From contig JAJFGG010000165.1 in NCBI GenBank assembly GCA_021776235.1, positions 1 through 62,284 on the forward strand: a stretch of DNA of 62,284 bases, in the 5' to 3' direction. The notes beneath the pieces were generated by a model that was not told the DNA's origin, made no database searches, and worked only from the letters and a program-made list of their open reading frames with translations. The number at the start of each line of letters is the position of its first letter. Position 1 is the stretch's first letter. Made by a program: the position numbers and the translations under genes. The stretch is from Alphaproteobacteria bacterium (lineage in GTDB: Bacteria; Pseudomonadota; Alphaproteobacteria; GCA-2731375). Below, piece by piece: positions 1 to 62,284 of this stretch.

Positions 1-177
1 TCTTGGGTCATTGCCAATGGCAAGATAATCATTGCCCGACAAGACAACATCGGAGGTCACGACGGACCGCCCCAGTATCACGGGACCGTCAGGGTAATGC
101 TCGAAATGATTGTCAATGCGCCGACGCAATGACGGCAATGCTGCGCCCATGGGCTGCGCGTCAAATCTAGAAGTCAT
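1..177 (-). CDS. alpha-oxoamine synthase-like PLP enzyme, N-terminal fragment
   Basis: Reading leftwards from an ATG at 177, the first 59 codons stay open to the window edge. The fragment ends with GNDYLAIGNDP, resembling the SNDYLGL-type motif near the N-terminus of 5-aminolevulinate synthase, 8-amino-7-oxononanoate synthase and 2-amino-3-ketobutyrate CoA ligase. These PLP enzymes condense an amino acid with an acyl-CoA. The PLP lysine would lie outside the window, so substrate and subtype cannot be told. The gene faces away from the histidine kinase at 718 and its promoter should lie in the AT-rich gap. The motif match is short, so the family call is moderate. Confidence 0.5.
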   Translation of the reverse strand, partial: MTSRFDAQPMGAALPSLRRRIDNHFEHYPDGPVILGRSVVTSDVVLSGNDYLAIGNDPR

Positions 178-717
178 GTGTCGCACTCACCCCATTCTTG
201 CGCTTAACTTCACTGAGTTTATTTTGGCGCCCGATCACCAACTGACCATCAGGATCCTAAATCACCCGTGAAATTATAGGGTTAAGGCGATGTCTTAGCA
301 ATGACTCTGAAGATAAATTTTCCGGACGACCAGGAAAATTCATATTTCAGTGTTACGTTAATATTTCCTAAGGTTATTTAAAGAAATTCATAATTCACAT
401 GGATTCTAGTTTATAAGGGCAAAGAATTCTGCAAAATAAAGTATAATAAAATAATTATAATGGTAAGTCTGTGTAATAAATTGAGTGTTATTTAAAGTTG
501 ACTGCGAGATCGTTTATTTTGTATAAATGAAGAAGGCATTCCGAAAGAATAACTATAACTATTTTCTTAAGACATTAGTATGCGGTTATACGCAATAATG
601 CAACATATACATAAATAGTAATTACGAGAAATCTCAAAATTAACCAATTGTAAACTATTTGCTGACAAATGTGACGCTAACGCCATTAAGAAATTTTGGC
701 GAAGGCGAGGTCGCTAC
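178..717. other. AT-rich intergenic gap between divergent genes
   Basis: This 540-base stretch holds no ORF I can support. Bases ~280-660 are strikingly AT-rich beside GC-rich neighbours, with many A/T runs. It separates two divergent genes and so should hold both promoters. I found no transposase remnant, tRNA or long inverted repeat. A GAGG-type ribosome binding site (gcgagg) lies about 7 bases before the ATG at 718. Confidence 0.6.
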
Positions 718-2115
718 ATGACGCTACTGCTGGGAAGGGTTAGGCGCTTCCTCGACCTCCTGGATTGGTTCATCCCGGAGGAGCTAAGGGAAAGCGATGA
801 AGAGCATCGCCGTCTGCGCGCGTTCGTGATCAGCCACGTCTGCGGCCCGCCCTTCGGCGCGGTCATTGCCTTGTCGTTGATCGCACAATTTCCCAGCTTT
901 GCCGCCTCCACCATCTTGGTCGCTGTGCTGCTGTTTTTGGCTTTCCCTTTCCTGCTACGCTGGACGAAAGCCAAACATCAGGTGGGTTTGGGTTCGCTGC
1001 TGCATTTCGTGACCCTGATCTTTTTTGTCTCCTACCATTATGGTGGCGTGCAATCCCCGGCCCTGCCCTGGACCCTGACAGTGCCGCTTGTCGCCATGTT
1101 CTTTGTCGACGGTGTTTACCGCTTAATTGGCCTTTCGTGTTATGCTGTTGGTTTTGTTGCCCTTGGCGGCCTGTACTTTTCCGGGCATGAGTTCCCCAGC
1201 AGTTTTGGCAGCGGCGAGGTTGGCGCAATCACGTTGATCTCGGTCATTTGTGCTGCCGGCTATGTCTCCGCCATGGCTCTCACCTACATCGGACTGTACG
1301 AGTTCTCCATCGCCCGGATCAGTTTGGCAAAGGAACAGGCGGAAGCCGCCAATCGCGCCAAGTCCGAGTTCCTGGCCACCATGAGTCATGAACTGCGTAC
1401 GCCATTGAACGCGATCATTGGTTTCTCACAAATGATCAACATCGAGGCGATGGGCCCGGTCGGCAACCCGGTATATGTCGAGTATGGCAGCGATATCGAG
1501 AAAAGTGGTCTGCATCTGCTGCAGATAATCAATGATATCCTCAATATCGCCAAGATTGAAGCCGGCAAGCTCGATCTCGATGCCGATGACATCAGTTACG
1601 CGGATTTGACGGAAGAAGCCGCCGCCATGCTTCGCAAGGCCATAGCGGACAAGCACATTTCCTTCAGCAACGAACTACCAGACGAAGAGCTGATTATTCA
1701 GGGCGATCACCAGTTGCTGCGGCAAGTGCTGATCAATCTTATTTCCAACGCGGTGAAGTACACCCAAGAGGATGGCGCAATATCGATCACGGTGGATACG
1801 TCCGACAATGCGTCGGTCAATTTTGCGGTAAGCGACAATGGTATCGGAATAGCCGAACAAGATATTGCCCGGGTCATGATGCCATTCGAGCAGGTCGAAA
1901 CTTCGCTGGCGCGGCTGCACGGCGGTGTCGGCTTGGGTCTACCCCTGACAAAGAAAATGGTCGAAGCGCACGGCGGTACGTTGACCCTGACCAGCACTGT
2001 CGGCGTGGGGACTACGGCGACGGTTTGGTTGCCTTTGGAACCGGCCGTGCAAAACCCAGTAATGGTGACACCGCTCAGGCGGACGCAGCAAAACGCCGAA
2101 CGATCGGCAGCATAG
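718..2115 (+). CDS. membrane sensor histidine kinase
   Basis: This 465-residue protein has about six hydrophobic segments between residues ~38 and 195, then a cytoplasmic kinase core. The HisKA box carries [14 protein letters not shown] with the likely phospho-acceptor His224. The HATPase domain shows the N box ([11 protein letters not shown]), G1 (DNGIGIA) and G2 (GGVGLGLPL). The core resembles the PleC/DivJ-type kinases common in Alphaproteobacteria, but no PAS or receiver domain is visible, so the signal would be sensed through the membrane domain. No response regulator gene is adjacent, making it an orphan kinase. A small gene follows after 12 bases. Confidence 0.88.
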
Positions 2116-2127
2116 GAAGATGGTATC

Positions 2128-2454
2128 GTGAAATTATTGCTTGCCCAAAGTTCAGTTCAACAGTCACCGGAAGGTTTTGTACCCGGCAACGAAGTTCTGC
2201 GTCTGGCTGCGGAAATGTTCGAAGGCAACGGGCATTGTCCCGCCATTGATATTCACAACACGTGGCTCCGCCACTGGAACGGGCGGAAGATTTCTGTCGC
2301 CAGGTCGGATCTTGCGGAATTGATCGGCCGCGGCCTGCTCGAATACAATGGCGGCTGGACCGAGCACGGCCGCCGCGAACTGGCGCGGCAGGCCGGCATG
2401 GAGGCGCCGGTCGCTTTGGTCAGGCTGCCTCCCTATGCCACCTTGCGCCGATAA
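2128..2454 (+). CDS. conserved-looking hypothetical protein, 108 aa
   Basis: I do not recognise the family. The GTG start at 2128 has an AGGAAG ribosome binding site about 8 bases upstream, and the gene begins 12 bases after the histidine kinase, so the two are probably co-transcribed. The protein is soluble, without signal peptide or membrane segment. The second half (residues ~45-85, LAELIGRGLLEYNGGWTEHG) looks like a short winged-helix or dimerisation unit, which is inference only. It could be an accessory of the kinase. Confidence 0.55.
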   Translation: MKLLLAQSSVQQSPEGFVPGNEVLRLAAEMFEGNGHCPAIDIHNTWLRHWNGRKISVARSDLAELIGRGLLEYNGGWTEHGRRELARQAGMEAPVALVRLPPYATLRR

Positions 2455-2490
2455 GAACTCGTAGAGGTATCAGACGCGGGGCACACGCCA

Positions 2491-3288
2491 TCACTGCGGC
2501 GGCAGCTCTTCAGGCGAAGCGGCCTGCATTGCCGCTTTGCTGCGTAGACTAAAGCGGGGGCTGGCGTCGAGATAGCTGTGAGGATTGATTACCACGTTGC
2601 CATTGACCACGTTGACGGCGGCAAATGTGGGCGGTTCGTGGCAACCCTGCATGATCGAACTGCCGAAAGTGTAGACGAATTGATGCAGCGTGGAGTGCTG
2701 GCTGGATATGGGAATGCCGCGCCAGCTGCCGTGCAGCGGCCGGTGTACATGGCCAAAGAACAAATGTTTGATCCGGCCACCGCCAATCATTTCGGCCAAG
2801 GCCTCGCCGCCTTCAAGGCGCAGTGGAGGATGATGCAGAAATAGAAAGGTGTCTTGCTGTACCTGCGTATCCAACTGTCCGGTCAACCAATTCAGTCGCT
2901 GCTGGCAGAGCAGCCCGGCGACCTTACCTTCGTCCAGGGTGTCCATGACGATAAAGCGTTTGTCTTCTACTTCGAAAACATATTGTATGAAGCCGTTGTC
3001 ATCCACCGGCACCCCGGCAAAAACCTGACGAAAGGCTTCCCGGCCATCGTGATTGCCCAGCAATAGATAATGCGGCACCTGTAAATCCTTTAAGATGGTC
3101 CGCAAGGCCTTGTACTCTCCTACCGTACCCCGATTGACCAAATCGCCAGTCATCATGACGAAGGCTACATCCGTGAAATCCTGATTGATGCAGTCGATGG
3201 CCGCCTCCAGCCGGCCGCGTGGAGACAATCCGTACAACGGCTGATCTTCCGCCGTGATGTGCATATCGGTCATATGGATAAAGCGCAT
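2491..3288 (-). CDS. calcineurin-like metallophosphoesterase, CpdA-type
   Basis: A 265-residue cytoplasmic protein with the metallophosphoesterase signature in order: TDMHI near the N-terminus, GDLVNRG, GNHD, LHHPPL and GHVHRP. These residues bind the dinuclear metal centre. The arrangement matches class III cyclic-nucleotide phosphodiesterases (CpdA) and related phosphodiesterases, so hydrolysis of cAMP or another phosphodiester is likely; substrate is not provable here. I place the start at the ATG giving MRFIHMTDMH, because the motif begins within six residues; an in-frame start at 3309 adds seven unlikely residues. It converges with the gene at 2128. Confidence 0.8.
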   Translation of the reverse strand: MRFIHMTDMHITAEDQPLYGLSPRGRLEAAIDCINQDFTDVAFVMMTGDLVNRGTVGEYKALRTILKDLQVPHYLLLGNHDGREAFRQVFAGVPVDDNGFIQYVFEVEDKRFIVMDTLDEGKVAGLLCQQRLNWLTGQLDTQVQQDTFLFLHHPPLRLEGGEALAEMIGGGRIKHLFFGHVHRPLHGSWRGIPISSQHSTLHQFVYTFGSSIMQGCHEPPTFAAVNVVNGNVVINPHSYLDASPRFSLRSKAAMQAASPEELPPQ

Positions 3289-4090
3289 AACGATCCAACC
3301 TGTCCCCATGATCTGTCAATCGCCCGGAAATTCATCAATGGTCTTGCCCGGCTTTGCAAGCGGAATATGCCATATTTTCCATCGTTGGGACCAGATCGGG
3401 ATATCAAGATCGCCAGGGCGCAGCCACTGCCAGGTGTGAAGCAGCTGCGACCTGGCGCGCCGTCAGGGTTCATGGTGCCCCATCAACCCATATTGATCTC
3501 ACTATCCCGGTTACCAGCCAGGATCTGCCGGCGATAGTCGAAGACCTGCTCCATACTGGTCAGATGGTTTCCCAGCTTGCTGTGATTGATCGGCGTCAGG
3601 TTGGACAGTTTAAGTAGCCGGCGCAAGATTTCGCCATCTACCACGTCGGCGTCGATCACGTTGAGGCAACCCGGGTCCTGCTCGAATGCGCGGGCCGACG
3701 CCAGACCGCCGTAACTGGCCCAGGCCAGCAACATACGGTTGGTGCCATCATGGGCAACCAGCAACAGGTTGCGCCAACCCGGTTGCAACAGCAGCTCTTC
3801 CAGGCCGCCGACGACCCGGTCATAGAACGCCCGATACAGATCGCCACCGGCGAAACGGGCGCCAGGCTGGTCGGCTGTCTCCATGCAGTAGACGAATTCC
3901 GCATCAAGTTGTTCCTGGGATTTGCCGGCCGCGGGGCCGGAGTGGATTTCCTTCAGAACCGGAATTTCTTCCAACACAATACTTCGGCCTGCCAGCACGC
4001 CCTGAGCGGTCTGCATGGTGCGCGGCAGGCCAGTGCTTCATACCAACGAGCGCCGAAAGAGGCCCCTTGAGACGCCGGACCGAAGATTTA

Positions 4091-4150
4091 GGGTAGGAGC
4101 GTGCGTCGCGGCGATACGGGATATCGTGTGACGTGCGCGACGCCATCCGA
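4091..4150 (+). repeat. hairpin module, copy 1 (left half of element 1)
   Basis: A 60-nt unit beginning gggtaggag, with a central small hairpin gcgatacgggatatcg, ending cgacgccatccga. The flanking arms (gcgtgcgtcgc and gtgacgtgcgc) can pair with a few wobbles or mismatches. The same order of motifs recurs in three other copies in the window with different arm sequences. Confidence 0.7.
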
Positions 4151-4191
4151 AAGCTTCCATAAGGCGCCGTTTTGGTCGTCTGCAGCCCCCC

Positions 4192-4251
4192 TCGGATGGC
4201 GTCGTGAAGTCTTGACGATACCCCGTATCGCCTGCAACTTCACTCCTACCC
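4192..4251 (-). repeat. hairpin module, copy 2 (right half of element 1)
   Basis: Read on the minus strand it begins gggtaggag, has arm gtgaagt, central hairpin gcgatacggggtatcgtc, complementary arm acttcac, and ends gacgccatccgag. The arm pairing gtgaagt/acttcac is perfect although its sequence differs from copy 1. Confidence 0.72.
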
Positions 4252-4508
4252 GAGGGGGGCCGCAGACGATCTCAATGGGTCTCTATCGGCGCTCGTTGGT
4301 ATAAGGCGCGGTCAAAGGGTATGTCGGCCAGCAGTTCGCCCATGCGGGCGGCCTGCGCCTTGCCCCGGTCGGTCAAATCGACGAATTTCGGGTGGACCGG
4401 CTGGCCTTGCTCGTCGAAATAGCGCACCTCGCCGTGTCGCATCAGATAGATCCGGCGCCGGCCGGCGGTGCCCTCAAGAGCGTCACTCATGTCAATCGTC
4501 TCCCAGGC

Positions 4509-5462
4509 TCAACTTGGTGGCGGCATGGCGTCAATGGGGATCACTGCGCCGGGATACTGGATCACCTGTGCCGCCAAACGATGGCCGGCCCGGGCTGCCT
4601 CGACCCCGCTTTCGCCCAGCAGGCGGTGATAGAGATAGGCGGCGTTGAAGCTGTCGCCGGCGGCAGTGGTGTCCAGGGGCATGACGCCCGGCTGCGCCGG
4701 CAATTCCTCAATCTCCATACCGCGGCGCAGAAAACATCCGCCGGCGCCGTTTTTCAGGCAGATTTCCCCGACGCCCAGATCGGCGATGCGCCGGGCCGCC
4801 GTTGCAGGGTCCATGGCCCCGTGCAGCGCGCATTCATCGTCCAGGCCGGGTAGCGCTATATGACTGCGTCGATATATCTGGTCCATGGCTTGGCCGGCGG
4901 TGGCGGCATCTGGCCAGCCTCGCGGACGGTAGTTGCAGTCAAAGGCGATCCGGACGCCGGCTGACCGGGCCCGGTCCAACGCGTCCAGCAATTTGCCGCG
5001 GTCCGCCGTCGCCAGGATCGACAGGGTAATGCCTGAAAGATAGACAAGATCATATTGGCAAAGCGCCGCAGCCAGCGCCGCGCCCTGTTCCCCTTGCAAC
5101 ATCTCGCGGGCCGCGGCGGTGGCGCGCCAATAGTGAAAACTGCGTTCCCCTTGCGGGTCCGTACGAATTGTATAGAGGCCCGGCAGGCGGCCCGGCAGAC
5201 GTATCACTTTGTCCGTGCCGATACCTTCGTGTTGCCAGAAGCGCACCATTTCGTCGGAATAGGGGTCATCGCCCAATGCCGTCAGGTAGTCAACGGTACA
5301 TCCGCTGGCGCCTCCGGCGCTCCCGCCGCGGCAGAGGCGCGCCAGATAGACCGCCGTGTTCAAGGTATCGCCACCGTAGGCCAACGCCATGCCGCCATCC
5401 GCGCGGGTGCTCAACTCGATCATACATTCGCCGATCGCGGCGATTTTCATCTCTGTCGTCAT
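4509..5462 (-). CDS. kdgK: 2-dehydro-3-deoxygluconokinase (PfkB family)
   Basis: KdgK phosphorylates 2-keto-3-deoxygluconate to KDPG, feeding the lower Entner-Doudoroff pathway. The 317-residue protein shows KdgK-specific stretches (GECMIELS near residue 11, GGDTLNTAVYLARL, LYTIRTDPQGERSFHYWR) and the PfkB C-terminal signature DTTAAGDSFNAAYL with the catalytic Asp and anion hole. It is divergent from eda with about 60 bases between starts, so the pair probably shares a control region. An alternative start four codons in (MKIAAIGE) is possible. The broken phosphatase gene follows on the same strand. Confidence 0.88.
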   Translation of the reverse strand: MTTEMKIAAIGECMIELSTRADGGMALAYGGDTLNTAVYLARLCRGGSAGGASGCTVDYLTALGDDPYSDEMVRFWQHEGIGTDKVIRLPGRLPGLYTIRTDPQGERSFHYWRATAAAREMLQGEQGAALAAALCQYDLVYLSGITLSILATADRGKLLDALDRARSAGVRIAFDCNYRPRGWPDAATAGQAMDQIYRRSHIALPGLDDECALHGAMDPATAARRIADLGVGEICLKNGAGGCFLRRGMEIEELPAQPGVMPLDTTAAGDSFNAAYLYHRLLGESGVEAARAGHRLAAQVIQYPGAVIPIDAMPPPS

Positions 5463-5523
5463 GCCGGCGGGACTATAGTATCAGGTGGAGTGCCAGACAA
5501 TCGAAGGGGGTCAGGGCCGTTTC

Positions 5524-6153
5524 ATGACTGAATTGACAATTGAACGAGTAATGGCTCTGGCGCCGGTCATTCCGGTGCTGACCATCGAACGCCGGGAACA
5601 CGCGGTGCCCCTGGCAGAGGCCTTGGTCAAGGGTGGGCTGCGGGCCCTGGAAATCACCCTGCGTACCGATGCCGCTCTGGCGGCCATTGGCGCCATAGCC
5701 GCTGCGGTGCCGGATGCGGTGCCCGGCGTCGGTACAGTCACAACGCTTGAGGATTTGGCGAAGGCCAGGGCGGCGGGCGCCCGCTTTGCCGTCTCTCCCG
5801 GTTTCGACCCTGATTTGGCCGAGGCCGCACGCGACATGCCTTTCCTGCCCGGCATTGCCACGGCTAGCGAGGCGATGGCGGCCCAGCGCGCCGGTTTGCG
5901 CTGCCTGAAATTCTTTCCCGCCGAGGCAATGGGTGGCCGTGCTGTATTGCAAGCCCTTGCCGGACCCTTCGCGGGCCTTATCTTCTGTCCCACAGGTGGG
6001 ATCGGGCGCAACAACGCCGCGGGCTATCTTGACCTGAAAAATGTTCGTTGTGTCGGGGGCAGTTGGGTTGCCCCACGGGAGGCGGTTTTGGCGGAACAAT
6101 GGGATGTCATATCCGCGTTGGCGGCAGACGCTGCGGCATTGATGCCGCACTGA
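5524..6153 (+). CDS. eda: KDPG / KHG aldolase
   Basis: Eda cleaves 2-keto-3-deoxy-6-phosphogluconate to pyruvate and glyceraldehyde-3-phosphate. The 209-residue protein has the family motifs: PVIPVLTI, the catalytic Glu in ALEITLRT, GVGTV, SPGF, LPGIAT, and the Schiff-base Lys in LKFFPAE, then PTGGIG for phosphate binding. The start at 5524 follows a purine-rich ggggtcaggg; the frame is open upstream to 5485 but the family starts here. Pairing with divergent kdgK is biochemically coherent, since kinase and aldolase act in succession. Confidence 0.9.
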   Translation: MTELTIERVMALAPVIPVLTIERREHAVPLAEALVKGGLRALEITLRTDAALAAIGAIAAAVPDAVPGVGTVTTLEDLAKARAAGARFAVSPGFDPDLAEAARDMPFLPGIATASEAMAAQRAGLRCLKFFPAEAMGGRAVLQALAGPFAGLIFCPTGGIGRNNAAGYLDLKNVRCVGGSWVAPREAVLAEQWDVISALAADAAALMPH

Positions 6154-6270
6154 TGCCATGATGAGGGCAATCGGGAATTGACAGTAATTATTGCAAATGA
6201 AACTTTTCCGGTTTCAAACCGCGGCTGTTCTTGGCACAATGAGTTTCGTTAGGTAAATGGGAAGACTCGC

Positions 6271-7116
6271 ATGCAAACAATCCTGGTTCCCTTTTGTGAT
6301 GATGACCGCGCGGAGGCTGCCCTAAAAACAGCCCTGTTGATTTCGCAACGCTATGCCGGCCATGTGGAAGGTCTGCATGCATGGCGAACGCCACAAATCA
6401 TTGCTGGGGAAGGCGTGGTGTTCCCCTCTGAATCCCTGGCCCGGCTGACAGATGAATCGAAACAATTCGCGGCATCAGCTCACGAACGTTTTGACAGGGT
6501 GGTGAAGGCGCAGGACGTGCCCTACCGTGATATCGGCACGAAGGCCGAAGGTGTCAGTTGCAGCTGGCGCGAAGGCGAGGGGGTGGAAAGTGAAATCGTT
6601 GGCGATTATGGCAGGCTGTTTAATCTAATCGTTATGGGGCGTAGCGAATTGGGCACTTCCGTGGACTGGAAAGCCACTTTGGAAGCCGCCTTATTCGAAA
6701 GCGGCCGGCCGATCATTCTGGCTGCGGCGGAGGCGCCTGAGAATATCGGCCGGCACGCGGTTATTGCCTGGAACGGCGCGACCGAGACCGCGCGTACCAT
6801 CGCGGTTGCCATGCCCTTTTTACGCAACGCAGAGCGGGTTACCGTGCTGACCGTCGAGGGCGGCTTTGTACCCGGACCGTCCGCGGAAGAGGTCGCCCGG
6901 CATCTGGGCCGCAATGGTATCGACGCCACGACGATGACGGCGGCGCCGGGACGACGCAGCATTGGCGACGCCATGGTGGCCGAGGCCGCCTCGGCGGGAG
7001 GCGATATATTACTGAAGGGTGCCTTCACCAATAGCCGTCTGCGGCAAATGATTTTTGGCGGCGCCACCCGTGACATTATCAACGGCTCGGTCCTGCCTGT
7101 GTTGTTGGCCCGTTAG
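6271..7116 (+). CDS. tandem universal stress protein (UspA family)
   Basis: A 281-residue cytoplasmic protein made of two Usp-like halves. The first starts ILVPFCDD with an Asp at the usual position; the second ends GAFTNSRLRQMIFGGATRDII followed by PVLLAR, the usual C-terminal nucleotide-loop and strand of tandem Usp proteins in Alphaproteobacteria. The Gly-rich ATP loop is best kept in the second half. The gene is monocistronic. A TTGACA occurs upstream at 6178-6183 but I could not pair it with a convincing -10. Role in stress survival is inferred from the family. Confidence 0.78.
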   Translation: MQTILVPFCDDDRAEAALKTALLISQRYAGHVEGLHAWRTPQIIAGEGVVFPSESLARLTDESKQFAASAHERFDRVVKAQDVPYRDIGTKAEGVSCSWREGEGVESEIVGDYGRLFNLIVMGRSELGTSVDWKATLEAALFESGRPIILAAAEAPENIGRHAVIAWNGATETARTIAVAMPFLRNAERVTVLTVEGGFVPGPSAEEVARHLGRNGIDATTMTAAPGRRSIGDAMVAEAASAGGDILLKGAFTNSRLRQMIFGGATRDIINGSVLPVLLAR

Positions 7117-7171
7117 GCCAGTTCATGGTCCTTAACAGCCTGCTGGACAGCGTTTAGAGGGATTCGGATCA

Positions 7172-8110
7172 ATGGGCGATGACCCCATGGTCCGGCCCCG
7201 CTATACGGGCCTGGCCAGTTTCATGCGGGCCCCCTATCGGGAGAATTGGGACGAGGTCGATATTGGTCTAATTGGTGTGCCTTACGATGGTGGCGTGACC
7301 AATCGGCCGGGCGCCCGCCACGGCCCTCGGGAAATTCGCAATCAATCCAGTCTGATCCGTCGCATAAACCAGGCGACAAAAATTTGCCCTTACGATTTGT
7401 GCGAGGTTGCCGATTTGGGTGATGCCTGGGTCGAAAAACCTTTCGAACTGGAAAGCGCCTTGGCTGAAATCTCGGCTTTCTATAGCCGGGTACATGCCAT
7501 GGGCATCACGCCCTTGTCGGCGGGCGGCGATCATTCCGTAACCTTGCCCATCTTGCGGGCGATTGCCGCCCAGCCTGACCAGCCTCTTGGATTGATCCAT
7601 TTCGATGCCCATTGCGATACCGGAGACGATTATCTCGGTTCCAAGTTTCACCATGGGGCACCCTTTCGCCGGGCCGTGGAAGAAGGGCTTCTAGACCCCA
7701 AACGTTGTATTCAGATTGGTATTCGCGGCTCCCTGAACGATCTCGACATATGGTCGTTCAGTCACGATAGCGGCATGCGAGTGATCTATATCGAAGAGTT
7801 TTACGAACTCGGCGTGCAGGGCGTCATCGACGAGGCACACCGGGTCGTTGGCGCCGGTCCGGCCTACGTCAGTTTCGATGTGGACGGTCTGGACCCGGTC
7901 TATGCGCCGGGCACCGGGACCCCCGAAGTAGGGGGTTTTTCTACCCTGGAAGCGCAAATGATGCTGCGTGGCCTGACCGGTCTGAACTTGGTCGGGGGCG
8001 ATGTGGTTGAAGTCTCGCCACCGTTTGATCCCAGCGGCAATACCGCCCTGGTCGGCGCCACCATGATGTTTGAAATTCTATGCCTATTGGCCGAAACCAG
8101 GGCTATCTAG
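7172..8110 (+). CDS. agmatinase / ureohydrolase family enzyme
   Basis: This 312-residue enzyme belongs to the arginase/agmatinase family, which hydrolyses guanidino compounds to urea plus an amine. The binuclear Mn ligands are all visible: GGDHS, HFDAHCDT and SFDVDGLDPVYAPGTGTPE, with a downstream ExSPP element (EVSPPFDPSG). It resembles agmatinases and guanidinobutyrase/guanidinopropionase more than arginases; the exact substrate cannot be read from sequence. It converges with the cupin gene and the two stop codons share one CTAG (8107-8110). Confidence 0.82.
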   Translation: MGDDPMVRPRYTGLASFMRAPYRENWDEVDIGLIGVPYDGGVTNRPGARHGPREIRNQSSLIRRINQATKICPYDLCEVADLGDAWVEKPFELESALAEISAFYSRVHAMGITPLSAGGDHSVTLPILRAIAAQPDQPLGLIHFDAHCDTGDDYLGSKFHHGAPFRRAVEEGLLDPKRCIQIGIRGSLNDLDIWSFSHDSGMRVIYIEEFYELGVQGVIDEAHRVVGAGPAYVSFDVDGLDPVYAPGTGTPEVGGFSTLEAQMMLRGLTGLNLVGGDVVEVSPPFDPSGNTALVGATMMFEILCLLAETRAI

Positions 8111-8475
8111 GGTACATCCTCGGGAAAAATCTCGACCACCCGGTCAGGTGAGGCATGTACGCCGTAGGTCTCCAACGGCTTCGTGCCGGTAACGCGAAAT
8201 CCATGTTTGACGTTCGCTGGCAGCACCAGGGTGACGCCGGGACCGATGCTTGTCAGGCCCTCCTGTCCGTCGATCCAGGCCTCGCCCGTCCCTGCTACCA
8301 CGGTCACCACTTCCATATAGGGATGGGAATGGGTGCCTGTGGAATAGCCCGGTTGAGAGACCTGTAAACCAAGGCGAATGGGCGTGGAGCCGTCTTCGTC
8401 TCCGACAATGGTTTGATAGGTCGCGCCACCTGGGAAAGCTTGTTTGGGAACCTTCTTTACATCGATTACCGGCAT
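8107..8475 (-). CDS. small cupin-domain protein
   Basis: A 122-residue single-domain cupin. The first motif shows THSHPYMEVVTVVAGTGEAW, with two His and one Glu as probable metal ligands; the second contains NVKHGFRV with a His. The ATG at 8475 is preceded by a strong GGAGG, so the longer upstream reading frame is not used. It lies 20 bases after the haloalkane dehalogenase on the same strand, so the two are probably co-transcribed. The reaction is unknown. Confidence 0.78.
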   Translation of the reverse strand: MPVIDVKKVPKQAFPGGATYQTIVGDEDGSTPIRLGLQVSQPGYSTGTHSHPYMEVVTVVAGTGEAWIDGQEGLTSIGPGVTLVLPANVKHGFRVTGTKPLETYGVHASPDRVVEIFPEDVP

Positions 8476-8495
8476 GTCATCCTCCAAACCAGTTT

Positions 8496-9380
8496 CTAGC
8501 CGCGGATGCCTTTCACGAAATCCGCCACCGCCTGCCCGATTTCGTCGGGGCTGTCTTCCTGTACGAAATGCGTACCCTTGACGGTGACTTCCGTTTGGTT
8601 TGGCCAGGCGCGGCAAAATTCCCGTTGCGGACCGGTCAGGATCGAACCGGGATCGGCATTGATGAACAGTTTAGGCAAATCGCATTGCGATAGCCAGGCG
8701 CCGTAGTCATCGACAATCTGACAAACCTCCGGCGGTTCGCCTTCGATCGGGATCTGCCGGGGCCAGGTCAGGGTGGGGCGGCGATCTTCGCCCGGCTCTA
8801 AATAGGGTTTGCGGTAGTGGCTCATTTCTTCCTCTCCGAGGCCACGGATAACGGCGCCGGGCAGCACCCGCTCGACGAATATGTTCTTATCCAGAACCAT
8901 GTTCTCGCCGCCTTCCGATCGGAAACCCTGAAAGGCGCCGCGGGCGTTTTCCGGGAAGTCCGCCCAGTCCATGGTCTTGACCACCGCTTCCATGTAGGCG
9001 ATGCCCTGAACCTTGTCGCGGTTTTGATTGGCCCAATCGAAGCCAAGCGCCGAGCCCCAATCATGGATCACGAAGATTACGTTATCAGTGACGCCAATTT
9101 GCCGCCACAGTTCGTAAAGATACTCTCGTTGTTCCGTGTAGGTGTAACGCCCGGGCCCCGGATTATCCAGTTTCTCTGAATCGCCCATGCCGATCAAATC
9201 GCAGGCGATCAACCGGCCCAGGCCCGCGCAATGGGGCATGATGTTGCGCCACAAATAGGATGACGTCGGGTTGCCATGTTGGAATACGATTGGCTCACCC
9301 TCGCCTTCGTCCACATAGGCCATGCGCTTACCGTTGACGCTGGCAAATTTTCGTTCGTATAGGGGATCGGTGGATATCAT
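8496..9380 (-). CDS. haloalkane dehalogenase, subfamily II (LinB/DhaA-like)
   Basis: A 294-residue alpha/beta hydrolase that would hydrolyse carbon-halogen bonds to an alcohol and halide. All five catalytic positions of subfamily II are present: halide-binding Asn37 ([12 protein letters not shown]), nucleophile Asp107 and halide-binding Trp108 (HDWGS), catalytic acid Glu131 (AYMEAV), and base His271 (GTHFVQED). These sit one residue off the known LinB numbering (N38, D108, W109, E132, H272). No signal peptide. It lies between an enoyl-CoA hydratase and a cupin on the same strand. Natural substrate is unknown. An epoxide hydrolase or luciferase-like relative is less likely because Asn37 and Glu131 are both present. 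Confidence 0.87.
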
Positions 9381-9413
9381 GGTCTGTTTCCTGTTGCTTC
9401 AGGGCCGGTGCTG

Positions 9414-10205
9414 CTATTTGCCCATGAAGGATGGCCTGCGTTTGTTGACAAAGGCATCGACGCCCTCCCGGCCGTCCGCCGTCCGTCCCAGTTTGGAAAT
9501 GCTGCGGGTTTCCCGCTCCATCTGGGATTCCAGGGTATCGTTGGGTGACATCAGCAACAGTTTCTTGACCGCGCCCAAGGCTTCGGTCGGGCCATCGGCC
9601 AATTTGCCGGCCAAGGTCGCGACGGTATCCGTCAGTTCGTCTGTCGCGACGACCTGGTTGATCAGGCCCCAGTCCAGGGCTTCCCCAGTGCTCAATACCC
9701 GATTGGTCAAATAGAGTTCCATGGTGCGCCGGGTGCCGATAATTCGAGGCAGGTAATAGGTCGAACTGCCGTCCGGCGACAGGCCGATCTTGGTATAGGC
9801 CGATGTAAAACTGGCGCTCTCGGCGGCCACGGCAAGATCGGCGCAGGCGACAAAACTAAGGCCGGCGCCGGCGGCAACACCGTTGACGGCGGCGATTACC
9901 GGCGCCCGCATCCAGGCGAAGCGCGAGATGGACATATGCAGATAGGTGGTCATTTCCTTCAACAGCGCAGGCAGGGTATCCAGCTCGGCGGCGAAACCCG
10001 GCACATCGCCGCCCGCGCAAAATGCGGCGTTGCCGCTGCCGGTCAAGACCACGGCCCGAACGGCCTCGTCTTCTCCCAGGCGGATGCTCAGATCGCACAA
10101 TTCCTTGGCCATGGTGAGATCAAGGGCGTTGAAGGCTTGCGGCCTGTTCAGGGTTAGCCAGGCGACTGCACCCCGCATCTCGAATTCGATTGTTTCGTAA
10201 CTCAC
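9414..10205 (-). CDS. enoyl-CoA hydratase/isomerase family protein
   Basis: A 263-residue crotonase-fold protein. It shows LNRPQAFNALD, the oxyanion-hole stretch AFCAGGDV, and NGVAAGAGLSFVACADL for CoA binding. The second catalytic Glu of classical hydratases is not obvious (the segment reads TKIGLSPDGSSTYYLPRIIG), which suggests an isomerase or PaaG/PaaB-like member. I start it at GTG 10205, preceded by cggagg; the frame stays open to 10277. It precedes the dehalogenase by 33 bases on the same strand. Confidence 0.8.
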   Translation of the reverse strand: MSYETIEFEMRGAVAWLTLNRPQAFNALDLTMAKELCDLSIRLGEDEAVRAVVLTGSGNAAFCAGGDVPGFAAELDTLPALLKEMTTYLHMSISRFAWMRAPVIAAVNGVAAGAGLSFVACADLAVAAESASFTSAYTKIGLSPDGSSTYYLPRIIGTRRTMELYLTNRVLSTGEALDWGLINQVVATDELTDTVATLAGKLADGPTEALGAVKKLLLMSPNDTLESQMERETRSISKLGRTADGREGVDAFVNKRRPSFMGK

Positions 10206-10337
10206 CTTGTCCTCCGTTGCTGCAATGTCGCGCGACCCCGCGTCGATAATGTGCCAGTAAAGCCCAGACCAATCCAAGGGTCTATTTCTCTCTATCTGCC
10301 GTCCGTTATATTATCCTCTAATCGAGAGGACGTTTGC

Positions 10338-10418
10338 ATGATTTCGTTTAACGCACCCGCCGTCACCGCCGTATCGGCGAAATTCCGCGAAGCCAATTGG
10401 CGGGCGGCAACGGAATAA
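10338..10418 (+). CDS. 26-codon leader ORF coupled to the GDPD gene
   Basis: A short ORF with an agagga ribosome binding site 7 bases before its ATG. It runs 26 codons (starting MISFNAPAV, ending WRAATE) and its TAA overlaps the ATG of the phosphodiesterase gene as TAATG. The downstream start has no good Shine-Dalgarno of its own, so translational coupling is plausible. I know no family; it may act only as a coupler. Confidence 0.38.
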   Translation: MISFNAPAVTAVSAKFREANWRAATE

Positions 10419-11185
10419 TGTCCGCCTTTCCCTACTTGGATGCACCACACCCGGTGGCCATTGCCCACCGCGGCAGCGCTGCGGCCTATCCGGAAAACAC
10501 CATGGCCGCCTTCCAGGATGCAGTGGATCTGGGTTATCGTTATGTCGAGACCGATGTCCATGCTACCCGCGATGGCGTCCTGGTCGCCTTTCACGATGAC
10601 CGACTGGACCGGGTGACCGGCCACACGGGCCGGATCAGCGAATTGGATTGGGCGGAGGTTTCCCGGGCCAAGGTGCATGGCCGGGAGGCAATCCCGCGCT
10701 TCGATGAACTGCTGGCGGCCTGGCCGGACCTGAAAATCAATATTGATCCCAAATCCGATGACGCCGTCAGGCCATTGATCAAGGCGCTGGAACGGCCGGG
10801 AACTCTGGCCCGGGTGTGTGTCGGCAGCTTTTCTGGCCGCCGGCTTGCCGGGTTGCGGGCGGCACTGGGCCCAGATCTATGCACGTCCATGGGGCCGGAA
10901 GATGTGCTGCGTCTGCGGCTGGCCAGCATTGGCCTGCCCATGCTGTCTTCCTTTCAACCTGTGGCCGCCGCGGCTCAGGTGCCGCTCCGCCATTTCGGCC
11001 TGCCGGTGCTTGATGGGCGTTTCGTCCGAGCGGCACAAGCGCGCGGCCTGAAGGTGCATGTCTGGACCATCAATGACGGCCATACCATCGCGCGCCTGCT
11101 CGATCTGGGCGTCGATGGTATCATGAGCGATGAAACGGCCCTGTTGAAAGCCGTCTTCACCGGGCGCGGCCTATGGCCAAGCTAA
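10418..11185 (+). CDS. glycerophosphodiester phosphodiesterase
   Basis: A 255-residue cytoplasmic GDPD: it would release sn-glycerol-3-phosphate from glycerophosphodiesters. The family motifs are clear: AIAHRGSAAAYPENT (catalytic HR-ENT), ETDVHATRDGVLVAFHD (metal-binding E and D, catalytic H), and a C-terminal VHVWTINDG. The start chosen overlaps the stop of the 26-codon leader; a TTG at 10397 is in frame but would lengthen the N-terminus without gain. No signal peptide, so it acts inside the cell like UgpQ. Confidence 0.86.
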   Translation: MSAFPYLDAPHPVAIAHRGSAAAYPENTMAAFQDAVDLGYRYVETDVHATRDGVLVAFHDDRLDRVTGHTGRISELDWAEVSRAKVHGREAIPRFDELLAAWPDLKINIDPKSDDAVRPLIKALERPGTLARVCVGSFSGRRLAGLRAALGPDLCTSMGPEDVLRLRLASIGLPMLSSFQPVAAAAQVPLRHFGLPVLDGRFVRAAQARGLKVHVWTINDGHTIARLLDLGVDGIMSDETALLKAVFTGRGLWPS

Positions 11186-11254
11186 AGCATTTCAGGGCTA
11201 TTCTGGGCCATATGATCCGGTATAGTTCCAAAGTGTTCTAAACCAGGGAGAACG

Positions 11255-11644
11255 ATGATGACCCAGTCCCGGGACGAGGCGATGGCGCTTTTGGGGCGTT
11301 TCGGCAAAGCCTTCAATCGCAGTGATGTGGCTGAAATACTGGCCTGCGTCACGGATGATTTTGTCTGGATTCTCGCGGCCGGGCCCGAAGCCCCCGATGG
11401 CCAGATCTGCCGTGGCGCCGATCAGGTTCGTCAGGCCCTGGCGGCGCGGGCGGAGTTAGTCCGCGACGTCCGCTTTTCTGAAACGGCGGTGCATTTTGCT
11501 GACGACCGTGTCATTGGAACCTTTCGCGCCACGGGTAGATATGTGGCAGATGGCAGTCCCTATGACGTTCGCGGCGTGGACATCTATACTTTGCGCGACG
11601 GTCTGATCGCCAGCAAGGACAGCTATTGGAAGCAAATCGCCTAG
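11255..11644 (+). CDS. SnoaL/NTF2-like protein
   Basis: A 129-residue cone-shaped-fold protein of the NTF2/SnoaL superfamily. It begins with an amphipathic helix (ALLGRFGKAFNRSD), then DDFVW and VRGVDIYTLRDGLIASKDSYWKQ, the typical end strand of this fold. Members are ketosteroid-isomerase-like enzymes or small-ligand binders; no specific function is visible. A gggag ribosome binding site precedes paired ATGs. Its TAG stop (11642-11644) lies partly inside the terminal repeat of the following element. Confidence 0.7.
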   Translation: MMTQSRDEAMALLGRFGKAFNRSDVAEILACVTDDFVWILAAGPEAPDGQICRGADQVRQALAARAELVRDVRFSETAVHFADDRVIGTFRATGRYVADGSPYDVRGVDIYTLRDGLIASKDSYWKQIA

Positions 11645-11694
11645 TGTCATGGATCAGCAGTATGTCGCATTTAGGACGGCCCTACAGGTCCCTC

Positions 11695-11755
11695 GGCTAG
11701 GCGCGCGGTCCGCCGTGATGTCGGCCCGTCACAAGGGCGGCGCAACGACGTCCGA
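11695..11755 (+). repeat. hairpin module, copy 3 (left half of element 2)
   Basis: The most diverged of the four: ggctaggcg, arm gcgcggtccgcc, central gtgatgtcggcccgtcac, arm agggcggcgc, end cgacgtccgag. The central stem is gtga/tcac rather than gat/atc, but order and length (61 nt) match the other copies. Confidence 0.55.
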
Positions 11756-11796
11756 GGGACCTGTAGGGCCGCCGAAACGGTCGCTTGTCCTGGCCT

Positions 11797-11856
11797 CCGG
11801 ATGGCGTCGACGCCCCTTGACGATGTCCCGCATCGCCGGCGCGGCGCCTCCTACCC
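11797..11856 (-). repeat. hairpin module, copy 4 (right half of element 2)
   Basis: Read on the minus strand: gggtaggag, arm gcgccgcgcc, central gcgatgcgggacatcgtc, arm ggggcgtc, end gacgccatccgg. Central pairing gatg/catc is kept although the base pairs differ from copies 1 and 2 (gata/tatc, gatac/gtatc). Confidence 0.7.
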
Positions 11857-11900
11857 GGAGGCCAGGACAAGCGATCCTAAATATGACGTACTGCTGATCC

Positions 11901-12863
11901 ATGACACTGGACACTCTGCTACAGCGATTACTGGCCGGGGAAACCATTGCACTGGCCAAATCGATCACTGCGGTGGAAAACGATACGGATCAGGCGGCGG
12001 AACTGCTGGCGGGTATTCAGCCGCATTTGGGCCGTGCCCTGGTGGCCGGCTTTACAGGACCGCCGGGAGTTGGGAAATCCACACTGGTCAATGCATTGGT
12101 CGTCGAATTGCGCCGCCGTCAACGTAGCGTCGGGGTGGTTGCGGTTGATCCGTCAAGTCCGTTGACCGGTGGCGCCATTCTGGGTGACCGGATCCGGATG
12201 AGCGAACATACCCGCGATCCCGGCGTCTTTGTCCGCTCTCTGGCGGCCCGGGGACATTTGGGTGGGCTATCGCCAACCGCGGCACGGGTCATAGATGTGA
12301 TGGATGCGGCGGGCCGGGACGTGGTCGTCGTGGAGACCGTCGGTGCCGGCCAGTCAGAGGTGGAGATCGCCGAGATCGCGGATGTTCGTATCGTCGTCTG
12401 CGCCCCCGGCCTGGGTGACGATGTCCAGGCGATCAAGGCCGGCATCCTGGAAATTGCCGATATCCTGGTGGTCAACAAGGCGGATTTGCCCTTGGCCGAA
12501 CGTACCGTCAGCCAGTTGCAAGGTATGCTGTCGCTGCGGGCGGCGGCTCTTAAGCCATTGGCGGCCGATGTGCCGGTGCTTTCCATCACGGCCACCAGCG
12601 GCCGTGGTATAGCCGCGCTGGCGGATGCGGTTGAAGCGCGCGCAGGCCTGGCCCTTACAGAAGAGCAACGCGCCGCGCGGGCGCTGCAACGGGTGCGGCG
12701 GTTACTGGCCGACGCCACGGCCCAGCGCGTCCGCCAGTTGATCCGCGAGGCCGGCGGTGACAATGTTGATAATCTATGCGCCCAGATACAAAGGGGCGAC
12801 CTGGGTATCGATGCCGCAGCCGCCCGGCTGTTGCAGAAATTGCAGAGCGGCGACAGAACTTGA
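11901..12863 (+). CDS. meaB: methylmalonyl-CoA mutase-associated GTPase MeaB (ArgK family)
   Basis: MeaB is a G3E GTPase that loads and protects B12-dependent acyl-CoA mutases. The 320-residue protein has Walker A GPPGVGKST, DPSSPLTGGAILGDR, an ETVGAGQSE switch, and NKADL for guanine specificity, in family order. The ATG at 11901 gives a normal-length N-terminus before SITAVEN, yet it sits inside the right terminal repeat of element 2 and has no Shine-Dalgarno. Expression may thus depend on the element. No mutase gene is in the window; the partner must be encoded elsewhere. The glyoxalase-like gene follows after 16 bases, as methylmalonyl-CoA epimerase-like VOC proteins may do. Confidence 0.88.
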   Translation: MTLDTLLQRLLAGETIALAKSITAVENDTDQAAELLAGIQPHLGRALVAGFTGPPGVGKSTLVNALVVELRRRQRSVGVVAVDPSSPLTGGAILGDRIRMSEHTRDPGVFVRSLAARGHLGGLSPTAARVIDVMDAAGRDVVVVETVGAGQSEVEIAEIADVRIVVCAPGLGDDVQAIKAGILEIADILVVNKADLPLAERTVSQLQGMLSLRAAALKPLAADVPVLSITATSGRGIAALADAVEARAGLALTEEQRAARALQRVRRLLADATAQRVRQLIREAGGDNVDNLCAQIQRGDLGIDAAAARLLQKLQSGDRT

Positions 12864-12879
12864 TGTGGAGGAATACAGG

Positions 12880-13641
12880 ATGTTGCGATTACGGCAAATC
12901 TGCCTTGTTGCCCATGAACTGCAGCCCGCCGTGGAAGGGTTGAGCGAGGTCTTTGGCTTGACAACTTGTTTCCACGATCCCGCCGTAGGCGTCTACGGCC
13001 TGGAAAATGCTTTATTGCCCGTGGGCACCAATTTTCTTGAGGTCGTGGCGCCGGTAGAGGCGGGCACCGCGGCCGGCCGTTATCTGGCGCGCCGTGGCGG
13101 CGACGGCGGCTACATGGTCATTCTGCAATGCGACGATGTAGAGGCGCGCCGCGACCGGATGGGAGAATTGGGTGTGCGCATTGCCAATCCCCTGAACTAC
13201 GGTGATTTTACAGGTATCCAACTGCATCCCCGTGATACCGGCGGAAGCATGTTGGAAACCGATCAGAATGAAGGCAGCCTGGCCCCGGACGGACCCTGGC
13301 ACCCGGCCGGCGACAATTGGCAGAACGCGGTGCGGACCGATCGAACCAGGGCGATGGTCGGGGCGGAATTACAAAGCCCCGATCCGGCTACCTTGGCCGC
13401 GCGCTGGGGACGAATCCTGGATCGACCTGTCGTCGCCGATGCGTCGGGCGTCCCGGAACTTGCCTTGGATAATGCCACGCTTCGTTTCGTCGAAGCCGCC
13501 GACGGCCGGGGCGAAGGCCTGGGCGGCATCGATCTGCAAGCCGCCGACCGCGGCGCAATTTTGTCCGCTGCCGAGGCGCGGGGGCTGACGGTCAGGGGTG
13601 ATAGCATCAGCCTCTGTGGCACTCGTTTCAGGATGGTATGA
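12880..13641 (+). CDS. VOC-fold (glyoxalase-like) protein
   Basis: A 253-residue protein with two VOC-type halves: LRQICLVAHELQPAVEGLSEVFGL opens the first, and GAELQSPDPATLAARWGRILDR opens the second. A GGAGG lies 8 bases before the ATG at 12880, which decides the start over an open frame reaching to 12757. It is in an operon with meaB. Methylmalonyl-CoA epimerase is a VOC enzyme, but that family is about 130-150 residues, so this longer Glyoxalase_3-like protein is not confidently the epimerase. Substrate unknown. Confidence 0.72.
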   Translation: MLRLRQICLVAHELQPAVEGLSEVFGLTTCFHDPAVGVYGLENALLPVGTNFLEVVAPVEAGTAAGRYLARRGGDGGYMVILQCDDVEARRDRMGELGVRIANPLNYGDFTGIQLHPRDTGGSMLETDQNEGSLAPDGPWHPAGDNWQNAVRTDRTRAMVGAELQSPDPATLAARWGRILDRPVVADASGVPELALDNATLRFVEAADGRGEGLGGIDLQAADRGAILSAAEARGLTVRGDSISLCGTRFRMV

Positions 13642-13757
13642 AGCGTTGATAAGGCATACGCATATTCGAAGAGACTGTACTCAGGCTCTTTAAGTATTAG
13701 TGCAATTCAACCAGTTGTTTCCATCGCGCAGGCAATCAGTATTAATTGCAAGTTGTG

Positions 13758-15383
13758 CTAGGCAAAATAGGCGGTGCGGATGCCGGACCCGGCGGTGCTG
13801 AAGGGCCCGGCAAAGGCCGGCTGGTAACCTCGCAGGTTTCGGACACCGCCTTGCAACAAGGGCACGGTATGAGTGTAGATCAGCGGCAGCTCTTCGTTGA
13901 TGATGTTTTCGACCTCGGTATAGAGGGCCAGGCGTTGCTGTTGCTCGCGGGTGACGCGGGCCTGCTGAATCAACCCGTCGACCCGCTTGCTATTGTAACC
14001 GGTGCGCAGCCTCGTCGTTGGCGCCTCGGACAACAGGGAACGATAGAACCAACCGTCGGGATCGGCACGATAGCTGCTGGCCGTCGAATCCGCGTCATAC
14101 TCACCGGCCTGTGTGGCCCCTCTGCGGTATTTCTCGCGCAGCACCCGGTTAGGGTGGATTTCATGCACGACCTTGAAGCCGACTTCCGCCCACATGGCTT
14201 GAATGATGTCGCCTGTCTGGTGCATGTAGGCAAAATCCTGCCGCGAAACCAGGATGATTGGTGTGCCCCGGGCGCTGTGCCGGCGTAGCAGGAATTTTGC
14301 CTTGTCCGGATCATAGTCCGGCCTGCGTTTTACATCGGGCATATACCAGGGACTGTCGGGTCCATAGAAGCCTTTGGCGACCGTGCCCAACCCATAAAAT
14401 ACGGATTGATGGATCGCATCGTGATCGATGGCATGGGCTGCGGCGGTCCGCAAAGCGTGACCGTCCGGATTTTGATATGAAAACGGTCCGGTTTTCAGGT
14501 TGAAACCGATCCACGCTGTCGCCACTTGCGGCACATTCCAGGTTTGAAATTCTGTCGCGTATTGAAGGCGAAACCGGCCGGCGTCCGCATAGCCGAGGTG
14601 GTCGATCAAATCGCTCTCCCCGTTCTGCAGGGCGAGAAGACGGGCCCGGTCCTGTTTTTTCGGCATTCCGGCGATACCGTCCAAATAGGGCAGGGGATTG
14701 CCAAAAGAATCGGTTTCGAAATAATTCTCAAAGCGCACCATCTCGGTCCGGTCCCAGCGCTTCCAGGATTTAAATTTAAACGGACCACAACCGGCGGGCT
14801 TGATGTCGGCCTGATAGGCGCTGTTGGGGGCGATCAGGTTGCACGGATAGTAGGTCACATTAGCAAGGAAAACCGCGCTGGGCTTCTCCAGTGTGCAACG
14901 CAAGGTGTATTTATCGAGGACCGTTATTTGCTTTATATTTTCCAGGCTGGATCTGGCGAAAGTATGGCCGATTTCCGGATCCATAATCCGCTCGAAGTTC
15001 CATTTCACCGCGGCGGCGTCCACGTTGGTGTCATTGTGAAAGGTCGCGCCCCGGCGCAGTTTGAAAGTGTAGGTCTGCAAATCGTCGGAGATATCCCATT
15101 CCGTTGCGATGCCGGGAGCCGGCTCCATGTCCGGTCCAAGGTCCAGCAGGCCCTGGGTAGTGGCGGCAAGGGGTTGAGAGACATTGTACATTAGATTTTT
15201 ATGGGGATCGATGCCGCGGGCTTCGGAACGGGTCGCGAAGCGTAAAATGCCGCCGCGTTTTGGCCGCGCAGCCGCCACACCCGGCAAGGCTGCCATGGCA
15301 GCGGCGCCCAACGCCGCACCGCCGGTCTTTAGGAAGGCGCGACGGTTTGGCTGCCGGGATGGTATTCCGTCTGCTTCGGACAT
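13758..15383 (-). CDS. peptide-type ABC transporter substrate-binding protein 1
   Basis: A 541-residue family 5 periplasmic binding protein (DppA/OppA type). It starts with a twin-arginine-like signal (NRRAFLKTGGAALGAAAMAALPGVAAA), so it is probably exported by Tat. Mature domains show RGIDPHKNLMYN, YTFKLRRGATFHN and the lobe-crossing region typical of the family. It is paralogous, same length and parallel in motifs, to the binding protein at 19818-21443. It is divergent from the ATPase gene at 15568, with about 185 bases between. Ligand may be a peptide or another compound such as an opine or glycoside. Confidence 0.85.
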   Translation of the reverse strand: MSEADGIPSRQPNRRAFLKTGGAALGAAAMAALPGVAAARPKRGGILRFATRSEARGIDPHKNLMYNVSQPLAATTQGLLDLGPDMEPAPGIATEWDISDDLQTYTFKLRRGATFHNDTNVDAAAVKWNFERIMDPEIGHTFARSSLENIKQITVLDKYTLRCTLEKPSAVFLANVTYYPCNLIAPNSAYQADIKPAGCGPFKFKSWKRWDRTEMVRFENYFETDSFGNPLPYLDGIAGMPKKQDRARLLALQNGESDLIDHLGYADAGRFRLQYATEFQTWNVPQVATAWIGFNLKTGPFSYQNPDGHALRTAAAHAIDHDAIHQSVFYGLGTVAKGFYGPDSPWYMPDVKRRPDYDPDKAKFLLRRHSARGTPIILVSRQDFAYMHQTGDIIQAMWAEVGFKVVHEIHPNRVLREKYRRGATQAGEYDADSTASSYRADPDGWFYRSLLSEAPTTRLRTGYNSKRVDGLIQQARVTREQQQRLALYTEVENIINEELPLIYTHTVPLLQGGVRNLRGYQPAFAGPFSTAGSGIRTAYFA

Positions 15384-15567
15384 TTGATCCGTCTTGGTCC
15401 CACAATGTGGGCGTTTATAACGGATGCCCCAACCTACGGCAAATTAAAGTCAGGAACAGGCAGATCCGGCCCATAATACCGTCCTGCCGCCATTGACAGT
15501 CCTGGTCTTAGCTGGGAAGCTTTCAAGGGCAGATAACAAAGAATATAACGGGGGAAGGGGCGGATGG

Positions 15568-16548
15568 GTGGCCGAACCGGTTCTTGAGATTGACAACCTG
15601 AGTGTCCGTTTCAATCTGAAACGCGGCGTTTTGAGGGCGGTTGACGGGGTTTCCTTAAGCGTTGGCAAGGGGGAAACTTTTGGCTTGGTCGGCGAAAGCG
15701 GCTCGGGAAAAACCGTGACTGCACGCTCCATCATGCGCCTGATTAAAACGCCACCCGGAGAAATTGCCGGCGGAACGGTGCGTTTCGAGGGCCGCGATAT
15801 CTATCAGATGTCGGACGCTGAAATCCGGGAGATTCGCGGCCAGCACATTGCCATGATTTTTCAGGAACCCATGACGGCCCTGAACCCGGTGTTCACCGTG
15901 GGCAACCAGATCGGCGATGCCCTGCGTACCAACATGGGGCTCAGCAAGGCGGAAGCACGGGAACGCTCAATCGAGATGCTTCAGTTGGTGGGTATTCCAT
16001 CGCCTGCCGCCCGGATTGACAACTATGTGCACGAGTTTTCCGGCGGCATGCGCCAGCGCGTGATGCTGGCCATGGCGATGTCCTGCGATCCGACCTTCCT
16101 CATCGCGGACGAGCCGACCACGGCGCTGGATGTGACCATTCAGGCGGTCATCCTGGAATTGATCACCTCCATGATCGAACGTTTCGATATGTCGTTGCTG
16201 TTCATTACCCATAATTTGGGCGTCGTCGCCCATGCCTGCGACAACGTGGGAGTGATGTACGCCTCTCATCTGGTGGAAATGGGCACCAAGGCGGAAATAT
16301 TCAGCAATCCCCAGCACCCCTATACAAAGGGACTGTTGCGTTCGATCCCGCGGATGGACGCCCAGGAAAAGTTTCTGACACCGATCAACGGCACGGTCTG
16401 CAACATGATGGACCCGCCGCAGGGATGCAAATTTCATCCTCGTTGCGAGCACACCATGGATGTTTGCAAGGAACGAATTCCTGAATTCCGGGAACTGTCG
16501 CCGGGTCATTTTGCCGCCTGTCATCTGCATGATCAGCCCACCGTCTAG
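15568..16548 (+). CDS. peptide-type ABC transporter ATPase (DppD/OppD-like)
   Basis: A 326-residue ATPase with Walker [10 protein letters not shown]-loop, signature LSGG-type motif EFSGGMRQR, Walker [12 protein letters not shown] and the H-loop THNLG. The C-terminal oligopeptide extension has Cys residues in [14 protein letters not shown], which in this family can bind an iron-sulfur cluster. I start at GTG 15568, preceded by ggggaagggg; the family N-terminus ([11 protein letters not shown]) begins here. The second ATPase gene follows after a 167-base gap that holds a possible stand-alone hairpin module. Confidence 0.87.
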
Positions 16549-16581
16549 ATCAATTGGCATGCGTGTTGAAGCATCACAAAG

Positions 16582-16642
16582 CCTCTCCCCGTCACGGCGA
16601 CCCGTTGACGATGGTCCCGCCGGCGGCCGTGGGAAGGTGAGG
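16582..16642 (+). repeat. possible diverged hairpin module between ATPase genes
   Basis: A 61-nt stretch runs cctctcccc, arm cacggc, core ttgacgatggtcccg, arm gccgtg, end ggtgagg. The core ttgacgat-n-tcccg is the complement of the module core, sits about 23 bases from the end as in the others, and is enclosed by pairing arms. The outer motifs are not conserved and I see no terminal repeats, so this is tentative. Confidence 0.35.
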
Positions 16643-16715
16643 ACCGGCACCCCCCGCGCTTTATTTATTGTCGCAATGCGCCGGCGAAACGACGGGTACC
16701 GACGTAGAGGACGCC

Positions 16716-17693
16716 ATGGCTGAGCACTTGTTGGAAGTTAAGGATCTGGTCAAGCATTTCACTCTGAATGGCGATTTTGTCTCGCGAATTGCCGGCAAAA
16801 CCCAGACGGTGAAAGCGGTCGACGGCATCAGTTTTCATATTCGTCAGGGCGAGACTTTGGGCCTGGTGGGCGAATCCGGTTGCGGCAAATCGACGACGGG
16901 CCGGCTCATTACCCGGTTGATCGAACCTACCGCCGGCGAGATTAAGCTGCATGGCGAGGATTTGCTGGCCTTTCCGCCCAAGCGTATGCGCGATGCCCGC
17001 AGGAATATCCAGCTGGTTTTCCAGGATCCCTACGCCTCGCTCAATCCCCGCAAGACAATCATGGAAATTTTGAGCCGGCCTCTCGAGGTGCATAAGCTGG
17101 CCACGACCTGGCACGAGAAGCGGGAACGGGTTCTGGAACTGCTGAATTTGGTCGGTCTGGGCTCCGAGCATATTGACCGTTATCCACACGAATTCTCGGG
17201 CGGCCAGCGTCAACGCATCGCCATCGCCCGCGGTCTGGCGCTGACCCCTGAATTGGTTATCGGGGATGAGCCGGTCTCGGCACTTGACGTCTCGATCCAG
17301 GCACAGATCCTTAATCTGTTTCGCGAGCTGCAGGAAAAATTCTCTCTGACATATCTATTCGTCGCCCATGACTTGAGCGTCATCCGCCACATCAGCGATC
17401 GGGTCGCGGTAATGTATGTGGGCAAAATTGTCGAAACCGGTCCTGTGGAGACGATCTTTTCCGACCCTTTGCACCCCTATACCAAGGCTCTGCTGGCTGC
17501 CGTGCCAGAGGCCGATCCGTCCAAACCGCCACCGCGCCTGACCTTGGAGGGAGAGGTCGCAACGCCGATCGATCCGCCGCCCGGCTGCCGCCTGAATGGC
17601 CGCTGCCCCCTGGCGACGACGATCTGCGGCGAAGTCTCGCCTGAACTCGTAACTGTCGATACGAACCATCAGGTGGCTTGCCACAACCTGTAA
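16716..17693 (+). CDS. peptide-type ABC transporter ATPase (DppF/OppF-like)
   Basis: A 325-residue ATPase with Walker [10 protein letters not shown], signature EFSGGQRQR, Walker [12 protein letters not shown] and H-loop AHDLS, plus the C-terminal extension [14 protein letters not shown]. It pairs with the DppD-like subunit upstream to form the heterodimer that drives the permeases at 17818-19730. An agagg site lies 5 bases before the ATG at 16716. It converges with the permease genes, an unusual split for this transporter class. Confidence 0.87.
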
Positions 17694-17817
17694 GACCTGC
17701 CCGCTGACTGTCTGCGGCATGCTCTAAATCCAGGGTAAATAAAACATCAACGCAAAGACCTTGGCCGCGCCTGCATTCGGGCAGGCTGCCAAGATAGATA
17801 GCCATTGTGGTAAGCCG

Positions 17818-18768
17818 TTAACGCTCCTGGATGCGCGGGTCCAGAATGTCCCGCAAGCCGTCGCCAAACAGATTGAAGGCGAGCACGGAATAACAGATCG
17901 CCAGTCCCGGATAAACGGCGATCATCGGATTGCTCTCCATATGCTCACGGGCGACATTGAGGTCGCTGCCCCAATCCGGCGTCGGTGGCGGCGTGCCAAG
18001 ACCTAAGAACGACAGCGCCGCGATAATCAGAATAATATAACCCAGTCGCACTGTGGCATTGACGATCAGCGGCGAGACGATGTTGGGCAATATTTCCCGT
18101 AGCGCGATATGCAAACTACCTTCGCCGACCACATGGGCTGCTTCCACATATTCCTTTTTCGCCTCGACCATCGAGGTGCCCCGGGTCAGGCGCGCGATTT
18201 CCGGCATGGTGTTCAGGCCGAGTGCGAAAACAAGGATGGAATCATTCCAGAAGCCTTCCAGCTTCCATTCCCGCGCCACGGTAATAATCAGCAAATATAA
18301 TAATAATCCCGGAAAGGCTATCAGCCCATCGACGCAGCGCATGGATATTGAATCGAAGCGGCCACCAAAGAATCCGGCAAAAACGCCAAGCGGAATGCCC
18401 AACGCCAGTCCCAAAACAACCGCGGCAATCGAGATCAGGACAATACGCTGCCCGCCCCATAGGACCCGGGAATAAATATCCCGGCCGAATTTGTCCGTGC
18501 CGAAGTAATGGTCCGCGCTGGCCGGTTGCAAACGCACGCGGTAATTGGGCTTGGTTGGGGGGTGCGTGGCGAGTACGGGTGTAAGGATACAAGTGACAAG
18601 CAGCATGATCATCATGATCGCACCGATGGTCGCGGTCCGGCTCTTCAGAAGTTCATCCAGGGCGTTTCTGCTGACAGTCCGCAGGCGGCGCATGCGGATG
18701 GCGAAGGGCGTATCATTCGGGTTGATGGTGTCGATCCGCTGCCGCGATTCCAGTTGCTGTTCGGTCAT
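17818..18768 (-). CDS. peptide-type ABC permease (DppC-like)
   Basis: A 316-residue inner-membrane permease. After a cytoplasmic N-terminus of about 40 residues come six membrane segments and the EAA loop (VEAAHVVGEGSLHIALREILPNI). An extracytoplasmic stretch YYFGTDKFGRDIYSRVLWG-like (here HYFGTDKFGRD) is diagnostic of DppC/OppC. It follows the DppB-like permease with an 11-base gap and would heterodimerise with it. Confidence 0.86.
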   Translation of the reverse strand: MTEQQLESRQRIDTINPNDTPFAIRMRRLRTVSRNALDELLKSRTATIGAIMMIMLLVTCILTPVLATHPPTKPNYRVRLQPASADHYFGTDKFGRDIYSRVLWGGQRIVLISIAAVVLGLALGIPLGVFAGFFGGRFDSISMRCVDGLIAFPGLLLYLLIITVAREWKLEGFWNDSILVFALGLNTMPEIARLTRGTSMVEAKKEYVEAAHVVGEGSLHIALREILPNIVSPLIVNATVRLGYIILIIAALSFLGLGTPPPTPDWGSDLNVAREHMESNPMIAVYPGLAICYSVLAFNLFGDGLRDILDPRIQER

Positions 18769-18779
18769 GAAGCTGCCCT

Positions 18780-19730
18780 CTAACTCATACCGACGCGTGG
18801 GTTCAGCACGCGGTATAATAAATCCACCAGCAGATTGATCACCACCACCATCACGCCCAGCACCAGCACGCCAGCCTGGATGACCGGAAAATCTCGCAGC
18901 TGGATGGCATCATAGATGGCCAAACCAATGCCCGGCCAGGAAAAGATCGTCTCCAGTACCACCGTGCCGCCCAGCAGGCTGGCCAGTTGCAGGCCGGAGA
19001 TCGTGATGGTCGGGATCATCGCATTGCGCAGGGTGTACTTGTAAATCACCTTGCGCTCGGACAAACCCAGGGAACGCGCGGTATCCACATAATCCTTGCT
19101 GATCTCATCCAGCATGCTGGAACGCGTCAGTCGCGTGGTGAAAGCGGCCTGCCGGAAGCCCACAGCCAGGGCCGGCAGGATCAAATACCAAATGCTCTTG
19201 CCGGGTTCGCTGAATAATGGCGCGTAACCCGACGATGGCAACCAGCCCAGTTGCAGGGCAAACAGCAAAATACACAAAATGGCAAACCAGAATTCGGGAA
19301 TGGATATCCCCGCCAGCGAGGTTATTTGCGCTGAATAATCCGTCAAAGTGTTGCGTCGCACCGCCGCCAACGTGCCCAGCGGCACGGCGATGAGGATCGA
19401 TAGCCCAATACCGACAAGCGCAAGGTAAACGGTTGCGGGAATACGTTCGATCAGTTCAATATTGACCGGCCGCCGGGTCACCAGTGATTTACCGAAATCC
19501 CCTTGCAAGGCGGAGCCAACCCAAATGAAATATTGTACGTAAATCGGCTTGTCGAGGCCGAATTCCTTTTCCAAAGCGGCCCGGACCTCCGGGTCTTCTT
19601 CGCCGTCTGTCGCCGTTAATGTATCAATGACATCGCCGGGCAAGGCGTGGACAAAACCAAACACCAGGACGGATAGGATGAAAATCACGGGAATGATCTG
19701 CAATATGCGGTTGATTGTGTAAATGAGCAT
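18780..19730 (-). CDS. peptide-type ABC permease (DppB-like)
   Basis: A 316-residue inner-membrane permease that starts with a membrane segment (LQIIPVIFILSVLVF), followed by HALPGD and a periplasmic loop, then five more segments with the EAA loop (DYVDTARSLGLSERKVIYKY) and the C-terminal GIGLAIYDAIQLRDFPVIQ. This layout is DppB/OppB. It lies downstream of binding protein 2 by 87 bases on the same strand and upstream of DppC, so binding protein and both permeases form one operon. Confidence 0.86.
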   Translation of the reverse strand: MLIYTINRILQIIPVIFILSVLVFGFVHALPGDVIDTLTATDGEEDPEVRAALEKEFGLDKPIYVQYFIWVGSALQGDFGKSLVTRRPVNIELIERIPATVYLALVGIGLSILIAVPLGTLAAVRRNTLTDYSAQITSLAGISIPEFWFAILCILLFALQLGWLPSSGYAPLFSEPGKSIWYLILPALAVGFRQAAFTTRLTRSSMLDEISKDYVDTARSLGLSERKVIYKYTLRNAMIPTITISGLQLASLLGGTVVLETIFSWPGIGLAIYDAIQLRDFPVIQAGVLVLGVMVVVINLLVDLLYRVLNPRVGMS

Positions 19731-19817
19731 ACTACAAACTCCGACCGGGTATGCCGGTGACGCCCTCAGTTACGAAAGCGTCACCGGACAACGAATGCGC
19801 CTCTTCTGGATCCGCCG

Positions 19818-21443
19818 TTAACCTTCCAGATAGGCGACACGAACGCCGCCATTGGAAATGTTGAAGGGACCAGCAAAGGCAGGCTTGTAGTCCTTCAACT
19901 TCTTGGTGCCCGCGGATGTCAGCGGTATGCCGTGGGTGTATATCAACGCGCAATCTTCATTCACCATGCTTTCGACGTCGGTATACATCTCCATCCGCAC
20001 CTGTTTGTCCCGGGTTTGCCGGGCGTCATTGATCAACTTGTCTGCGGCCTCGTTCTTGTAGCCGGTCCGCAACATGGTCGAAGGTCCGGTCGACAAAACA
20101 TTGACCGAATACCACTGGTCGGGCTCGAAACGATAGCTGTTTGCCGTTGAATCAATGCCGTAATCTGCTTTTTTATACTTCTTGCGCAGCACTGGGTTGT
20201 CGAACTTTTCATTGGTCGGTTTAAAGCCGGCTTCCTCGAGCATGGAGTAAACAATTTCACCCGTCTGGTGCATGTACGAATAGGCCTGCCGTGCCACGAC
20301 CGCGATGGGCGTGTTCATGGCATTCAGCTTGCGCAGAATAGCTTTCGATTTTTCCGGATCGTATTCCTTGACGTTCTTGATGTCAGGCATATGCCAGGTG
20401 CTCGCGCTGCTGTAGAAGCCGCTCAGGCTTTCACTCAGGCCATTGAAAATCGCCTGATGAATGGCTTCTCGATCGATGGCATGGGCCAACGCCTGCCGCA
20501 TCAGCTTGCCATCCGCCGCGCTCATGGCGAACGGGCCCTGTTTGGCCTGCACCGCGAGATAGCCGGCGCCAACCTGCGGGATATCCCAGGTATTATAGTT
20601 GGCAGTCTGGGTTTTCTTGAAGTTGGCGGCATCCGCATAGGACATGTTCTCGATCAGATCAACCTCGCCCGTGCGTAGGGCGGTCAGGCGAACTTTGTCC
20701 TCCTTTTTCGGATAACCCACAATCGCGTCAAGATAGGGCAGGGAATTACCTGCGGCGTCGGTTTGCCAGAAGTTCTCGAACCGCACCATCTCGGTCTTCG
20801 CATAACGCTTCCAGCTGACGAATTTGAACGGTCCGCAGCCGATCGGGTGGGTATCCACTTGATCCACGCTGTTGGGCGCGATCAGGTTGATCGGATAATA
20901 GGTCACGCTGGCCAGGAACACGGCGCTGGGTGAATCCAATTCAATCCGCAAGGTATGTTTGTCTACAGCCGTAATCTCCTTCACCAGCTTGAAGAAGCTG
21001 CGATGGAAGGAATGGCTGGTTTTCGGATCCCGGACCCGATCATAGTTCCACTTGATCGCCGGGGCGTCCACGTCCGCGCCATTGTGGAAGGTCACACCTT
21101 TGCGGATCTTAAAGGTATAGGTCTTCATGTCATCGGAAACGGTCCATTCCTCGCCGATGGCCGGAACGATGTCCATGTTTCCGTCAATGTCGAGCAGACC
21201 GCCCGAGGTCGCCGCCAGCGGGTGCGAAACGTAATAGATGATGTTGCGTTGCGGATCCAGGCCACGGGCGTCCGCGCGGGTCGAAAACCGCAACGTGCCG
21301 CCCTTTTTCTTTGCCGCAAGTGCCGCGCCCGGCATGCTGGTCATCGCAGCCGCGCTTGCCGCCGCTATCCCAGCCGACGTTGTTGCAAGAAATTCACGCC
21401 TCGTCTGCTTGCCGAAAGTATTGCTGATTTTCTTCCCGGGCAT
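19818..21443 (-). CDS. peptide-type ABC transporter substrate-binding protein 2
   Basis: A 541-residue family 5 binding protein with a Tat-like signal (TRREFLATTSAGIAAASAAAM). It shares with binding protein 1 the stretches GLDPQRN, YTFKIRKGVTFHNGA, PSAVFLASVTYYP and CGPFKF. A strong GGGAGG lies 9 bases before the ATG. It heads the operon with the two permeases. Two near-identical-length paralogs serving one transporter suggest either recent duplication with ligand broadening, or a lost second permease set. Confidence 0.86.
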   Translation of the reverse strand: MPGKKISNTFGKQTRREFLATTSAGIAAASAAAMTSMPGAALAAKKKGGTLRFSTRADARGLDPQRNIIYYVSHPLAATSGGLLDIDGNMDIVPAIGEEWTVSDDMKTYTFKIRKGVTFHNGADVDAPAIKWNYDRVRDPKTSHSFHRSFFKLVKEITAVDKHTLRIELDSPSAVFLASVTYYPINLIAPNSVDQVDTHPIGCGPFKFVSWKRYAKTEMVRFENFWQTDAAGNSLPYLDAIVGYPKKEDKVRLTALRTGEVDLIENMSYADAANFKKTQTANYNTWDIPQVGAGYLAVQAKQGPFAMSAADGKLMRQALAHAIDREAIHQAIFNGLSESLSGFYSSASTWHMPDIKNVKEYDPEKSKAILRKLNAMNTPIAVVARQAYSYMHQTGEIVYSMLEEAGFKPTNEKFDNPVLRKKYKKADYGIDSTANSYRFEPDQWYSVNVLSTGPSTMLRTGYKNEAADKLINDARQTRDKQVRMEMYTDVESMVNEDCALIYTHGIPLTSAGTKKLKDYKPAFAGPFNISNGGVRVAYLEG

Positions 21444-21734
21444 AATTAAAGCCTCCCTTTGCGAGCTACCCTGATTGGGTCAAGGATCGGCGAAAATGCT
21501 GGTAGAAACATGGTGGCTGTCCCCCCCCTGCGCCGTTTGCCTCGACACGTGTACACCATCGTCTTCTTTTATTACCGCAAGTGTAGCGAGAGCAGCGCCG
21601 CAATGGCAAACGAAAAGTAAATTGTTTGCGCCGGGGATTTCACAATCCAGACTGGGCCGTGGCCACGTTGCCGTCTGCGCGGCGGGCCGTGTAAGCTATT
21701 GGCCGACGCAAAATTGCACAAGGCGGGCGGCGCA

Positions 21735-22883
21735 ATGAAACATTCCGATAATCGCATCCTGACGACCCATGTTGGCAGCCTGCCGCGTCCCGATGACCTG
21801 GTCGAACTGCTGCATTTGAAAGACCAGGGTAAGCCCTATGAGCAGGCGGTGTTCGATAAATGCGTGGCGCAATCCGTTGATGCCGTCGTGGCCCGTCAGG
21901 TTGCCACGGGCATCGACCTGGTCAGCGATGGCGAGATGAGCAAGATCAGCTATGCGACCTATCTGAAAGATCGTTTGAACGGCTTCGATGGTACGGCCGC
22001 CGAAACCCGGGCAGCGGCGGATTTGCTTGATTACATGACCTATGCCCGGCGTCTGGTGCAACAGGGGGGCACTGAACGCAGTTTGCAGGGCCCGGCTTGC
22101 GACGGTCCGTTATCGGTGCGCGATGAAGCGCCGCTGCAAAAAGATCTGGCAAATTTTGCGGCCGCGGTAGAAGCGCACAGGCCGACTGAAGGATTCCTGA
22201 CCGCTTCCTCACCTGGTGTGGTGTCGGTTTTCTTGCAGAACCAATATTATCCCGACGACGACGCCTATCTGGATGCCCTGGCGGCTATTCTGCAGGACGA
22301 GTACGAGGCCATCGTGGCCTCCGGCGCGGTTTTGCAATTGGATTGCCCGGATCTGGCCATGGGCCGGCATATTGTGCACCGGAAAAAGAGCAACGCGGAA
22401 TTTCGCTTGGTCGCCGCCCGCCATATCGAGGTGTTAAACGCCGCCACCGTGAATATTCCGCCCGAGTCCATGCGTATCCATCTCTGTTGGGGCAATTATC
22501 AAGGGCCGCACCACCACGACATTCCCATAGCAGACATCCTGGATCTGGTTTATGGCGCGCGGCCCCATGCCATCGCCATGGAAGGCGCCAATCCGCGCCA
22601 CGAACACGAATGGGAGGTTTTTGATGATCATCCCTTGCCAGATGGCAAGGTGGTTATCCCCGGGGTGATCGATTCCACATCCAATTTTATTGAGCATCCA
22701 AAATTGGTGGCGCAGCGGATTTGCCGCTATGCCGACAAGGTGGGCCGGGAACGGGTAATCGCTGGTTCGGACTGTGGTTTCGCTACTTTTGCCGAGCGCC
22801 CGGCGGTCGATCCGGATATCGCCTGGGCCAAACTGGCCGCCTTGGTTGAAGGGGCCGCCATCGCCTCGGAAGTACTGTGGTAG
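21735..22883 (+). CDS. cobalamin-independent methionine synthase-like (MetE C-terminal domain) protein
   Basis: A 382-residue protein of the UROD/MetE superfamily, resembling only the C-terminal catalytic half of MetE. It shows TTHVGSLPRP at the N-terminus, SDGEMSK, QLDCPDLAM, HLCWGNYQGPHHHD with probable zinc-binding His/Cys, and SDCGFATF with a further Cys. Such short proteins act as methyltransferases on varied donors or as CoM-type epoxide transferases; the donor here is unknown. ATG 21735 follows gggcgg. It is divergent from binding protein 2, and convergent with the DapA-like gene. Confidence 0.76.
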   Translation: MKHSDNRILTTHVGSLPRPDDLVELLHLKDQGKPYEQAVFDKCVAQSVDAVVARQVATGIDLVSDGEMSKISYATYLKDRLNGFDGTAAETRAAADLLDYMTYARRLVQQGGTERSLQGPACDGPLSVRDEAPLQKDLANFAAAVEAHRPTEGFLTASSPGVVSVFLQNQYYPDDDAYLDALAAILQDEYEAIVASGAVLQLDCPDLAMGRHIVHRKKSNAEFRLVAARHIEVLNAATVNIPPESMRIHLCWGNYQGPHHHDIPIADILDLVYGARPHAIAMEGANPRHEHEWEVFDDHPLPDGKVVIPGVIDSTSNFIEHPKLVAQRICRYADKVGRERVIAGSDCGFATFAERPAVDPDIAWAKLAALVEGAAIASEVLW

Positions 22884-22901
22884 CCCCGACGTGCTCTAAG
22901 C

Positions 22902-23843
22902 CTATTCGGCGGCAGCTAGGGTGCCGGTTGGCGACAAACCGTAGGCTTGGACCAGATCCAGTTCGCGGACAATATCAAGGCCCCGTTGCAGGGCCGCGCC
23001 GTGAAGCGCCTTTTGCGGTTTGCGCAGGGGGCCGGCCGGCAGCCCGACTGCCGCCATCAGTGACTTCATGGGAACCGGATTAATCGCCGAATAGGCATAA
23101 TGGAGCATGGGCAGGTTGCGCAGGTAGGCCGCCTGGAAATTTTGCGTGTCCGCGAAATTCTGCCATGGCGTGGAGATCACCGCCATCTCGCGGGGAATGA
23201 TGTTGCCGGTCATGTTGGCGACACCATGGCCACCCAATGACATGATCGGCACGATCAGGCCCAGGTTGGGCGAGCAGCAGCACATCAGGCTCATTTCCGG
23301 CTTGGCACGGGCGATTTGGGCGACCTGTGCGACCCGGCCGGTAGATTCCTTCAATACCTGAACGTTCGGATGAGCGGCGATGGTCAAAACTTCGTCGGCC
23401 GTCAGATCGGTCTTGACCCGGGGCGGGTTGTTATAGATGCCAAGGGGGATTGGCGAAGCGTCGGCGATTTCCAGAAAGTATTCGACGATATCTTCGTTCG
23501 CCGCACAGATATAGGCGGGGGCCGCGATCATGGCGCCGTCGGCGCCTTCGGCCGCGGCCTGTTTGACATAGGCAATTGTTGCCTCGGTGGTGGCGCCGGT
23601 ACAGCCGTACCACATTTCCATGCCTGGCTGCTTCTGCTTCATGGTTTCGCGGACGATGGCGTGGCGTTCCTCCGCGGTCAGCATTGAGACTTCGCCGCTT
23701 GAACCCATTATCAGGACACCGGAAGAGCCGTTCTCTCTCTGAAACTCGATCAGCGTCCGAAAACCTCCAAAATCGATGGAATAATCCTGGTTCATCGGGG
23801 TGATCAAGGCAACGAAAGAGCCGGTCAATAGTGTCTTCGACAT
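22902..23843 (-). CDS. dihydrodipicolinate synthase-family lyase
   Basis: A 313-residue TIM-barrel aldolase of the DapA/NanA family. It shows GSSGEVSMLTAEER for the pyruvate-carboxylate site, GIYNNPPR with the catalytic Tyr, and VLKESTG with the Schiff-base Lys. Two Cys-rich residues (MCCCSPN) replace the usual FSGDD-like segment, so it is probably not the biosynthetic DapA but a catabolic member acting on a keto-acid. The start at 23843 has a caggagacg ribosome binding site. It lies downstream of the GST gene on the same strand by 75 bases. Confidence 0.8.
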   Translation of the reverse strand: MSKTLLTGSFVALITPMNQDYSIDFGGFRTLIEFQRENGSSGVLIMGSSGEVSMLTAEERHAIVRETMKQKQPGMEMWYGCTGATTEATIAYVKQAAAEGADGAMIAAPAYICAANEDIVEYFLEIADASPIPLGIYNNPPRVKTDLTADEVLTIAAHPNVQVLKESTGRVAQVAQIARAKPEMSLMCCCSPNLGLIVPIMSLGGHGVANMTGNIIPREMAVISTPWQNFADTQNFQAAYLRNLPMLHYAYSAINPVPMKSLMAAVGLPAGPLRKPQKALHGAALQRGLDIVRELDLVQAYGLSPTGTLAAAE

Positions 23844-23918
23844 GTCGCGTCTCCTGTTCAGGGGATAGTCATTATGCATGCAAGCGGATCAAATAAACAA
23901 CGCTCTTGGAACCGGGCT

Positions 23919-24527
23919 TTAGGCCCGCGCGGTGGGCCGGGCCGCGACGCGGGCAAACCAGGCGTTGACGTTGCCCAGCTCCTGCGGCACGCGCACGCCG
24001 ACGGCCTTGCCCAGAACCAGGGCGCATTGCGCCGTGATGTCGGCCACGGTGTAGTCGTCGTTGACAATAAAGTCCCGGCCGCTGATCTCCGTATCCAGCC
24101 AGACCAGACGGGCCAGGGCGGTCTCCCGGCAAATTTCGCCCCATTCGGCAACCTGAGTGTGCACGCCTTTCCACATTTCGTGGGTATGGGAGAAAACATT
24201 GATCAAGGGCAGCAGGATTTCCAGTTCCATACGCCGGTTCCACATTTCCACCTGGGCCCGTTCCACAGGGGTGCGGCCCATCAAAATTGGCTCAGGGTGG
24301 ATTTCTTCCAGATAACGGCAGATAGCGCCGGATTCAGCAATGCAGGTGCCGTCATCCAATTCCAGCAACGGCATCTTGCCAAGGGGGTTTTTCTCCAGGT
24401 AATCCGGCCGCTTATTCTCGCCTTTGGTCATATCGACGGCAATTGTCGGAATTTCCAGGCCCTTTTCGGCTATGAAAATGCGCACCCTGCGGGCGTTGGG
24501 AGAAGCCGGTAGATCGTAAAGTTTCAT
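23919..24527 (-). CDS. glutathione S-transferase family protein
   Basis: A 202-residue GST. The thioredoxin-like N-terminal domain (KLYDLPASPNARRVRIFIAEKG) is followed by the glutathione contacts KMPLLELDDG and ESGAICRYLEE, then the helical C-terminal domain with YTVADITAQ. A Ser or Asn near residue 9-11 would be the catalytic residue, as in theta/zeta-like bacterial GSTs. It overlaps the GNAT gene by ATGA and ends the dgoK-dgoA-GNAT-GST run. Confidence 0.84.
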   Translation of the reverse strand: MKLYDLPASPNARRVRIFIAEKGLEIPTIAVDMTKGENKRPDYLEKNPLGKMPLLELDDGTCIAESGAICRYLEEIHPEPILMGRTPVERAQVEMWNRRMELEILLPLINVFSHTHEMWKGVHTQVAEWGEICRETALARLVWLDTEISGRDFIVNDDYTVADITAQCALVLGKAVGVRVPQELGNVNAWFARVAARPTARA

Positions 24528-25063
24528 GGCCGCGGTATCCTTGTTTTTGGGGTTCCAGAAAATTCTTCCGCCCGGATCATATACTCAACCCGGTCAATGG
24601 CGTCACGGCTCCAGGTCGCCGATCGATGCATGCCAAGTTTTTCCATTACCCGGTGGGATGCCAGGTTTGTGGCCTTGGCAATGGCCACGACTTCAGCAAG
24701 GCCAACGACGCGGAAAGCGTATTCGAGAACGGCCAGGGAAGCCTCCGTTGCCAGGCCCCGGCCCCAGGCGCTTTGCGTCAGGCCATAGGAAATCTCGACC
24801 TGCCCTTGATCGAGATGACGCAGGCCGCATTCCCCTATCAGCGCGCCGCTGCTTCGCTCAATCACTGCCCACAAGCCAAAGCCGTGGCGGCGCCAATGAT
24901 CAATGATTTCGGCCAGTTGACATTTGGTCTGGGCCGGCGTCTGCACGCCCAGTTTGCGGATGGCCATGACCGCCGCATCGCCGTAAATGGGCACCAGAGC
25001 ATCCAGGTCAGCGGCCGCAAAAGGGCGCAGCGTTAGACGTTCGGTCTCGAGTATCGTGGTCAT
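24524..25063 (-). CDS. GNAT acetyltransferase (RimJ/RimL-like)
   Basis: A 179-residue N-acetyltransferase. ETERLTLRPFAAADLDAL is the usual RimJ/L start; IGECGLRHLDQGQVEISYGL and WGRGLATEAS form the acetyl-CoA site; NLASHRVMEKLGM is the C-terminal motif. Start and stop overlap dgoA upstream and GST downstream by four bases, so translation is probably coupled. The acceptor (a protein N-terminus or small amine) is unknown. Confidence 0.82.
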   Translation of the reverse strand: MTTILETERLTLRPFAAADLDALVPIYGDAAVMAIRKLGVQTPAQTKCQLAEIIDHWRRHGFGLWAVIERSSGALIGECGLRHLDQGQVEISYGLTQSAWGRGLATEASLAVLEYAFRVVGLAEVVAIAKATNLASHRVMEKLGMHRSATWSRDAIDRVEYMIRAEEFSGTPKTRIPRP

Positions 25064-25689
25064 GTCCCGATTTGCCGCCAGGCGGCGACAAAGGCCCGGG
25101 CGCGTTGGCTGACTTCCGCCGCCGTCATGCCGGGTTTATAGAGGGCGGATCCCAAACCAAAGCCTGTGGCGCCGGCGCGGCAATAGGCCGCCATGGCGTC
25201 CGATGTGATGCCGCCCACTGGGAACAGTCCCAGATGGGGCGGCAGCACGGCACGCCAGGCTTTTACCGCGGCGGGGGGCAGCATTTCGCCGGGAAACATC
25301 TTCAGGCCGTCGGCCCCGGCCGCCAGGGCCGCGAAAGCCTCGGTCGGCGTCGCGACACCTGGCAGGCAATACAAGCGACCTGCCTTGGCCCGGCGGATTA
25401 CCGCCCCGTCACTATGAGGCATGACAATCAGACGGCCGTTGGCGGCGGCAACCTCGTCTACGGCTTCCGGGCTTAACACCGTGCCGGCGCCGATCAGCGC
25501 CTGGGTGCCAAGGGCATCCGCCAGATTGGCGATGCTTTGCAAGGGATCAGGCGAATTCAGCGGTACTTCAATGATCCGGAACCCGGCGTCAAACAGGGCC
25601 TGGCCGATGCCTGTTGCCTCGTTTGGCCCTATGCCGCGCAGAATAGCGATTAAAGGCAGTTCCGCCAAGTATGCCGGCAAAGTACTCAT
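25060..25689 (-). CDS. dgoA: 2-dehydro-3-deoxy-6-phosphogalactonate aldolase
   Basis: DgoA splits KDPGal into pyruvate and glyceraldehyde-3-phosphate. The 209-residue class I aldolase shows LIAILRGI, the catalytic Glu in IIEVPLNSP, GAGTVL, CLPGVATPTEA, and the Schiff-base Lys in LKMFPGE, then FPVGGI. The RGI and PLNSP motifs favour DgoA over Eda. It overlaps dgoK by ATGA, which fixes the start at 25689. It is a second KDPG-type aldolase beside eda at 5524. Confidence 0.88.
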   Translation of the reverse strand: MSTLPAYLAELPLIAILRGIGPNEATGIGQALFDAGFRIIEVPLNSPDPLQSIANLADALGTQALIGAGTVLSPEAVDEVAAANGRLIVMPHSDGAVIRRAKAGRLYCLPGVATPTEAFAALAAGADGLKMFPGEMLPPAAVKAWRAVLPPHLGLFPVGGITSDAMAAYCRAGATGFGLGSALYKPGMTAAEVSQRARAFVAAWRQIGT

Positions 25690-26606
25690 GGCGCAGGGCT
25701 TCGCAGCAGGCCGTTGGCGGCGGCAATACGCCACTGTCCCCGTGCTGCCGCGCCTTTCCGGGCCTGATCTGCGGCCAGGCCGCAATGGGTCAGTGCGGTC
25801 CGATAGCGTTGTCCTAGTTCAGGGTCGCCGATAATCGTGATCTGTGCGCCGGCATTTTCTGTCAGCGCGCGGGCCTCGGCAATCTCGGCCCCGATCAACA
25901 TGCCGGAAAGATAGGATGCGACCTGATGTTCGGACAATTCGCCAAACAGCGCCAATGTACGGGCGCTGAATAGGCGTTGCAGGATGCCAGAGGCGTCACA
26001 ACCATATTTAACGCCACGGGCAAAGGCCGCCGCATCATCTGTATCGTCCGTGATCATCCGGCCCAGGATCGTGTGATCTCTCAGCGCCGAGTACAATTCT
26101 CCGGTCATGAAGGTGGCGAACCAGGTGATCAGCCCATCGCTGACCAGAGCCCATTTGCTGTGGCTACCCGGCAAAAGCATCAGACCATCTTGTATGCCAT
26201 TTTCATGCGCACCAAAGATCTGGGTCTCCTCGCCGCGCATTACATCCGGTACGCCGTCGGCGTCCCGCCGCGCCAGGCCCGGTACGATGTTGACGGGGCG
26301 GTCAAAGCCGCCGTGGCGGTGCAGGGTCAAACCACCGGCGCCCGTGGGAATCTCCACATAGGGCGCTTCCGACCAGCCTTGGCGCGAACCGATCATGCCT
26401 GAGGCCACGATGGGCAGGCTTTTGTCGGCGGCCAGCCAATCCCCGGCCAGGTCCATCAAGGCGTCCGCGAAGGCGCCATTCTGAATGTGCAGGATGCCCG
26501 CGCCGGCCGACCTTTCGGCGAGCACCGTGCCGTCTTTGCCAATCAGATATCCCCGCAGGCTGGTGGTGCCCCAGTCCAGACCCAGTAATGCTGTCTCAGG
26601 CGGCAT
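25686..26606 (-). CDS. dgoK: 2-dehydro-3-deoxygalactonokinase
   Basis: DgoK phosphorylates 2-keto-3-deoxygalactonate, the step before DgoA, in the De Ley-Doudoroff route of galactonate breakdown. The 306-residue protein has the ASKHA-like LLGLDWGTTSLRGY phosphate loop, SGMIGSRQGW, RGEETQIFG and LLPGSHSKWA motifs typical of DgoK. The start at 26606 lies inside the end of the MBL gene (11-base overlap). No dgoD dehydratase or galactose dehydrogenase is nearby, so the pathway must be completed elsewhere. Confidence 0.88.
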   Translation of the reverse strand: MPPETALLGLDWGTTSLRGYLIGKDGTVLAERSAGAGILHIQNGAFADALMDLAGDWLAADKSLPIVASGMIGSRQGWSEAPYVEIPTGAGGLTLHRHGGFDRPVNIVPGLARRDADGVPDVMRGEETQIFGAHENGIQDGLMLLPGSHSKWALVSDGLITWFATFMTGELYSALRDHTILGRMITDDTDDAAAFARGVKYGCDASGILQRLFSARTLALFGELSEHQVASYLSGMLIGAEIAEARALTENAGAQITIIGDPELGQRYRTALTHCGLAADQARKGAAARGQWRIAAANGLLRSPAP

Positions 26607-27654
26607 CGGCCCGCCGGCCGCTGGCCTGGTAAAGCCAGACCCCGTCTTCATTGGTATCCCTGATGATGCGGCCTTGGCCCATTAGGCAATGTAGATGGGA
26701 TAGGGCCTCGCTCATCCCCAACAAAGCCTCGAACGGGTTCAATTGGCGGCGGAACATTACCTTCAGCGTGGACAGGACGCGGGTAGGTTCGGCGCAAAAT
26801 TCCTCCAAGACCGCCAAACGTTCCGCGTGATGCCGGCGCAGAAAGTCCAGTCGCGGGTGCAGATTGTAAAAAGGCAGGCCATGCGCCGGTAAAACCAGAG
26901 TATCGGCCGGCAAATGATCAAAATTGGCCAAGGTGTCCAGGTATAACTGCAATGGGTTGGCTTCCGGCTCGGAAGCATGGATGCCGATATGCGGCGTGAT
27001 CTTTGGCAAAATCTGATCGCCGGCGATCAGGACATGGGTCTTATGGTTGAACAGGCAGGCATGCTCCGGGGAATGACCGCGGCCGACGATCACCCGCCAG
27101 TCGTCCCCGCCGATCCGGATCATTTCACCGTCACGAACCGATCGCACCTGAGGCGGAATAGGCGTCACGGCATCGCGAAAATGGCTGTAGCCGCTGTCGG
27201 CCATCAGGGCCAGGGCGTCATCCGATAAACCGACCTTGTGAAAAAATTGCAAGAACCAGTCCGGCGTCTTGTCGTGCTGGTCCAGTTCGGCCACCCGGCC
27301 TTGCAGCCATTCGCGATGGGTCGCCCAAAAAGGACAGTTCCAGCGTTGTGTAAGCCAACCCGCCTGACCCATATGATCAGGGTGAAAATGGGTGCAGAAG
27401 ACACGGGTTACCGCCCGGCCAGCCAAATATTTCGCAAACACCCCTTCCCACAAATCGTGAATGCGTTCGGACTTCATGCCGGTGTCGACGATGGTCCAGC
27501 CGGGCCCATCGCGCAACAGCCAAAGATTGATATGGTTCAGGCCGGTCAACTCCAACGGCATCCGCACCCAAAATATTCCGGGCGCGACTTCCTGCGGTAT
27601 GCCCAGTTCGGCCGCTTCGCTAAAAGGATATTCGACTTCAATCTCAGCAGACAT
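26596..27654 (-). CDS. metallo-beta-lactamase-fold hydrolase
   Basis: A 352-residue MBL-fold hydrolase with the zinc motif THFHPDHMGQ, then GRGHSPEHACLF (His ligand), AGDQILPKITPH (bridging Asp) and PAHGLPF (last His). A C-terminal helical extension of about 60 residues resembles the winged-helix tail of LACTB2/RNase-Z-like hydrolases. The substrate is unknown; a lactone or thioester is possible. It is the first gene of the dgoK-dgoA run and overlaps dgoK. I chose ATG 27654 over the frame's upstream start at 27684 because gagaaag precedes it. Confidence 0.8.
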   Translation of the reverse strand: MSAEIEVEYPFSEAAELGIPQEVAPGIFWVRMPLELTGLNHINLWLLRDGPGWTIVDTGMKSERIHDLWEGVFAKYLAGRAVTRVFCTHFHPDHMGQAGWLTQRWNCPFWATHREWLQGRVAELDQHDKTPDWFLQFFHKVGLSDDALALMADSGYSHFRDAVTPIPPQVRSVRDGEMIRIGGDDWRVIVGRGHSPEHACLFNHKTHVLIAGDQILPKITPHIGIHASEPEANPLQLYLDTLANFDHLPADTLVLPAHGLPFYNLHPRLDFLRRHHAERLAVLEEFCAEPTRVLSTLKVMFRRQLNPFEALLGMSEALSHLHCLMGQGRIIRDTNEDGVWLYQASGRRADAA

Positions 27655-27936
27655 GAATTGCTTTCTCAACCCGCGGTCCGTCAACGGTCCATAGCGGCCG
27701 CCGCGCCCGTTACATTGATCGTCTATGACATGGAATATAGTCGCGGCATGCTAACTTACCGTTGCCGCAAGGGTCAAATGGAAGCTCGCGAACCGTCGCT
27801 GCGCCACCGTGAGGAACGTGCAAATCAATCTGGTTTTGTCCGACCCTGTGGGTATACTTGTGGGTAAGCTTGTGAGTTAAATGTCTCAAAATATTGATGA
27901 CAATTGTTTAAAAAACTGACAAGAAATTGGAAGTTT

Positions 27937-27955
27937 CAAGAGAATCAATCTCTTG
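27937..27955. repeat. short inverted repeat at the PAS-gene start
   Basis: caagag-aatcaat-ctcttg is a perfect 6-bp stem with a 7-nt loop just before the ATG at 27956. It could sequester the start region or act as an operator. Around it 27880-27960 is AT-rich. Confidence 0.35.
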
Positions 27956-28468
27956 ATGTTAACTTCTTCATATTCTAGTGTAGCGCCGATTATGGCGAAG
28001 ATAGAAAACATATGCTTGGAAAAAGTCGTCGACCCTGATTTGGTTTTGGCGTTGAAACGCTGGTACCAGCTTTGTGGCAAAGGCGGCCTTTACCGTCGGG
28101 AAGAGCTTGGCTTCGGGCCCCTGGTTGGCGCGCCCGAAATCCTAAACGGCCGATCCTCGGTGGTGGCCACCGATGCGGACGATCCGATGAATTACGTCTT
28201 TGCCTTCTTTGGTGGTGACTTCAATGTCTATGACGACCGCAACTTTGTTGCACGGCACCTGCGTGACCTCCCCGACGAGGACATAACGGCGGCGATTATA
28301 TCATGCTATGGCGAGGCGATCGAAGCGCGGGCGCCGCTGGCCCACCGTATCGAAGGTGTCTTCGATGGCATCGACCTTGTCTACGACCGGATCATACTGC
28401 CAACGATAAACAAGGCCGGGAAGATTGACCGCCTCGTCACCCTATCGACCGAAATTTGCCGCAAATGA
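27956..28468 (+). CDS. PAS-like (PAS_5-type) single-domain protein
   Basis: A ~170-residue soluble protein. LKRWYQLCGKGGLYRREELGFGPL followed by an acidic ligand-pocket stretch (FAFFGGDFNVYD) and a final LVYDRIILPTINKAGKIDRLVTLS strand pair resembles the small PAS_5 proteins that are common in Rhodospirillales. A ligand or redox sensory role is inferred. The start is unsure: ATG 27956 lies at a hairpin, ATG 27992 (MAKIEN) has no better site. No partner kinase is adjacent. Confidence 0.6.
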   Translation: MLTSSYSSVAPIMAKIENICLEKVVDPDLVLALKRWYQLCGKGGLYRREELGFGPLVGAPEILNGRSSVVATDADDPMNYVFAFFGGDFNVYDDRNFVARHLRDLPDEDITAAIISCYGEAIEARAPLAHRIEGVFDGIDLVYDRIILPTINKAGKIDRLVTLSTEICRK

Positions 28469-28485
28469 CCATAAGTTGACGGACA

Positions 28486-29160
28486 CTAGCCGGGCGTGTT
28501 GGTCCACAAGGTCATTTCGCGCATCAGGTCAGCACGGCTGTTGTGCAAGACCCAAAAATCAATCCGCTCACCCCCGCCGGCACGCCAAAGGGTGGCGCCA
28601 AAGTCCATGTGATAATAACGGTAGGTGCGCAGGGCCATGCCTTTTTCGATGAAATCCGGCCGGACCATGGAAAAGCAATAATCCACGTCGAAATCCTGCA
28701 GCATCTTGGCCTGGGCCAACATGATGGCCATCGTCGAAATCGCTTTGCCCCGCACCTTGGGATGTACCCATCCGCCGCCGCAATATGCCAGGTTACCTTC
28801 GATGTGCCCCAGGCCTTCGGTGAACAGATGCAGGCTGTCCTGGCCATCCTCTTTGGTGCCGTCGTAGAGGAAACGTCCGGTGTTAACGAGGTCAACCAGC
28901 CGTGACTGCGGCCAGATGCGCTGTGCGCTACAGGTCATAATCTCGCCCTGACTATCCCGTACCGCGACCCAGAACGCGTTTTTAGGTCCTAGGGTATTAT
29001 GATCGGGATCCGTCGGCGCGACCCGCTTGTCATGCCAGGCCGGGGCTTTGTCAACCACGCTGCCATATTCCTCAAAATCGGTCTCGATGGTTGCGACCAG
29101 ATCGCTCAAAAGCAGCTGCCGGCCGATATTGGCCTGAACCCTGCTAAGAAGGTTGCGCAT
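28486..29160 (-). CDS. hypothetical protein with GNAT-like segment
   Basis: About 224 residues from ATG 29160, which follows gagagggg; a GTG at 29229 would add 23 residues without a ribosome binding site. I do not recognise the family with certainty. The stretch GGWVHPKVRGKAISTMAI resembles the acetyl-CoA-binding segment of GNAT proteins, and FSMVRPDFIEKGMALRTYRYY its following strand and helix. It converges with the PAS-like gene (17 bases apart) and has an AT-rich 220-base gap upstream of it. Confidence 0.6.
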   Translation of the reverse strand: MRNLLSRVQANIGRQLLLSDLVATIETDFEEYGSVVDKAPAWHDKRVAPTDPDHNTLGPKNAFWVAVRDSQGEIMTCSAQRIWPQSRLVDLVNTGRFLYDGTKEDGQDSLHLFTEGLGHIEGNLAYCGGGWVHPKVRGKAISTMAIMLAQAKMLQDFDVDYCFSMVRPDFIEKGMALRTYRYYHMDFGATLWRAGGGERIDFWVLHNSRADLMREMTLWTNTPG

Positions 29161-29382
29161 CTCGCCCCTCTCATTTGAACCATTTCGAGGTGAGCGATCC
29201 TTGACAATTCGTTCTGATAATACATTCACAGATAATAGCCCACCCTTCCTCTACTAGATATTGTAGAGATCCGGCAAGGCGTCACAAGTAGGCCCTGTAA
29301 ACCTTTTGGTTATAACGATTTATTTATCTGCTGATCGGCGCATTCGGCGATATTTTCAATCGAATCGCTGCCATGTATGGCG

Positions 29383-31182
29383 TTAATTCACAAATTGCTC
29401 CGCCGCGATAGCGTACAATGGTCCGACGCCGGCGGTGATGCTGGGCAGGAGGGCTGGAGCCTGAGGCAATAACTGTTCGCCATAAAAACAGGCGGTGGCC
29501 ACCCGGCCGGCCAGGAACGGCGCATCCGCATCCGAGGCGCCGGCCTGGGCGGCGGCGGCCAGACCACCCTTGGCAATCAGATAACCGCCGACCGTCAGGC
29601 CGAACATACGCAAATATGGCGTGGCGCCGGCCGCAACTGCGTTGGTGTCCGCCGCCATGGCTTCTCCCAACCAAACAGAGGCGGTTTCCAAACCATCGAG
29701 GGCGGCGGCCAGATTGGTACGGGTCTTGGCAAAGATCTCGCCGCCTTGCGCCAAAGCCGCATCCAGGCTGCGCATCTCGCTTAGATATCGGCGTACGACC
29801 TCGCCTCCTTCCATGCTCACCTTGCGCATTACCAAGTCCAGAGCCTGAATACCGTTGGTGCCTTCGTAAATCGGGGCGATGCGGGCGTCGCGGTAATATT
29901 GTGCCGCGCCGGTTTCTTCAATGAAGCCCATGCCGCCATGGATTTGCACCCCTAACGAGGCAACCTCGCAACCCAGGTCCGTGCACCAGGCCTTTGACAG
30001 CGGTGTCAGCAATTCCGCCAACTGGCCGTACCAAACACGCTGTTCCGCATCCTCGTGGTGGCGGGAGAGATCCAGTGCCTGGCCGTTGACGTAGCACAGC
30101 GCCCGCATGGCATCGATCTGGGCCTTCATGGTCATCAGCATGCGGCGCACATCGGCATGATCCACAATGGCCGAGGGGCCGGATTCCGTGCTGCCAATGG
30201 CCTTGCCCTGACGCCGTTCCAAGGCATAGGCCACGGCATGCTGATAAGCACCTTCGGCAATGGCCATGCCCTCCACACCAACGCCAAGACGCGCCGAATT
30301 CATCATGGTAAACATGCAACGCATGCCCTTGTTTTCTTCGCCAAGGAGGTAGCCGACCGCGCCTTCGTTATCACCAAAGCTCATGACCGCCGTGGGCGAG
30401 GCATGTATTCCCAGTTTCTCTTCCAGGTTTATGCAGCGCAGGTCATTGCGCTGACCCAGGCTGCCGTCCGGATTGACCAGAAATTTCGGCACCACGAACA
30501 ACGAGATACCCCGGGTACCCTCGGGACTGCCCGGCGTGCGGGCCAGGACCAGGTGAATGATATTCTCGGTAAAATCGTGCTCGCCATAAGTGATGAAGAT
30601 TTTCTGCCCCTTGATGCGCCAGGTACCGTCCCCGGCCGGTTTGGCCCGGCTGCGTAGCGCGCCCACGTCGGAGCCCGCGTGAGGTTCGGTCAAATTCATG
30701 GTTCCGGTCCAATGTCCAGAGACCAGGTTTTCCAGATAGGTTCCCTTCAACTCGTCGCTGCCATGGGCGGCGACCGCGTCGATCGCACCCTGGGTCAACA
30801 TGGAACAAAGGGCAAAACCCATGTTGGCGCTGTTCCATAACTCGGCACAGGCATTAGCGATCACAAGAGGCAGGCCCATGCCGCCATATCGTGGATCGAA
30901 CTGAATGCCGTTCCAGCCGCCATCGCGAAATGCCGCGTAGGCGTCGCGAAAGCCGTCAGGCGTGGTCACCACGCCGTTGGCCAGGGTTGCTCCCTGCGCG
31001 TCGCCCTGGCGGTTCAACGGAGCCAGGATGCCGGCCGCCAAGCGTCCGGCCTCTTCCAGGACCGCATTGATGGTTTCGCCATCGCTATCGGCGAAATCCG
31101 GCAGTGTCAGCAGTTCATCCAGATCGCAAATCTGGCTAAGGGTAAAACGGATATCCTTAAGGGGGGCTTGGTATGCACTCAT
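29383..31182 (-). CDS. acyl-CoA dehydrogenase, DmdC-like long form
   Basis: A 599-residue acyl-CoA dehydrogenase with the C-terminal extension seen in DmdC (3-methylthiopropionyl-CoA dehydrogenase) and AidB-like long forms. It starts MSAYQAPLKDIRFTL, a start typical for this group, has LTEPHAGSDVG and KIFITYGEHD at the FAD site, and YEGTNGIQALDLV with the catalytic Glu. The enzyme oxidises acyl-CoA to enoyl-CoA and passes electrons to ETF. The start at 31182 is preferred; an open frame upstream to 31299 has no homology. It is divergent from two hot-dog hydratases, suggesting a shared acyl-CoA pathway. Confidence 0.83.
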   Translation of the reverse strand: MSAYQAPLKDIRFTLSQICDLDELLTLPDFADSDGETINAVLEEAGRLAAGILAPLNRQGDAQGATLANGVVTTPDGFRDAYAAFRDGGWNGIQFDPRYGGMGLPLVIANACAELWNSANMGFALCSMLTQGAIDAVAAHGSDELKGTYLENLVSGHWTGTMNLTEPHAGSDVGALRSRAKPAGDGTWRIKGQKIFITYGEHDFTENIIHLVLARTPGSPEGTRGISLFVVPKFLVNPDGSLGQRNDLRCINLEEKLGIHASPTAVMSFGDNEGAVGYLLGEENKGMRCMFTMMNSARLGVGVEGMAIAEGAYQHAVAYALERRQGKAIGSTESGPSAIVDHADVRRMLMTMKAQIDAMRALCYVNGQALDLSRHHEDAEQRVWYGQLAELLTPLSKAWCTDLGCEVASLGVQIHGGMGFIEETGAAQYYRDARIAPIYEGTNGIQALDLVMRKVSMEGGEVVRRYLSEMRSLDAALAQGGEIFAKTRTNLAAALDGLETASVWLGEAMAADTNAVAAGATPYLRMFGLTVGGYLIAKGGLAAAAQAGASDADAPFLAGRVATACFYGEQLLPQAPALLPSITAGVGPLYAIAAEQFVN

Positions 31183-31299
31183 AATGGCGAACCCTATCAG
31201 CGGCTGGAAATTGACCTGTCTGTCCGGTAATATGCTATCTCTCCCACGAAAGGCAACGGCAAGCTCGTCTTGGCCGATTGCCCGGACTAGAAAGCGCAT

Positions 31300-32127
31300 A
31301 TGAACGATCAGACAAAATCCCTCAGCGGCGCGTTAGCTGCCTATGATGCCAGCCCCGCCGGGACGCGGTTTCCGGTTTTTACCAGTCATGTTGGACGGGC
31401 CCGACAGGATCATTACCATCACACCACCGATGTGTCGGGCGAGGATTTCGCCGATCTGGCGGATGTTTCGGTTTTCGCCCAGGACGTTTCCCGCGCCGTC
31501 ACCAAGGCCGGGCTGCCTAACGATGGCCGTGTCCTGGTCCGCCATCGCCTGTTTCAAACCGGCCGCATACGTCTCGATGAAGTGTTACAGGTGGAGGGTG
31601 AGATCGGACCTTATGGCGAGGGCCCGCGAGGCCGTTTCTTGAATTGCCGCACCGCCTTCCGCCGGGCCAACCGCACTGTGCCCCTGCGCATGGCGACAGA
31701 ACATCTTTTGCCCTATGGCCAAGCGCCGGCGGTGCGGCGAAAAGGTGCCGGCAAGCGCGAGGATCCGCGCTTCGGTATGCAGGCCGTGGGCAGCCTGAAC
31801 CTGAGCCCGGAAAAAGTCATGGGTTATGCGAAAGAGGTCGGTAATCGGATACATTCCGATCCCGAATTTGCCCGTTCCCGGGGTTATCGCGCACCGCTGG
31901 CCCAGGGTCTGATGCAATTGACGGCCCTGCATGGCGCCATTGTCAGGCGCGCCATGCCCTGGGAGATGGACTTGGAAGCACGTTTTCTGAGGCCCGTTTT
32001 CTGGGATAGCCAATTGACCCTGTACAGCGATCCGTTGGGCCGGCTGTACCGTTGCATCGACCAGGACGGGAAACTGACGGCAGAGGCGAAGCTGCACCAT
32101 CTGACCACGCAGGATATGGAGCCATGA
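31300..32127 (+). CDS. hot-dog fold hydratase-like protein (MaoC/FAS1-like), first of two
   Basis: A 275-residue protein. The C-terminal part has the MaoC-type signature: SDPEFARSRGYRAPLAQGLMQLTALHGAIVRR, with Asp and His positions of the R-hydratase motif partly kept (D, then no clear His). The N-terminal half (SHVGRARQDHYHHTTDVSGEDF) may be a decayed second hot-dog. It overlaps the next gene by four bases; both may form a heterodimer acting on enoyl-CoA made by the divergent dehydrogenase. Confidence 0.65.
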   Translation: MNDQTKSLSGALAAYDASPAGTRFPVFTSHVGRARQDHYHHTTDVSGEDFADLADVSVFAQDVSRAVTKAGLPNDGRVLVRHRLFQTGRIRLDEVLQVEGEIGPYGEGPRGRFLNCRTAFRRANRTVPLRMATEHLLPYGQAPAVRRKGAGKREDPRFGMQAVGSLNLSPEKVMGYAKEVGNRIHSDPEFARSRGYRAPLAQGLMQLTALHGAIVRRAMPWEMDLEARFLRPVFWDSQLTLYSDPLGRLYRCIDQDGKLTAEAKLHHLTTQDMEP

Positions 32128-32915
32128 ACGAACAGACAGCCGAAATTGCCAGCGAACGTGTTGTTGGCATGGCGTTGCAGGACTGGTCGACAGTGGTTAC
32201 GGAAGAGCGGCAGGCCCGTTATCACGCCGCGGCGGAAGTTCCGCCGCATCTTTTCCGCAATGTCGTCGATCTTTCGATCCTGGCTAACGACACAATTCTC
32301 GCTACCTCGTACCTGAAAACCCAGGACGTGGATGGACTGCACGCCGGCCAACGCATGCAGCAGCATGAACCGGTGTATCTGGACGAGCCTTTGATCCTGA
32401 AAGGCCGGATCAGCTCCATCCGTGCCACGGCCAAGGGTAGAATCATCGTCTATGCTTTCGACTTTCAACGGCCAAACGGCAGTATTCCCGTTACCGGAGA
32501 ATTGATCTCGTTCCAGGTGGACCCCGCCGCCATGCGAACATCCGGCGCTGGCAAACCGGTCGCGGCGGACACAACCGGTTTCAGAAAGATTGGCCACAAG
32601 GCGCTGCGGCCTGAACTGGTGGGCGAATACAGCTTTGAATTTCCCGGCTACCTTGTGCATTTCGACCCGAAAGCGGCGGCGGCAGTCGGCCTTCCGGCGC
32701 CGGTGGCCCAGGGCCTGATGTCCCTTACCTGGATGATGGAGGCGGTGGCCCAGGAAGGGGTACCCAAGACAATCGGTATCGCCGCGGATTTTCGCAGTCC
32801 GATCTTCTGGCAAGACAGCATTGATGTTTTCAGCCGCGACGGCAGCGAATTTATGGTGGCCAAGGCGGCCGGGTCGATCTGCTCCCTGGGCCGGATCTCG
32901 GATCTGGTGCGTTAA
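32124..32915 (+). CDS. hot-dog fold hydratase-like protein (MaoC/FAS1-like), second of two
   Basis: A 263-residue protein parallel to its neighbour. The C-terminal stretch VHFDPKAAAAVGLPAPVAQGLMSLTWMM mirrors the AQGLM segment of the first, and the N-terminal half carries YLDEPLILKGRISSIRATAKGR, a hot-dog strand pair. The usual catalytic His of MaoC is not obvious, so the pair may be a heteromeric or non-canonical dehydratase. It starts ATGA within the stop of the first gene. Confidence 0.65.
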   Translation: MNEQTAEIASERVVGMALQDWSTVVTEERQARYHAAAEVPPHLFRNVVDLSILANDTILATSYLKTQDVDGLHAGQRMQQHEPVYLDEPLILKGRISSIRATAKGRIIVYAFDFQRPNGSIPVTGELISFQVDPAAMRTSGAGKPVAADTTGFRKIGHKALRPELVGEYSFEFPGYLVHFDPKAAAAVGLPAPVAQGLMSLTWMMEAVAQEGVPKTIGIAADFRSPIFWQDSIDVFSRDGSEFMVAKAAGSICSLGRISDLVR

Positions 32916-32918
32916 TAT

Positions 32919-33866
32919 ATGACGTCGATGGGCCGCGCTGATCGGTTGGAGGATCTAACCAGGGCGGCTGAATTGTTGCTGGCGGGCCGGCTGGTCGCCT
33001 TTCCGACGGAAACGGTTTATGGCCTGGGCGCCGATGCCACCAGCGGGGCGGCCGTGGCGGCCATCTTCGCGGCCAAGCAAAGGCCGGCCTTCAACCCCCT
33101 GATCTCGCATTTGGCCGACACCGGATTGGTCGGGGAATTTGCTCTTTGGAATGATGCCGCACGGGCCTTGGCGCAGGCCTTTTGGCCGGGCGCGTTGACC
33201 CTGGTGTTGCCCCGGCGCGAGAATTGCGCCATTGCCCGGATCGCCTCGGCCGGCCTGGACAGCGTCGCTCTGCGGGTCCCCAGCCATCCCGCCGCTCGTG
33301 CCCTGTTGGCGGCGGCCGGCCGACCCATCGCCGCTCCCTCCGCCAACCGTTCCGGGCGTATCAGCCCCACCACGGCGGCGCATGTGGCCGGCGAACTGGG
33401 TAAGGATGTGGCCCTGATCCTGGATGGCGGACCGTGCGCCATTGGCCTGGAGAGTACGATTGTCGGTTTTCACCAGAAACAGCCGGTGCTGTTGCGGCCC
33501 GGCGGCATCTCGATAGAGCAGTTACGGGCCGTGGTCGGCGCAGTAGAGGTGAGGGCCGGGACGCCGGCGGCACCCAGCGCGCCAGGCCAATTGAGCAGCC
33601 ACTATGCCCCGGACAAACCCCTGCGTCTGAATGCCAGGCAAGGCGCCCCCGGGGAAGTATTCCTGGGCTTTGGCCCGGTCAGCGCTGGTGAGCATAACCT
33701 CAGCCCCGGCGGCGATCTGATTGAGGCCGCGGCGAAGCTATTCACCATGCTGCGACGACTGGATCGGGGCCCAGGCGAAGCCATTGCCGTGGCGCCAATC
33801 CCCGAGCACGGCTTGGGCCGGGCCATTAATGATCGCTTGCGACGGGCCGCCGCACCACGGTTCTGA
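32919..33866 (+). CDS. tsaC: L-threonylcarbamoyladenylate synthase (Sua5)
   Basis: The enzyme makes threonylcarbamoyl-AMP from threonine, bicarbonate and ATP for the t6A modification of tRNA. The 315-residue protein combines the YrdC domain (VAFPTETVYGLGADA, KQRPAFNPL, RVPSHPAAR, APSANRSGRISPT, STIVGF) with a C-terminal Sua5 domain after a linker (PGQLSSHYAPDKPL). Thus it is the long Sua5 type rather than short YrdC. It begins 3 bases after the hot-dog gene and could be co-transcribed, though function is unrelated. Confidence 0.9.
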   Translation: MTSMGRADRLEDLTRAAELLLAGRLVAFPTETVYGLGADATSGAAVAAIFAAKQRPAFNPLISHLADTGLVGEFALWNDAARALAQAFWPGALTLVLPRRENCAIARIASAGLDSVALRVPSHPAARALLAAAGRPIAAPSANRSGRISPTTAAHVAGELGKDVALILDGGPCAIGLESTIVGFHQKQPVLLRPGGISIEQLRAVVGAVEVRAGTPAAPSAPGQLSSHYAPDKPLRLNARQGAPGEVFLGFGPVSAGEHNLSPGGDLIEAAAKLFTMLRRLDRGPGEAIAVAPIPEHGLGRAINDRLRRAAAPRF

Positions 33867-33903
33867 TCTTGTTGCCTGGCCGTAAACGCGTTACATCATC
33901 GCT

Positions 33904-35355
33904 ATGCAAGGCAACGATGAACATGCGAAGGCCCGACCAAACGCCATCGACGCTGGGGTTTTGGAGAGGATAAAGGCCGTTGTGGGGCCAAAGGGCTACA
34001 CGATGGACCCGGCTGAAATCGCGCCACATTGTCAATCCTGGCGCGACAACTGGCACGGCTGGGTGCCCATGGTGGTGAAGCCGGCGAATGTGGACGAAGT
34101 TGCGGCCGTGGTTGCCATCTGCGCGGAAAGTGGTACGCCGATCGTGCCGCAAGGGGGCAATACGGGTTTGACCGGTGGCGGTCAGCCGCATGCGGGCGGT
34201 AGCGAAATTATCGTCTCGACCTCGCGCATGAACAAGGTTCGCGAGATCGACACCCTGAATAACACCATGACGGTGGAGGCCGGCTGTATCCTGGCTGATT
34301 TACAGGCGGCGGCGGCGGACGCGGACCGCCTATTTCCGTTGTCCCTGGCGGCGGAAGGTTCCTGTCAAATCGGCGGTAACCTTTCCACCAATGCCGGCGG
34401 CACCCAGGTGTTGCGCTATGGCAACGCCCGCAACCTGGTCCTTGGTTTGGAAGTGGTGTTACCCGATGGGCGGGTCTGGCAAGGTCTGCGTGGTCTGCGC
34501 AAGGATAATACGGGCTATGACCTGAAGCAGCTTTTTGTTGGCGCGGAAGGCACCCTGGGCATGATTACGGCGGCGGTGCTGACGCTGTTTCCCAGACCGA
34601 CCGAGGTGCAGACGGCGCTGGTCGCGGTGCCAGACCCGAAAGCCGCCTTGTCGCTGTTGAGCCGGGCCACCGAAACGGTCGGCGAACAGGTTACGGCCTT
34701 CGAATTGATCCAACGCCGGGCCATCGACTTCGTCCTGCGCCATATTCCCGATGTCTCCGATCCCCTGGCCGAGACTTATCCCTGGTATGTCTTAATGGAA
34801 ATATCCGGCCAGGGTGCCCCGGATAGTCTGCGCACCGCGGTCGAGACGATTCTGACCGAGGCCCTGGAGGGCGAGGAAGTGCTGGACGCCGTGTTGGCCG
34901 CAAATCAGGCACAGGGCCAGGCATTGTGGAAAATTCGCGAGTCGATCCCCGAGGCCCAAAATCACGAAGGCCATTCGGTAAAACATGACGTCTCGGTGCC
35001 CCTGTCGCGGATCGCGGAATTCATCGAACGGGCGGATTTGGCGCTGGCAGCGGTCTATCCCGGGGTTCGCGGTGTTGCCTTTGGACACATCGGCGACGGC
35101 AACATCCATTATAACCCGGCGCAACCGCCGGACGGCGACGGCGCGGCATTCGCAGCAGAATATGGCGCCATCAATCGTATCGTGCATGACCTGATTACGG
35201 AACTGAACGGTTCCATCAGCGCCGAGCATGGCCTGGGGCGGCTGCGCCGGGAAGAGGCCAGACGTTATAAATCAAGCGTCGAAATGGACTTGATGCGAAC
35301 CGTGAAAACCGCTCTGGACCCCGACAACATCATGAATCCCGGCAAGGTCGTCTAA
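33904..35355 (+). CDS. FAD-linked 2-hydroxyacid dehydrogenase (GlcD/D2HGDH type)
   Basis: A 483-residue flavoprotein of the VAO/GlcD family. PQGGNTGLTGG is the FAD pyrophosphate loop, AAEGSCQIGGNLSTNAGG a second FAD contact, GHIGDGNIHYN the metal/substrate site and SAEHGLG near the C-terminus. It oxidises a D-2-hydroxyacid (D-lactate, glycolate or D-2-hydroxyglutarate). Single-subunit layout, without GlcE/GlcF, favours D-2-hydroxyglutarate or D-lactate dehydrogenase. The MFS gene begins two bases later and may bring in the substrate. Confidence 0.84.
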   Translation: MQGNDEHAKARPNAIDAGVLERIKAVVGPKGYTMDPAEIAPHCQSWRDNWHGWVPMVVKPANVDEVAAVVAICAESGTPIVPQGGNTGLTGGGQPHAGGSEIIVSTSRMNKVREIDTLNNTMTVEAGCILADLQAAAADADRLFPLSLAAEGSCQIGGNLSTNAGGTQVLRYGNARNLVLGLEVVLPDGRVWQGLRGLRKDNTGYDLKQLFVGAEGTLGMITAAVLTLFPRPTEVQTALVAVPDPKAALSLLSRATETVGEQVTAFELIQRRAIDFVLRHIPDVSDPLAETYPWYVLMEISGQGAPDSLRTAVETILTEALEGEEVLDAVLAANQAQGQALWKIRESIPEAQNHEGHSVKHDVSVPLSRIAEFIERADLALAAVYPGVRGVAFGHIGDGNIHYNPAQPPDGDGAAFAAEYGAINRIVHDLITELNGSISAEHGLGRLRREEARRYKSSVEMDLMRTVKTALDPDNIMNPGKVV

Positions 35356-35356
35356 C

Positions 35357-36577
35357 TTGGGCCAAGCCGGTCCGGCACAGCCAGGGCGAAGCCGTTGGAG
35401 CGTCGTCGCCATCGCGATCGCGGCCGGTATCGTCGCCGCCATTCAGGTTGGCAAAGTGCCACCCCTGATTACCCTTTTGCAGGCGGAACTGGGACTGTCG
35501 CTCCTGGCGGCCGGTTGGTTGGCCTCATTGTTTAATCTGACCGGGGCGCTGTTCGGCGTGATGGGCGGTGCCATGGCCGATAAAATGGGCGCCCGAAGGG
35601 TTTTGATGGCCGGACTTGGAGGCATGACATTGGCCGGCGTTGGCGGGGCCATGGCGCCTGACCCGGCCTGGCTGTTATCATTCCGGGTCATTGAAAGCGT
35701 TGCATTCCTTGCCTGCGTGGTGACCGCGCCGCGCTTGATCGCCGCAGCCACGACCCCAAACCAGCGCAACCTTGCGATGGGCGCCTGGGGCAGTTTTATG
35801 CCGATCGGCATGGCGCTGGCGCTGTTGGGCGCGCCACCCGTCGCGGCCCGGTTCGGCTGGCAGGGTGTCTGGTTGGCCGCCGCCGGACTGGCCTTGATCT
35901 GCCTGCTGGCCGTTGCCTGGGCTACCGGAATAAAACGTTGGCCACAGGCTCCCAGTGTCGGGCAGGCTTTGTCATGGCGCGCCTTGGGCCAAGTGGTCTG
36001 GCGCCCGGGGCCGGCGGTCATGAGCCTTTGTTTCGCCCTGTACGCGGTGCAGTTTTTTGCCGTTGCCTCCTGGCTGCCAACCTATTTGATCGAAGTCATG
36101 GCCTATACCCCCGGGCGAGCCGGTGCGGCGACCGCGCTGGTGGTCGGGGGCAACGCTTTGGGGAATCTGTCAGGGGCGCTGTTGCTACATCGCGGCGTTC
36201 GCCGGTGGCGGTTGATTTTACTGGCTTTTGTCATGATGCTGATATGCGCCGCCGGAGTATTTTCCACCGCCATGCCGGTGCTCTGGAAGCTGCCCCTGGC
36301 TTTTGCATTCAATTATTTTGGTGGATTGTTGCCGGCGGCCGTTCTGGCGGCGACCGCGGTTCACGCGCCCCGTCCCGCCATGATTGGGACGGTCAATGGC
36401 ATCGTGGTGCAAGGCGCCAACATCGGCAGTTTGGCCGGACCCCCGGTCATGGCCGTCATGATCGCCGGCTTTGGTGGCTGGGCCGGAACTTACTGGCTCA
36501 TGGCGGTTTGCAGCGTTCTGGGTGTTGGGCTGGCGATCTGGCTTGGCATTATCGAGCGGCGCCTCGGCATCGAATAG
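35357..36577 (+). CDS. MFS transporter (CynX/NimT-like)
   Basis: A 406-residue inner-membrane carrier with about twelve membrane segments and the MFS loop-2/3 motif MGGAMADKMGARR. The start is TTG 35357, two bases after the dehydrogenase stop; there is no ATG that keeps the first membrane segment intact. Coupling with the upstream dehydrogenase suggests the carrier imports its hydroxyacid substrate, which is inference. It converges tightly with the SRAP gene. Confidence 0.8.
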   Translation: MGQAGPAQPGRSRWSVVAIAIAAGIVAAIQVGKVPPLITLLQAELGLSLLAAGWLASLFNLTGALFGVMGGAMADKMGARRVLMAGLGGMTLAGVGGAMAPDPAWLLSFRVIESVAFLACVVTAPRLIAAATTPNQRNLAMGAWGSFMPIGMALALLGAPPVAARFGWQGVWLAAAGLALICLLAVAWATGIKRWPQAPSVGQALSWRALGQVVWRPGPAVMSLCFALYAVQFFAVASWLPTYLIEVMAYTPGRAGAATALVVGGNALGNLSGALLLHRGVRRWRLILLAFVMMLICAAGVFSTAMPVLWKLPLAFAFNYFGGLLPAAVLAATAVHAPRPAMIGTVNGIVVQGANIGSLAGPPVMAVMIAGFGGWAGTYWLMAVCSVLGVGLAIWLGIIERRLGIE

Positions 36578-36578
36578 C

Positions 36579-37295
36579 TCAAAACAGGCGGCCTTGGACA
36601 GGCACCTTCGGGGCGGGCTGCAGGCAGCCGGCATCGTCGTTGCGCGGATTGTTGACCCGGTGCGATACGGGGCGTGCCTGCATTTGCGGTGCCTGTTCCG
36701 GGGCAAATAGCTCCGCCGGTGGCGTGTTGCTTGGGTCGAGCCAGCCGGCATGGTCATTTGCCTGCAGGATCACCGGCATGCGGTGATGGATTGGATGCAA
36801 CGCCGGTGCCGCCGTCGTCGTCAGGATGGTGAAACTGACCAGATCTTCCGTCCGCCCGCCCGACCAGGTCTCCCACAGACCTGCGAAGACAAAGGGCGCG
36901 CTATCGATGCGGTGGATCCAGTAGGGTTGTTTGCCGCCCTCGATATTTTGCCATTCATAGAAACCATCACTGGGCACTAGACAACGGCGCTGGCGGTAAG
37001 CGGCGCGAAAGGTGGGTTTTTCCGCCGCAGTTTCGCTGCGCGCATTGATCTGGCCCGCACGCCCGCTGCCGGCGCCACCTTTGCCCGGTCCCTGGCTCCA
37101 GCTAGGGATCAGGCCCCAGGTCATGCCGACCAGTTCCTGCCCCGCGCCATCGGCGCCCCGGCGCACCACCGGCACGATCTGGCCCGGTGCGATATTGAAG
37201 CGCGGTAATGTCCAAGCCCCGATTGCCCCTGCTGGCAAGTCAAACAGCAGGCGCATGGCGTCTTCCGGAGAGGTTAAGCTATAGCGGCCACACAT
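36579..37295 (-). CDS. SOS response-associated peptidase (SRAP/HMCES, YedK-like)
   Basis: SRAP proteins cross-link to abasic sites in single-stranded DNA through the N-terminal Cys. The 238-residue protein begins MCGRYSL, so removal of Met exposes the catalytic Cys2; I therefore start at 37295 rather than 37301. Other conserved positions are RFNIAPGQ, WGLIPSW, NARSETAAEKPTFR, RCLVPSDGFYEW and HHRMPVIL with the active-site His. It is followed by a 178-base gap and a divergent histidine kinase. Confidence 0.9.
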   Translation of the reverse strand: MCGRYSLTSPEDAMRLLFDLPAGAIGAWTLPRFNIAPGQIVPVVRRGADGAGQELVGMTWGLIPSWSQGPGKGGAGSGRAGQINARSETAAEKPTFRAAYRQRRCLVPSDGFYEWQNIEGGKQPYWIHRIDSAPFVFAGLWETWSGGRTEDLVSFTILTTTAAPALHPIHHRMPVILQANDHAGWLDPSNTPPAELFAPEQAPQMQARPVSHRVNNPRNDDAGCLQPAPKVPVQGRLF

Positions 37296-37473
37296 TTGCA
37301 AAACTTAACACAATAATAAAAGAAGCCAGGTGATTATCCGCCGTTGTTAATAACTGTTAGCAATTTGTTCGTCTTATTTTGTCACTAATATCATAGCAAT
37401 GGTGAGCATTGTTGGAGGATTTCGGTGCGTTAGGGTTAATGGACTGCCGCCCGAGTGACGAGGACGATTGTGC

Positions 37474-39291
37474 ATGGGGAGTGTAGCGATAGGGCATGGC
37501 TCTGGTGATGGACAATCCACCACCAAGGCAAGCCGCGCTTTCAACCTGGATGATGCCGGGCCCGCGTCCGTTCGCGCGGCAACTATTGCATCCATCATGG
37601 CGTTGCTCGCCTTCGTTCTTGTCGGTGGAATATTGGCCCTGGTCGCCGTGGTGGCGCCTTTGCTGCTGGGCCGCTCTATGCCGTTGCCTGTCTGGTACAG
37701 TTTCGGCGCGATGGGATTCTTGGTTTCCGCCGCGTCCGCGATGGTCATGCGCCGGGCTGTTCTGCGCATGGCGATTTCGGCCATCAGGGCGGAGACCACG
37801 CCAAGGATTGAGTTGTTGCATGCAATGGCGGATCACCTGCCCGAGGGCATCGCCTTGTGGGATGGGGATGACCGTCTGGTGCTGTGCAATCAGGCCTATC
37901 GTGACATATTTCCCCGCCTCGAACGTTATCTGCACCCCGGCGCGCATTTCGACGCCGTGTTGAATGCTGAATTGAGCGCGGCCTATATTCCTGCCTCCGC
38001 GGCTGCTTCATGGTTGGAGCAGCGCCAGCAACGCCATTGGATTGGCGATCTCAGCGAACAGCGAAATATTGAAGGCCGCGAGTATGAGATCGTGGATTCC
38101 CTATGCTCCGGTGGCGGCACTCTGACCCTGTTCCGCGACGTTACGACGATGCAAACCAGGGAGCGGGAGTTGCGCGACGCCCAGGAACGCTATGCCCTGG
38201 TCTCGCTGGCTTCGAACGAGGGCCTATGGGATCTGGATATTCGGACCGGCCGATTTTACGTTTCGCCCCGGGTGCTCTCCCTTATTGGGGCGCAAGGCGA
38301 TCCTGCCGATTTTCGGCGGGAAGATTGGATGGCGGCTATCCATTCCGATGACCTGAGGACCTATTATCTGCGCTGGCAGGAGCATTTGGAGGGCGACAGC
38401 CGCATTTTCGATATGGAGTACCGGGTCCTCAAAAAGGATGGCGAACAGCGCTGGATTGCCGACCGGGCATTGGCGTTACGCGATTCCACAGGCCGTGCCT
38501 ACCGCATGGCCGGTTCGGTGTCTGATATTACCGCCCGGAAACTGGTGGCGGTAGAGATGTCCCAGGCCAGGGACACAGCAGAAATCGCGAGCCGCGCCAA
38601 AAGCAATTTTCTAGCAATTGTTAGTCACGAATTGCGTACGCCGTTGAATGCCATCATTGGCTTTTCCGATTTGCTGGGCAATACCGGTAACACGCCGTTG
38701 TCCGAGAGCGATCAAGGCGATTTTCTGGGTTCAATCAACCGATCGGCGCGTGAATTGTTGGTTGTCATCAACGATATTCTGGATATGTCGCGGATTGAAA
38801 CCGGCGAACTGCGTCTGGCGGAAGGCACGGTGGATCTCAAACTGTGTATTGAATCATCCGTTGCCATATTCGCAGAACAGGCTGCGGCCAAAGGCTTGGT
38901 GATGACCGCAAATCTCCCGGGCAATTTACCCAATCTGATCGGGGATCAGGCCAAGATAAAGCAAATGCTGCTGAATTTGTTGACCAACGCGATCAAGTTC
39001 ACGGACAACAGCGGCGAAATTGAGGTCGGTGTCGATCACGGCTCCGGCGCCGGTTTGGATTTATTTGTGCGCGATAGCGGCATCGGGATGAACGCGGAAG
39101 ACATGGAGCGGGCGCGGCTGTCCTTTGCGCAACTAAATGATACGCCAAGCCGGCAACATGGCGGCCTGGGCCTTGGTTTGGCGATCACCACGGCCATCGC
39201 CGAAATGCATGGCGGCAGCCTGAAACTGAATTCGGAACCGGGCGTGGGAACCGTAGCGACCCTGCATTTTCCCGCTGAACGGGTGAAATGA
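37474..39291 (+). CDS. PAS-domain sensor histidine kinase
   Basis: A 605-residue kinase. Two membrane segments (~residues 40-100) are followed by a PAS-like region (LPEGIALWDGDDRLVLCNQAY), a second PAS (ERYALVSLASNEGLWDLDIRTG ending VSDITARK), and a kinase core with [16 protein letters not shown] (His ~385), MLLNLLTNAIKFT, DSGIGM and GGLGLGL. GAGGA precedes ATG 37474. No receiver domain and no adjacent regulator, so it is an orphan kinase like the one at 718, with which it shares the [15 protein letters not shown] core. Confidence 0.88.
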   Translation: MGSVAIGHGSGDGQSTTKASRAFNLDDAGPASVRAATIASIMALLAFVLVGGILALVAVVAPLLLGRSMPLPVWYSFGAMGFLVSAASAMVMRRAVLRMAISAIRAETTPRIELLHAMADHLPEGIALWDGDDRLVLCNQAYRDIFPRLERYLHPGAHFDAVLNAELSAAYIPASAAASWLEQRQQRHWIGDLSEQRNIEGREYEIVDSLCSGGGTLTLFRDVTTMQTRERELRDAQERYALVSLASNEGLWDLDIRTGRFYVSPRVLSLIGAQGDPADFRREDWMAAIHSDDLRTYYLRWQEHLEGDSRIFDMEYRVLKKDGEQRWIADRALALRDSTGRAYRMAGSVSDITARKLVAVEMSQARDTAEIASRAKSNFLAIVSHELRTPLNAIIGFSDLLGNTGNTPLSESDQGDFLGSINRSARELLVVINDILDMSRIETGELRLAEGTVDLKLCIESSVAIFAEQAAAKGLVMTANLPGNLPNLIGDQAKIKQMLLNLLTNAIKFTDNSGEIEVGVDHGSGAGLDLFVRDSGIGMNAEDMERARLSFAQLNDTPSRQHGGLGLGLAITTAIAEMHGGSLKLNSEPGVGTVATLHFPAERVK

Positions 39292-39412
39292 TAGCTTTTC
39301 CAGTTTGGGCGAAATGTTCGTTATCAAAATCGTGAAATTATGATGCCTTGAATAGCCCGCCTCTCAATGCCACCTTGCAGTCTGGTACTCAATTGTAGTG
39401 ATCACCGAATTC

Positions 39413-40555
39413 ATGGAACTGCGTCAATTCATTCGCTTTAGCCGGCGGTCGGCCGTCCTTTTTCCGGCCCTGGTCATGGCTTGCGCCATGCTGGTCCATG
39501 CTGATCCAGGTTTTGCGCAGAAGACACCGACCAAGAACGCCGCCCTGGTCGGGATTGACAAAGTGCGGTCGGAAAATGTCTCGCAAACATTTCCCGTCAT
39601 CGGGCGCCTGGTGGCGCGGCGCTCGGGCGTCGTGGCCGCGCGGGTCAGTGGTCCGGTGGCCGAGATGCGGGCCGCCGTGGGTGATCGATTGAAAACCGGC
39701 GATGTCCTGGCGGTTCTTGTTCGCGAGCGGTTGCATTGGGTGCGCGAACGGCGGGTTGCCGAGGTGACGTCCCGCAAGGCCCAATTGGCGGGGCGCCAGG
39801 CAGAACTTATGATGAGAAATTGGGAAATGGACCGCTTGGAACGACTGCGGAAGAGTAAGTCCGCTGCGCACCGAAAGTCCAAATTCGATGACATCCGCCA
39901 GCAGGTGGTAATTCTTGGCAGCCAGGTAGCCGAAGCGACCGCGCGCCTGCAGCAGGCCGAGGCCGATGCCCATTTGGCCCAGATCGACCTTCGTTATGCC
40001 ACTGTCAGAGCCCCTTTTTCCGGTGTTGTCACCCAGCGCCACACGGATGTGGGCGCCTATTTGAATGTGGGGCAGCCGGTCGTCACGATGATCGATGACA
40101 GTGCCCTGGAAGTCGAGGCCGAAGTGCCGACCGACCGGATCGCCGGCCTGGTGCCGGGTGCGGAAGTCACGGTGCGAACCAACGATCAAACCATCCCGGC
40201 CAAGGTCCGTGCCGTGGTGCCCCAGGAAAATCCACTGACCCGGACCAGGGCGGTCCGCTTTACCGCCGATATGACCGCCTTGCTGGGCCGTTTGGCCAGC
40301 AATCAAAGCGTCACGGTGGCCATCCCCCTCAACGCGGGGCAAAAAATTGTTTCCGTACACAAGGATGCAATTTTAAAGCGCCGCGGTAGTGATATGGTAT
40401 TCGTGGTCGAGGATGGTGCGGTCCAGCCGCGCAATATCAAGATTGGCGATGGGGTCGGGGGACGGTTTGTGGTTCGGAATGGATTGAATGTGGGCGATGT
40501 GGTGGTAATACGCGGCAACGAGCGGCTATTTCCCGGACAGCCCGTACGCTTTTGA
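39413..40555 (+). CDS. RND efflux periplasmic adaptor (MFP)
   Basis: A 380-residue adaptor linking an inner-membrane RND pump with an outer-membrane channel. It has a signal segment (SAVLFPALVMACAMLVHADPGFA), the lipoyl-type halves (ARVSGPVAEMRAAVGDRLKTGD and RYATVRAPFSGVVTQRHTDVGAYL), a coiled-coil helix pair between them, and a beta-barrel with PTDRIAGLVPG. The pump gene follows after 67 bases. No outer-membrane factor gene is present. Start could be GTG 39398 instead of ATG 39413. Confidence 0.86.
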   Translation: MELRQFIRFSRRSAVLFPALVMACAMLVHADPGFAQKTPTKNAALVGIDKVRSENVSQTFPVIGRLVARRSGVVAARVSGPVAEMRAAVGDRLKTGDVLAVLVRERLHWVRERRVAEVTSRKAQLAGRQAELMMRNWEMDRLERLRKSKSAAHRKSKFDDIRQQVVILGSQVAEATARLQQAEADAHLAQIDLRYATVRAPFSGVVTQRHTDVGAYLNVGQPVVTMIDDSALEVEAEVPTDRIAGLVPGAEVTVRTNDQTIPAKVRAVVPQENPLTRTRAVRFTADMTALLGRLASNQSVTVAIPLNAGQKIVSVHKDAILKRRGSDMVFVVEDGAVQPRNIKIGDGVGGRFVVRNGLNVGDVVVIRGNERLFPGQPVRF

Positions 40556-40622
40556 CCTTTCCCAATCGCAGCCGCGGTTTGCGGCATCGCCCCGGACATG
40601 ATTGCCCCTTAGGGGACGGGAC

Positions 40623-43600
40623 ATGAACCTGATCCGTCTATCGATCGAACGGCCAATCGCTGTTGTGGCCGCGGTATTGATGATTGTCTTGTTTGGTCTG
40701 CTGGCCCTGCAAACCATTCCCATTCAGTTGACGCCAGACGTCCGCCGACCGGTCCTGAACATCCAAACGACCTGGCACGGCGCCGCTCCGGCGGAGATCG
40801 AGCGGGAGATCATCAACCGTCAGGAAGAAGCCCTGAAGGGGCTGCCGGGCGTGACCGAGATTACCAGCCAGGCGGAAGACGGCCGGGCCCGTATCAGTCT
40901 GGAATTTGGTATTCATCAGAATATGGACCGGGCTCTTCTGTTGGTGGCGAACCGGCTGGACCGGGTGACGGGTTATCCGGCGGAGGCCAACGAGCCGACC
41001 ATTGGCACCTCCAGCTCTGACGATAATCCGATTGGCTGGTTCATTATCGATCGTCTGCCGGACAACGATCGGCCGATCCATACCTTTGGCGATCAGGTAG
41101 ATGATCTGGTGCGCGACCGCTTAGAGCGGGTGCCAGGTGTTTCCCGCGTCAATGTCTATGGTGGTAGCGAGCGGGAATTGCGGGTTGTCGTCGATCCGGA
41201 AAAACTGGCCCGTTACGGTCTGACCGTGCCACGGGTCGTGGAGGCCCTGAAAGCGGCCAATACCTCGATGTCGGGCGGTGATGTGGTCGAGGGTAAGCGC
41301 CGCTATGTGGTTCGTACCGAAGGCGAATTCACCTCTCCCGAGCAGGTCGCCGCGGTTCTGGTGCGCTCAGAGGGGAATGCTGTTTCGGGCCGGATTGGCC
41401 GGGTCACCATTGGTGATATCGCAACCGTCGAGTTTTCCCATAAATCGCCCACGGCTCATATTCGCAGCTTGGGCAATCCCACTCTCGCCGCCAATACAAT
41501 TCGCGATACCGGCGCCAACGTCATTGAAGTGATGGCTGGTATTCATGCCGCGGTGCGCGAACTGGCAGAGGTTACCCTGCCGGCGGTCGGGCTGACCATA
41601 CGGCAGGTCTATGATGAGACGGTCTATATAAACTCAGCCATCAATCTGGTGCAGAACAATATCGTCGTCGGCGGCTTGTTGGCCGCCCTGGTGCTGTTAT
41701 TGTTCCTGCGCTCGGTCCGCGCTACGCTGGTAATCTCGCTGGCCATTCCTGTATCGGTGGTTGGTGCCTTCGTCGCCATGGCCGCATTGGGCCGGTCCCT
41801 GAATGTGATCTCCTTGGCCGGCATTGCCTTTTCCGTCGGTATGGTCGTCGATGCGGCAATTGTGGTGCTGGAGAATATTTACCGTCACCGTCAGGCCGGA
41901 ACGGCACCCAAGAAGGCGGCCTTTTTGGGCGCCCAACAAATGTGGGGCGCTATTCTGGTATCCGCCCTGACGACGGTATTGGTGTTTCTACCGCTTTTGG
42001 TCATGAAGCTGGAAGTGGGGCAGTTGTTCCGCGATATCGCGGTGGCCATCTCGGTCTCGGTATTATTGTCCCTTTTGGTATCGGTGACCGTGGTCCCGGC
42101 ATTGTCCCGGCGCCTGTTGAGCGATAAGACCAAAAGCCTGCATTCGCCCCTGCGTCTGCCGGTGCTTGATGCCGCGGCAAACGCTTTCAGCCAGGGTGTC
42201 ATGCATTTTACGCAACGGGTGGTGCGGAGCCGTTCCCTTGCTATCACTGTTGTTGCCGTGTTGAGCGTTACCGGTGCCCTCGCGACATGGGCTTTTTTAC
42301 CAAAGCTGGATTATCTGCCGACTGGCAACCGCAACCTGATCTTTGGCGTGATCCTGCCGCCGCCGGGCTATAATCTTGATACCACGACCGCCATTGCGGA
42401 AGATTTGGAGAAGACTGTCCGGCCGTTGTGGGCCTCGGAAACCGGACCGGAGGCGGAACCGGGCAAACCACCGAAGATCGAGAACTTCTTTTTTGTATCG
42501 CTCAGGGCCCGAACCATTGTTGGCGCTTCCGCCATGGATCCTGGTCGGGTGGGGGAGTTGATACCAGTACTGCAGGCGCCGATCTTCAAGGAACCTGGAA
42601 CCTATGGCTTCATCTCCAAGCGTTCGTTGTTTGGACGTGGCATTGGTGGCGGGCGCAGCATCAATTTGAATGTATCGGGTCCGGACCTGGATGTGGTGCT
42701 GGACGTGGCCCGGCAGGCGGCGCGCTTGATTGGCCAATCGTTGCCCCGGAACCAGGGGAATCAATTGCGGCCTAAGCCGGGTCTGGAACTAGGCGCGCCG
42801 GAAATTCGGGTCGTGCCAAATCCATTGCTGCTGGCGGACAATGGCGTTACGGCATTGGAACTTGGCCTTACCGTGGACGCCTTGAATGACGGTCTGCGGG
42901 TCGCGGAAATAACCGTTGACGGCCGCCGCATCGACCTGATGCTGGCAGGTCCCGATGGCCAGATCACGGCAACCCAGGGCATTGGCAGTCTGCCGGTGGT
43001 GACCAGTTCAGGCGCCATACTGCCGGTTGCGTCCCTGGCGGATATCGCGATTACGGCAGGACCGACCGAAATCCGGCATGTAGAGCGCGAACGCACGGTG
43101 ATCCTGGAGGTTAAACCCAGAGCTGATCTGCCCCTGGAAGCGGCCATGGAATTCTTGCAAAGAGATGTGATCGACAAACTGCAAGGTCAGGGCTTGCCGC
43201 CGGCGGTCAAGCTGCGCCTGTCGGGCACCGCGGATAAATTGACCGCCGCCTGGGACCATCTTGTGGTCGACCTGGCCGTGGCCGTGGTCATCGTCTATCT
43301 GGTTATGGCCGTGTTGTTTGAAAGTTTTCTCTATCCCCTGATAATTTTATTCTCCGTGCCCTTGGCTACGGCGGGCGGTGTGCTTGGCCTGGCGTTGTTG
43401 AATGTCTTCAGCTTCCAGCCCCTGGATATGTTGACCATGCTGGGCTTTGTCATTTTGATCGGTATCGTTGTCAACAATGCCATTCTGATCGTGCATCAGA
43501 CGCTGTTTTTGGTGCGCACCGAAGGGATGCATGCGGATGGCGCCATTATCGAGGCGGTGCGGAACCGCATTCGGCCGATCTTCATGTCTACTTTGACCTC

Positions 43601-43805
43601 AGTCTTCGGTATGCTGCCCTTGGTCGTTTTCCCTGGCGCCGGCTCGGAGTTGTATCGCGGTCTGGGCTCGGTCGTGTTGGGCGGATTGTCCCTGTCTGCG
43701 GTGCTGACCCTGCTGATCATTCCGCCCCTGTTGAGCCTGGTGTCGGCAGTGGTGGAGCGGGGCCGGCATCTGAAGGTGGAAGAAAGCGCTCAGGCGGCGG
43801 AATAG
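40623..43805 (+). CDS. RND-family efflux pump
   Basis: A 1060-residue inner-membrane pump with the RND layout: a first membrane helix, a large periplasmic domain, six helices, a second periplasmic domain and a last set of five helices. The TM4 proton-relay segment reads GMVVDAAIVVLENI, so the second Asp of AcrB is Ala, and the TM10 site reads VVNNAILIV with Asn for Lys. This pattern differs from AcrB. The pump may use a different relay or export other compounds. ggggacggga precedes ATG 40623. Confidence 0.87.
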   Translation: MNLIRLSIERPIAVVAAVLMIVLFGLLALQTIPIQLTPDVRRPVLNIQTTWHGAAPAEIEREIINRQEEALKGLPGVTEITSQAEDGRARISLEFGIHQNMDRALLLVANRLDRVTGYPAEANEPTIGTSSSDDNPIGWFIIDRLPDNDRPIHTFGDQVDDLVRDRLERVPGVSRVNVYGGSERELRVVVDPEKLARYGLTVPRVVEALKAANTSMSGGDVVEGKRRYVVRTEGEFTSPEQVAAVLVRSEGNAVSGRIGRVTIGDIATVEFSHKSPTAHIRSLGNPTLAANTIRDTGANVIEVMAGIHAAVRELAEVTLPAVGLTIRQVYDETVYINSAINLVQNNIVVGGLLAALVLLLFLRSVRATLVISLAIPVSVVGAFVAMAALGRSLNVISLAGIAFSVGMVVDAAIVVLENIYRHRQAGTAPKKAAFLGAQQMWGAILVSALTTVLVFLPLLVMKLEVGQLFRDIAVAISVSVLLSLLVSVTVVPALSRRLLSDKTKSLHSPLRLPVLDAAANAFSQGVMHFTQRVVRSRSLAITVVAVLSVTGALATWAFLPKLDYLPTGNRNLIFGVILPPPGYNLDTTTAIAEDLEKTVRPLWASETGPEAEPGKPPKIENFFFVSLRARTIVGASAMDPGRVGELIPVLQAPIFKEPGTYGFISKRSLFGRGIGGGRSINLNVSGPDLDVVLDVARQAARLIGQSLPRNQGNQLRPKPGLELGAPEIRVVPNPLLLADNGVTALELGLTVDALNDGLRVAEITVDGRRIDLMLAGPDGQITATQGIGSLPVVTSSGAILPVASLADIAITAGPTEIRHVERERTVILEVKPRADLPLEAAMEFLQRDVIDKLQGQGLPPAVKLRLSGTADKLTAAWDHLVVDLAVAVVIVYLVMAVLFESFLYPLIILFSVPLATAGGVLGLALLNVFSFQPLDMLTMLGFVILIGIVVNNAILIVHQTLFLVRTEGMHADGAIIEAVRNRIRPIFMSTLTSVFGMLPLVVFPGAGSELYRGLGSVVLGGLSLSAVLTLLIIPPLLSLVSAVVERGRHLKVEESAQAAE

Positions 43806-43830
43806 CAGCAAGAAACAGGCGGTGAGCAGG

Positions 43831-45420
43831 ATGACAAACTACGTAACTTCCGATCAATTGAAGGCCATGTTAAGCGATGGCGGCGAACTGGCCCTGTTGG
43901 ACGTTCGCGAGGAAGGGGCCCATTCTCAATCGCATTTGTTTTACGCTGCGCCGATGCCCCTTAGTGTGCTGGAATTGTTGGCTGAACCATTGGTGCCGCG
44001 CCTGGGCACCCGGATTGTCCTGGTCGACGCCGGCGGCGGCCTGGCGGATCGCGCAGCGGCCAAGTTTACGGGCATGGGGTATACCGACGTGGCTTGCCTT
44101 CAAGGTGGCGTCGCGGCCTGGGAGGCCGCGGGTTATGTGCTGTTTTCCGGCGTCCACGTGCCTTGTAAGGCGTTTGGCGAATATGTTGAGCATCACTATG
44201 GGACACCGCACGTTGGTGCGGAAGATTTGCAGGCCATGCGTGATGCGGGCGAGGATCTGGTAATTCTCGACAGCCGGCCCATGGATGAATTCGAAGTGAT
44301 GAATATCCCCGATGGCGTTGATTGTCCGGGCGCCGAACTGGCCTACCGGGTACATGACATGGCGCCTGACCCGAAGACCACTGTGGTAGTCAACTGCGCC
44401 GGGCGTACCCGCAGTATTATCGGCGCCCAGTCTTTGATCAATGCGGCGATCCCGAACCCGGTGATGGCGCTGGAAAACGGCACAATGGGCTGGCATCTGG
44501 CGGGTTACAAGTTGGAACGGGGACAAAACCGCATGGCCCCGCCGCCCTCCGCCGACGGTCTGGTCAAGGCACGGACCAGTGCCGGGGCCGCGGCCAAACA
44601 ATTTCAGGTGCCGAGCATCGACCGCGCCACTTTGGCCAAATGGCAGGCAGAGGCGGCCCAGCGCACTTTGTACATTCTGGATGTTCGCGATCCTTTGGAA
44701 TATGCCGCCGGCCATCCGGTGGGCGTGGCCAATGCGCCTGGCGGGCAATTGGTGCAGGGCATAGAGGAATGGTGTGCGACCTTGGGCGCCCGCATCGTGT
44801 TGCTGGACGATACCGGCGTGCGGGCCACCATGACAGCATCGTGGCTGGTTCAAATGGGTTGGGATGTGGCGGTCTTGGATAGCGGCTTGGACGGTTTTGA
44901 AATGACCACCGAAATGCCGCGCCGGGGACCGGCGGGCATTGGGCAGGCCGGAAAGAATGAAATTTCCCCCGCTGAATTGGCGGCACGGATCGCGGCCGAC
45001 GACGCCCTGGTGATCGATTTGGCCCCCAGCCGGGACTATGACAAGGGCCATGTGCCCGGTGCCTGGTGGGCCGTACGGGCCCGCCTGGCGAACAGTTTAC
45101 CCAAGCTGGCGAAAAAATCGCTTTTGGTTCTGACTTCGCCAGATGCTGTCGTCGCCCGATTGGCTGCGCCCGAGGCCTCGGAATTGACCGCCATGCCCGT
45201 GGCGGTTCTAACCGGCGGCACGGCAGCCTGGAATGAGGCCGGGCAAGACATGGCTCGGGGTTTGGAACATATGGCGGATGAGCGTGACGATACCTGGCTG
45301 AAACCTTATGATAGTGACACTGATGTGGAAACGCGCATGCGCGCCTATCTGACCTGGGAAGTGAATTTATTGCAGGATATTGAACGCGACGGCGATCACC
45401 GCTTTCGGCTGTATCTATGA
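43831..45420 (+). CDS. four-domain rhodanese-like sulfurtransferase
   Basis: A 529-residue cytoplasmic protein made of four rhodanese domains (about 1-120, 121-245, 255-365, 375-490). Only domain 2 has a catalytic Cys, C189 in VVNCAGRTRSIIG; the equivalent loops have Asp in domain 1 (LVDAGGG) and domain 3 (LLDDTGVR), and Thr-Ser in domain 4 (LVLTSPDA). This single-active-site, tetra-rhodanese layout is known for proteins that often sit with thiol dioxygenases. Here it heads an operon with an exported Ser/Thr-tailed protein and a DadA-like oxidase. An in-frame GTG at 43822 is a second possible start. Confidence 0.82.
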   Translation: MTNYVTSDQLKAMLSDGGELALLDVREEGAHSQSHLFYAAPMPLSVLELLAEPLVPRLGTRIVLVDAGGGLADRAAAKFTGMGYTDVACLQGGVAAWEAAGYVLFSGVHVPCKAFGEYVEHHYGTPHVGAEDLQAMRDAGEDLVILDSRPMDEFEVMNIPDGVDCPGAELAYRVHDMAPDPKTTVVVNCAGRTRSIIGAQSLINAAIPNPVMALENGTMGWHLAGYKLERGQNRMAPPPSADGLVKARTSAGAAAKQFQVPSIDRATLAKWQAEAAQRTLYILDVRDPLEYAAGHPVGVANAPGGQLVQGIEEWCATLGARIVLLDDTGVRATMTASWLVQMGWDVAVLDSGLDGFEMTTEMPRRGPAGIGQAGKNEISPAELAARIAADDALVIDLAPSRDYDKGHVPGAWWAVRARLANSLPKLAKKSLLVLTSPDAVVARLAAPEASELTAMPVAVLTGGTAAWNEAGQDMARGLEHMADERDDTWLKPYDSDTDVETRMRAYLTWEVNLLQDIERDGDHRFRLYL

Positions 45421-45797
45421 GACGGGCCGCCTGCTCAGCCGTCGTCCTGGCCGTTATGATTGCATTTGCAGGATCGGTTCCGGCCGGCCTTTCGCCAGCC
45501 ATCGCGCAGACCCAGAATGGCGCCCAGACCGGGGCCGGCGGCAGCTTGGAATCCTTAGAGGCTTTGCAGGCAGAGGCCAGCGAGCAATGGGCCGGCCGTC
45601 CCGGCCAACTGGTCAAAGGCGCCGTCGGCCTTGCTGGTCTGGCCGCCGCCCTTTCCGCGGCTCAAGACGCCCTGAGCTACGAACTGCAGGTCCAGGGCGA
45701 CGGCTCCGTAGTGGCGGGCAGCACGGGCACGACCACGGCGCCGTCGGTCTCGACTTCCACGTCAACGTCGACCAGCTCGTCAACCTCCACCAACTAG
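45417..45797 (+). CDS. exported hypothetical protein with Ser/Thr-rich tail
   Basis: A 126-residue protein of unknown family. It begins with a Sec-type signal (MRRAACSAVVLAVMIAFAGS, cleavage likely after AIA or AQA) and has an Ala/Gly-rich central stretch (KGAVGLAGLAAALSAAQDALSYEL) that could be a weak membrane helix. The last 25 residues are almost all Ser and Thr (STSTSTSTSSSTSTN), a low-complexity tail encoded by an actually repetitive DNA. The ATG overlaps the rhodanese stop, so it is translationally coupled to the rhodanese. Confidence 0.6.
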   Translation: MRRAACSAVVLAVMIAFAGSVPAGLSPAIAQTQNGAQTGAGGSLESLEALQAEASEQWAGRPGQLVKGAVGLAGLAAALSAAQDALSYELQVQGDGSVVAGSTGTTTAPSVSTSTSTSTSSSTSTN

Positions 45798-45827
45798 GCC
45801 TTATCGTCGCAAAGTGGTATAATAAGC

Positions 45828-47099
45828 ATGGCGGACCAAACGCAGGCACAGGCGCAGAATCGGCGAAATGTTACCGTGATTGGGGCCGGCATTGTCGGCC
45901 TTTGTTGTGCCCGAACCTTGCAACGGCGGGGCTGTTCGGTCTCGGTGATCGATCAGGGCGAGCCGGGGCAGGGGACCTCGTACGGCAACGCGGGCATCTT
46001 TGCCAGTGGTTCGGTCCTGCCCGAGGGCAAACCCGGTTTATGGAAGCGGGTACCGGGCATGTTATTGGATCCCCTGGGACCGTTGACCATACGGCTCGGT
46101 TATCTGCCACAGCTGACGCCATGGATGTTGCGGTTTATTGCGAACACCACGCCCAGGCGGGTGGAAGAAATTTCCCAGGCGCTATCGACCATCGTGCTGC
46201 CTGGCCTGCGCCATTACCGGGAGTTGTTGGATGATATCCCCTCGGATCAAGTGCCGATCCGCCAGCAAGGCTGTCTTTATCTCTATCCCAACGCCTCCGA
46301 TGCCGCGGCGGCAAAGAACGACAACGCAACCCGCAGGCGCCGCGGCGTAGCGTTGGAGATATTGGGTCCCGACGAAGTCCGCCAGTTGGTGCCGTCTATC
46401 GGCCCGGACGTGGCGGGTGGCGCGCTGGCCACACAATCGGGGCATGCCACCTCGCCCCTGGCGCTGTCGCAACTGCTGGCGTCCCGGATCAGGGCGGATG
46501 GCGGTACCTTTGTCCGGGCCAAGGTTACCGGCTTTGCCGTTGGCGAGAGCGGGCCAACGCTTGTGCATACGGATCAGGGAGATTTTCCGGTCGAAGACCT
46601 CGTGATCGCGGCCGGGGCCTTTTCCAAGCCTTTGGCCAAGGCCCTGGGCAATACGGTTCCTCTGGACACCGAGCGGGGCTACCACATGATGCTGCCCGCG
46701 CCGGAGGTAGAGGTGCGGGTACCCATGTTGATTAGCTCCCTGGGCTTTGGCATCACCCCGATGAGTGATGGTCTGCGGCTGGCGGGCACGGTGGAATTCG
46801 GCGGTCTAACGGCGGCGCCCAACTATGCCCGCGCGGATGCCCTGCTGACAAACGCCAGGCGTCTGTTTCCCGGCCTGAATGATGCTGGCGCCGAACGCTG
46901 GATGGGCCATCGGCCCTCGATGCCGGATTCATTACCCGTGATCAGCCGGTCCAGCCGCTTTCCGCATGTATTCTTTGCCTTCGGCCACGGTCATTTGGGG
47001 CTTTCCCTGGGCGCTGTCACCGGGCGCCTCGTCGCCGACCTGGTGCAGGACCGGGCCGCTGAAATTGATGCGGCGCCGTTCCGTGCGGACCGCTTTTAG
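45828..47099 (+). CDS. FAD-dependent amino-acid oxidoreductase (DadA-like)
   Basis: A 423-residue DAO-fold flavoprotein. VTVIGAGIVGLCCARTL is the Rossmann dinucleotide-binding motif, then SYGNAGIFA typical of DadA, and a C-terminal WMGHRPSMPDSLPVI with FGHGHLGLSLG for FAD. DadA enzymes deaminate D-amino acids by passing electrons to quinones. Closely related enzymes include hydroxyproline oxidases; this one is not proven to use D-alanine. It sits in the rhodanese operon and overlaps the next gene. Confidence 0.83.
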   Translation: MADQTQAQAQNRRNVTVIGAGIVGLCCARTLQRRGCSVSVIDQGEPGQGTSYGNAGIFASGSVLPEGKPGLWKRVPGMLLDPLGPLTIRLGYLPQLTPWMLRFIANTTPRRVEEISQALSTIVLPGLRHYRELLDDIPSDQVPIRQQGCLYLYPNASDAAAAKNDNATRRRRGVALEILGPDEVRQLVPSIGPDVAGGALATQSGHATSPLALSQLLASRIRADGGTFVRAKVTGFAVGESGPTLVHTDQGDFPVEDLVIAAGAFSKPLAKALGNTVPLDTERGYHMMLPAPEVEVRVPMLISSLGFGITPMSDGLRLAGTVEFGGLTAAPNYARADALLTNARRLFPGLNDAGAERWMGHRPSMPDSLPVISRSSRFPHVFFAFGHGHLGLSLGAVTGRLVADLVQDRAAEIDAAPFRADRF

Positions 47100-48099
47100 G
47101 GCGGCTCCCAGCAACGCCGGGCCGTTTGACCGGCGTGGTGCCGATCTGGCCGGCGCCTTCCGCCAGCGTCCGCCCTGGTGGGGCGGCGACCTGCAGACCG
47201 TGCGCAATTCACTGATCAGGGCGCCCCGGCCGTTGCCGGGCGAGCGTCTGCTACTGGCCATGGCCGACGGCAGCGGTGACCGTCTTTGGGCCCTCTACAA
47301 TGCTGGGAAAGATGCCGCCAAGCCGTTGGTGGTCCTGATCCATGGTTTGGCTGGATGCGAGGAGAGCAGCTATATTGCCATTAGCGCGCGATATTTCCTG
47401 GAGCGGGGATTTAGCGTCCTGCGCCTGAATTTGCGTGGTGCGGGCCCTTCAAGGCCGACCTGCGCGCTGCAATCCCACGCCGGGCGCAGCCAGGATTTGC
47501 GCGACGCCATTTTGGCGCTACCAGAAGCGGCCGTTGCCCAGGGTGTGGTTGTCGTTGGATTTTCCCTGGCCGGGAATATGAGCCTGAAATTCGCGGCCGA
47601 ATTTGGCGCTGATTTACCCATCCGGGCGGTCGCCAGCATCTCGGCGCCCATTGATCTGGCGATAACCTCGGCCAATATGTTGCGGTCCCGGAACATTCTC
47701 TATAACGGCAGGTTGTTGCGGGATTTTTGCCGTGAATGTTTGGCTCCGGGCGCTGTGCTTGATGGGGCCGAAAGAGCCGCCATCATGGCGGCGCGAAACT
47801 TTGTTGATCTGGACAATGACTTCGTCGCGCCGCGCAATGGCTACCGGGATGCATGCGACTACTGGGCGAGTTGTCAGGCGCTGGGATTCTTGCGGAAAAT
47901 TACAGTGCCGACCCTGTTGCTGCATGCCCAAGATGATCCAATTGTTCCCGTGTCGCCCTATTTGGACTATCCTTGGGGCTGTAATTCGCGGCTGTTTCCA
48001 GAGATATCCCGCCGCGGCGGGCATGTTGGCTTTCACGCCAGGGGCAATCGCCCTTGGCATCTGGATAGAGTATTGATATTCCTTGCGCAACGGGGTTGA
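47068..48099 (+). CDS. YheT-like alpha/beta hydrolase
   Basis: A ~343-residue hydrolase of the YheT/ABHD1-like family. It shows FRQRPPWWGGDLQTVRNSLI, then VLIHGLAGCEESSYI, LNLRGAGPSRP, the nucleophile elbow VVGFSLAGNMSLK, a DDPIVPV Asp region and GGHVGFH with the catalytic His. The start is uncertain. ATG 47068 lies within the DadA gene and gives a normal N-terminus for the family; the reading frame is open further upstream. Confidence 0.78.
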   Translation: MRRRSVRTAFRAAPSNAGPFDRRGADLAGAFRQRPPWWGGDLQTVRNSLIRAPRPLPGERLLLAMADGSGDRLWALYNAGKDAAKPLVVLIHGLAGCEESSYIAISARYFLERGFSVLRLNLRGAGPSRPTCALQSHAGRSQDLRDAILALPEAAVAQGVVVVGFSLAGNMSLKFAAEFGADLPIRAVASISAPIDLAITSANMLRSRNILYNGRLLRDFCRECLAPGAVLDGAERAAIMAARNFVDLDNDFVAPRNGYRDACDYWASCQALGFLRKITVPTLLLHAQDDPIVPVSPYLDYPWGCNSRLFPEISRRGGHVGFHARGNRPWHLDRVLIFLAQRG

Positions 48100-48190
48100 G
48101 TCCGCATCTTCTACCCAAGATCTCCACAAGACGAACCACAAGGTTATCCACAGGATTTAGTAGGTTTCCATTTCTGACCTACATTATGTA

Positions 48191-48219
48191 TTGTTTTGAC
48201 CGCCAGGAATCGCTACAAT
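48191..48219 (+). promoter_or_regulatory. possible gcrA promoter with embedded GANTC site
   Basis: ttgttt and tacaat are 17 bases apart and end about 50 bases before the gcrA ATG, a plausible sigma-70-type pair. Between them is gaatc (48207-48211), which fits GANTC, the site methylated by CcrM in Alphaproteobacteria. That GcrA acts with CcrM marks is established elsewhere; autoregulation here is inference. Confidence 0.3.
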
Positions 48220-48266
48220 CGCCAACGCAATAATGATAATAATCAATTTCGCTGTGAGGGCGTGGT

Positions 48267-48683
48267 ATGGCTGTGGATTGGACTGATGAACGCGTTGCAC
48301 AACTATCGAGACTTTGGCAGGAAGGCTATTCCGCCAGGCAAATTGCAGAGCGTTTAGACGAAGGGATCACCCGAAACGCGGTTATCGGCAAGGCCAATCG
48401 ATTGGGCCTTTCAAAGCCGTCGAAATCTTCGGTGACCCGCCAGCAACGGCAAAAAGAGCGCGCCGAAAAAGTCCTGCAGTTGCAACCTCCGATAGACCAG
48501 GGTGCAACCATATTTTCACTGACGGCGTCGACCTGCCGTTGGCCGATTGGCGATCCGGGTGATTTGGATTTTCATTTTTGCGGTGCGAACAGCAAGGTAG
48601 GCGCGCCCTATTGCGACTATCACGCCGCCATGGCCTACCAGCCGCCAAAGGCAAAAAACGCCCATCGAAAGCGTTCGGCCTAG
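48267..48683 (+). CDS. gcrA: GcrA cell-cycle regulator
   Basis: GcrA is a sigma-70 cofactor that activates methylated promoters in the cell cycle of Alphaproteobacteria. The 138-residue protein opens with the family helix-turn-helix (WTDERVAQLSRLWQEGYSAR followed by IAERL and TRNAVIGKANRLGL, residues 5-49), a basic linker, and the C-terminal domain TCRWPIGDPG with HFCGANSKVGAPYCDYHA that binds the sigma factor. gtgaggg precedes the ATG. The gene stands alone. A hairpin follows the stop codon. Confidence 0.93.
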   Translation: MAVDWTDERVAQLSRLWQEGYSARQIAERLDEGITRNAVIGKANRLGLSKPSKSSVTRQQRQKERAEKVLQLQPPIDQGATIFSLTASTCRWPIGDPGDLDFHFCGANSKVGAPYCDYHAAMAYQPPKAKNAHRKRSA

Positions 48684-48691
48684 GCAGTTCT

Positions 48692-48718
48692 GGCGCTCTC
48701 GGAGCGCTTGGTTCTCTT
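48692..48718 (+). terminator. hairpin after gcrA, probable terminator
   Basis: gcgctc-tcg-gagcgc forms a perfect 6-bp stem with a 3-nt loop, starting 10 bases after the gcrA stop, followed by a T-rich tail (ttggttctctt) that lacks a clean U run. Confidence 0.4.
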
Positions 48719-48861
48719 CAAAAATCCGTTTGAGTTAAGGTCGACCAAGTGCCGGTCCGGGGTTCCGGATGGCGTGGTCAGTTGGTCCGTGCGGCGGCAC
48801 ACCGATTGTGCGTTTGCCTGGCGGGGCTGTCTGGTTTGTTTGAAACGGTCAGTTCGTTGCG

Positions 48862-49023
48862 TCAGGAAACAACGGCGTTGAAGAGCATGACAATGGGGCT
48901 CCAGGCCAGGGCTGACAGCGAAAGCCAAAGGGGTATGGCAATATAGTATGGCAACCGCGCTTCTTCGGAGCCGGCCGTAAGCCGATCCGCCGCCTCGAAT
49001 GTTATCGTTTCCGAATAAGCCAT
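48862..49023 (-). CDS. 53-aa putative membrane protein
   Basis: A short ORF with a good ribosome binding site (gtggag, 9 bases before ATG 49023). It encodes a charged N-terminus (MAYSETITFEAADRLTAG) and one long hydrophobic helix (residues ~27-50, ALAWSPIVMLFNA) ending at TGA 48862. I know no family. It lies between gcrA and class III alcohol dehydrogenase, on the latter's strand but 263 bases away. The hydrophobic pattern and ribosome binding site make it more credible than chance. Confidence 0.45.
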   Translation of the reverse strand: MAYSETITFEAADRLTAGSEEARLPYYIAIPLWLSLSALAWSPIVMLFNAVVS

Positions 49024-49286
49024 GTATCGAATCTCCACTAAACGCCCTCAACAGATCCAAAGGCTAGCGGCATTTTATTAACGAATGGTGAAAAGCAGAC
49101 TGCGCCGGATAAGCATGCCGGACACCGCGATTTAGGGCGCGGTCGAGGCAACGCCAAAAGATCGCGGTAGCGGCGGCATTGGCCCTGCCCTGCAGGGATT
49201 ATCGGGCTGGCCGTGAATACCCGGCCGGTCTGCCCCGAGAATCTTCGTGGCCGGGGAAGTGCGGCCGGGCGTAAACCTGATGGTCC

Positions 49287-50402
49287 CTAATCGCCGAACG
49301 TCACCACGCTGCGGATCGATTTACCCTCGTGCATCAGATCAAAAGCATCATTGATCTGTTCCAGAGGCATGGTGTGGGTGATCAGATCATCGATGTTTAT
49401 CTTGCCGTCCATGTACCAATCCACGATTTTCGGCACGTCCGTACGGCCCTTGGCGCCGCCAAAGGCGGTGCCGCGCCAGACACGGCCGGTCACCAGCTGG
49501 AAAGGCCGGGTGTTGATTTCCTGGCCGGCGCCGGCGACGCCGATGATGATGCTTTCACCCCAACCCTTGTGGCAGCATTCAAGCGCCTGGCGCATAATCT
49601 CCACATTGCCGATGCATTCAAAGGAATAATCAGCCCCACCCTTGGTCATTTCAACTAAATGGCCGACCACGTCACCGCCAACTTCGTTCGGGTTGACGAA
49701 GTGGGTCATGCCGAATTTTTCCGCCAGGGCGCGTTTGCCCGGGTTCGTATCGACGCCGATAATCATGTTGGCACCAACCATGCGGGCGCCCTGTAATACG
49801 TTCAAGCCGATCCCACCCAGGCCGAATACGACCACATTGGCGCCGGCTTCCACTTTCGCCGTGTTGATCACAGCGCCGATCCCTGTGGTCACGCCACAGC
49901 CGATGTAACAGACTTTGTCGAACGGCGCGTCAGGCCGGATCTTGGCCAGGGCGATTTCGGGGATTACCGAATATTGCGCGAAGGTTGACGTACCCATGTA
50001 GTGGAATACCTGATCGCCCGCCAGGCTGAAACGCGACGTGCCGTCAGGCATCAGGCCCTGGCCCTGGGTCTCGCGAATGGCGCCGCACAGGTTGGTCTTG
50101 CCGGATGTGCAGAAATCGCATTGCCGGCATTCCGGCGTATAGAGGGGGATGACATGGTCGCCCGGCGCCAAAGAGCTAACGCCGGCGCCGACCTCCACCA
50201 CCACGCCGGCCCCTTCATGGCCCAGGATGGCGGGGAAAATGCCTTCGGGATCATCGCCCGACAAGGTAAAGGCGTCAGTGTGGCAAACCCCACTGGCCTT
50301 GATCTCTACCAGGCATTCGCCCGCGCGCGGGCCTTCCAACTGTACCGTTTCGATACTAAGCGGCGCGCCAGCCTTATGCGCCACGGCTGCCCGTACATCC
50401 AT
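49287..50402 (-). CDS. frmA: S-(hydroxymethyl)glutathione dehydrogenase (class III alcohol dehydrogenase)
   Basis: This zinc enzyme oxidises S-hydroxymethylglutathione with NAD in formaldehyde detoxification. The 371-residue protein has [13 protein letters not shown] (catalytic Zn ligand Cys), GHEGAGVV (His and Glu), [21 protein letters not shown] (structural zinc cysteines), [11 protein letters not shown] and the NAD motif GLGGIGLNV. No fghA hydrolase or gfa is next to it. A 263-base gap with GC-rich palindromes follows it. Confidence 0.92.
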
Positions 50403-50655
50403 CTTTTCAAGCCTTCCCTATCAGCCATTGCTTCGACTTATTGTAGCAGGGGAAACAGGGCCGGGTCGATGCATGAACTTTGCCCATGGATCACTATGGC
50501 GCGGATTATTGGGTGGGGTCTTTGACGCAAATCGCGCGAGTACAAGTGATCGGTGACAAAACGAAATGGCAAGCAGCTACACGGAATAATTCAAACCGTT
50601 CATCACTAAATTCGCTATGCTGTCAGCGGGCCTGGTATGAATTGGGGAGACGGCC

Positions 50656-51714
50656 ATGATGCCGATTGCCACGCAGAAATTCACTTATCCGCAAGCCTGG
50701 ACGGCGGCGGACTTCGACAGTTTGGAAGCCATCTCGTATCACCTGAGCGCGGCGCATGTAGCGGCGCTGGAACACTGTCTTGCGCAGGTCAAACGCGCCG
50801 GGCTGACACTGGCCGACATCAAAGCGGAGCATTTCCGCCATCAGGACCTGGACGGCGATTTGGCCGCGCTGCTGGAAGAGCTGATGTTCGGGCGCGGACT
50901 GGTGGTGCTGCGCGGCTTGCCGGCGGCGCGCTATAGCGCCGAGGACATGGCGTTGATGTACTGGGGCATCGGCACCCAGTTCGGCGTTGCCCTGTCGCAA
51001 AGCGCCACGGGTGATGTGCTGGGCCACGTGGTCGATCGTACCAAGCCAGGTGAAGAAGAGGAGGCGCGCGGCTACACTTCGTCGCGGGAGTTGCGCCTGC
51101 ACACGGACCTGGCCCAGGTGGCGGGGCTGTTCTGCTATCGCCCGGCGGCATCGGGGGGCGTCTCGGTGGTTGCCTCCGCCCTCGCCATCCACAATCAAAT
51201 TGCCGCCGAGCATCCAGAATATCTGCCTATTCTCTACAAGGGCTTCCCCTACCATCGCCGCGGTGAAGGGGCACCGGATGCAGACCCCATCACGCCCCAC
51301 AACGTTCCGGTATTCTCCAATCTCAACGGCAACACGTCGGTGTTTTATGTGCGCGAGGTCCTGCAGAACGCGATTGCAGAGCGTGGTGAAACCCTGACCG
51401 CGCAGGAGCTTGCGGCGCTGGATTATTTCGACGCCTGCGCCCGGCAGAACAGTTTCCGTTTCCGCCTGCAGCAGGGGGATGCACTGTTCATGAACAACCG
51501 CACCGCACTGCACGCCCGGACCAAGTTCGTGAACGGCGAGGGGGCCGAGGGCCGGCGTCATCTCATGCGTCTGTGGCTGGACGTGCCGGACATGCGGCCG
51601 GACGTGAAGGAAATTCAAGTTTACGACAACGAAGCCGGTCGTAGCGGGATTGACCGCCAAGCGAAAGGCCGGCGGGCGGGTGCGGAGTATAGGACCATGG
51701 AAAAATTGAAGTAA
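50656..51714 (+). CDS. TauD/TfdA-family Fe(II)/2-oxoglutarate dioxygenase
   Basis: A 352-residue dioxygenase. The iron ligands are LHTD (His and Asp) and the distal His in NNRTALHART, with the 2-oxoglutarate-binding Arg in GRRHLMRLWLD. A stretch EELMFGRGLVVLRGLP near residue 80 is typical of the family. Substrate unknown; TauD-type enzymes act on sulfonates, haloaromatics or amino acids. Its codon use looks GC-richer and more C/G-ending than the flanking genes, a possible transfer. It converges with the antiporter operon. Confidence 0.84.
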   Translation: MMPIATQKFTYPQAWTAADFDSLEAISYHLSAAHVAALEHCLAQVKRAGLTLADIKAEHFRHQDLDGDLAALLEELMFGRGLVVLRGLPAARYSAEDMALMYWGIGTQFGVALSQSATGDVLGHVVDRTKPGEEEEARGYTSSRELRLHTDLAQVAGLFCYRPAASGGVSVVASALAIHNQIAAEHPEYLPILYKGFPYHRRGEGAPDADPITPHNVPVFSNLNGNTSVFYVREVLQNAIAERGETLTAQELAALDYFDACARQNSFRFRLQQGDALFMNNRTALHARTKFVNGEGAEGRRHLMRLWLDVPDMRPDVKEIQVYDNEAGRSGIDRQAKGRRAGAEYRTMEKLK

Positions 51715-51756
51715 TTTGCCGCAAGGTCAAGCCGATACGTTAGTCCAGCCAAGCCC

Positions 51757-53448
51757 CTACTGGTAATAGAACAGCAACGATAGCGCCAATAACGCGGCGG
51801 CCCATAGGACCATGCTGCCGGTAGGCCAGGTCCGCGCCAAAATTCCTTGCGGGCCGTGGGTCTGGAAAATGCGGTCTATCAGGCCGCGTAGCAGCAGTAG
51901 GAATTTGCTGGTTACCGTCATCCCGGCATTTTCGGCGACAGCCATCAGCCAGCCGGCGGCCCGAGGCGCGAGCCAGCGGTAGCTGAAATCAAAATCGAGC
52001 ACCGTCGAACGCAGCTCCGGCGGGTAGAGGCCGGTTCTTTGCAATGTTGCGAAAGCAAGCCCGGAAAAGACCAGAAGCTGCAGCATCGTGATGACGTGCG
52101 TTGTCGTATAAGGCAAATAATCAACTGGGAAGGGCAGCAGCGCGTAGAGGGGTTGCGGATAGACCCCGATGGCAATGCAAAGGAACGCCGCCAATCCCAT
52201 GGCCAACAGCATGTTGAAGGGCGCTTCTTTGGGGCGTTTGCCGGAGTCATGGGCGAAAAATGCAAAAAACGGGATCTTGATGCCCGAATGATGAAAGACG
52301 CCGGCGGAGGCGAACAAGAGCACTAGGAAGGGAACCAAATAGCCCTCTTCGGCCGCGGCCGTGAGGATCATGGATTTCGTTACAAAACCGCTGAACAATG
52401 GAAAGCCGGAGATGGAGGCGCCGCCGACAATACAGAATCCGGTGGTCCATGGCATGGTCTTGTAAAGTCCGCCCAGTTCCGACCCCTTGGCCGTGCCCGT
52501 GCGAAAAAGAACGGCCCCCATGGTCATGAACAATAGTGCTTTATAAATGATGTGGGCAAAGGCGTGGCTGACCGCCCCGTTTATCGCAAGCGTGGAGCCG
52601 ATGCCAATACCCGCCACCATGAATCCCAACTGGTTGTTGAGGCTGTAGGCCAGAACCCGGCGCAAATCGTTTTCGATCACTGCATAGAATATGGGGAAGG
52701 CGGTCATTGCCACGCCGATCCAGATCAGGACTTCGGTGCCGGCGAAACCCCGGGCCAGCGCATAGACCGCCAACTTGGTGGTAAAGGCGCTGAGGAAGAC
52801 CGTGCCGGTGACAGAGGCCTCCGGATAGCCGTCCTGCAACCAGTTGTGCAGCAGCGGGAAAGCGCATTTGATGCCAAAGGCCAACAGGATCAAAATGCCG
52901 CCGGGACTATCCAGACCAATATTGTTGAACGCGACCGAGCCGGTCGCGTTGGCGTACATGGCCGCGCCGGACAATAAAAGCACACCGGAGACCATATAGA
53001 TGAGAAGGCAACGAAATCCGGCGCGGAACGACCGGTCCGTCCGGGCGGCCCAGATCAGGAAGACGGCGGCGATGGCAGCCAGTTCCCAATAGAAGAACAA
53101 AGTGATCAGGTCACCGGCGAAGGTCGCGCCGATGGCCGCCCCCACATAGACCAGGGCGGTGGAACTTTCCAATGGATCGTCATTGTGCCAAGCAAACAAG
53201 GCGCCCAGGACCGCTGCGATATAGAAAATGTAACCAAATAAAAGGCTCAGTTTATCGATCCGCACATGGGTCTGCTCGAAACCGAATGATGTCATGGCGC
53301 CAAACGTGCCCGGCTCGAACGTCATCAATTGCAGAATGCCGAGTAACGGGAGCACAAGTGTGTAGGCCGAGCGCAGATTACCCTTGAGGAAAGGCACCAG
53401 CACGGCGCCGCCGATCATTAGCAGACCGGGTGGGAACTCAGCGATCAT
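51757..53448 (-). CDS. Mrp-type antiporter NuoL/M/N-family subunit, third copy
   Basis: A 563-residue, roughly 14-helix membrane protein of the proton-translocating NuoL/M/N family. The conserved charged residues are visible: Glu in FFYWELAAIAAVF, Lys in AFTTKLAVYALARGF, Lys in HIIYKALLFMTMGAV. It is the last gene of the operon and differs from the other two in having a longer C-terminal tail. It overlaps the 94-aa gene by 11 bases. Probably a piston-like ion channel of the complex. Confidence 0.82.
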   Translation of the reverse strand: MIAEFPPGLLMIGGAVLVPFLKGNLRSAYTLVLPLLGILQLMTFEPGTFGAMTSFGFEQTHVRIDKLSLLFGYIFYIAAVLGALFAWHNDDPLESSTALVYVGAAIGATFAGDLITLFFYWELAAIAAVFLIWAARTDRSFRAGFRCLLIYMVSGVLLLSGAAMYANATGSVAFNNIGLDSPGGILILLAFGIKCAFPLLHNWLQDGYPEASVTGTVFLSAFTTKLAVYALARGFAGTEVLIWIGVAMTAFPIFYAVIENDLRRVLAYSLNNQLGFMVAGIGIGSTLAINGAVSHAFAHIIYKALLFMTMGAVLFRTGTAKGSELGGLYKTMPWTTGFCIVGGASISGFPLFSGFVTKSMILTAAAEEGYLVPFLVLLFASAGVFHHSGIKIPFFAFFAHDSGKRPKEAPFNMLLAMGLAAFLCIAIGVYPQPLYALLPFPVDYLPYTTTHVITMLQLLVFSGLAFATLQRTGLYPPELRSTVLDFDFSYRWLAPRAAGWLMAVAENAGMTVTSKFLLLLRGLIDRIFQTHGPQGILARTWPTGSMVLWAAALLALSLLFYYQ

Positions 53449-53722
53449 AATAATCCTCATCCCGCATCAGGATCTTGCGCAACTCCCGCGCCGTCAGCAC
53501 AAGTGCAAAAGACACGAAAAATCCAAACAGGCCAAAAAATCCGAACCAATGCTCGAATCCAAAAACCACATGTTTTTCGTAGAATGCATCCGACAGAAAC
53601 AACAAGGCGCACAATGCCACCAGCACCCAGAACAACTTGTGGACGTTGCGCATATCATCGAGCCAGTAGCGCTTTTCGCCGGTTTTCTTTGCGCCATGGC
53701 CGTTCGAGGGTGTTTCGCTCAT
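53438..53722 (-). CDS. 94-aa membrane protein of the antiporter operon
   Basis: A small protein I do not recognise. It has a polar N-terminus (MSETPSNGHGAKKTGEKR), two hydrophobic helices (LFWVLVALCALLFLSDAFY and WFGFFGLFGFFVSFALVLTA) and a charged tail (RELRKILMRDEDYYDR). It lies between two NuoL/M/N-type genes, 14 bases after one and overlapping the next by 11. Standard Mrp operons lack it, so it may be a complex-specific assembly or structural subunit. Confidence 0.7.
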   Translation of the reverse strand: MSETPSNGHGAKKTGEKRYWLDDMRNVHKLFWVLVALCALLFLSDAFYEKHVVFGFEHWFGFFGLFGFFVSFALVLTARELRKILMRDEDYYDR

Positions 53723-53736
53723 GTCATCTCCTCCTA

Positions 53737-55197
53737 CTAGCCGACCAAGCGTGTGGCCAATTCCAGCGCCGGGCCGGGAAACAGGAATAACAAGATGGTT
53801 CCTGCTCCCGTGGTCACCAGGGCCAGGACAATGGGCAGGGGCGCTTCGCCATGGTCATGGCCATGACCATTCGCGACCTCCGGCTTTAGAAACGCGGCGT
53901 AAATAATCGGCAGGAAATAGGCCGCGTTTAACAAGGTGGACAGCACGATAACCAGCACCGCAAAAAACTGTTCGGCTTCGAACGCGCCCAGCAGCATGTA
54001 CCATTTGGATAGGAAGCCCGCGGCGGGCGGCAGCCCGATCATGGAAATGGCGCCAACGGCAAAAGCCCCCATGGTCCAGGGCATGCGCCGTCCGATGCCG
54101 GCCAGCTCGCTGACCTTGGTCTTGTGGGCAGCGGTATAAATCGCACCGGCGGCCATGAACAGGGTGATCTTGCCAAAGGCATGTACCGCGATATGCAGGG
54201 CCGCTCCCATGGTCGATAGGGGTGAGAGGATCAGGGCCGCCATGATGACATACGAGAGTTGACTGACCGTGGAATAGGCCAATCGCCGCTTCAGGTTGTC
54301 CTGGCGCAGGGCGATGATGGAGGCCATCAGAATTGTGAAGCCGGCCAGATACAGGGCCACATCGGCCATGGCAAGTTCGCGCAAATAGTCCAGACCAAAG
54401 ATATAAACTGTAACCTTGACCACCGTGAAGACGCCGGCCTTGACCACAGCCACCGCATGCAACAGGGCGCTGACCGGGGTCGGGGCCACCATGGCTGCCG
54501 GCAGCCAGCGATGCATGGGCATCAGGGCTGCCTTGCCGATGCCGTAGAGATACAACAGCAGCAGAATACCGCCAATCACCGGCCCCACCTTGCCGGCCAT
54601 AATGCCGCCAGGGGTGAAGGTAACGCTGCCGGTCAGAACCCAGGTGGCGATGATCGCCGGTAACAACAGAACCACCGAGCTGCCCAGCAAGATCCCCAGA
54701 TAGGTGCGCCCGGCCTGCCGGGCCTCGTCATTCTTGTGATGGGCGACCAAGGGGTAGGTGGATAAGGTCAAGGCCTCGTAACAGATGAACAGGGTGAACA
54801 GGTTCTCGGCGAAGGCCAGGCCGATTGTGGCGGCAATGGCAATGGCGAAACAGACATAAAAGCGGGTCTGGCGTGGTTCGTCATTGCCGCGCATATAGCC
54901 AATCGAAAAGACCGAATTGACGATCCACAAAAAGGAGGCGACACAGGCAAAGATCATGCCCAGGGGTTCCACGGCAAACGCTATGCTCAGGCCGGGCACC
55001 GGCGCCCCCAACGCCAGACGCACGGGCAGGCCGGCCAGTTGCAGCGGTAGAATTGCCAGTACCACCAGCAACAAGGCGACCGCGGTGGACAGGGTGACCG
55101 CCTCGCGCTGGTTGGGATGATTGCCGACCATCCAGATCGATAGCGCCGCCAACAGCGGCAGTCCCAGGGCCAGGATGATGAGTGTGGCGCCCGTCAC
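53737..55197 (-). CDS. Mrp-type antiporter NuoL/M/N-family subunit, second copy
   Basis: A 486-residue antiporter-like subunit. NSVFSIGYMRG and APTPVSALLHAVAVVKAGVF are typical of NuoL/MrpA-N-like and MrpD proteins, with Glu in ICYEALTLSTYPLV, the Lys in VVKAG and another in AFGKITLFMAAGAI. A His-rich cytoplasmic loop (NGHGHDHGE) near the C-terminus is unusual. Because no full-length MrpA is present, this could substitute for its N-terminal half. It begins by sharing one base with the stop of the gene before it. Confidence 0.82.
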   Translation of the reverse strand: MTGATLIILALGLPLLAALSIWMVGNHPNQREAVTLSTAVALLLVVLAILPLQLAGLPVRLALGAPVPGLSIAFAVEPLGMIFACVASFLWIVNSVFSIGYMRGNDEPRQTRFYVCFAIAIAATIGLAFAENLFTLFICYEALTLSTYPLVAHHKNDEARQAGRTYLGILLGSSVVLLLPAIIATWVLTGSVTFTPGGIMAGKVGPVIGGILLLLYLYGIGKAALMPMHRWLPAAMVAPTPVSALLHAVAVVKAGVFTVVKVTVYIFGLDYLRELAMADVALYLAGFTILMASIIALRQDNLKRRLAYSTVSQLSYVIMAALILSPLSTMGAALHIAVHAFGKITLFMAAGAIYTAAHKTKVSELAGIGRRMPWTMGAFAVGAISMIGLPPAAGFLSKWYMLLGAFEAEQFFAVLVIVLSTLLNAAYFLPIIYAAFLKPEVANGHGHDHGEAPLPIVLALVTTGAGTILLFLFPGPALELATRLVG

Positions 55198-56696
55198 TAC
55201 ATCTGCCCCCGCAACAACAGCGTGGCCGCGTTTTCCGCCATCGCCACCGGCAGGCGGGTATCCAATCCGAAGTAGATATTTGCGCCGGCCAGAAACAAGG
55301 TCGGCAACAGCATGGACAGAGGCGCCTCGCGGGCGCCTTCAAGGCCGGGCGGCGGCGCCTTGAAATACATCGCTTCCACGAGGCGCCAGATATAAACCAG
55401 AGCCAACATCGAGCTCAACGCGATCAGGATAACCAACCACCACAGATCAGCCTGCAAAGCCGCCTGGACCAGGTACCATTTAGAGATGAAGCCGGCGGTC
55501 AGGGGCACGCCCAGCAGGCTCAGACCGCCAATGACGATGGCCGTCATGGTCCAGGGCATCTGCCGGCCCAGGCCCGCCATGTCATCGATCCGGGTAGTGC
55601 CGATGCGATAGAAGATACAGCCCATGGCACAGAACAGCGCCGCCTTCATCAGGCCGTGATTGAAGATATGGATCAGCGCGGCGGAGAGGCCGGCCGAGGA
55701 CGCCAGGCTGATGGCCAGGGTGATGTATCCGATCTGGGCGACCGAGGAATAGGCCAGCATGCGTTTGACATCGCGTTGGAATATGGCGCTTAACGAACCG
55801 GCGAACATGGCGATTACCGCCGGCACCAGCAAAACCCAATTCAGGGGCAGGTTCAGGAAGGCGAATTTGGCGCCAAATATCGTAAAGGTGAAGCGCAGCA
55901 GGACATACAGCGACACCTTCGTTGCGGTCGCCGCGATGAAGGCGGAAACCGCGGACGGCGCGAAGGCATAGGCGTTGGGCAGCCACAGATGCAGGGGAAA
56001 CAGGGCCGCTTTCAGGGCCAGGCCAACCGTGATGAAGGCAAAGGCGGCCACTACCGTGCGGCTATCTTGAATGCCGGCTATACGCGCCTGCATATCGGCC
56101 ATGTTCAAGGTGCCGGTCATAATGTACAGCAGACCGACGCCAATCAGGAAGAAAGTCGCCCCGATGGTGCCCATGATCAGATATTGAAATGCCGCCGTCA
56201 GGGCCTTGCGCTGCCCGCCCATGGCAATCAGGGCATAACTGGACAGGGATGAGATTTCCAAAAAGACGAAGACGTTGAAGGCGTCACCTGTGACGGCGAT
56301 GCCCAGCAGGCCGGTCAGGCACAGTACGAACATGCAATAAAACAAATGCTGGCTACCCGGGCGTATTTCCTTGGCCACGCTGGCCGGGCTAAAGGCCAGT
56401 ACCACGGTGGCGATGGCCGATACCAGCAAGAGAATAACGGCATTGGCCGTATCGACCACATACTCGATACCCCAGGGTGGGGGCCAGCCACCCATGTGGT
56501 AGCTGATAGTGCCATTGTGAATGGTTATGTAGGCCAGGGCGGCGGCCGTCGCGGTTGCGGCCGCGGAAGCGGCGAAGGCGATGATCCAGGCCAGTCCGGC
56601 CCGTCCGGCCAATAGACACAAGGGGGCCGCGACCAGAGGCACCACCACTTGCAGTGCGGGTAGATGAACTGATAGATCAGCCATCAGGCCGCTCAC
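55197..56696 (-). CDS. mnhD: Mrp antiporter subunit D (MrpD/MnhD)
   Basis: A 499-residue, about 14-helix protein of the NuoN/MrpD type. Motifs: FLEISSLSSYALIAMGG (Glu of TM5), KAALFPLHLWLPNAY, SAFIAATATKVSLYVLLRF (Lys of TM7), FNHGLMKAALFCAMG (Lys of TM8). Position right after MnhC matches canonical Mrp order. ATG overlaps the MnhC stop by four bases. Confidence 0.86.
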   Translation of the reverse strand: MSGLMADLSVHLPALQVVVPLVAAPLCLLAGRAGLAWIIAFAASAAATATAAALAYITIHNGTISYHMGGWPPPWGIEYVVDTANAVILLLVSAIATVVLAFSPASVAKEIRPGSQHLFYCMFVLCLTGLLGIAVTGDAFNVFVFLEISSLSSYALIAMGGQRKALTAAFQYLIMGTIGATFFLIGVGLLYIMTGTLNMADMQARIAGIQDSRTVVAAFAFITVGLALKAALFPLHLWLPNAYAFAPSAVSAFIAATATKVSLYVLLRFTFTIFGAKFAFLNLPLNWVLLVPAVIAMFAGSLSAIFQRDVKRMLAYSSVAQIGYITLAISLASSAGLSAALIHIFNHGLMKAALFCAMGCIFYRIGTTRIDDMAGLGRQMPWTMTAIVIGGLSLLGVPLTAGFISKWYLVQAALQADLWWLVILIALSSMLALVYIWRLVEAMYFKAPPPGLEGAREAPLSMLLPTLFLAGANIYFGLDTRLPVAMAENAATLLLRGQM

Positions 56697-57052
56697 GTTT
56701 CACCGTCCGCCAGGTCCAGCTCGTCCTCCTCGATGGTGCCGTAGCTTTCGCGGATGCGCACGATCAGACCCAGGCCCAGGGCGGTGGTGGCGACGCCGAC
56801 CACGATGGCGGTCAGGATTAGCACGTGCGGAATTGGGTTGGAATAGATTTGAAATCGGTCATCCAGGATCGGTGCCGTACCGCCAATGACCTTGCCCATG
56901 GAGATATACAGCAGGAAGACCGAGGTCTGAAAGATGTTCAAGCCGACCAGCTTCTTGACCAGATTGCCGCGCGCCACGACGGTGTAAAAGCCGATCATCA
57001 TGAGGAAAATGGCGATCCAGTAATTGAAATGATCCAGAATGGCCTGCAGCAT
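56693..57052 (-). CDS. mnhC: Mrp antiporter subunit C (MrpC/MnhC)
   Basis: A 119-residue NuoK-like subunit with three membrane helices (FLMMIGFYTVVARGNLVKKLVGLNIF then PIPHVLILTAIVVGVATTALGLGLI). The LxGLxI-type stretch and the loop N-P-hydrophobic-LILTAIVVGVA are typical of MrpC. It follows MnhB directly with no gap, and an acidic tail (EEDELDLADGE) overlaps MnhD. Confidence 0.87.
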   Translation of the reverse strand: MLQAILDHFNYWIAIFLMMIGFYTVVARGNLVKKLVGLNIFQTSVFLLYISMGKVIGGTAPILDDRFQIYSNPIPHVLILTAIVVGVATTALGLGLIVRIRESYGTIEEDELDLADGET

Positions 57053-57469
57053 CTATCGTTCCCGCCCGGCAAACAGGAAAAAGATCGTGATCATTGTGGC
57101 CGCCACGGTGGTGCCGACGCCGAATTCAATCACCATGATGCCCAGATGCTGTCCCGCCACTGGATCCGCGCGCAGGGCGCCATAATCCAGGAAATTGCCG
57201 CCACCGAACAGGCCGGCGTAGCCGGTGCCGGCAAAAATCAATACGCCGGCGGCAACCAGGCGGGTGACCACCGCGGGCGGCGCGACTTTGCGGGCATTTT
57301 CCAGGCCGAAGATCAGGCCATAGAGTATAAACGCCGAGGCAAAAATGACGCCGGCCTGAAAGCCGCCGCCCGGTCCAAAGTCACCGTGGAACTGTACGTA
57401 CAAGGCGAACAGTACAATAAACGGAATCAACAGTTTGGAAACGATCCGCAGAACCCGGTGATGCCTCAT
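57053..57469 (-). CDS. mnhB: Mrp antiporter subunit B (MrpB/MnhB)
   Basis: A 138-residue four-helix subunit with the hallmark YVQFHGDFGPGGGFQAGVI loop and FGVGTTVAATMITIFF. MrpB is required for assembly of the antiporter. It overlaps the upstream MbhD/E-like gene by four bases. Confidence 0.88.
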   Translation of the reverse strand: MRHHRVLRIVSKLLIPFIVLFALYVQFHGDFGPGGGFQAGVIFASAFILYGLIFGLENARKVAPPAVVTRLVAAGVLIFAGTGYAGLFGGGNFLDYGALRADPVAGQHLGIMVIEFGVGTTVAATMITIFFLFAGRER

Positions 57470-58086
57470 GCAGCGCCCCCGCTACCGTCAAGGTCTTTGC
57501 TATCGGCGCGACGGTCATCGCCGTCCTCATCCACCGGCTGCTGCTTGATCCCCGCATCGTCGCCCTTGCGGCCGCCCAGTAACAACATCACGGCCACGCC
57601 CGCGGTAAATATCACCGTCACCTCACCCAGAGTGTCATAGCCGCGGTAACTGGCCAGGACGGAGGTCACCACATTGGGCAGCCCCACTTCGGCGAAACTG
57701 TCATGCAGATAACGTGGCGCCACGTGCAGATGGACCGGTGCATTCGCATCGCCAAAGGCCGGCATGTCAAAGGTGCCATAAACCAGCGCGGCGCCTGTCA
57801 GGATTACCACCAGCAGCGGCAACAAGGGCGTGTGCGCCGGTGTTTTCTCCCGCTCTCCGGTCAGGGCCAAAACCGCGATCATTAGAACGGTTGATATGCC
57901 GGCGCCGACGGCGGCCTCGGTGAAAGCCACGTCGACCGCATCCAGGGCCACGAACATGGAGGCCGCCAACAGGCTGTATATGCCGGACAGCATGACCACG
58001 GCAAACAGGCTGCGCAGGCGTAGTATGGCGAATGCCGTGGCGCCCATGAAGGTCAGCAGGGCGATATCGATCAGGGTAAAGATCAT
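57466..58086 (-). CDS. MbhD/MbhE-like subunit (MrpA C-terminal equivalent)
   Basis: A 206-residue protein. Its N-terminal half (SLFAVVMLSGIYSLLAASMFVALDAVDVAFTEAAVG) matches the DUF4040/MbhD helices, and the second half (NVVTSVLASYRGYDTLGEVTVIFTAG) matches MbhE. In bacterial Mrp these are fused at the C-terminus of large MrpA; here they stand as a separate gene, like archaeal Mbh and split Mrp systems. The acidic tail (DEDGDDRRADSKDLDG) is cytoplasmic. Confidence 0.82.
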   Translation of the reverse strand: MIFTLIDIALLTFMGATAFAILRLRSLFAVVMLSGIYSLLAASMFVALDAVDVAFTEAAVGAGISTVLMIAVLALTGEREKTPAHTPLLPLLVVILTGAALVYGTFDMPAFGDANAPVHLHVAPRYLHDSFAEVGLPNVVTSVLASYRGYDTLGEVTVIFTAGVAVMLLLGGRKGDDAGIKQQPVDEDGDDRRADSKDLDGSGGAA

Positions 58087-58430
58087 TTGCCGCCGTCCTT
58101 GCCCGTCTTGCTGCCACCGACATCAGTGGCACGCCAGGGCCGTAATCCCGCCGCCAATGCGGCCCGCGCCGTGGCATGGCCGGAGGTCGGTGAGGTAAAC
58201 AGCAGAAAACCCGCAATGAGCAACAATTTGACCGCAACGATGGCCACCTCCGCCTGCAACAGCAGTCCCAGCAGGATCAGGCCCGCGCCCATGGTGTCCG
58301 TCAGACCGGCGGGGTGCAACCGGCTGTAAAAATCCGGCAGGCGCAGCATGCCGAAGGCGCCGATGATGACAAAGGCGGCGCCCGCCAGCAGCAGCAGCCA
58401 ACTCAATCCATCTACCAACTGCCCGATCAT
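58083..58430 (-). CDS. mnhG: Mrp antiporter subunit G (MrpG/MnhG)
   Basis: A 115-residue three-helix subunit with the MrpG signature: GAFGMLRLPDFYSRLHPAGLTDTMGAGLILLGL. A four-base overlap with both neighbours indicates a single translated unit. The C-terminus is longer than usual and ends Lys-rich. Confidence 0.86.
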   Translation of the reverse strand: MIGQLVDGLSWLLLLAGAAFVIIGAFGMLRLPDFYSRLHPAGLTDTMGAGLILLGLLLQAEVAIVAVKLLLIAGFLLFTSPTSGHATARAALAAGLRPWRATDVGGSKTGKDGGK

Positions 58431-58756
58431 CGTTCGTCCTCGCCATCGCCCGTGGCGGTGCCTGCAATATTTCCCGGAGGATCCGTTTCAATTTCACCCG
58501 GATGGGCAAAGTCGCCGTATTTGACGTATTTCAAAATCGCGGCCACGCCGATAAAATTGATCAGGGCGTATACGATGGCGATGTCCAGAAAATCCGGCCG
58601 CCCTGTGAGGAAACCCAGCACGGCGATCAGCAGAACCGTCTTGGTGCCCACGGAATTCACCGCCAGGATGCGGTCAAACACCGTCGGGCCAATAAAGGCG
58701 CGGGCCAGCGCCATGCCCAAGGCGATCAGGACGGCAAGAGTTGTCATGGCGAACAT
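58427..58756 (-). CDS. mnhF: Mrp antiporter subunit F (MrpF/MnhF)
   Basis: A 109-residue three-helix subunit. GPTVFDRILAVNSVGTKTVLLIAVLGF and DIAIVYALINFIGVAAILKYV are the conserved MrpF stretches, with the Asp in FDR. The start overlaps the MnhE stop as TGATG. Confidence 0.86.
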   Translation of the reverse strand: MFAMTTLAVLIALGMALARAFIGPTVFDRILAVNSVGTKTVLLIAVLGFLTGRPDFLDIAIVYALINFIGVAAILKYVKYGDFAHPGEIETDPPGNIAGTATGDGEDER

Positions 58757-59301
58757 CAGACCGGCCCTTCCACGGCCGAAACCCGGCGGTCCATTTCGCC
58801 TTCCAGCACGCCCTCGGCGGCTCCGTCATGCAGGGCATGCACCCGGATGACCCCCGGATTCAGATCGATGGATACCGTGCCGGGCGTCAAGGTAATGGAA
58901 TTGGCGTAAAGCACCTGTCCCAGATCTGTATTCTGACTGACAGGGGCATCGAACAGGCTGGGCGCGATGGGCAGAGCGGGGTGGATCACCCGTCTGGCCA
59001 CATCAATGTTTGCCTTGATTATTTCCCAAAACAGCCAAGGCAGGTATCGCAGAACGGCCCAGGTGATGTGCATGGGAACACCTTCATGGTCGATCAGATC
59101 CATACGCAGGGCAATCCAGACGCTGAATGCGACGGAGGCGGCGCCAAGGCTTAACAGCAAAATCTCGAAATAGCCTGATAACAACAGCCAACAAACAACC
59201 AAGGCCAGGCAAAGGCCAATGCCATGGATAATTGGACGATAGCCTATCGCGCCCCCATCCTCGTTTTTACGACCTGCCACCGCGACCCTGTTCTGTTCCA
59301 T
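58756..59301 (-). CDS. mnhE: Mrp antiporter subunit E (MrpE/MnhE), first gene of the operon
   Basis: A 181-residue subunit with an N-terminal 30-residue soluble stretch, two or three helices, and the conserved VLRYLPWLFWEIIKANIDVARRVIHP and NSITLTPGTVSIDL motifs. It opens an operon E-F-G-(MbhD/E)-B-C-D-L-small-L that runs for about 7.5 kb. No hydrogenase or Complex I catalytic subunit follows, so it is an antiporter or ion-translocating module rather than a hydrogenase. Confidence 0.86.
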   Translation of the reverse strand: MEQNRVAVAGRKNEDGGAIGYRPIIHGIGLCLALVVCWLLLSGYFEILLLSLGAASVAFSVWIALRMDLIDHEGVPMHITWAVLRYLPWLFWEIIKANIDVARRVIHPALPIAPSLFDAPVSQNTDLGQVLYANSITLTPGTVSIDLNPGVIRVHALHDGAAEGVLEGEMDRRVSAVEGPV

Positions 59302-59529
59302 GTTCGCTTTTGCGAAAGATTAGTATGGCCTCGGCGCAGATTACCAGCGGAAAGCGCATCTTTGCTCCGGCGAGGCGAAATTGGCGGCCAAATCTTGACT
59401 GCTTTGCCCGCGTGTTCAAAAAATCAAACCACATTTGCAGGTTGCCAAGCCTTGATTATGGCCCTTAGAGTAACATGTTAAGATACTGTTAACTCGTCAA
59501 TGTAAAGTGAGTATTCGGCTTGGTTTGGG

Positions 59530-59541
59530 GCGAGTACTCGC
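59530..59541. promoter_or_regulatory. 12-bp palindrome in the cold-shock gene leader
   Basis: gcgagtactcgc is a perfect 12-bp palindrome 17 bases before the ATG at 59559 and immediately upstream of the ribosome binding site (gagggga). It could form an RNA hairpin at the site or bind a dimeric regulator. Cold-shock leaders are often structured, so an RNA role is reasonable. Confidence 0.3.
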
Positions 59542-59558
59542 GAGGGGAAGCGAGTCAA

Positions 59559-60161
59559 ATGGCTTTAAACGCAAAAAACATCAATGTTGATAACGTCGAA
59601 AGCGCCGAAAACGTCGATAAATTAAATGCCGAAGATCCCGCCGGGGATTTGGCGGAGACCGGGAACATCATCAAGGAAGGTCCGGTGAAATGGTTCGACG
59701 TCGTCAAGGGATACGGCTTTTTCGTGCCCGGCGACAATTCGGGCGATGTGCTGGTCCACAAATCAGTGCTGCGCGACGCGGGAATTGAGACTATTTATGA
59801 AGGCGCTATTGTCGTTTGCGAGGTTGCCAGGCGAGAGCGGGGGCAACAGGCAACCCGATTCATCTCAATGGATGATAGCGGCGCCCTGCCGCCGCCGACC
59901 AGGCCGGCCCGGCCCGTGGCCGAAGAGCGTCAGGCCGTGGTCGAAGCCGAAGGTGATTTCGTCGATGCCACGGTAAAGTGGTTTAATCGGGTCAAAGGCT
60001 ATGGTTTTGTCAGTTGCGGCGAGGGCACCAACGACATCTTTGTCCATATCGAAACGTTGCGCCGCTTTGGGGCCGATGATTTGTTGCCGGGTCAGGGGCT
60101 GCGAATCCGAATCGGCAACGGCCCAAAAGGACCGCTGGTCGCCGAAATTGATTTCGTCTAG
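59559..60161 (+). CDS. double cold-shock-domain protein
   Basis: A 200-residue nucleic-acid binding protein with two CspA-type domains. The first has [17 protein letters not shown] and DVLVHKSVL, the second [29 protein letters not shown]1 (KGYGF) and RNP2 (VFVH-like) motifs are present in both. The first 45 residues are acidic and Asn-rich ([20 protein letters not shown]). Two-domain CspA-type proteins are common in Alphaproteobacteria; they likely melt RNA structure during cold or stationary phase. ATG 59559 follows aggggaag. Confidence 0.85.
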
Positions 60162-60304
60162 CGGACGTATGCCAAAGGCGATACGCTTGGCCAAATGGCC
60201 GTTCAATTTTTCGTGATCAGATACTAATGGTCCATGAAACTGGTGAGTATTAAGGATCACTGGTATCAGGGCCGCAGTTGCATGGCTCGGTCGTCGCTGT
60301 CTAC

Positions 60305-61243
60305 CTATTGCAATTCGACCGCATAATCGGCGATGGGGCGGACTTTGCTGATCAATCCCTGATCCTTTAGAAATTGCGCCATGCGGCGATAGCGGCCCTG
60401 ATCCAGAGCGGCGGGACGCAGGGCAAAACGGGGCAAAGTGTCGCGAAAGGCGCGTTTGTTCAATTCGTCGTTCAGGTCCTTGCGGCCCTTGATAAACAAG
60501 GCCCAGCCGTCTTTCGGATGGTTCACCAGGAATTGCGCCGCGGCTTCCAGGGCTGTCACGAAGCGGGCAAGGCGGTCATCGCCCAGGCGGTCGGCATGCG
60601 CCACCACGATCAATTCGTCATAGGCGGGCACGCCTTCTTCTTCCACATAAAAGGCCCGGCCGGGGTGCTTGACGATATCCATTTGGTTGAGCTCGAAATT
60701 ACGGAAGGCGCCGATCACCGCGTCGACCTGGCCTGAAATCAGGGCCGGCGACAGCGAGAAGTTGACGTTGATCAGGGTTACATCCTCGAGACTCAGACCC
60801 ACCCGCCCCAGCATGGCCGCCAGCAAGGCATCCTCGAAGCCGCCGACCGAGAAACCGACCTTGCGGCCCTTCAGATCGGCAATCGATTTGATCGGCCCAT
60901 CTGCCAGCACCACCAGGCTGTTCAGAGGCGTCGAAACCAGGGTTGCGATGCGGCGCAGGGGAAGGCCCTGATCAACCTGCACGTGTAGTTGCGGTTGGTA
61001 CGATATGGCCAAATCGGCTTTGCGCGCGGCGACCAGTTTCGGGGGGTCATTGGGGTCGGCCGGCGCGATCAGCTCGATTTCAAGGCCGGCCTGGGCGAAG
61101 TAACCTTTCTCCTGGGCGATCAATAGCGTGGCATGATCGGGATTGACGAACCAATCCAGCATCACGGTCAGTTTGTCGGCGGCGGCGGCCGGCAGCGCAC
61201 CCAGGCAGAGGCTCAACAGCAGAAAAGTTGCGATGTATCGCAT
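60305..61243 (-). CDS. ABC transporter substrate-binding protein, NMT1/THI5-like (ThiY type)
   Basis: A 312-residue periplasmic protein with a Sec signal (MRYIATFLLLSLCLGALPAAAA). DWFVNPDHATLLIAQEKGYFAQAGLEIEL is the classic NMT1 opening for HMP or thiamine-precursor binding. GFSVGGFEDALLAAML and DAVIGAFRNFELNQMD form the binding-lobe region. An aaggat sits 8 bases before ATG 61243, preferred to 61264. It is the downstream gene of the permease, forming part of a ThiXYZ-like system; the ligand could be formylaminopyrimidine. Confidence 0.82.
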   Translation of the reverse strand: MRYIATFLLLSLCLGALPAAAADKLTVMLDWFVNPDHATLLIAQEKGYFAQAGLEIELIAPADPNDPPKLVAARKADLAISYQPQLHVQVDQGLPLRRIATLVSTPLNSLVVLADGPIKSIADLKGRKVGFSVGGFEDALLAAMLGRVGLSLEDVTLINVNFSLSPALISGQVDAVIGAFRNFELNQMDIVKHPGRAFYVEEEGVPAYDELIVVAHADRLGDDRLARFVTALEAAAQFLVNHPKDGWALFIKGRKDLNDELNKRAFRDTLPRFALRPAALDQGRYRRMAQFLKDQGLISKVRPIADYAVELQ

Positions 61244-61256
61244 CGTCCGTATCCTT

Positions 61257-62036
61257 CTAGTCATTTGGCAGGGAATCCGGTTGCCAGGGCAACAGCCGCC
61301 GTAACAACCAATCCATGGTGAAAAAAATCGTTACAGCCATCGCCGCCAGAACAAACAGGGCAGCGAACAGTAAATCGATCTGCATGCGGCCGTTGGCATG
61401 CAGCATCAAATACCCCAGACCGGCGGACGAGCCGACCCATTCCCCGACAACGGCGCCAATGGGCGCCACGGCCGTGGCGACCCTCAGCCCCGAAGCCAGG
61501 GCCGGCAGAGCGGCGGGAATGCGGACATGGCGCAGAATTGCCCAACGCCCGGAATGGCTTCCAGATGTGCTGCCGGCGGTCATGGTCCGGGCCAGGTCCA
61601 GCCAGCCAGGCTCGGTCCGGCGCAGGCCGTCCAGAAACGCGGCAGCGACAGGAAAAAAGATGATCAGGCTGGCCATCATCACTTTCGAGGCCAGACCATA
61701 GCCCAGCCACAGTACCAGCACCGGCGCCAGGGCAAAAACCGGGATCGCTTGCATCACCACCAACAGCGGTAACAGCCAGCGCCGCAAATTGGGAAACCAG
61801 CTTAAGCAAACGGCGCTGAGGATGCCCAGGCCGGCGCCGAAAACCAGGCCCAGGACGATTTCCAGCAAAGTGATTGCGGCGTGCCGCCCGATCAGCTCCA
61901 GGTGCCCCGCCAGGCTTTGCAGCACCAGCCAGGGGCCGGGCAGAATAAAGGGTTCGACCTCGGTAACCAGAACCAATACCTGCCAGCCCGTCAACAGGAT
62001 AAGAAAGGAGATGAGGGCGCGTACTGCGGCTTGCAT
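61257..62036 (-). CDS. ABC transporter permease (ThiX-type)
   Basis: A 259-residue inner-membrane permease with about six helices. It shows FILPGPWLVLQSL, the EAA loop (LDLARTMTAGSTSGSHSGRWAILRHVRIPAALPALASGLRVA, unusually expanded by a Ser/Gly-rich stretch) and EWVGSSAGLGYLML, a signature of the SsuC/TauC/ThiX permeases. A gaggagcg site precedes ATG 62036; TTG 62039 is an alternative. It ends 14 bases before the binding-protein start and the ATPase gene lies upstream. Confidence 0.83.
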   Translation of the reverse strand: MQAAVRALISFLILLTGWQVLVLVTEVEPFILPGPWLVLQSLAGHLELIGRHAAITLLEIVLGLVFGAGLGILSAVCLSWFPNLRRWLLPLLVVMQAIPVFALAPVLVLWLGYGLASKVMMASLIIFFPVAAAFLDGLRRTEPGWLDLARTMTAGSTSGSHSGRWAILRHVRIPAALPALASGLRVATAVAPIGAVVGEWVGSSAGLGYLMLHANGRMQIDLLFAALFVLAAMAVTIFFTMDWLLRRLLPWQPDSLPND

Positions 62037-62045
62037 CAACGCTCC

Positions 62046-62284
62046 TCATCCGGCCAAATCGCGCAATATGCCGGCCGCCAGGCCATGCAATGCTGGATCA
62101 TCCGCCGGTCTGGGCGGTGCGCCCGCCGGCTCCAGCGGCGGGCCCATTCGGGCCGGGTTCCCGCGCAGGACAAGAATTCGATGGCCCAAACGCAAGGCTT
62201 CCAGGGGATCGTGGGTGACCAGCAATGTGGTCCGTCCGATCAATAGTTCCGCGGCCAATTCCTGCAGGCGCAGGCGGGTCAGGG
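62046..62284 (-). CDS. ABC transporter ATPase, C-terminal fragment
   Basis: The window edge cuts this gene. The visible end reads LTRLRLQELAAELL (the region after Walker B/D-loop), then TLLVTHDPLEALRLGHRILVL with the H-loop His in THDP, matching SsuB/TauB/ThiZ-type ATPases. It ends 9 bases before the permease start, so ATPase, permease and binding protein form one operon. Walker A, Q-loop and signature lie beyond the window. Confidence 0.8.
   Translation of the reverse strand, partial: LTRLRLQELAAELLIGRTTLLVTHDPLEALRLGHRILVLRGNPARMGPPLEPAGAPPRPADDPALHGLAAGILRDLAG

Follow-up and report, generated by a model that had tools for sequence, protein, structure and literature searches.

The window, that is, the whole 62,284-nt stretch of DNA analysed here, holds two minus-strand open reading frames (ORFs) that match the profile His_Phos_1 (PF00300) in collinear order, over profile positions 1-48 and then 57-182, with a short inverted-repeat element between them (Table 1). 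A preliminary description had read this arrangement as a histidine phosphatase gene split by a non-autonomous inverted-repeat element, and the data support this reading. The gene is uninterrupted in seven orthologs, from which full ORFs were extracted, and many other copies of the element were found, so that the two results that would have refuted an insertion (the same sequence within intact orthologous proteins, or no second copy anywhere) were both absent. The 3' part of the gene was matched in 9 of the 11 genomes of the genus, the source genome included. The 5' part is terminated by a stop within the element.

Table 1. Coordinates of the interrupted gene and of the two elements in the window.
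Feature	Position	Strand	Remarks
3' part of split histidine phosphatase gene	3483..4037	-	still open; 177 aa from ATG at 4016
Left target-site copy TCA	4038..4040	.	TNA type; middle base unlike right copy
MITE proper (TACC..GGTA)	4041..4301	.	261 bp; end stem and two inverted hairpin modules; absent from orthologs
Left terminal inverted repeat, type TACCAACGAGCG	4041..4067	+	27 nt; 24/27 identical to right arm; 3 mismatches to end pattern
Hairpin module 1, sense orientation	4071..4168	+	model R1, 84.2 bits
Hairpin module 2, inverted	4174..4271	-	model R1, 98.6 bits
Right terminal inverted repeat	4275..4301	-	27 nt; 0 mismatches to end pattern
Right target-site copy TAA	4302..4304	.	
5' part of split histidine phosphatase gene (RHG half)	4305..4490	-	ORF reads on into the element, stop at 4272
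Second element, same core, other ends	11643..11908	.	ends AGTGTCATGGATCAGCAGTA, 20 bp perfect
Hairpin module 1 of second element	11675..11773	+	60.8 bits
Hairpin module 2 of second element	11779..11876	-	83.7 bits

Alignment with orthologs located the empty site, which corresponds to one target codon. It reads GCGCC-TTG-AGCAC in one ortholog (L043) and GCGCC-CTT-TGCAC in another (L044); the filled site in the window, in gene direction, reads GCGCC-TTA-(element)-TGA-AGCAC. The two window triplets are unequal (TCA and TAA on the plus strand, TTA and TGA in gene direction), and the alignment indicates that a single target codon is duplicated at insertion, one of its copies having changed later. 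The target had been taken to be TA, with excision unable to restore the reading frame; neither point held, as the flanks are a 3-bp TNA duplication and the net insertion is 264 nt. Since this is a multiple of three, loss of the element together with one target copy would keep the frame. Along the branch leading to the source genome, the 3' part (176 codons) shows 4:6:17 changes at codon positions 1:2:3, compared with 5:4:14 along the sister branch (G006). For the 5' part (62 codons) the numbers, 4:1:3 versus 1:3:2 in the sister branch, are too low to judge. Given that the 3' part shows no visible decay in its codon-position changes, the insertion into the phosphatase gene would appear to be recent, which we regard as probable.

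The ends of the element are perfect over 16 bp (ATACCAACGAGCGCCG and its complement, with one flanking base on each side included), in agreement with the preliminary description, and lie within arms of 38 nt (87%). The total of 263 bp given there is correct for the limits chosen; the element proper is 261 bp long, the outermost base on either side being part of the 3-bp TNA target duplication. As had also been noted, no transposase is encoded, the ORF list containing no frame of transposase length in the interior. The element meets the criteria for a MITE in being short and transposase-less with terminal inverted repeats (24/27 arm identity); in having dispersed copies, target duplications and empty sites (98 ends, 22 of 32 delimited copies and seven orthologs, respectively); and in having ends in common with an autonomous transposon, namely an IS630 end on contig C61 of G006, in a copy cut by the contig end, the TNA target being likewise common to MITE and IS630 elements.

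A search for other copies of the end, which had been proposed as a check, found the 27-nt pattern (up to 3 mismatches) 98 times in the 6.36 Mb of the source genome versus 0 times for the reversed control, and the whole element gave 52 matches there at E<=1e-3, palindromic copies being matched on both strands. Among 40 genomes searched, the element was present in ten: nine of the ten that belong to the genus, and one from a different genus in the family. The same search did not find it in three further family members or in 26 other genomes of the class. The exact end pattern was also seen in 20 stretches of the named genome collection, some of them from Aurantimonas, where related elements of full length occur. 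Phage sequences gave no match to the window copy, and plasmids a single one of 26 bp (E 0.2). Copies in the source genome are mostly 261 bp long, with further size classes of 285/286, 258, 193, 158-160, 124, 90 and 54 bp.

Identical flanks, all of them TNA (TTA, TAA or TCA), border 22 of the 32 delimited copies (24 from the source genome and 8 from relatives). Identical flanks are lacking in the other ten, among them the window copy; L031 has no left flank, as it lies at a contig start. Flank triplets differing only in the middle base (TTA/TAA, TCA/TAA) recur at L001, L009, L201 and L175/L202, autonomous IS630 elements included. Thirty-three one-ended copies of the source genome (L078-L117) were examined, and 23 of these have TNA outside the end. 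A short second end with a matching triplet was found near only 1 of the 33 (control fraction 0.010), so that most one-ended copies are probably truncated relics. A few seem to keep a very short second arm, for example at L081 4050.

The preliminary description had not recognised the ends. A looser end pattern, applied to six genomes or records, retrieved multicopy elements with ends of the form TACCAA..GATCA..ACCYAT. There are 13 such copies in G092, with TAA or TTA as the flank on the visible side, and three in G395, flanked by TGA, TCA and TAA. Plasmid relatives of these elements are annotated as IS630 transposons. In an Aureimonas copy (L172) the transposase lies in two frames, of which the C-terminal frame scores 109 bits against NF033545 (cut-off 100) and the N-terminal frame alone 85, below the cut-off; with a DDE_3 match as well, this copy meets the criterion for an IS630-type DDE transposase. 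Four of five plasmid copies could be delimited, at 1159-1161 bp, with flanks TTA/TTA, TAA/TAA, TGA/TGA and TGA/TGA; the fifth has no recognisable second end. ISMno21 (1166 bp) is flanked by TAA/TAA. For G012, a member of the same bacterial family, 16 loci were examined, and at each of the 15 delimited IS630 copies the two 3-bp flanks are the same, with TNA in 13 cases. Three complete IS630 copies occur in relatives from the same genus as the source: one (L203) has identical TAA/TAA flanks, and the others (L201 and L175/L202) have flanks that differ in the middle base.

Judged from these sequence comparisons, the ends are those of a TNA-duplicating, ISMno21-like group of IS630. The window element would owe its ends and its TNA target to this group, and probably also the transposase that moved it. 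It differs in being autonomous, with a length of 1159-1170 bp, in having less similar ends, and in that no double-hairpin core was seen in it. The target duplication of IS630 is given as TA in the available text of one published account (PMC7325037). This canonical 2-bp duplication of IS630-mobilised elements is not met here, the MITE copies and the matching IS630 elements both showing 3-bp TNA; a literature search for an IS630 with such a duplication found no description, save possibly in one Shigella genome paper. The present data document a group within IS630 whose target duplication is TNA, 3 bp long. A transposase of this group is present in 6 of 15 genomes of the family. Protein and family searches found none in the source genome, and no autonomous partner was found around the unpaired ends there; a search for TACC ends at the only DDE_3 match in that genome, an IS630, found none.

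One IS630 copy of a relative bears on how such ends pass between elements. The truncated copy on contig C61 of G006 (L184 1476-1826) has the end TACCAACCCGCGCCGATAGGGACCCAT, with 0 mismatches to the end pattern of the MITE. A sister IS630 copy is 97% identical to it over the next 263 bp, yet has another end (17/27 alike). The simplest reading of this pair would be that ends have been exchanged between transposon and MITE, in a direction that is unknown. The arms of individual copies also change in concert. In 31 copies, the two 27-nt arms are 94.6% alike, versus 82.5% after reassignment of arms between copies (86.9% in the highest of 2000 rounds), and positions 6-9, which vary between copies, mostly change together. 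This could mean that the ends of each subfamily are matched to a transposase of its own, or else that one arm has served as template for the other.

The window contains a second element with the same core. It lies between ORFs 11255-11644 and 11901-12863, its ends overlapping the stop of the one and the start of the other, and these ends (AGTGTCATGGATCAGCAGTA) are unlike TACCA. A scan of the window with a covariance model of the hairpin module (R1; 98 positions, built from 27 modules) recovered four modules, two per element, together with an antisense echo of 11779-11876. Calibration of R1 was short and its E-values are rough. The four modules have in common GGNTAGGNG, the core of the apical hairpin and boxes resembling CGACGCCATCCG; the stems are different, with 49-61 of 98 positions identical. 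Nowhere is the combination of one core with different ends plainer than in these two elements of the window. A weak R1 match elsewhere in the window, at 51123-51206 on the minus strand (18.2 bits, E 0.014), is perhaps a relic.

These observations bear on whether the window element is an ordinary MITE, in other words a decayed internal-deletion derivative of a single IS630 with a passive interior that is palindromic by descent only. Ends and target duplication of IS630 type are what such a derivative would show, and the series of sizes from 54 to 286 bp resembles a set of deletion products. However, the interior has no visible likeness to the IS630 interior found beside the same ends (compared by eye, without alignment), and it occurs elsewhere with quite different ends. 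We give this explanation little credence.

The interior consists of two inverted copies of a hairpin of ~98 nt with conserved unpaired boxes. RNAalifold analysis of a MAFFT alignment of 20 copies (A1) yielded an end stem and two inverted local hairpins, with 102 pairs, 58 of which showed double changes. In nine copies from four lineages (the source family, Aurantimonas, an Agrobacterium plasmid and G092), 55 of 91 pairs showed double changes. The outer stems pair inside their own hairpins with Watson-Crick fractions of 0.86 and 0.88, compared with 0.60 and 0.57 when dealt among copies. When 47 modules were fitted to the model (A4), 93.5% of cells were paired versus 60.6% after shuffling, all 28 pairs showed double changes, and covariation reached 0.822 versus 0.206 for shuffled and 0.10-0.16 for slid sequences; this alignment leans towards the modelled structure.

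The window copy alone folds well below its shuffles (z -9.5 as DNA, -12 as RNA). Its minimum-energy RNA fold is a long cross-half hairpin and not two local hairpins, which counts against the local-hairpin reading. The conserved boxes are identical in both halves and thus complementary across them (0.97). A single long cross-half hairpin was nevertheless rejected for the outer stems, since their pairing across halves was no better than chance, the highest value over all offsets being 0.36. No Rfam family matched any of 18 loci at the gathering score, and near the window element only miRNA models appeared, far under their cut-offs. Another conceivable role is protein-coding, by in-frame insertion inside translated genes as in Rickettsia palindromic elements. 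It was suggested by frame 0 (the phase of a TNA codon), which is free of stops on both strands in many A1/A2 copies, distant lineages included, and by the insertion of 264 nt; many copy lengths are likewise multiples of three. On the other hand, the seven through-frames inspected look spurious by eye, many other copies do contain stops in frame 0, and the window copy also has a stop, so that such a role appears doubtful.

If only the double strand matters, G-U and A-C mismatches in a stem are expected to be equal in number. Module 1 of A1 has 24 G-U and 17 A-C; module 2 has 9 and 26, that is, 26:9 once turned to sense. Sense G-U also exceeded A-C in alignment A3 (61:29) and in a model-free re-alignment of the 47 modules (94:42). 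Counted by locus, G-U prevailed in 16 of 26 loci and A-C in 4, with 6 ties (p 0.012), and counted by pair in 14 versus 2, with 4 ties (p 0.004). The end stem showed no strand preference (G-U 9, A-C 12), and neither did A1 when ends and both modules were pooled (44 G-U, 59 A-C), as expected for modules that stand in opposite orientation. These counts are a hint that RNA is the constrained form of the hairpin; the test rests on related sequences, and there are no expression data.

The same counts are relevant to a reading in which the covariation stems from repair of DNA palindromes, with template switching perfecting quasi-palindromes and no selection on a folded molecule. The concerted change of the two arms of each copy and the missing strand preference of the end stem and of A1 as a whole agree with such repair. 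The excess of sense G-U over A-C in both modules does not, nor does the conservation of the unpaired boxes throughout the class. We consider this reading unlikely as an account of the covariation, although correction of this kind could still act on the ends.

Alternatively, the module could be a protein-binding DNA hairpin or palindrome, such as a methylase or nucleoid-protein site of the kind discussed for the CIR repeats of Caulobacter, that has spread as a regulatory repeat. The two-arm architecture recalls the CIR repeats of Caulobacter and Brucella, which are likewise alphaproteobacterial with two inverted-repeat arms and are described, in the text available for PMC2229807, as being about 110 bp long with a conserved GANTC and no terminal inverted repeat. 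The window family differs in its length of ~261 bp, in its terminal repeats and in the absence of a conserved GANTC, which only 1 of 27 distinct full-length copies holds, so that the criterion for CIR repeats is not met. As the stems are, in addition, strand-asymmetric, a role as a DNA site of this sort seems rather improbable.

In a sample of 385 genomes from the class, R1 detected the module in 47, covering 37 of 276 genera and 31 families (our own count, with ten candidates scored per genome). The end pattern (up to 1 mismatch) occurred in only 5 of the 385; this contrast is rough, as pattern and model are unequal in sensitivity. We examined the 26 best loci, which are the 30 returned minus four of the source genus; L232, the G092 copy, had also been used in building the model. 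Module pairs standing head-to-head were found in 21 of the 26, 19 of these pairs having a gap of 3-9 nt, and the best flanking repeats were at least 22/25 alike in 17 of these 21 loci (there is no null for this choice of repeats).

A sample of 398 genomes from the phylum contained 13 with matches, 11 of them in the class, whose total in the sample is not given. Among the weaker loci of this sample, 6 of 21 had both modules; six single-module loci were checked, and two (L239, L241) had end repeats 24/25 alike at the expected distance. The two matching genomes outside the class were G624, with three matches, and G718, with one. None of these four loci had a paired module, and the two examined for flanking repeats (L243, L248) had no clear ones (16/25).

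Convergence, in which hairpin cores of different lineages are not homologous, has in its favour the ease with which long hairpins arise, modules that may be only half identical (as among the four of the window) and the weaker loci, in which a second module was often not found. Against it stand the unpaired boxes, the apical stem and the length near 98, all held in common, the inverted pairs with their narrow range of gaps, the model E-values of down to 1e-22 in other families, and the concentration of matching genomes of the phylum sample in the class. We regard convergence as very unlikely.

The ends of the 26 loci fall into several types. TACCA ends are present at L211, L212, L215, L218 and L232. 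Ends of the CTAGCCCGCATTTCTCA type, with small variations, are found at L225, L229, L235 and L237, and annotated IS1380 transposons of Stutzerimonas and Bradyrhizobium are bordered by ends of this type on either side; the L225 end gave short matches in six records, and the three examined were two IS1380 transposons and an unannotated record with a single end (L268). A third type, CTAGGAGCCTGTCYGAG with small variations (L220, L223, L228), stands at both sides of elements of 1472-1473 bp annotated as IS1182 (IS4 in an older Xanthobacter record), one of which is ISMno8. The L220 end matched eight records, and all four examined contained transposons of 1472-1473 bp. The CTAGTGTGGTGGAAC ends of L219 were found near one end of another IS630. 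The ends of L213, L214, L216, L222, L224, L226 and L233 remain unassigned, and none were clear in L221. For the L222 end, two records matched, neither of them within a transposon gene, and the whole L228 core, which has IS1182-type ends, gave just short partial matches, in 5 records, when compared with plasmids.

The single BLAST E-values behind the IS1380 and IS1182 matches are weak (0.5 to 6), and these assignments draw their weight from annotated transposons that are bordered by such ends on either side. Judged by similarity, the ends with which the core occurs resemble those of three transposase families or more; IS1380 and IS1182 transposons have not been shown in the core-bearing genomes. 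A common core, differing ends and covariation are all observed directly. A literature search limited to titles and the beginnings of abstracts found no paper describing this double-hairpin core.

Many copies, empty sites, TNA duplications and ends in common with IS630-family transposons of relatives are likewise matters of observation. We think it probable that the window element is a MITE moved by a TNA-group IS630 and that its core is a unit of its own, persisting by exchanging ends. An ISMno21-like transposase, acting in trans, would have moved the element into a TNA codon of the phosphatase gene, parting the catalytic RHG half from the remainder. Switching of ends is inferred: the core would persist by swapping its ends for those of whichever transposon is active in the host, be it the IS630 TNA group, perhaps another IS630, IS1182 or IS1380. 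Constraint at the RNA level is an inference too, as is any function. With the two modules inverted relative to each other, a transcript through the element contains one hairpin in sense whichever strand is read. As a cis RNA, this hairpin might fold in read-through transcripts, where it would be processed or bound, and so cut the cost of an intergenic insertion. Such cis-acting RNA processing is a weak guess; the function is unknown, and there are no expression data.

The wider form of this idea we put forward only tentatively, as possible and somewhat short of an even chance: a mobile core found throughout the class, in which the structured RNA hairpin, present as an inverted pair, is the selected unit and the ends are disposable, exchanged among unrelated transposase systems (IS630 of the TNA group, IS630 of a CTAG type, IS1182 and IS1380), so that the core outlasts any single transposon. 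It would be the DNA-transposon counterpart of SINEs that swap LINE tails. SINE families have a common central domain with exchangeable LINE-derived tails, and the likeness lies in a conserved centre with swappable recognition ends from different autonomous elements; SINEs, however, are eukaryotic retroelements, whereas these are bacterial DNA elements with transposon ends. MITEs are usually held to be remnants defined by their ends, and a conserved core with changing ends is the reverse of this. With the core in 31 families while the ends change, a non-autonomous element can apparently switch transposases, which bears on how small elements outlive their transposons and on whether they carry selected RNA.

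Two bacterial repeats come closest to parts of this picture, as far as the accessible portions of the sources describe them. RUP of Streptococcus pneumoniae (107 bp) is thought to be moved by IS630-Spn1 (PMC2229807) and is similar in being a small stem-loop repeat in many copies, with ends resembling IS630 and movement in trans. It differs in lying at TA targets and being linked to one transposon, whereas the window family has TNA targets, a length of 261 bp and a two-hairpin core with the ends of several families. MITEPye1 of Paracoccus yeei, to which an origin from defective ISs is ascribed (PMC11578231), is likewise an alphaproteobacterial MITE; its ends are IS1182-like, it forms stem-loops, and it may be a member of the same core family, the sequences not having been compared.

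A further observation concerns the source genome itself. The stretch with a different IS630 on its contig C137 (L206) begins CTAGTACTC, which resembles the core ends TAGTACTC of G240 (L214).
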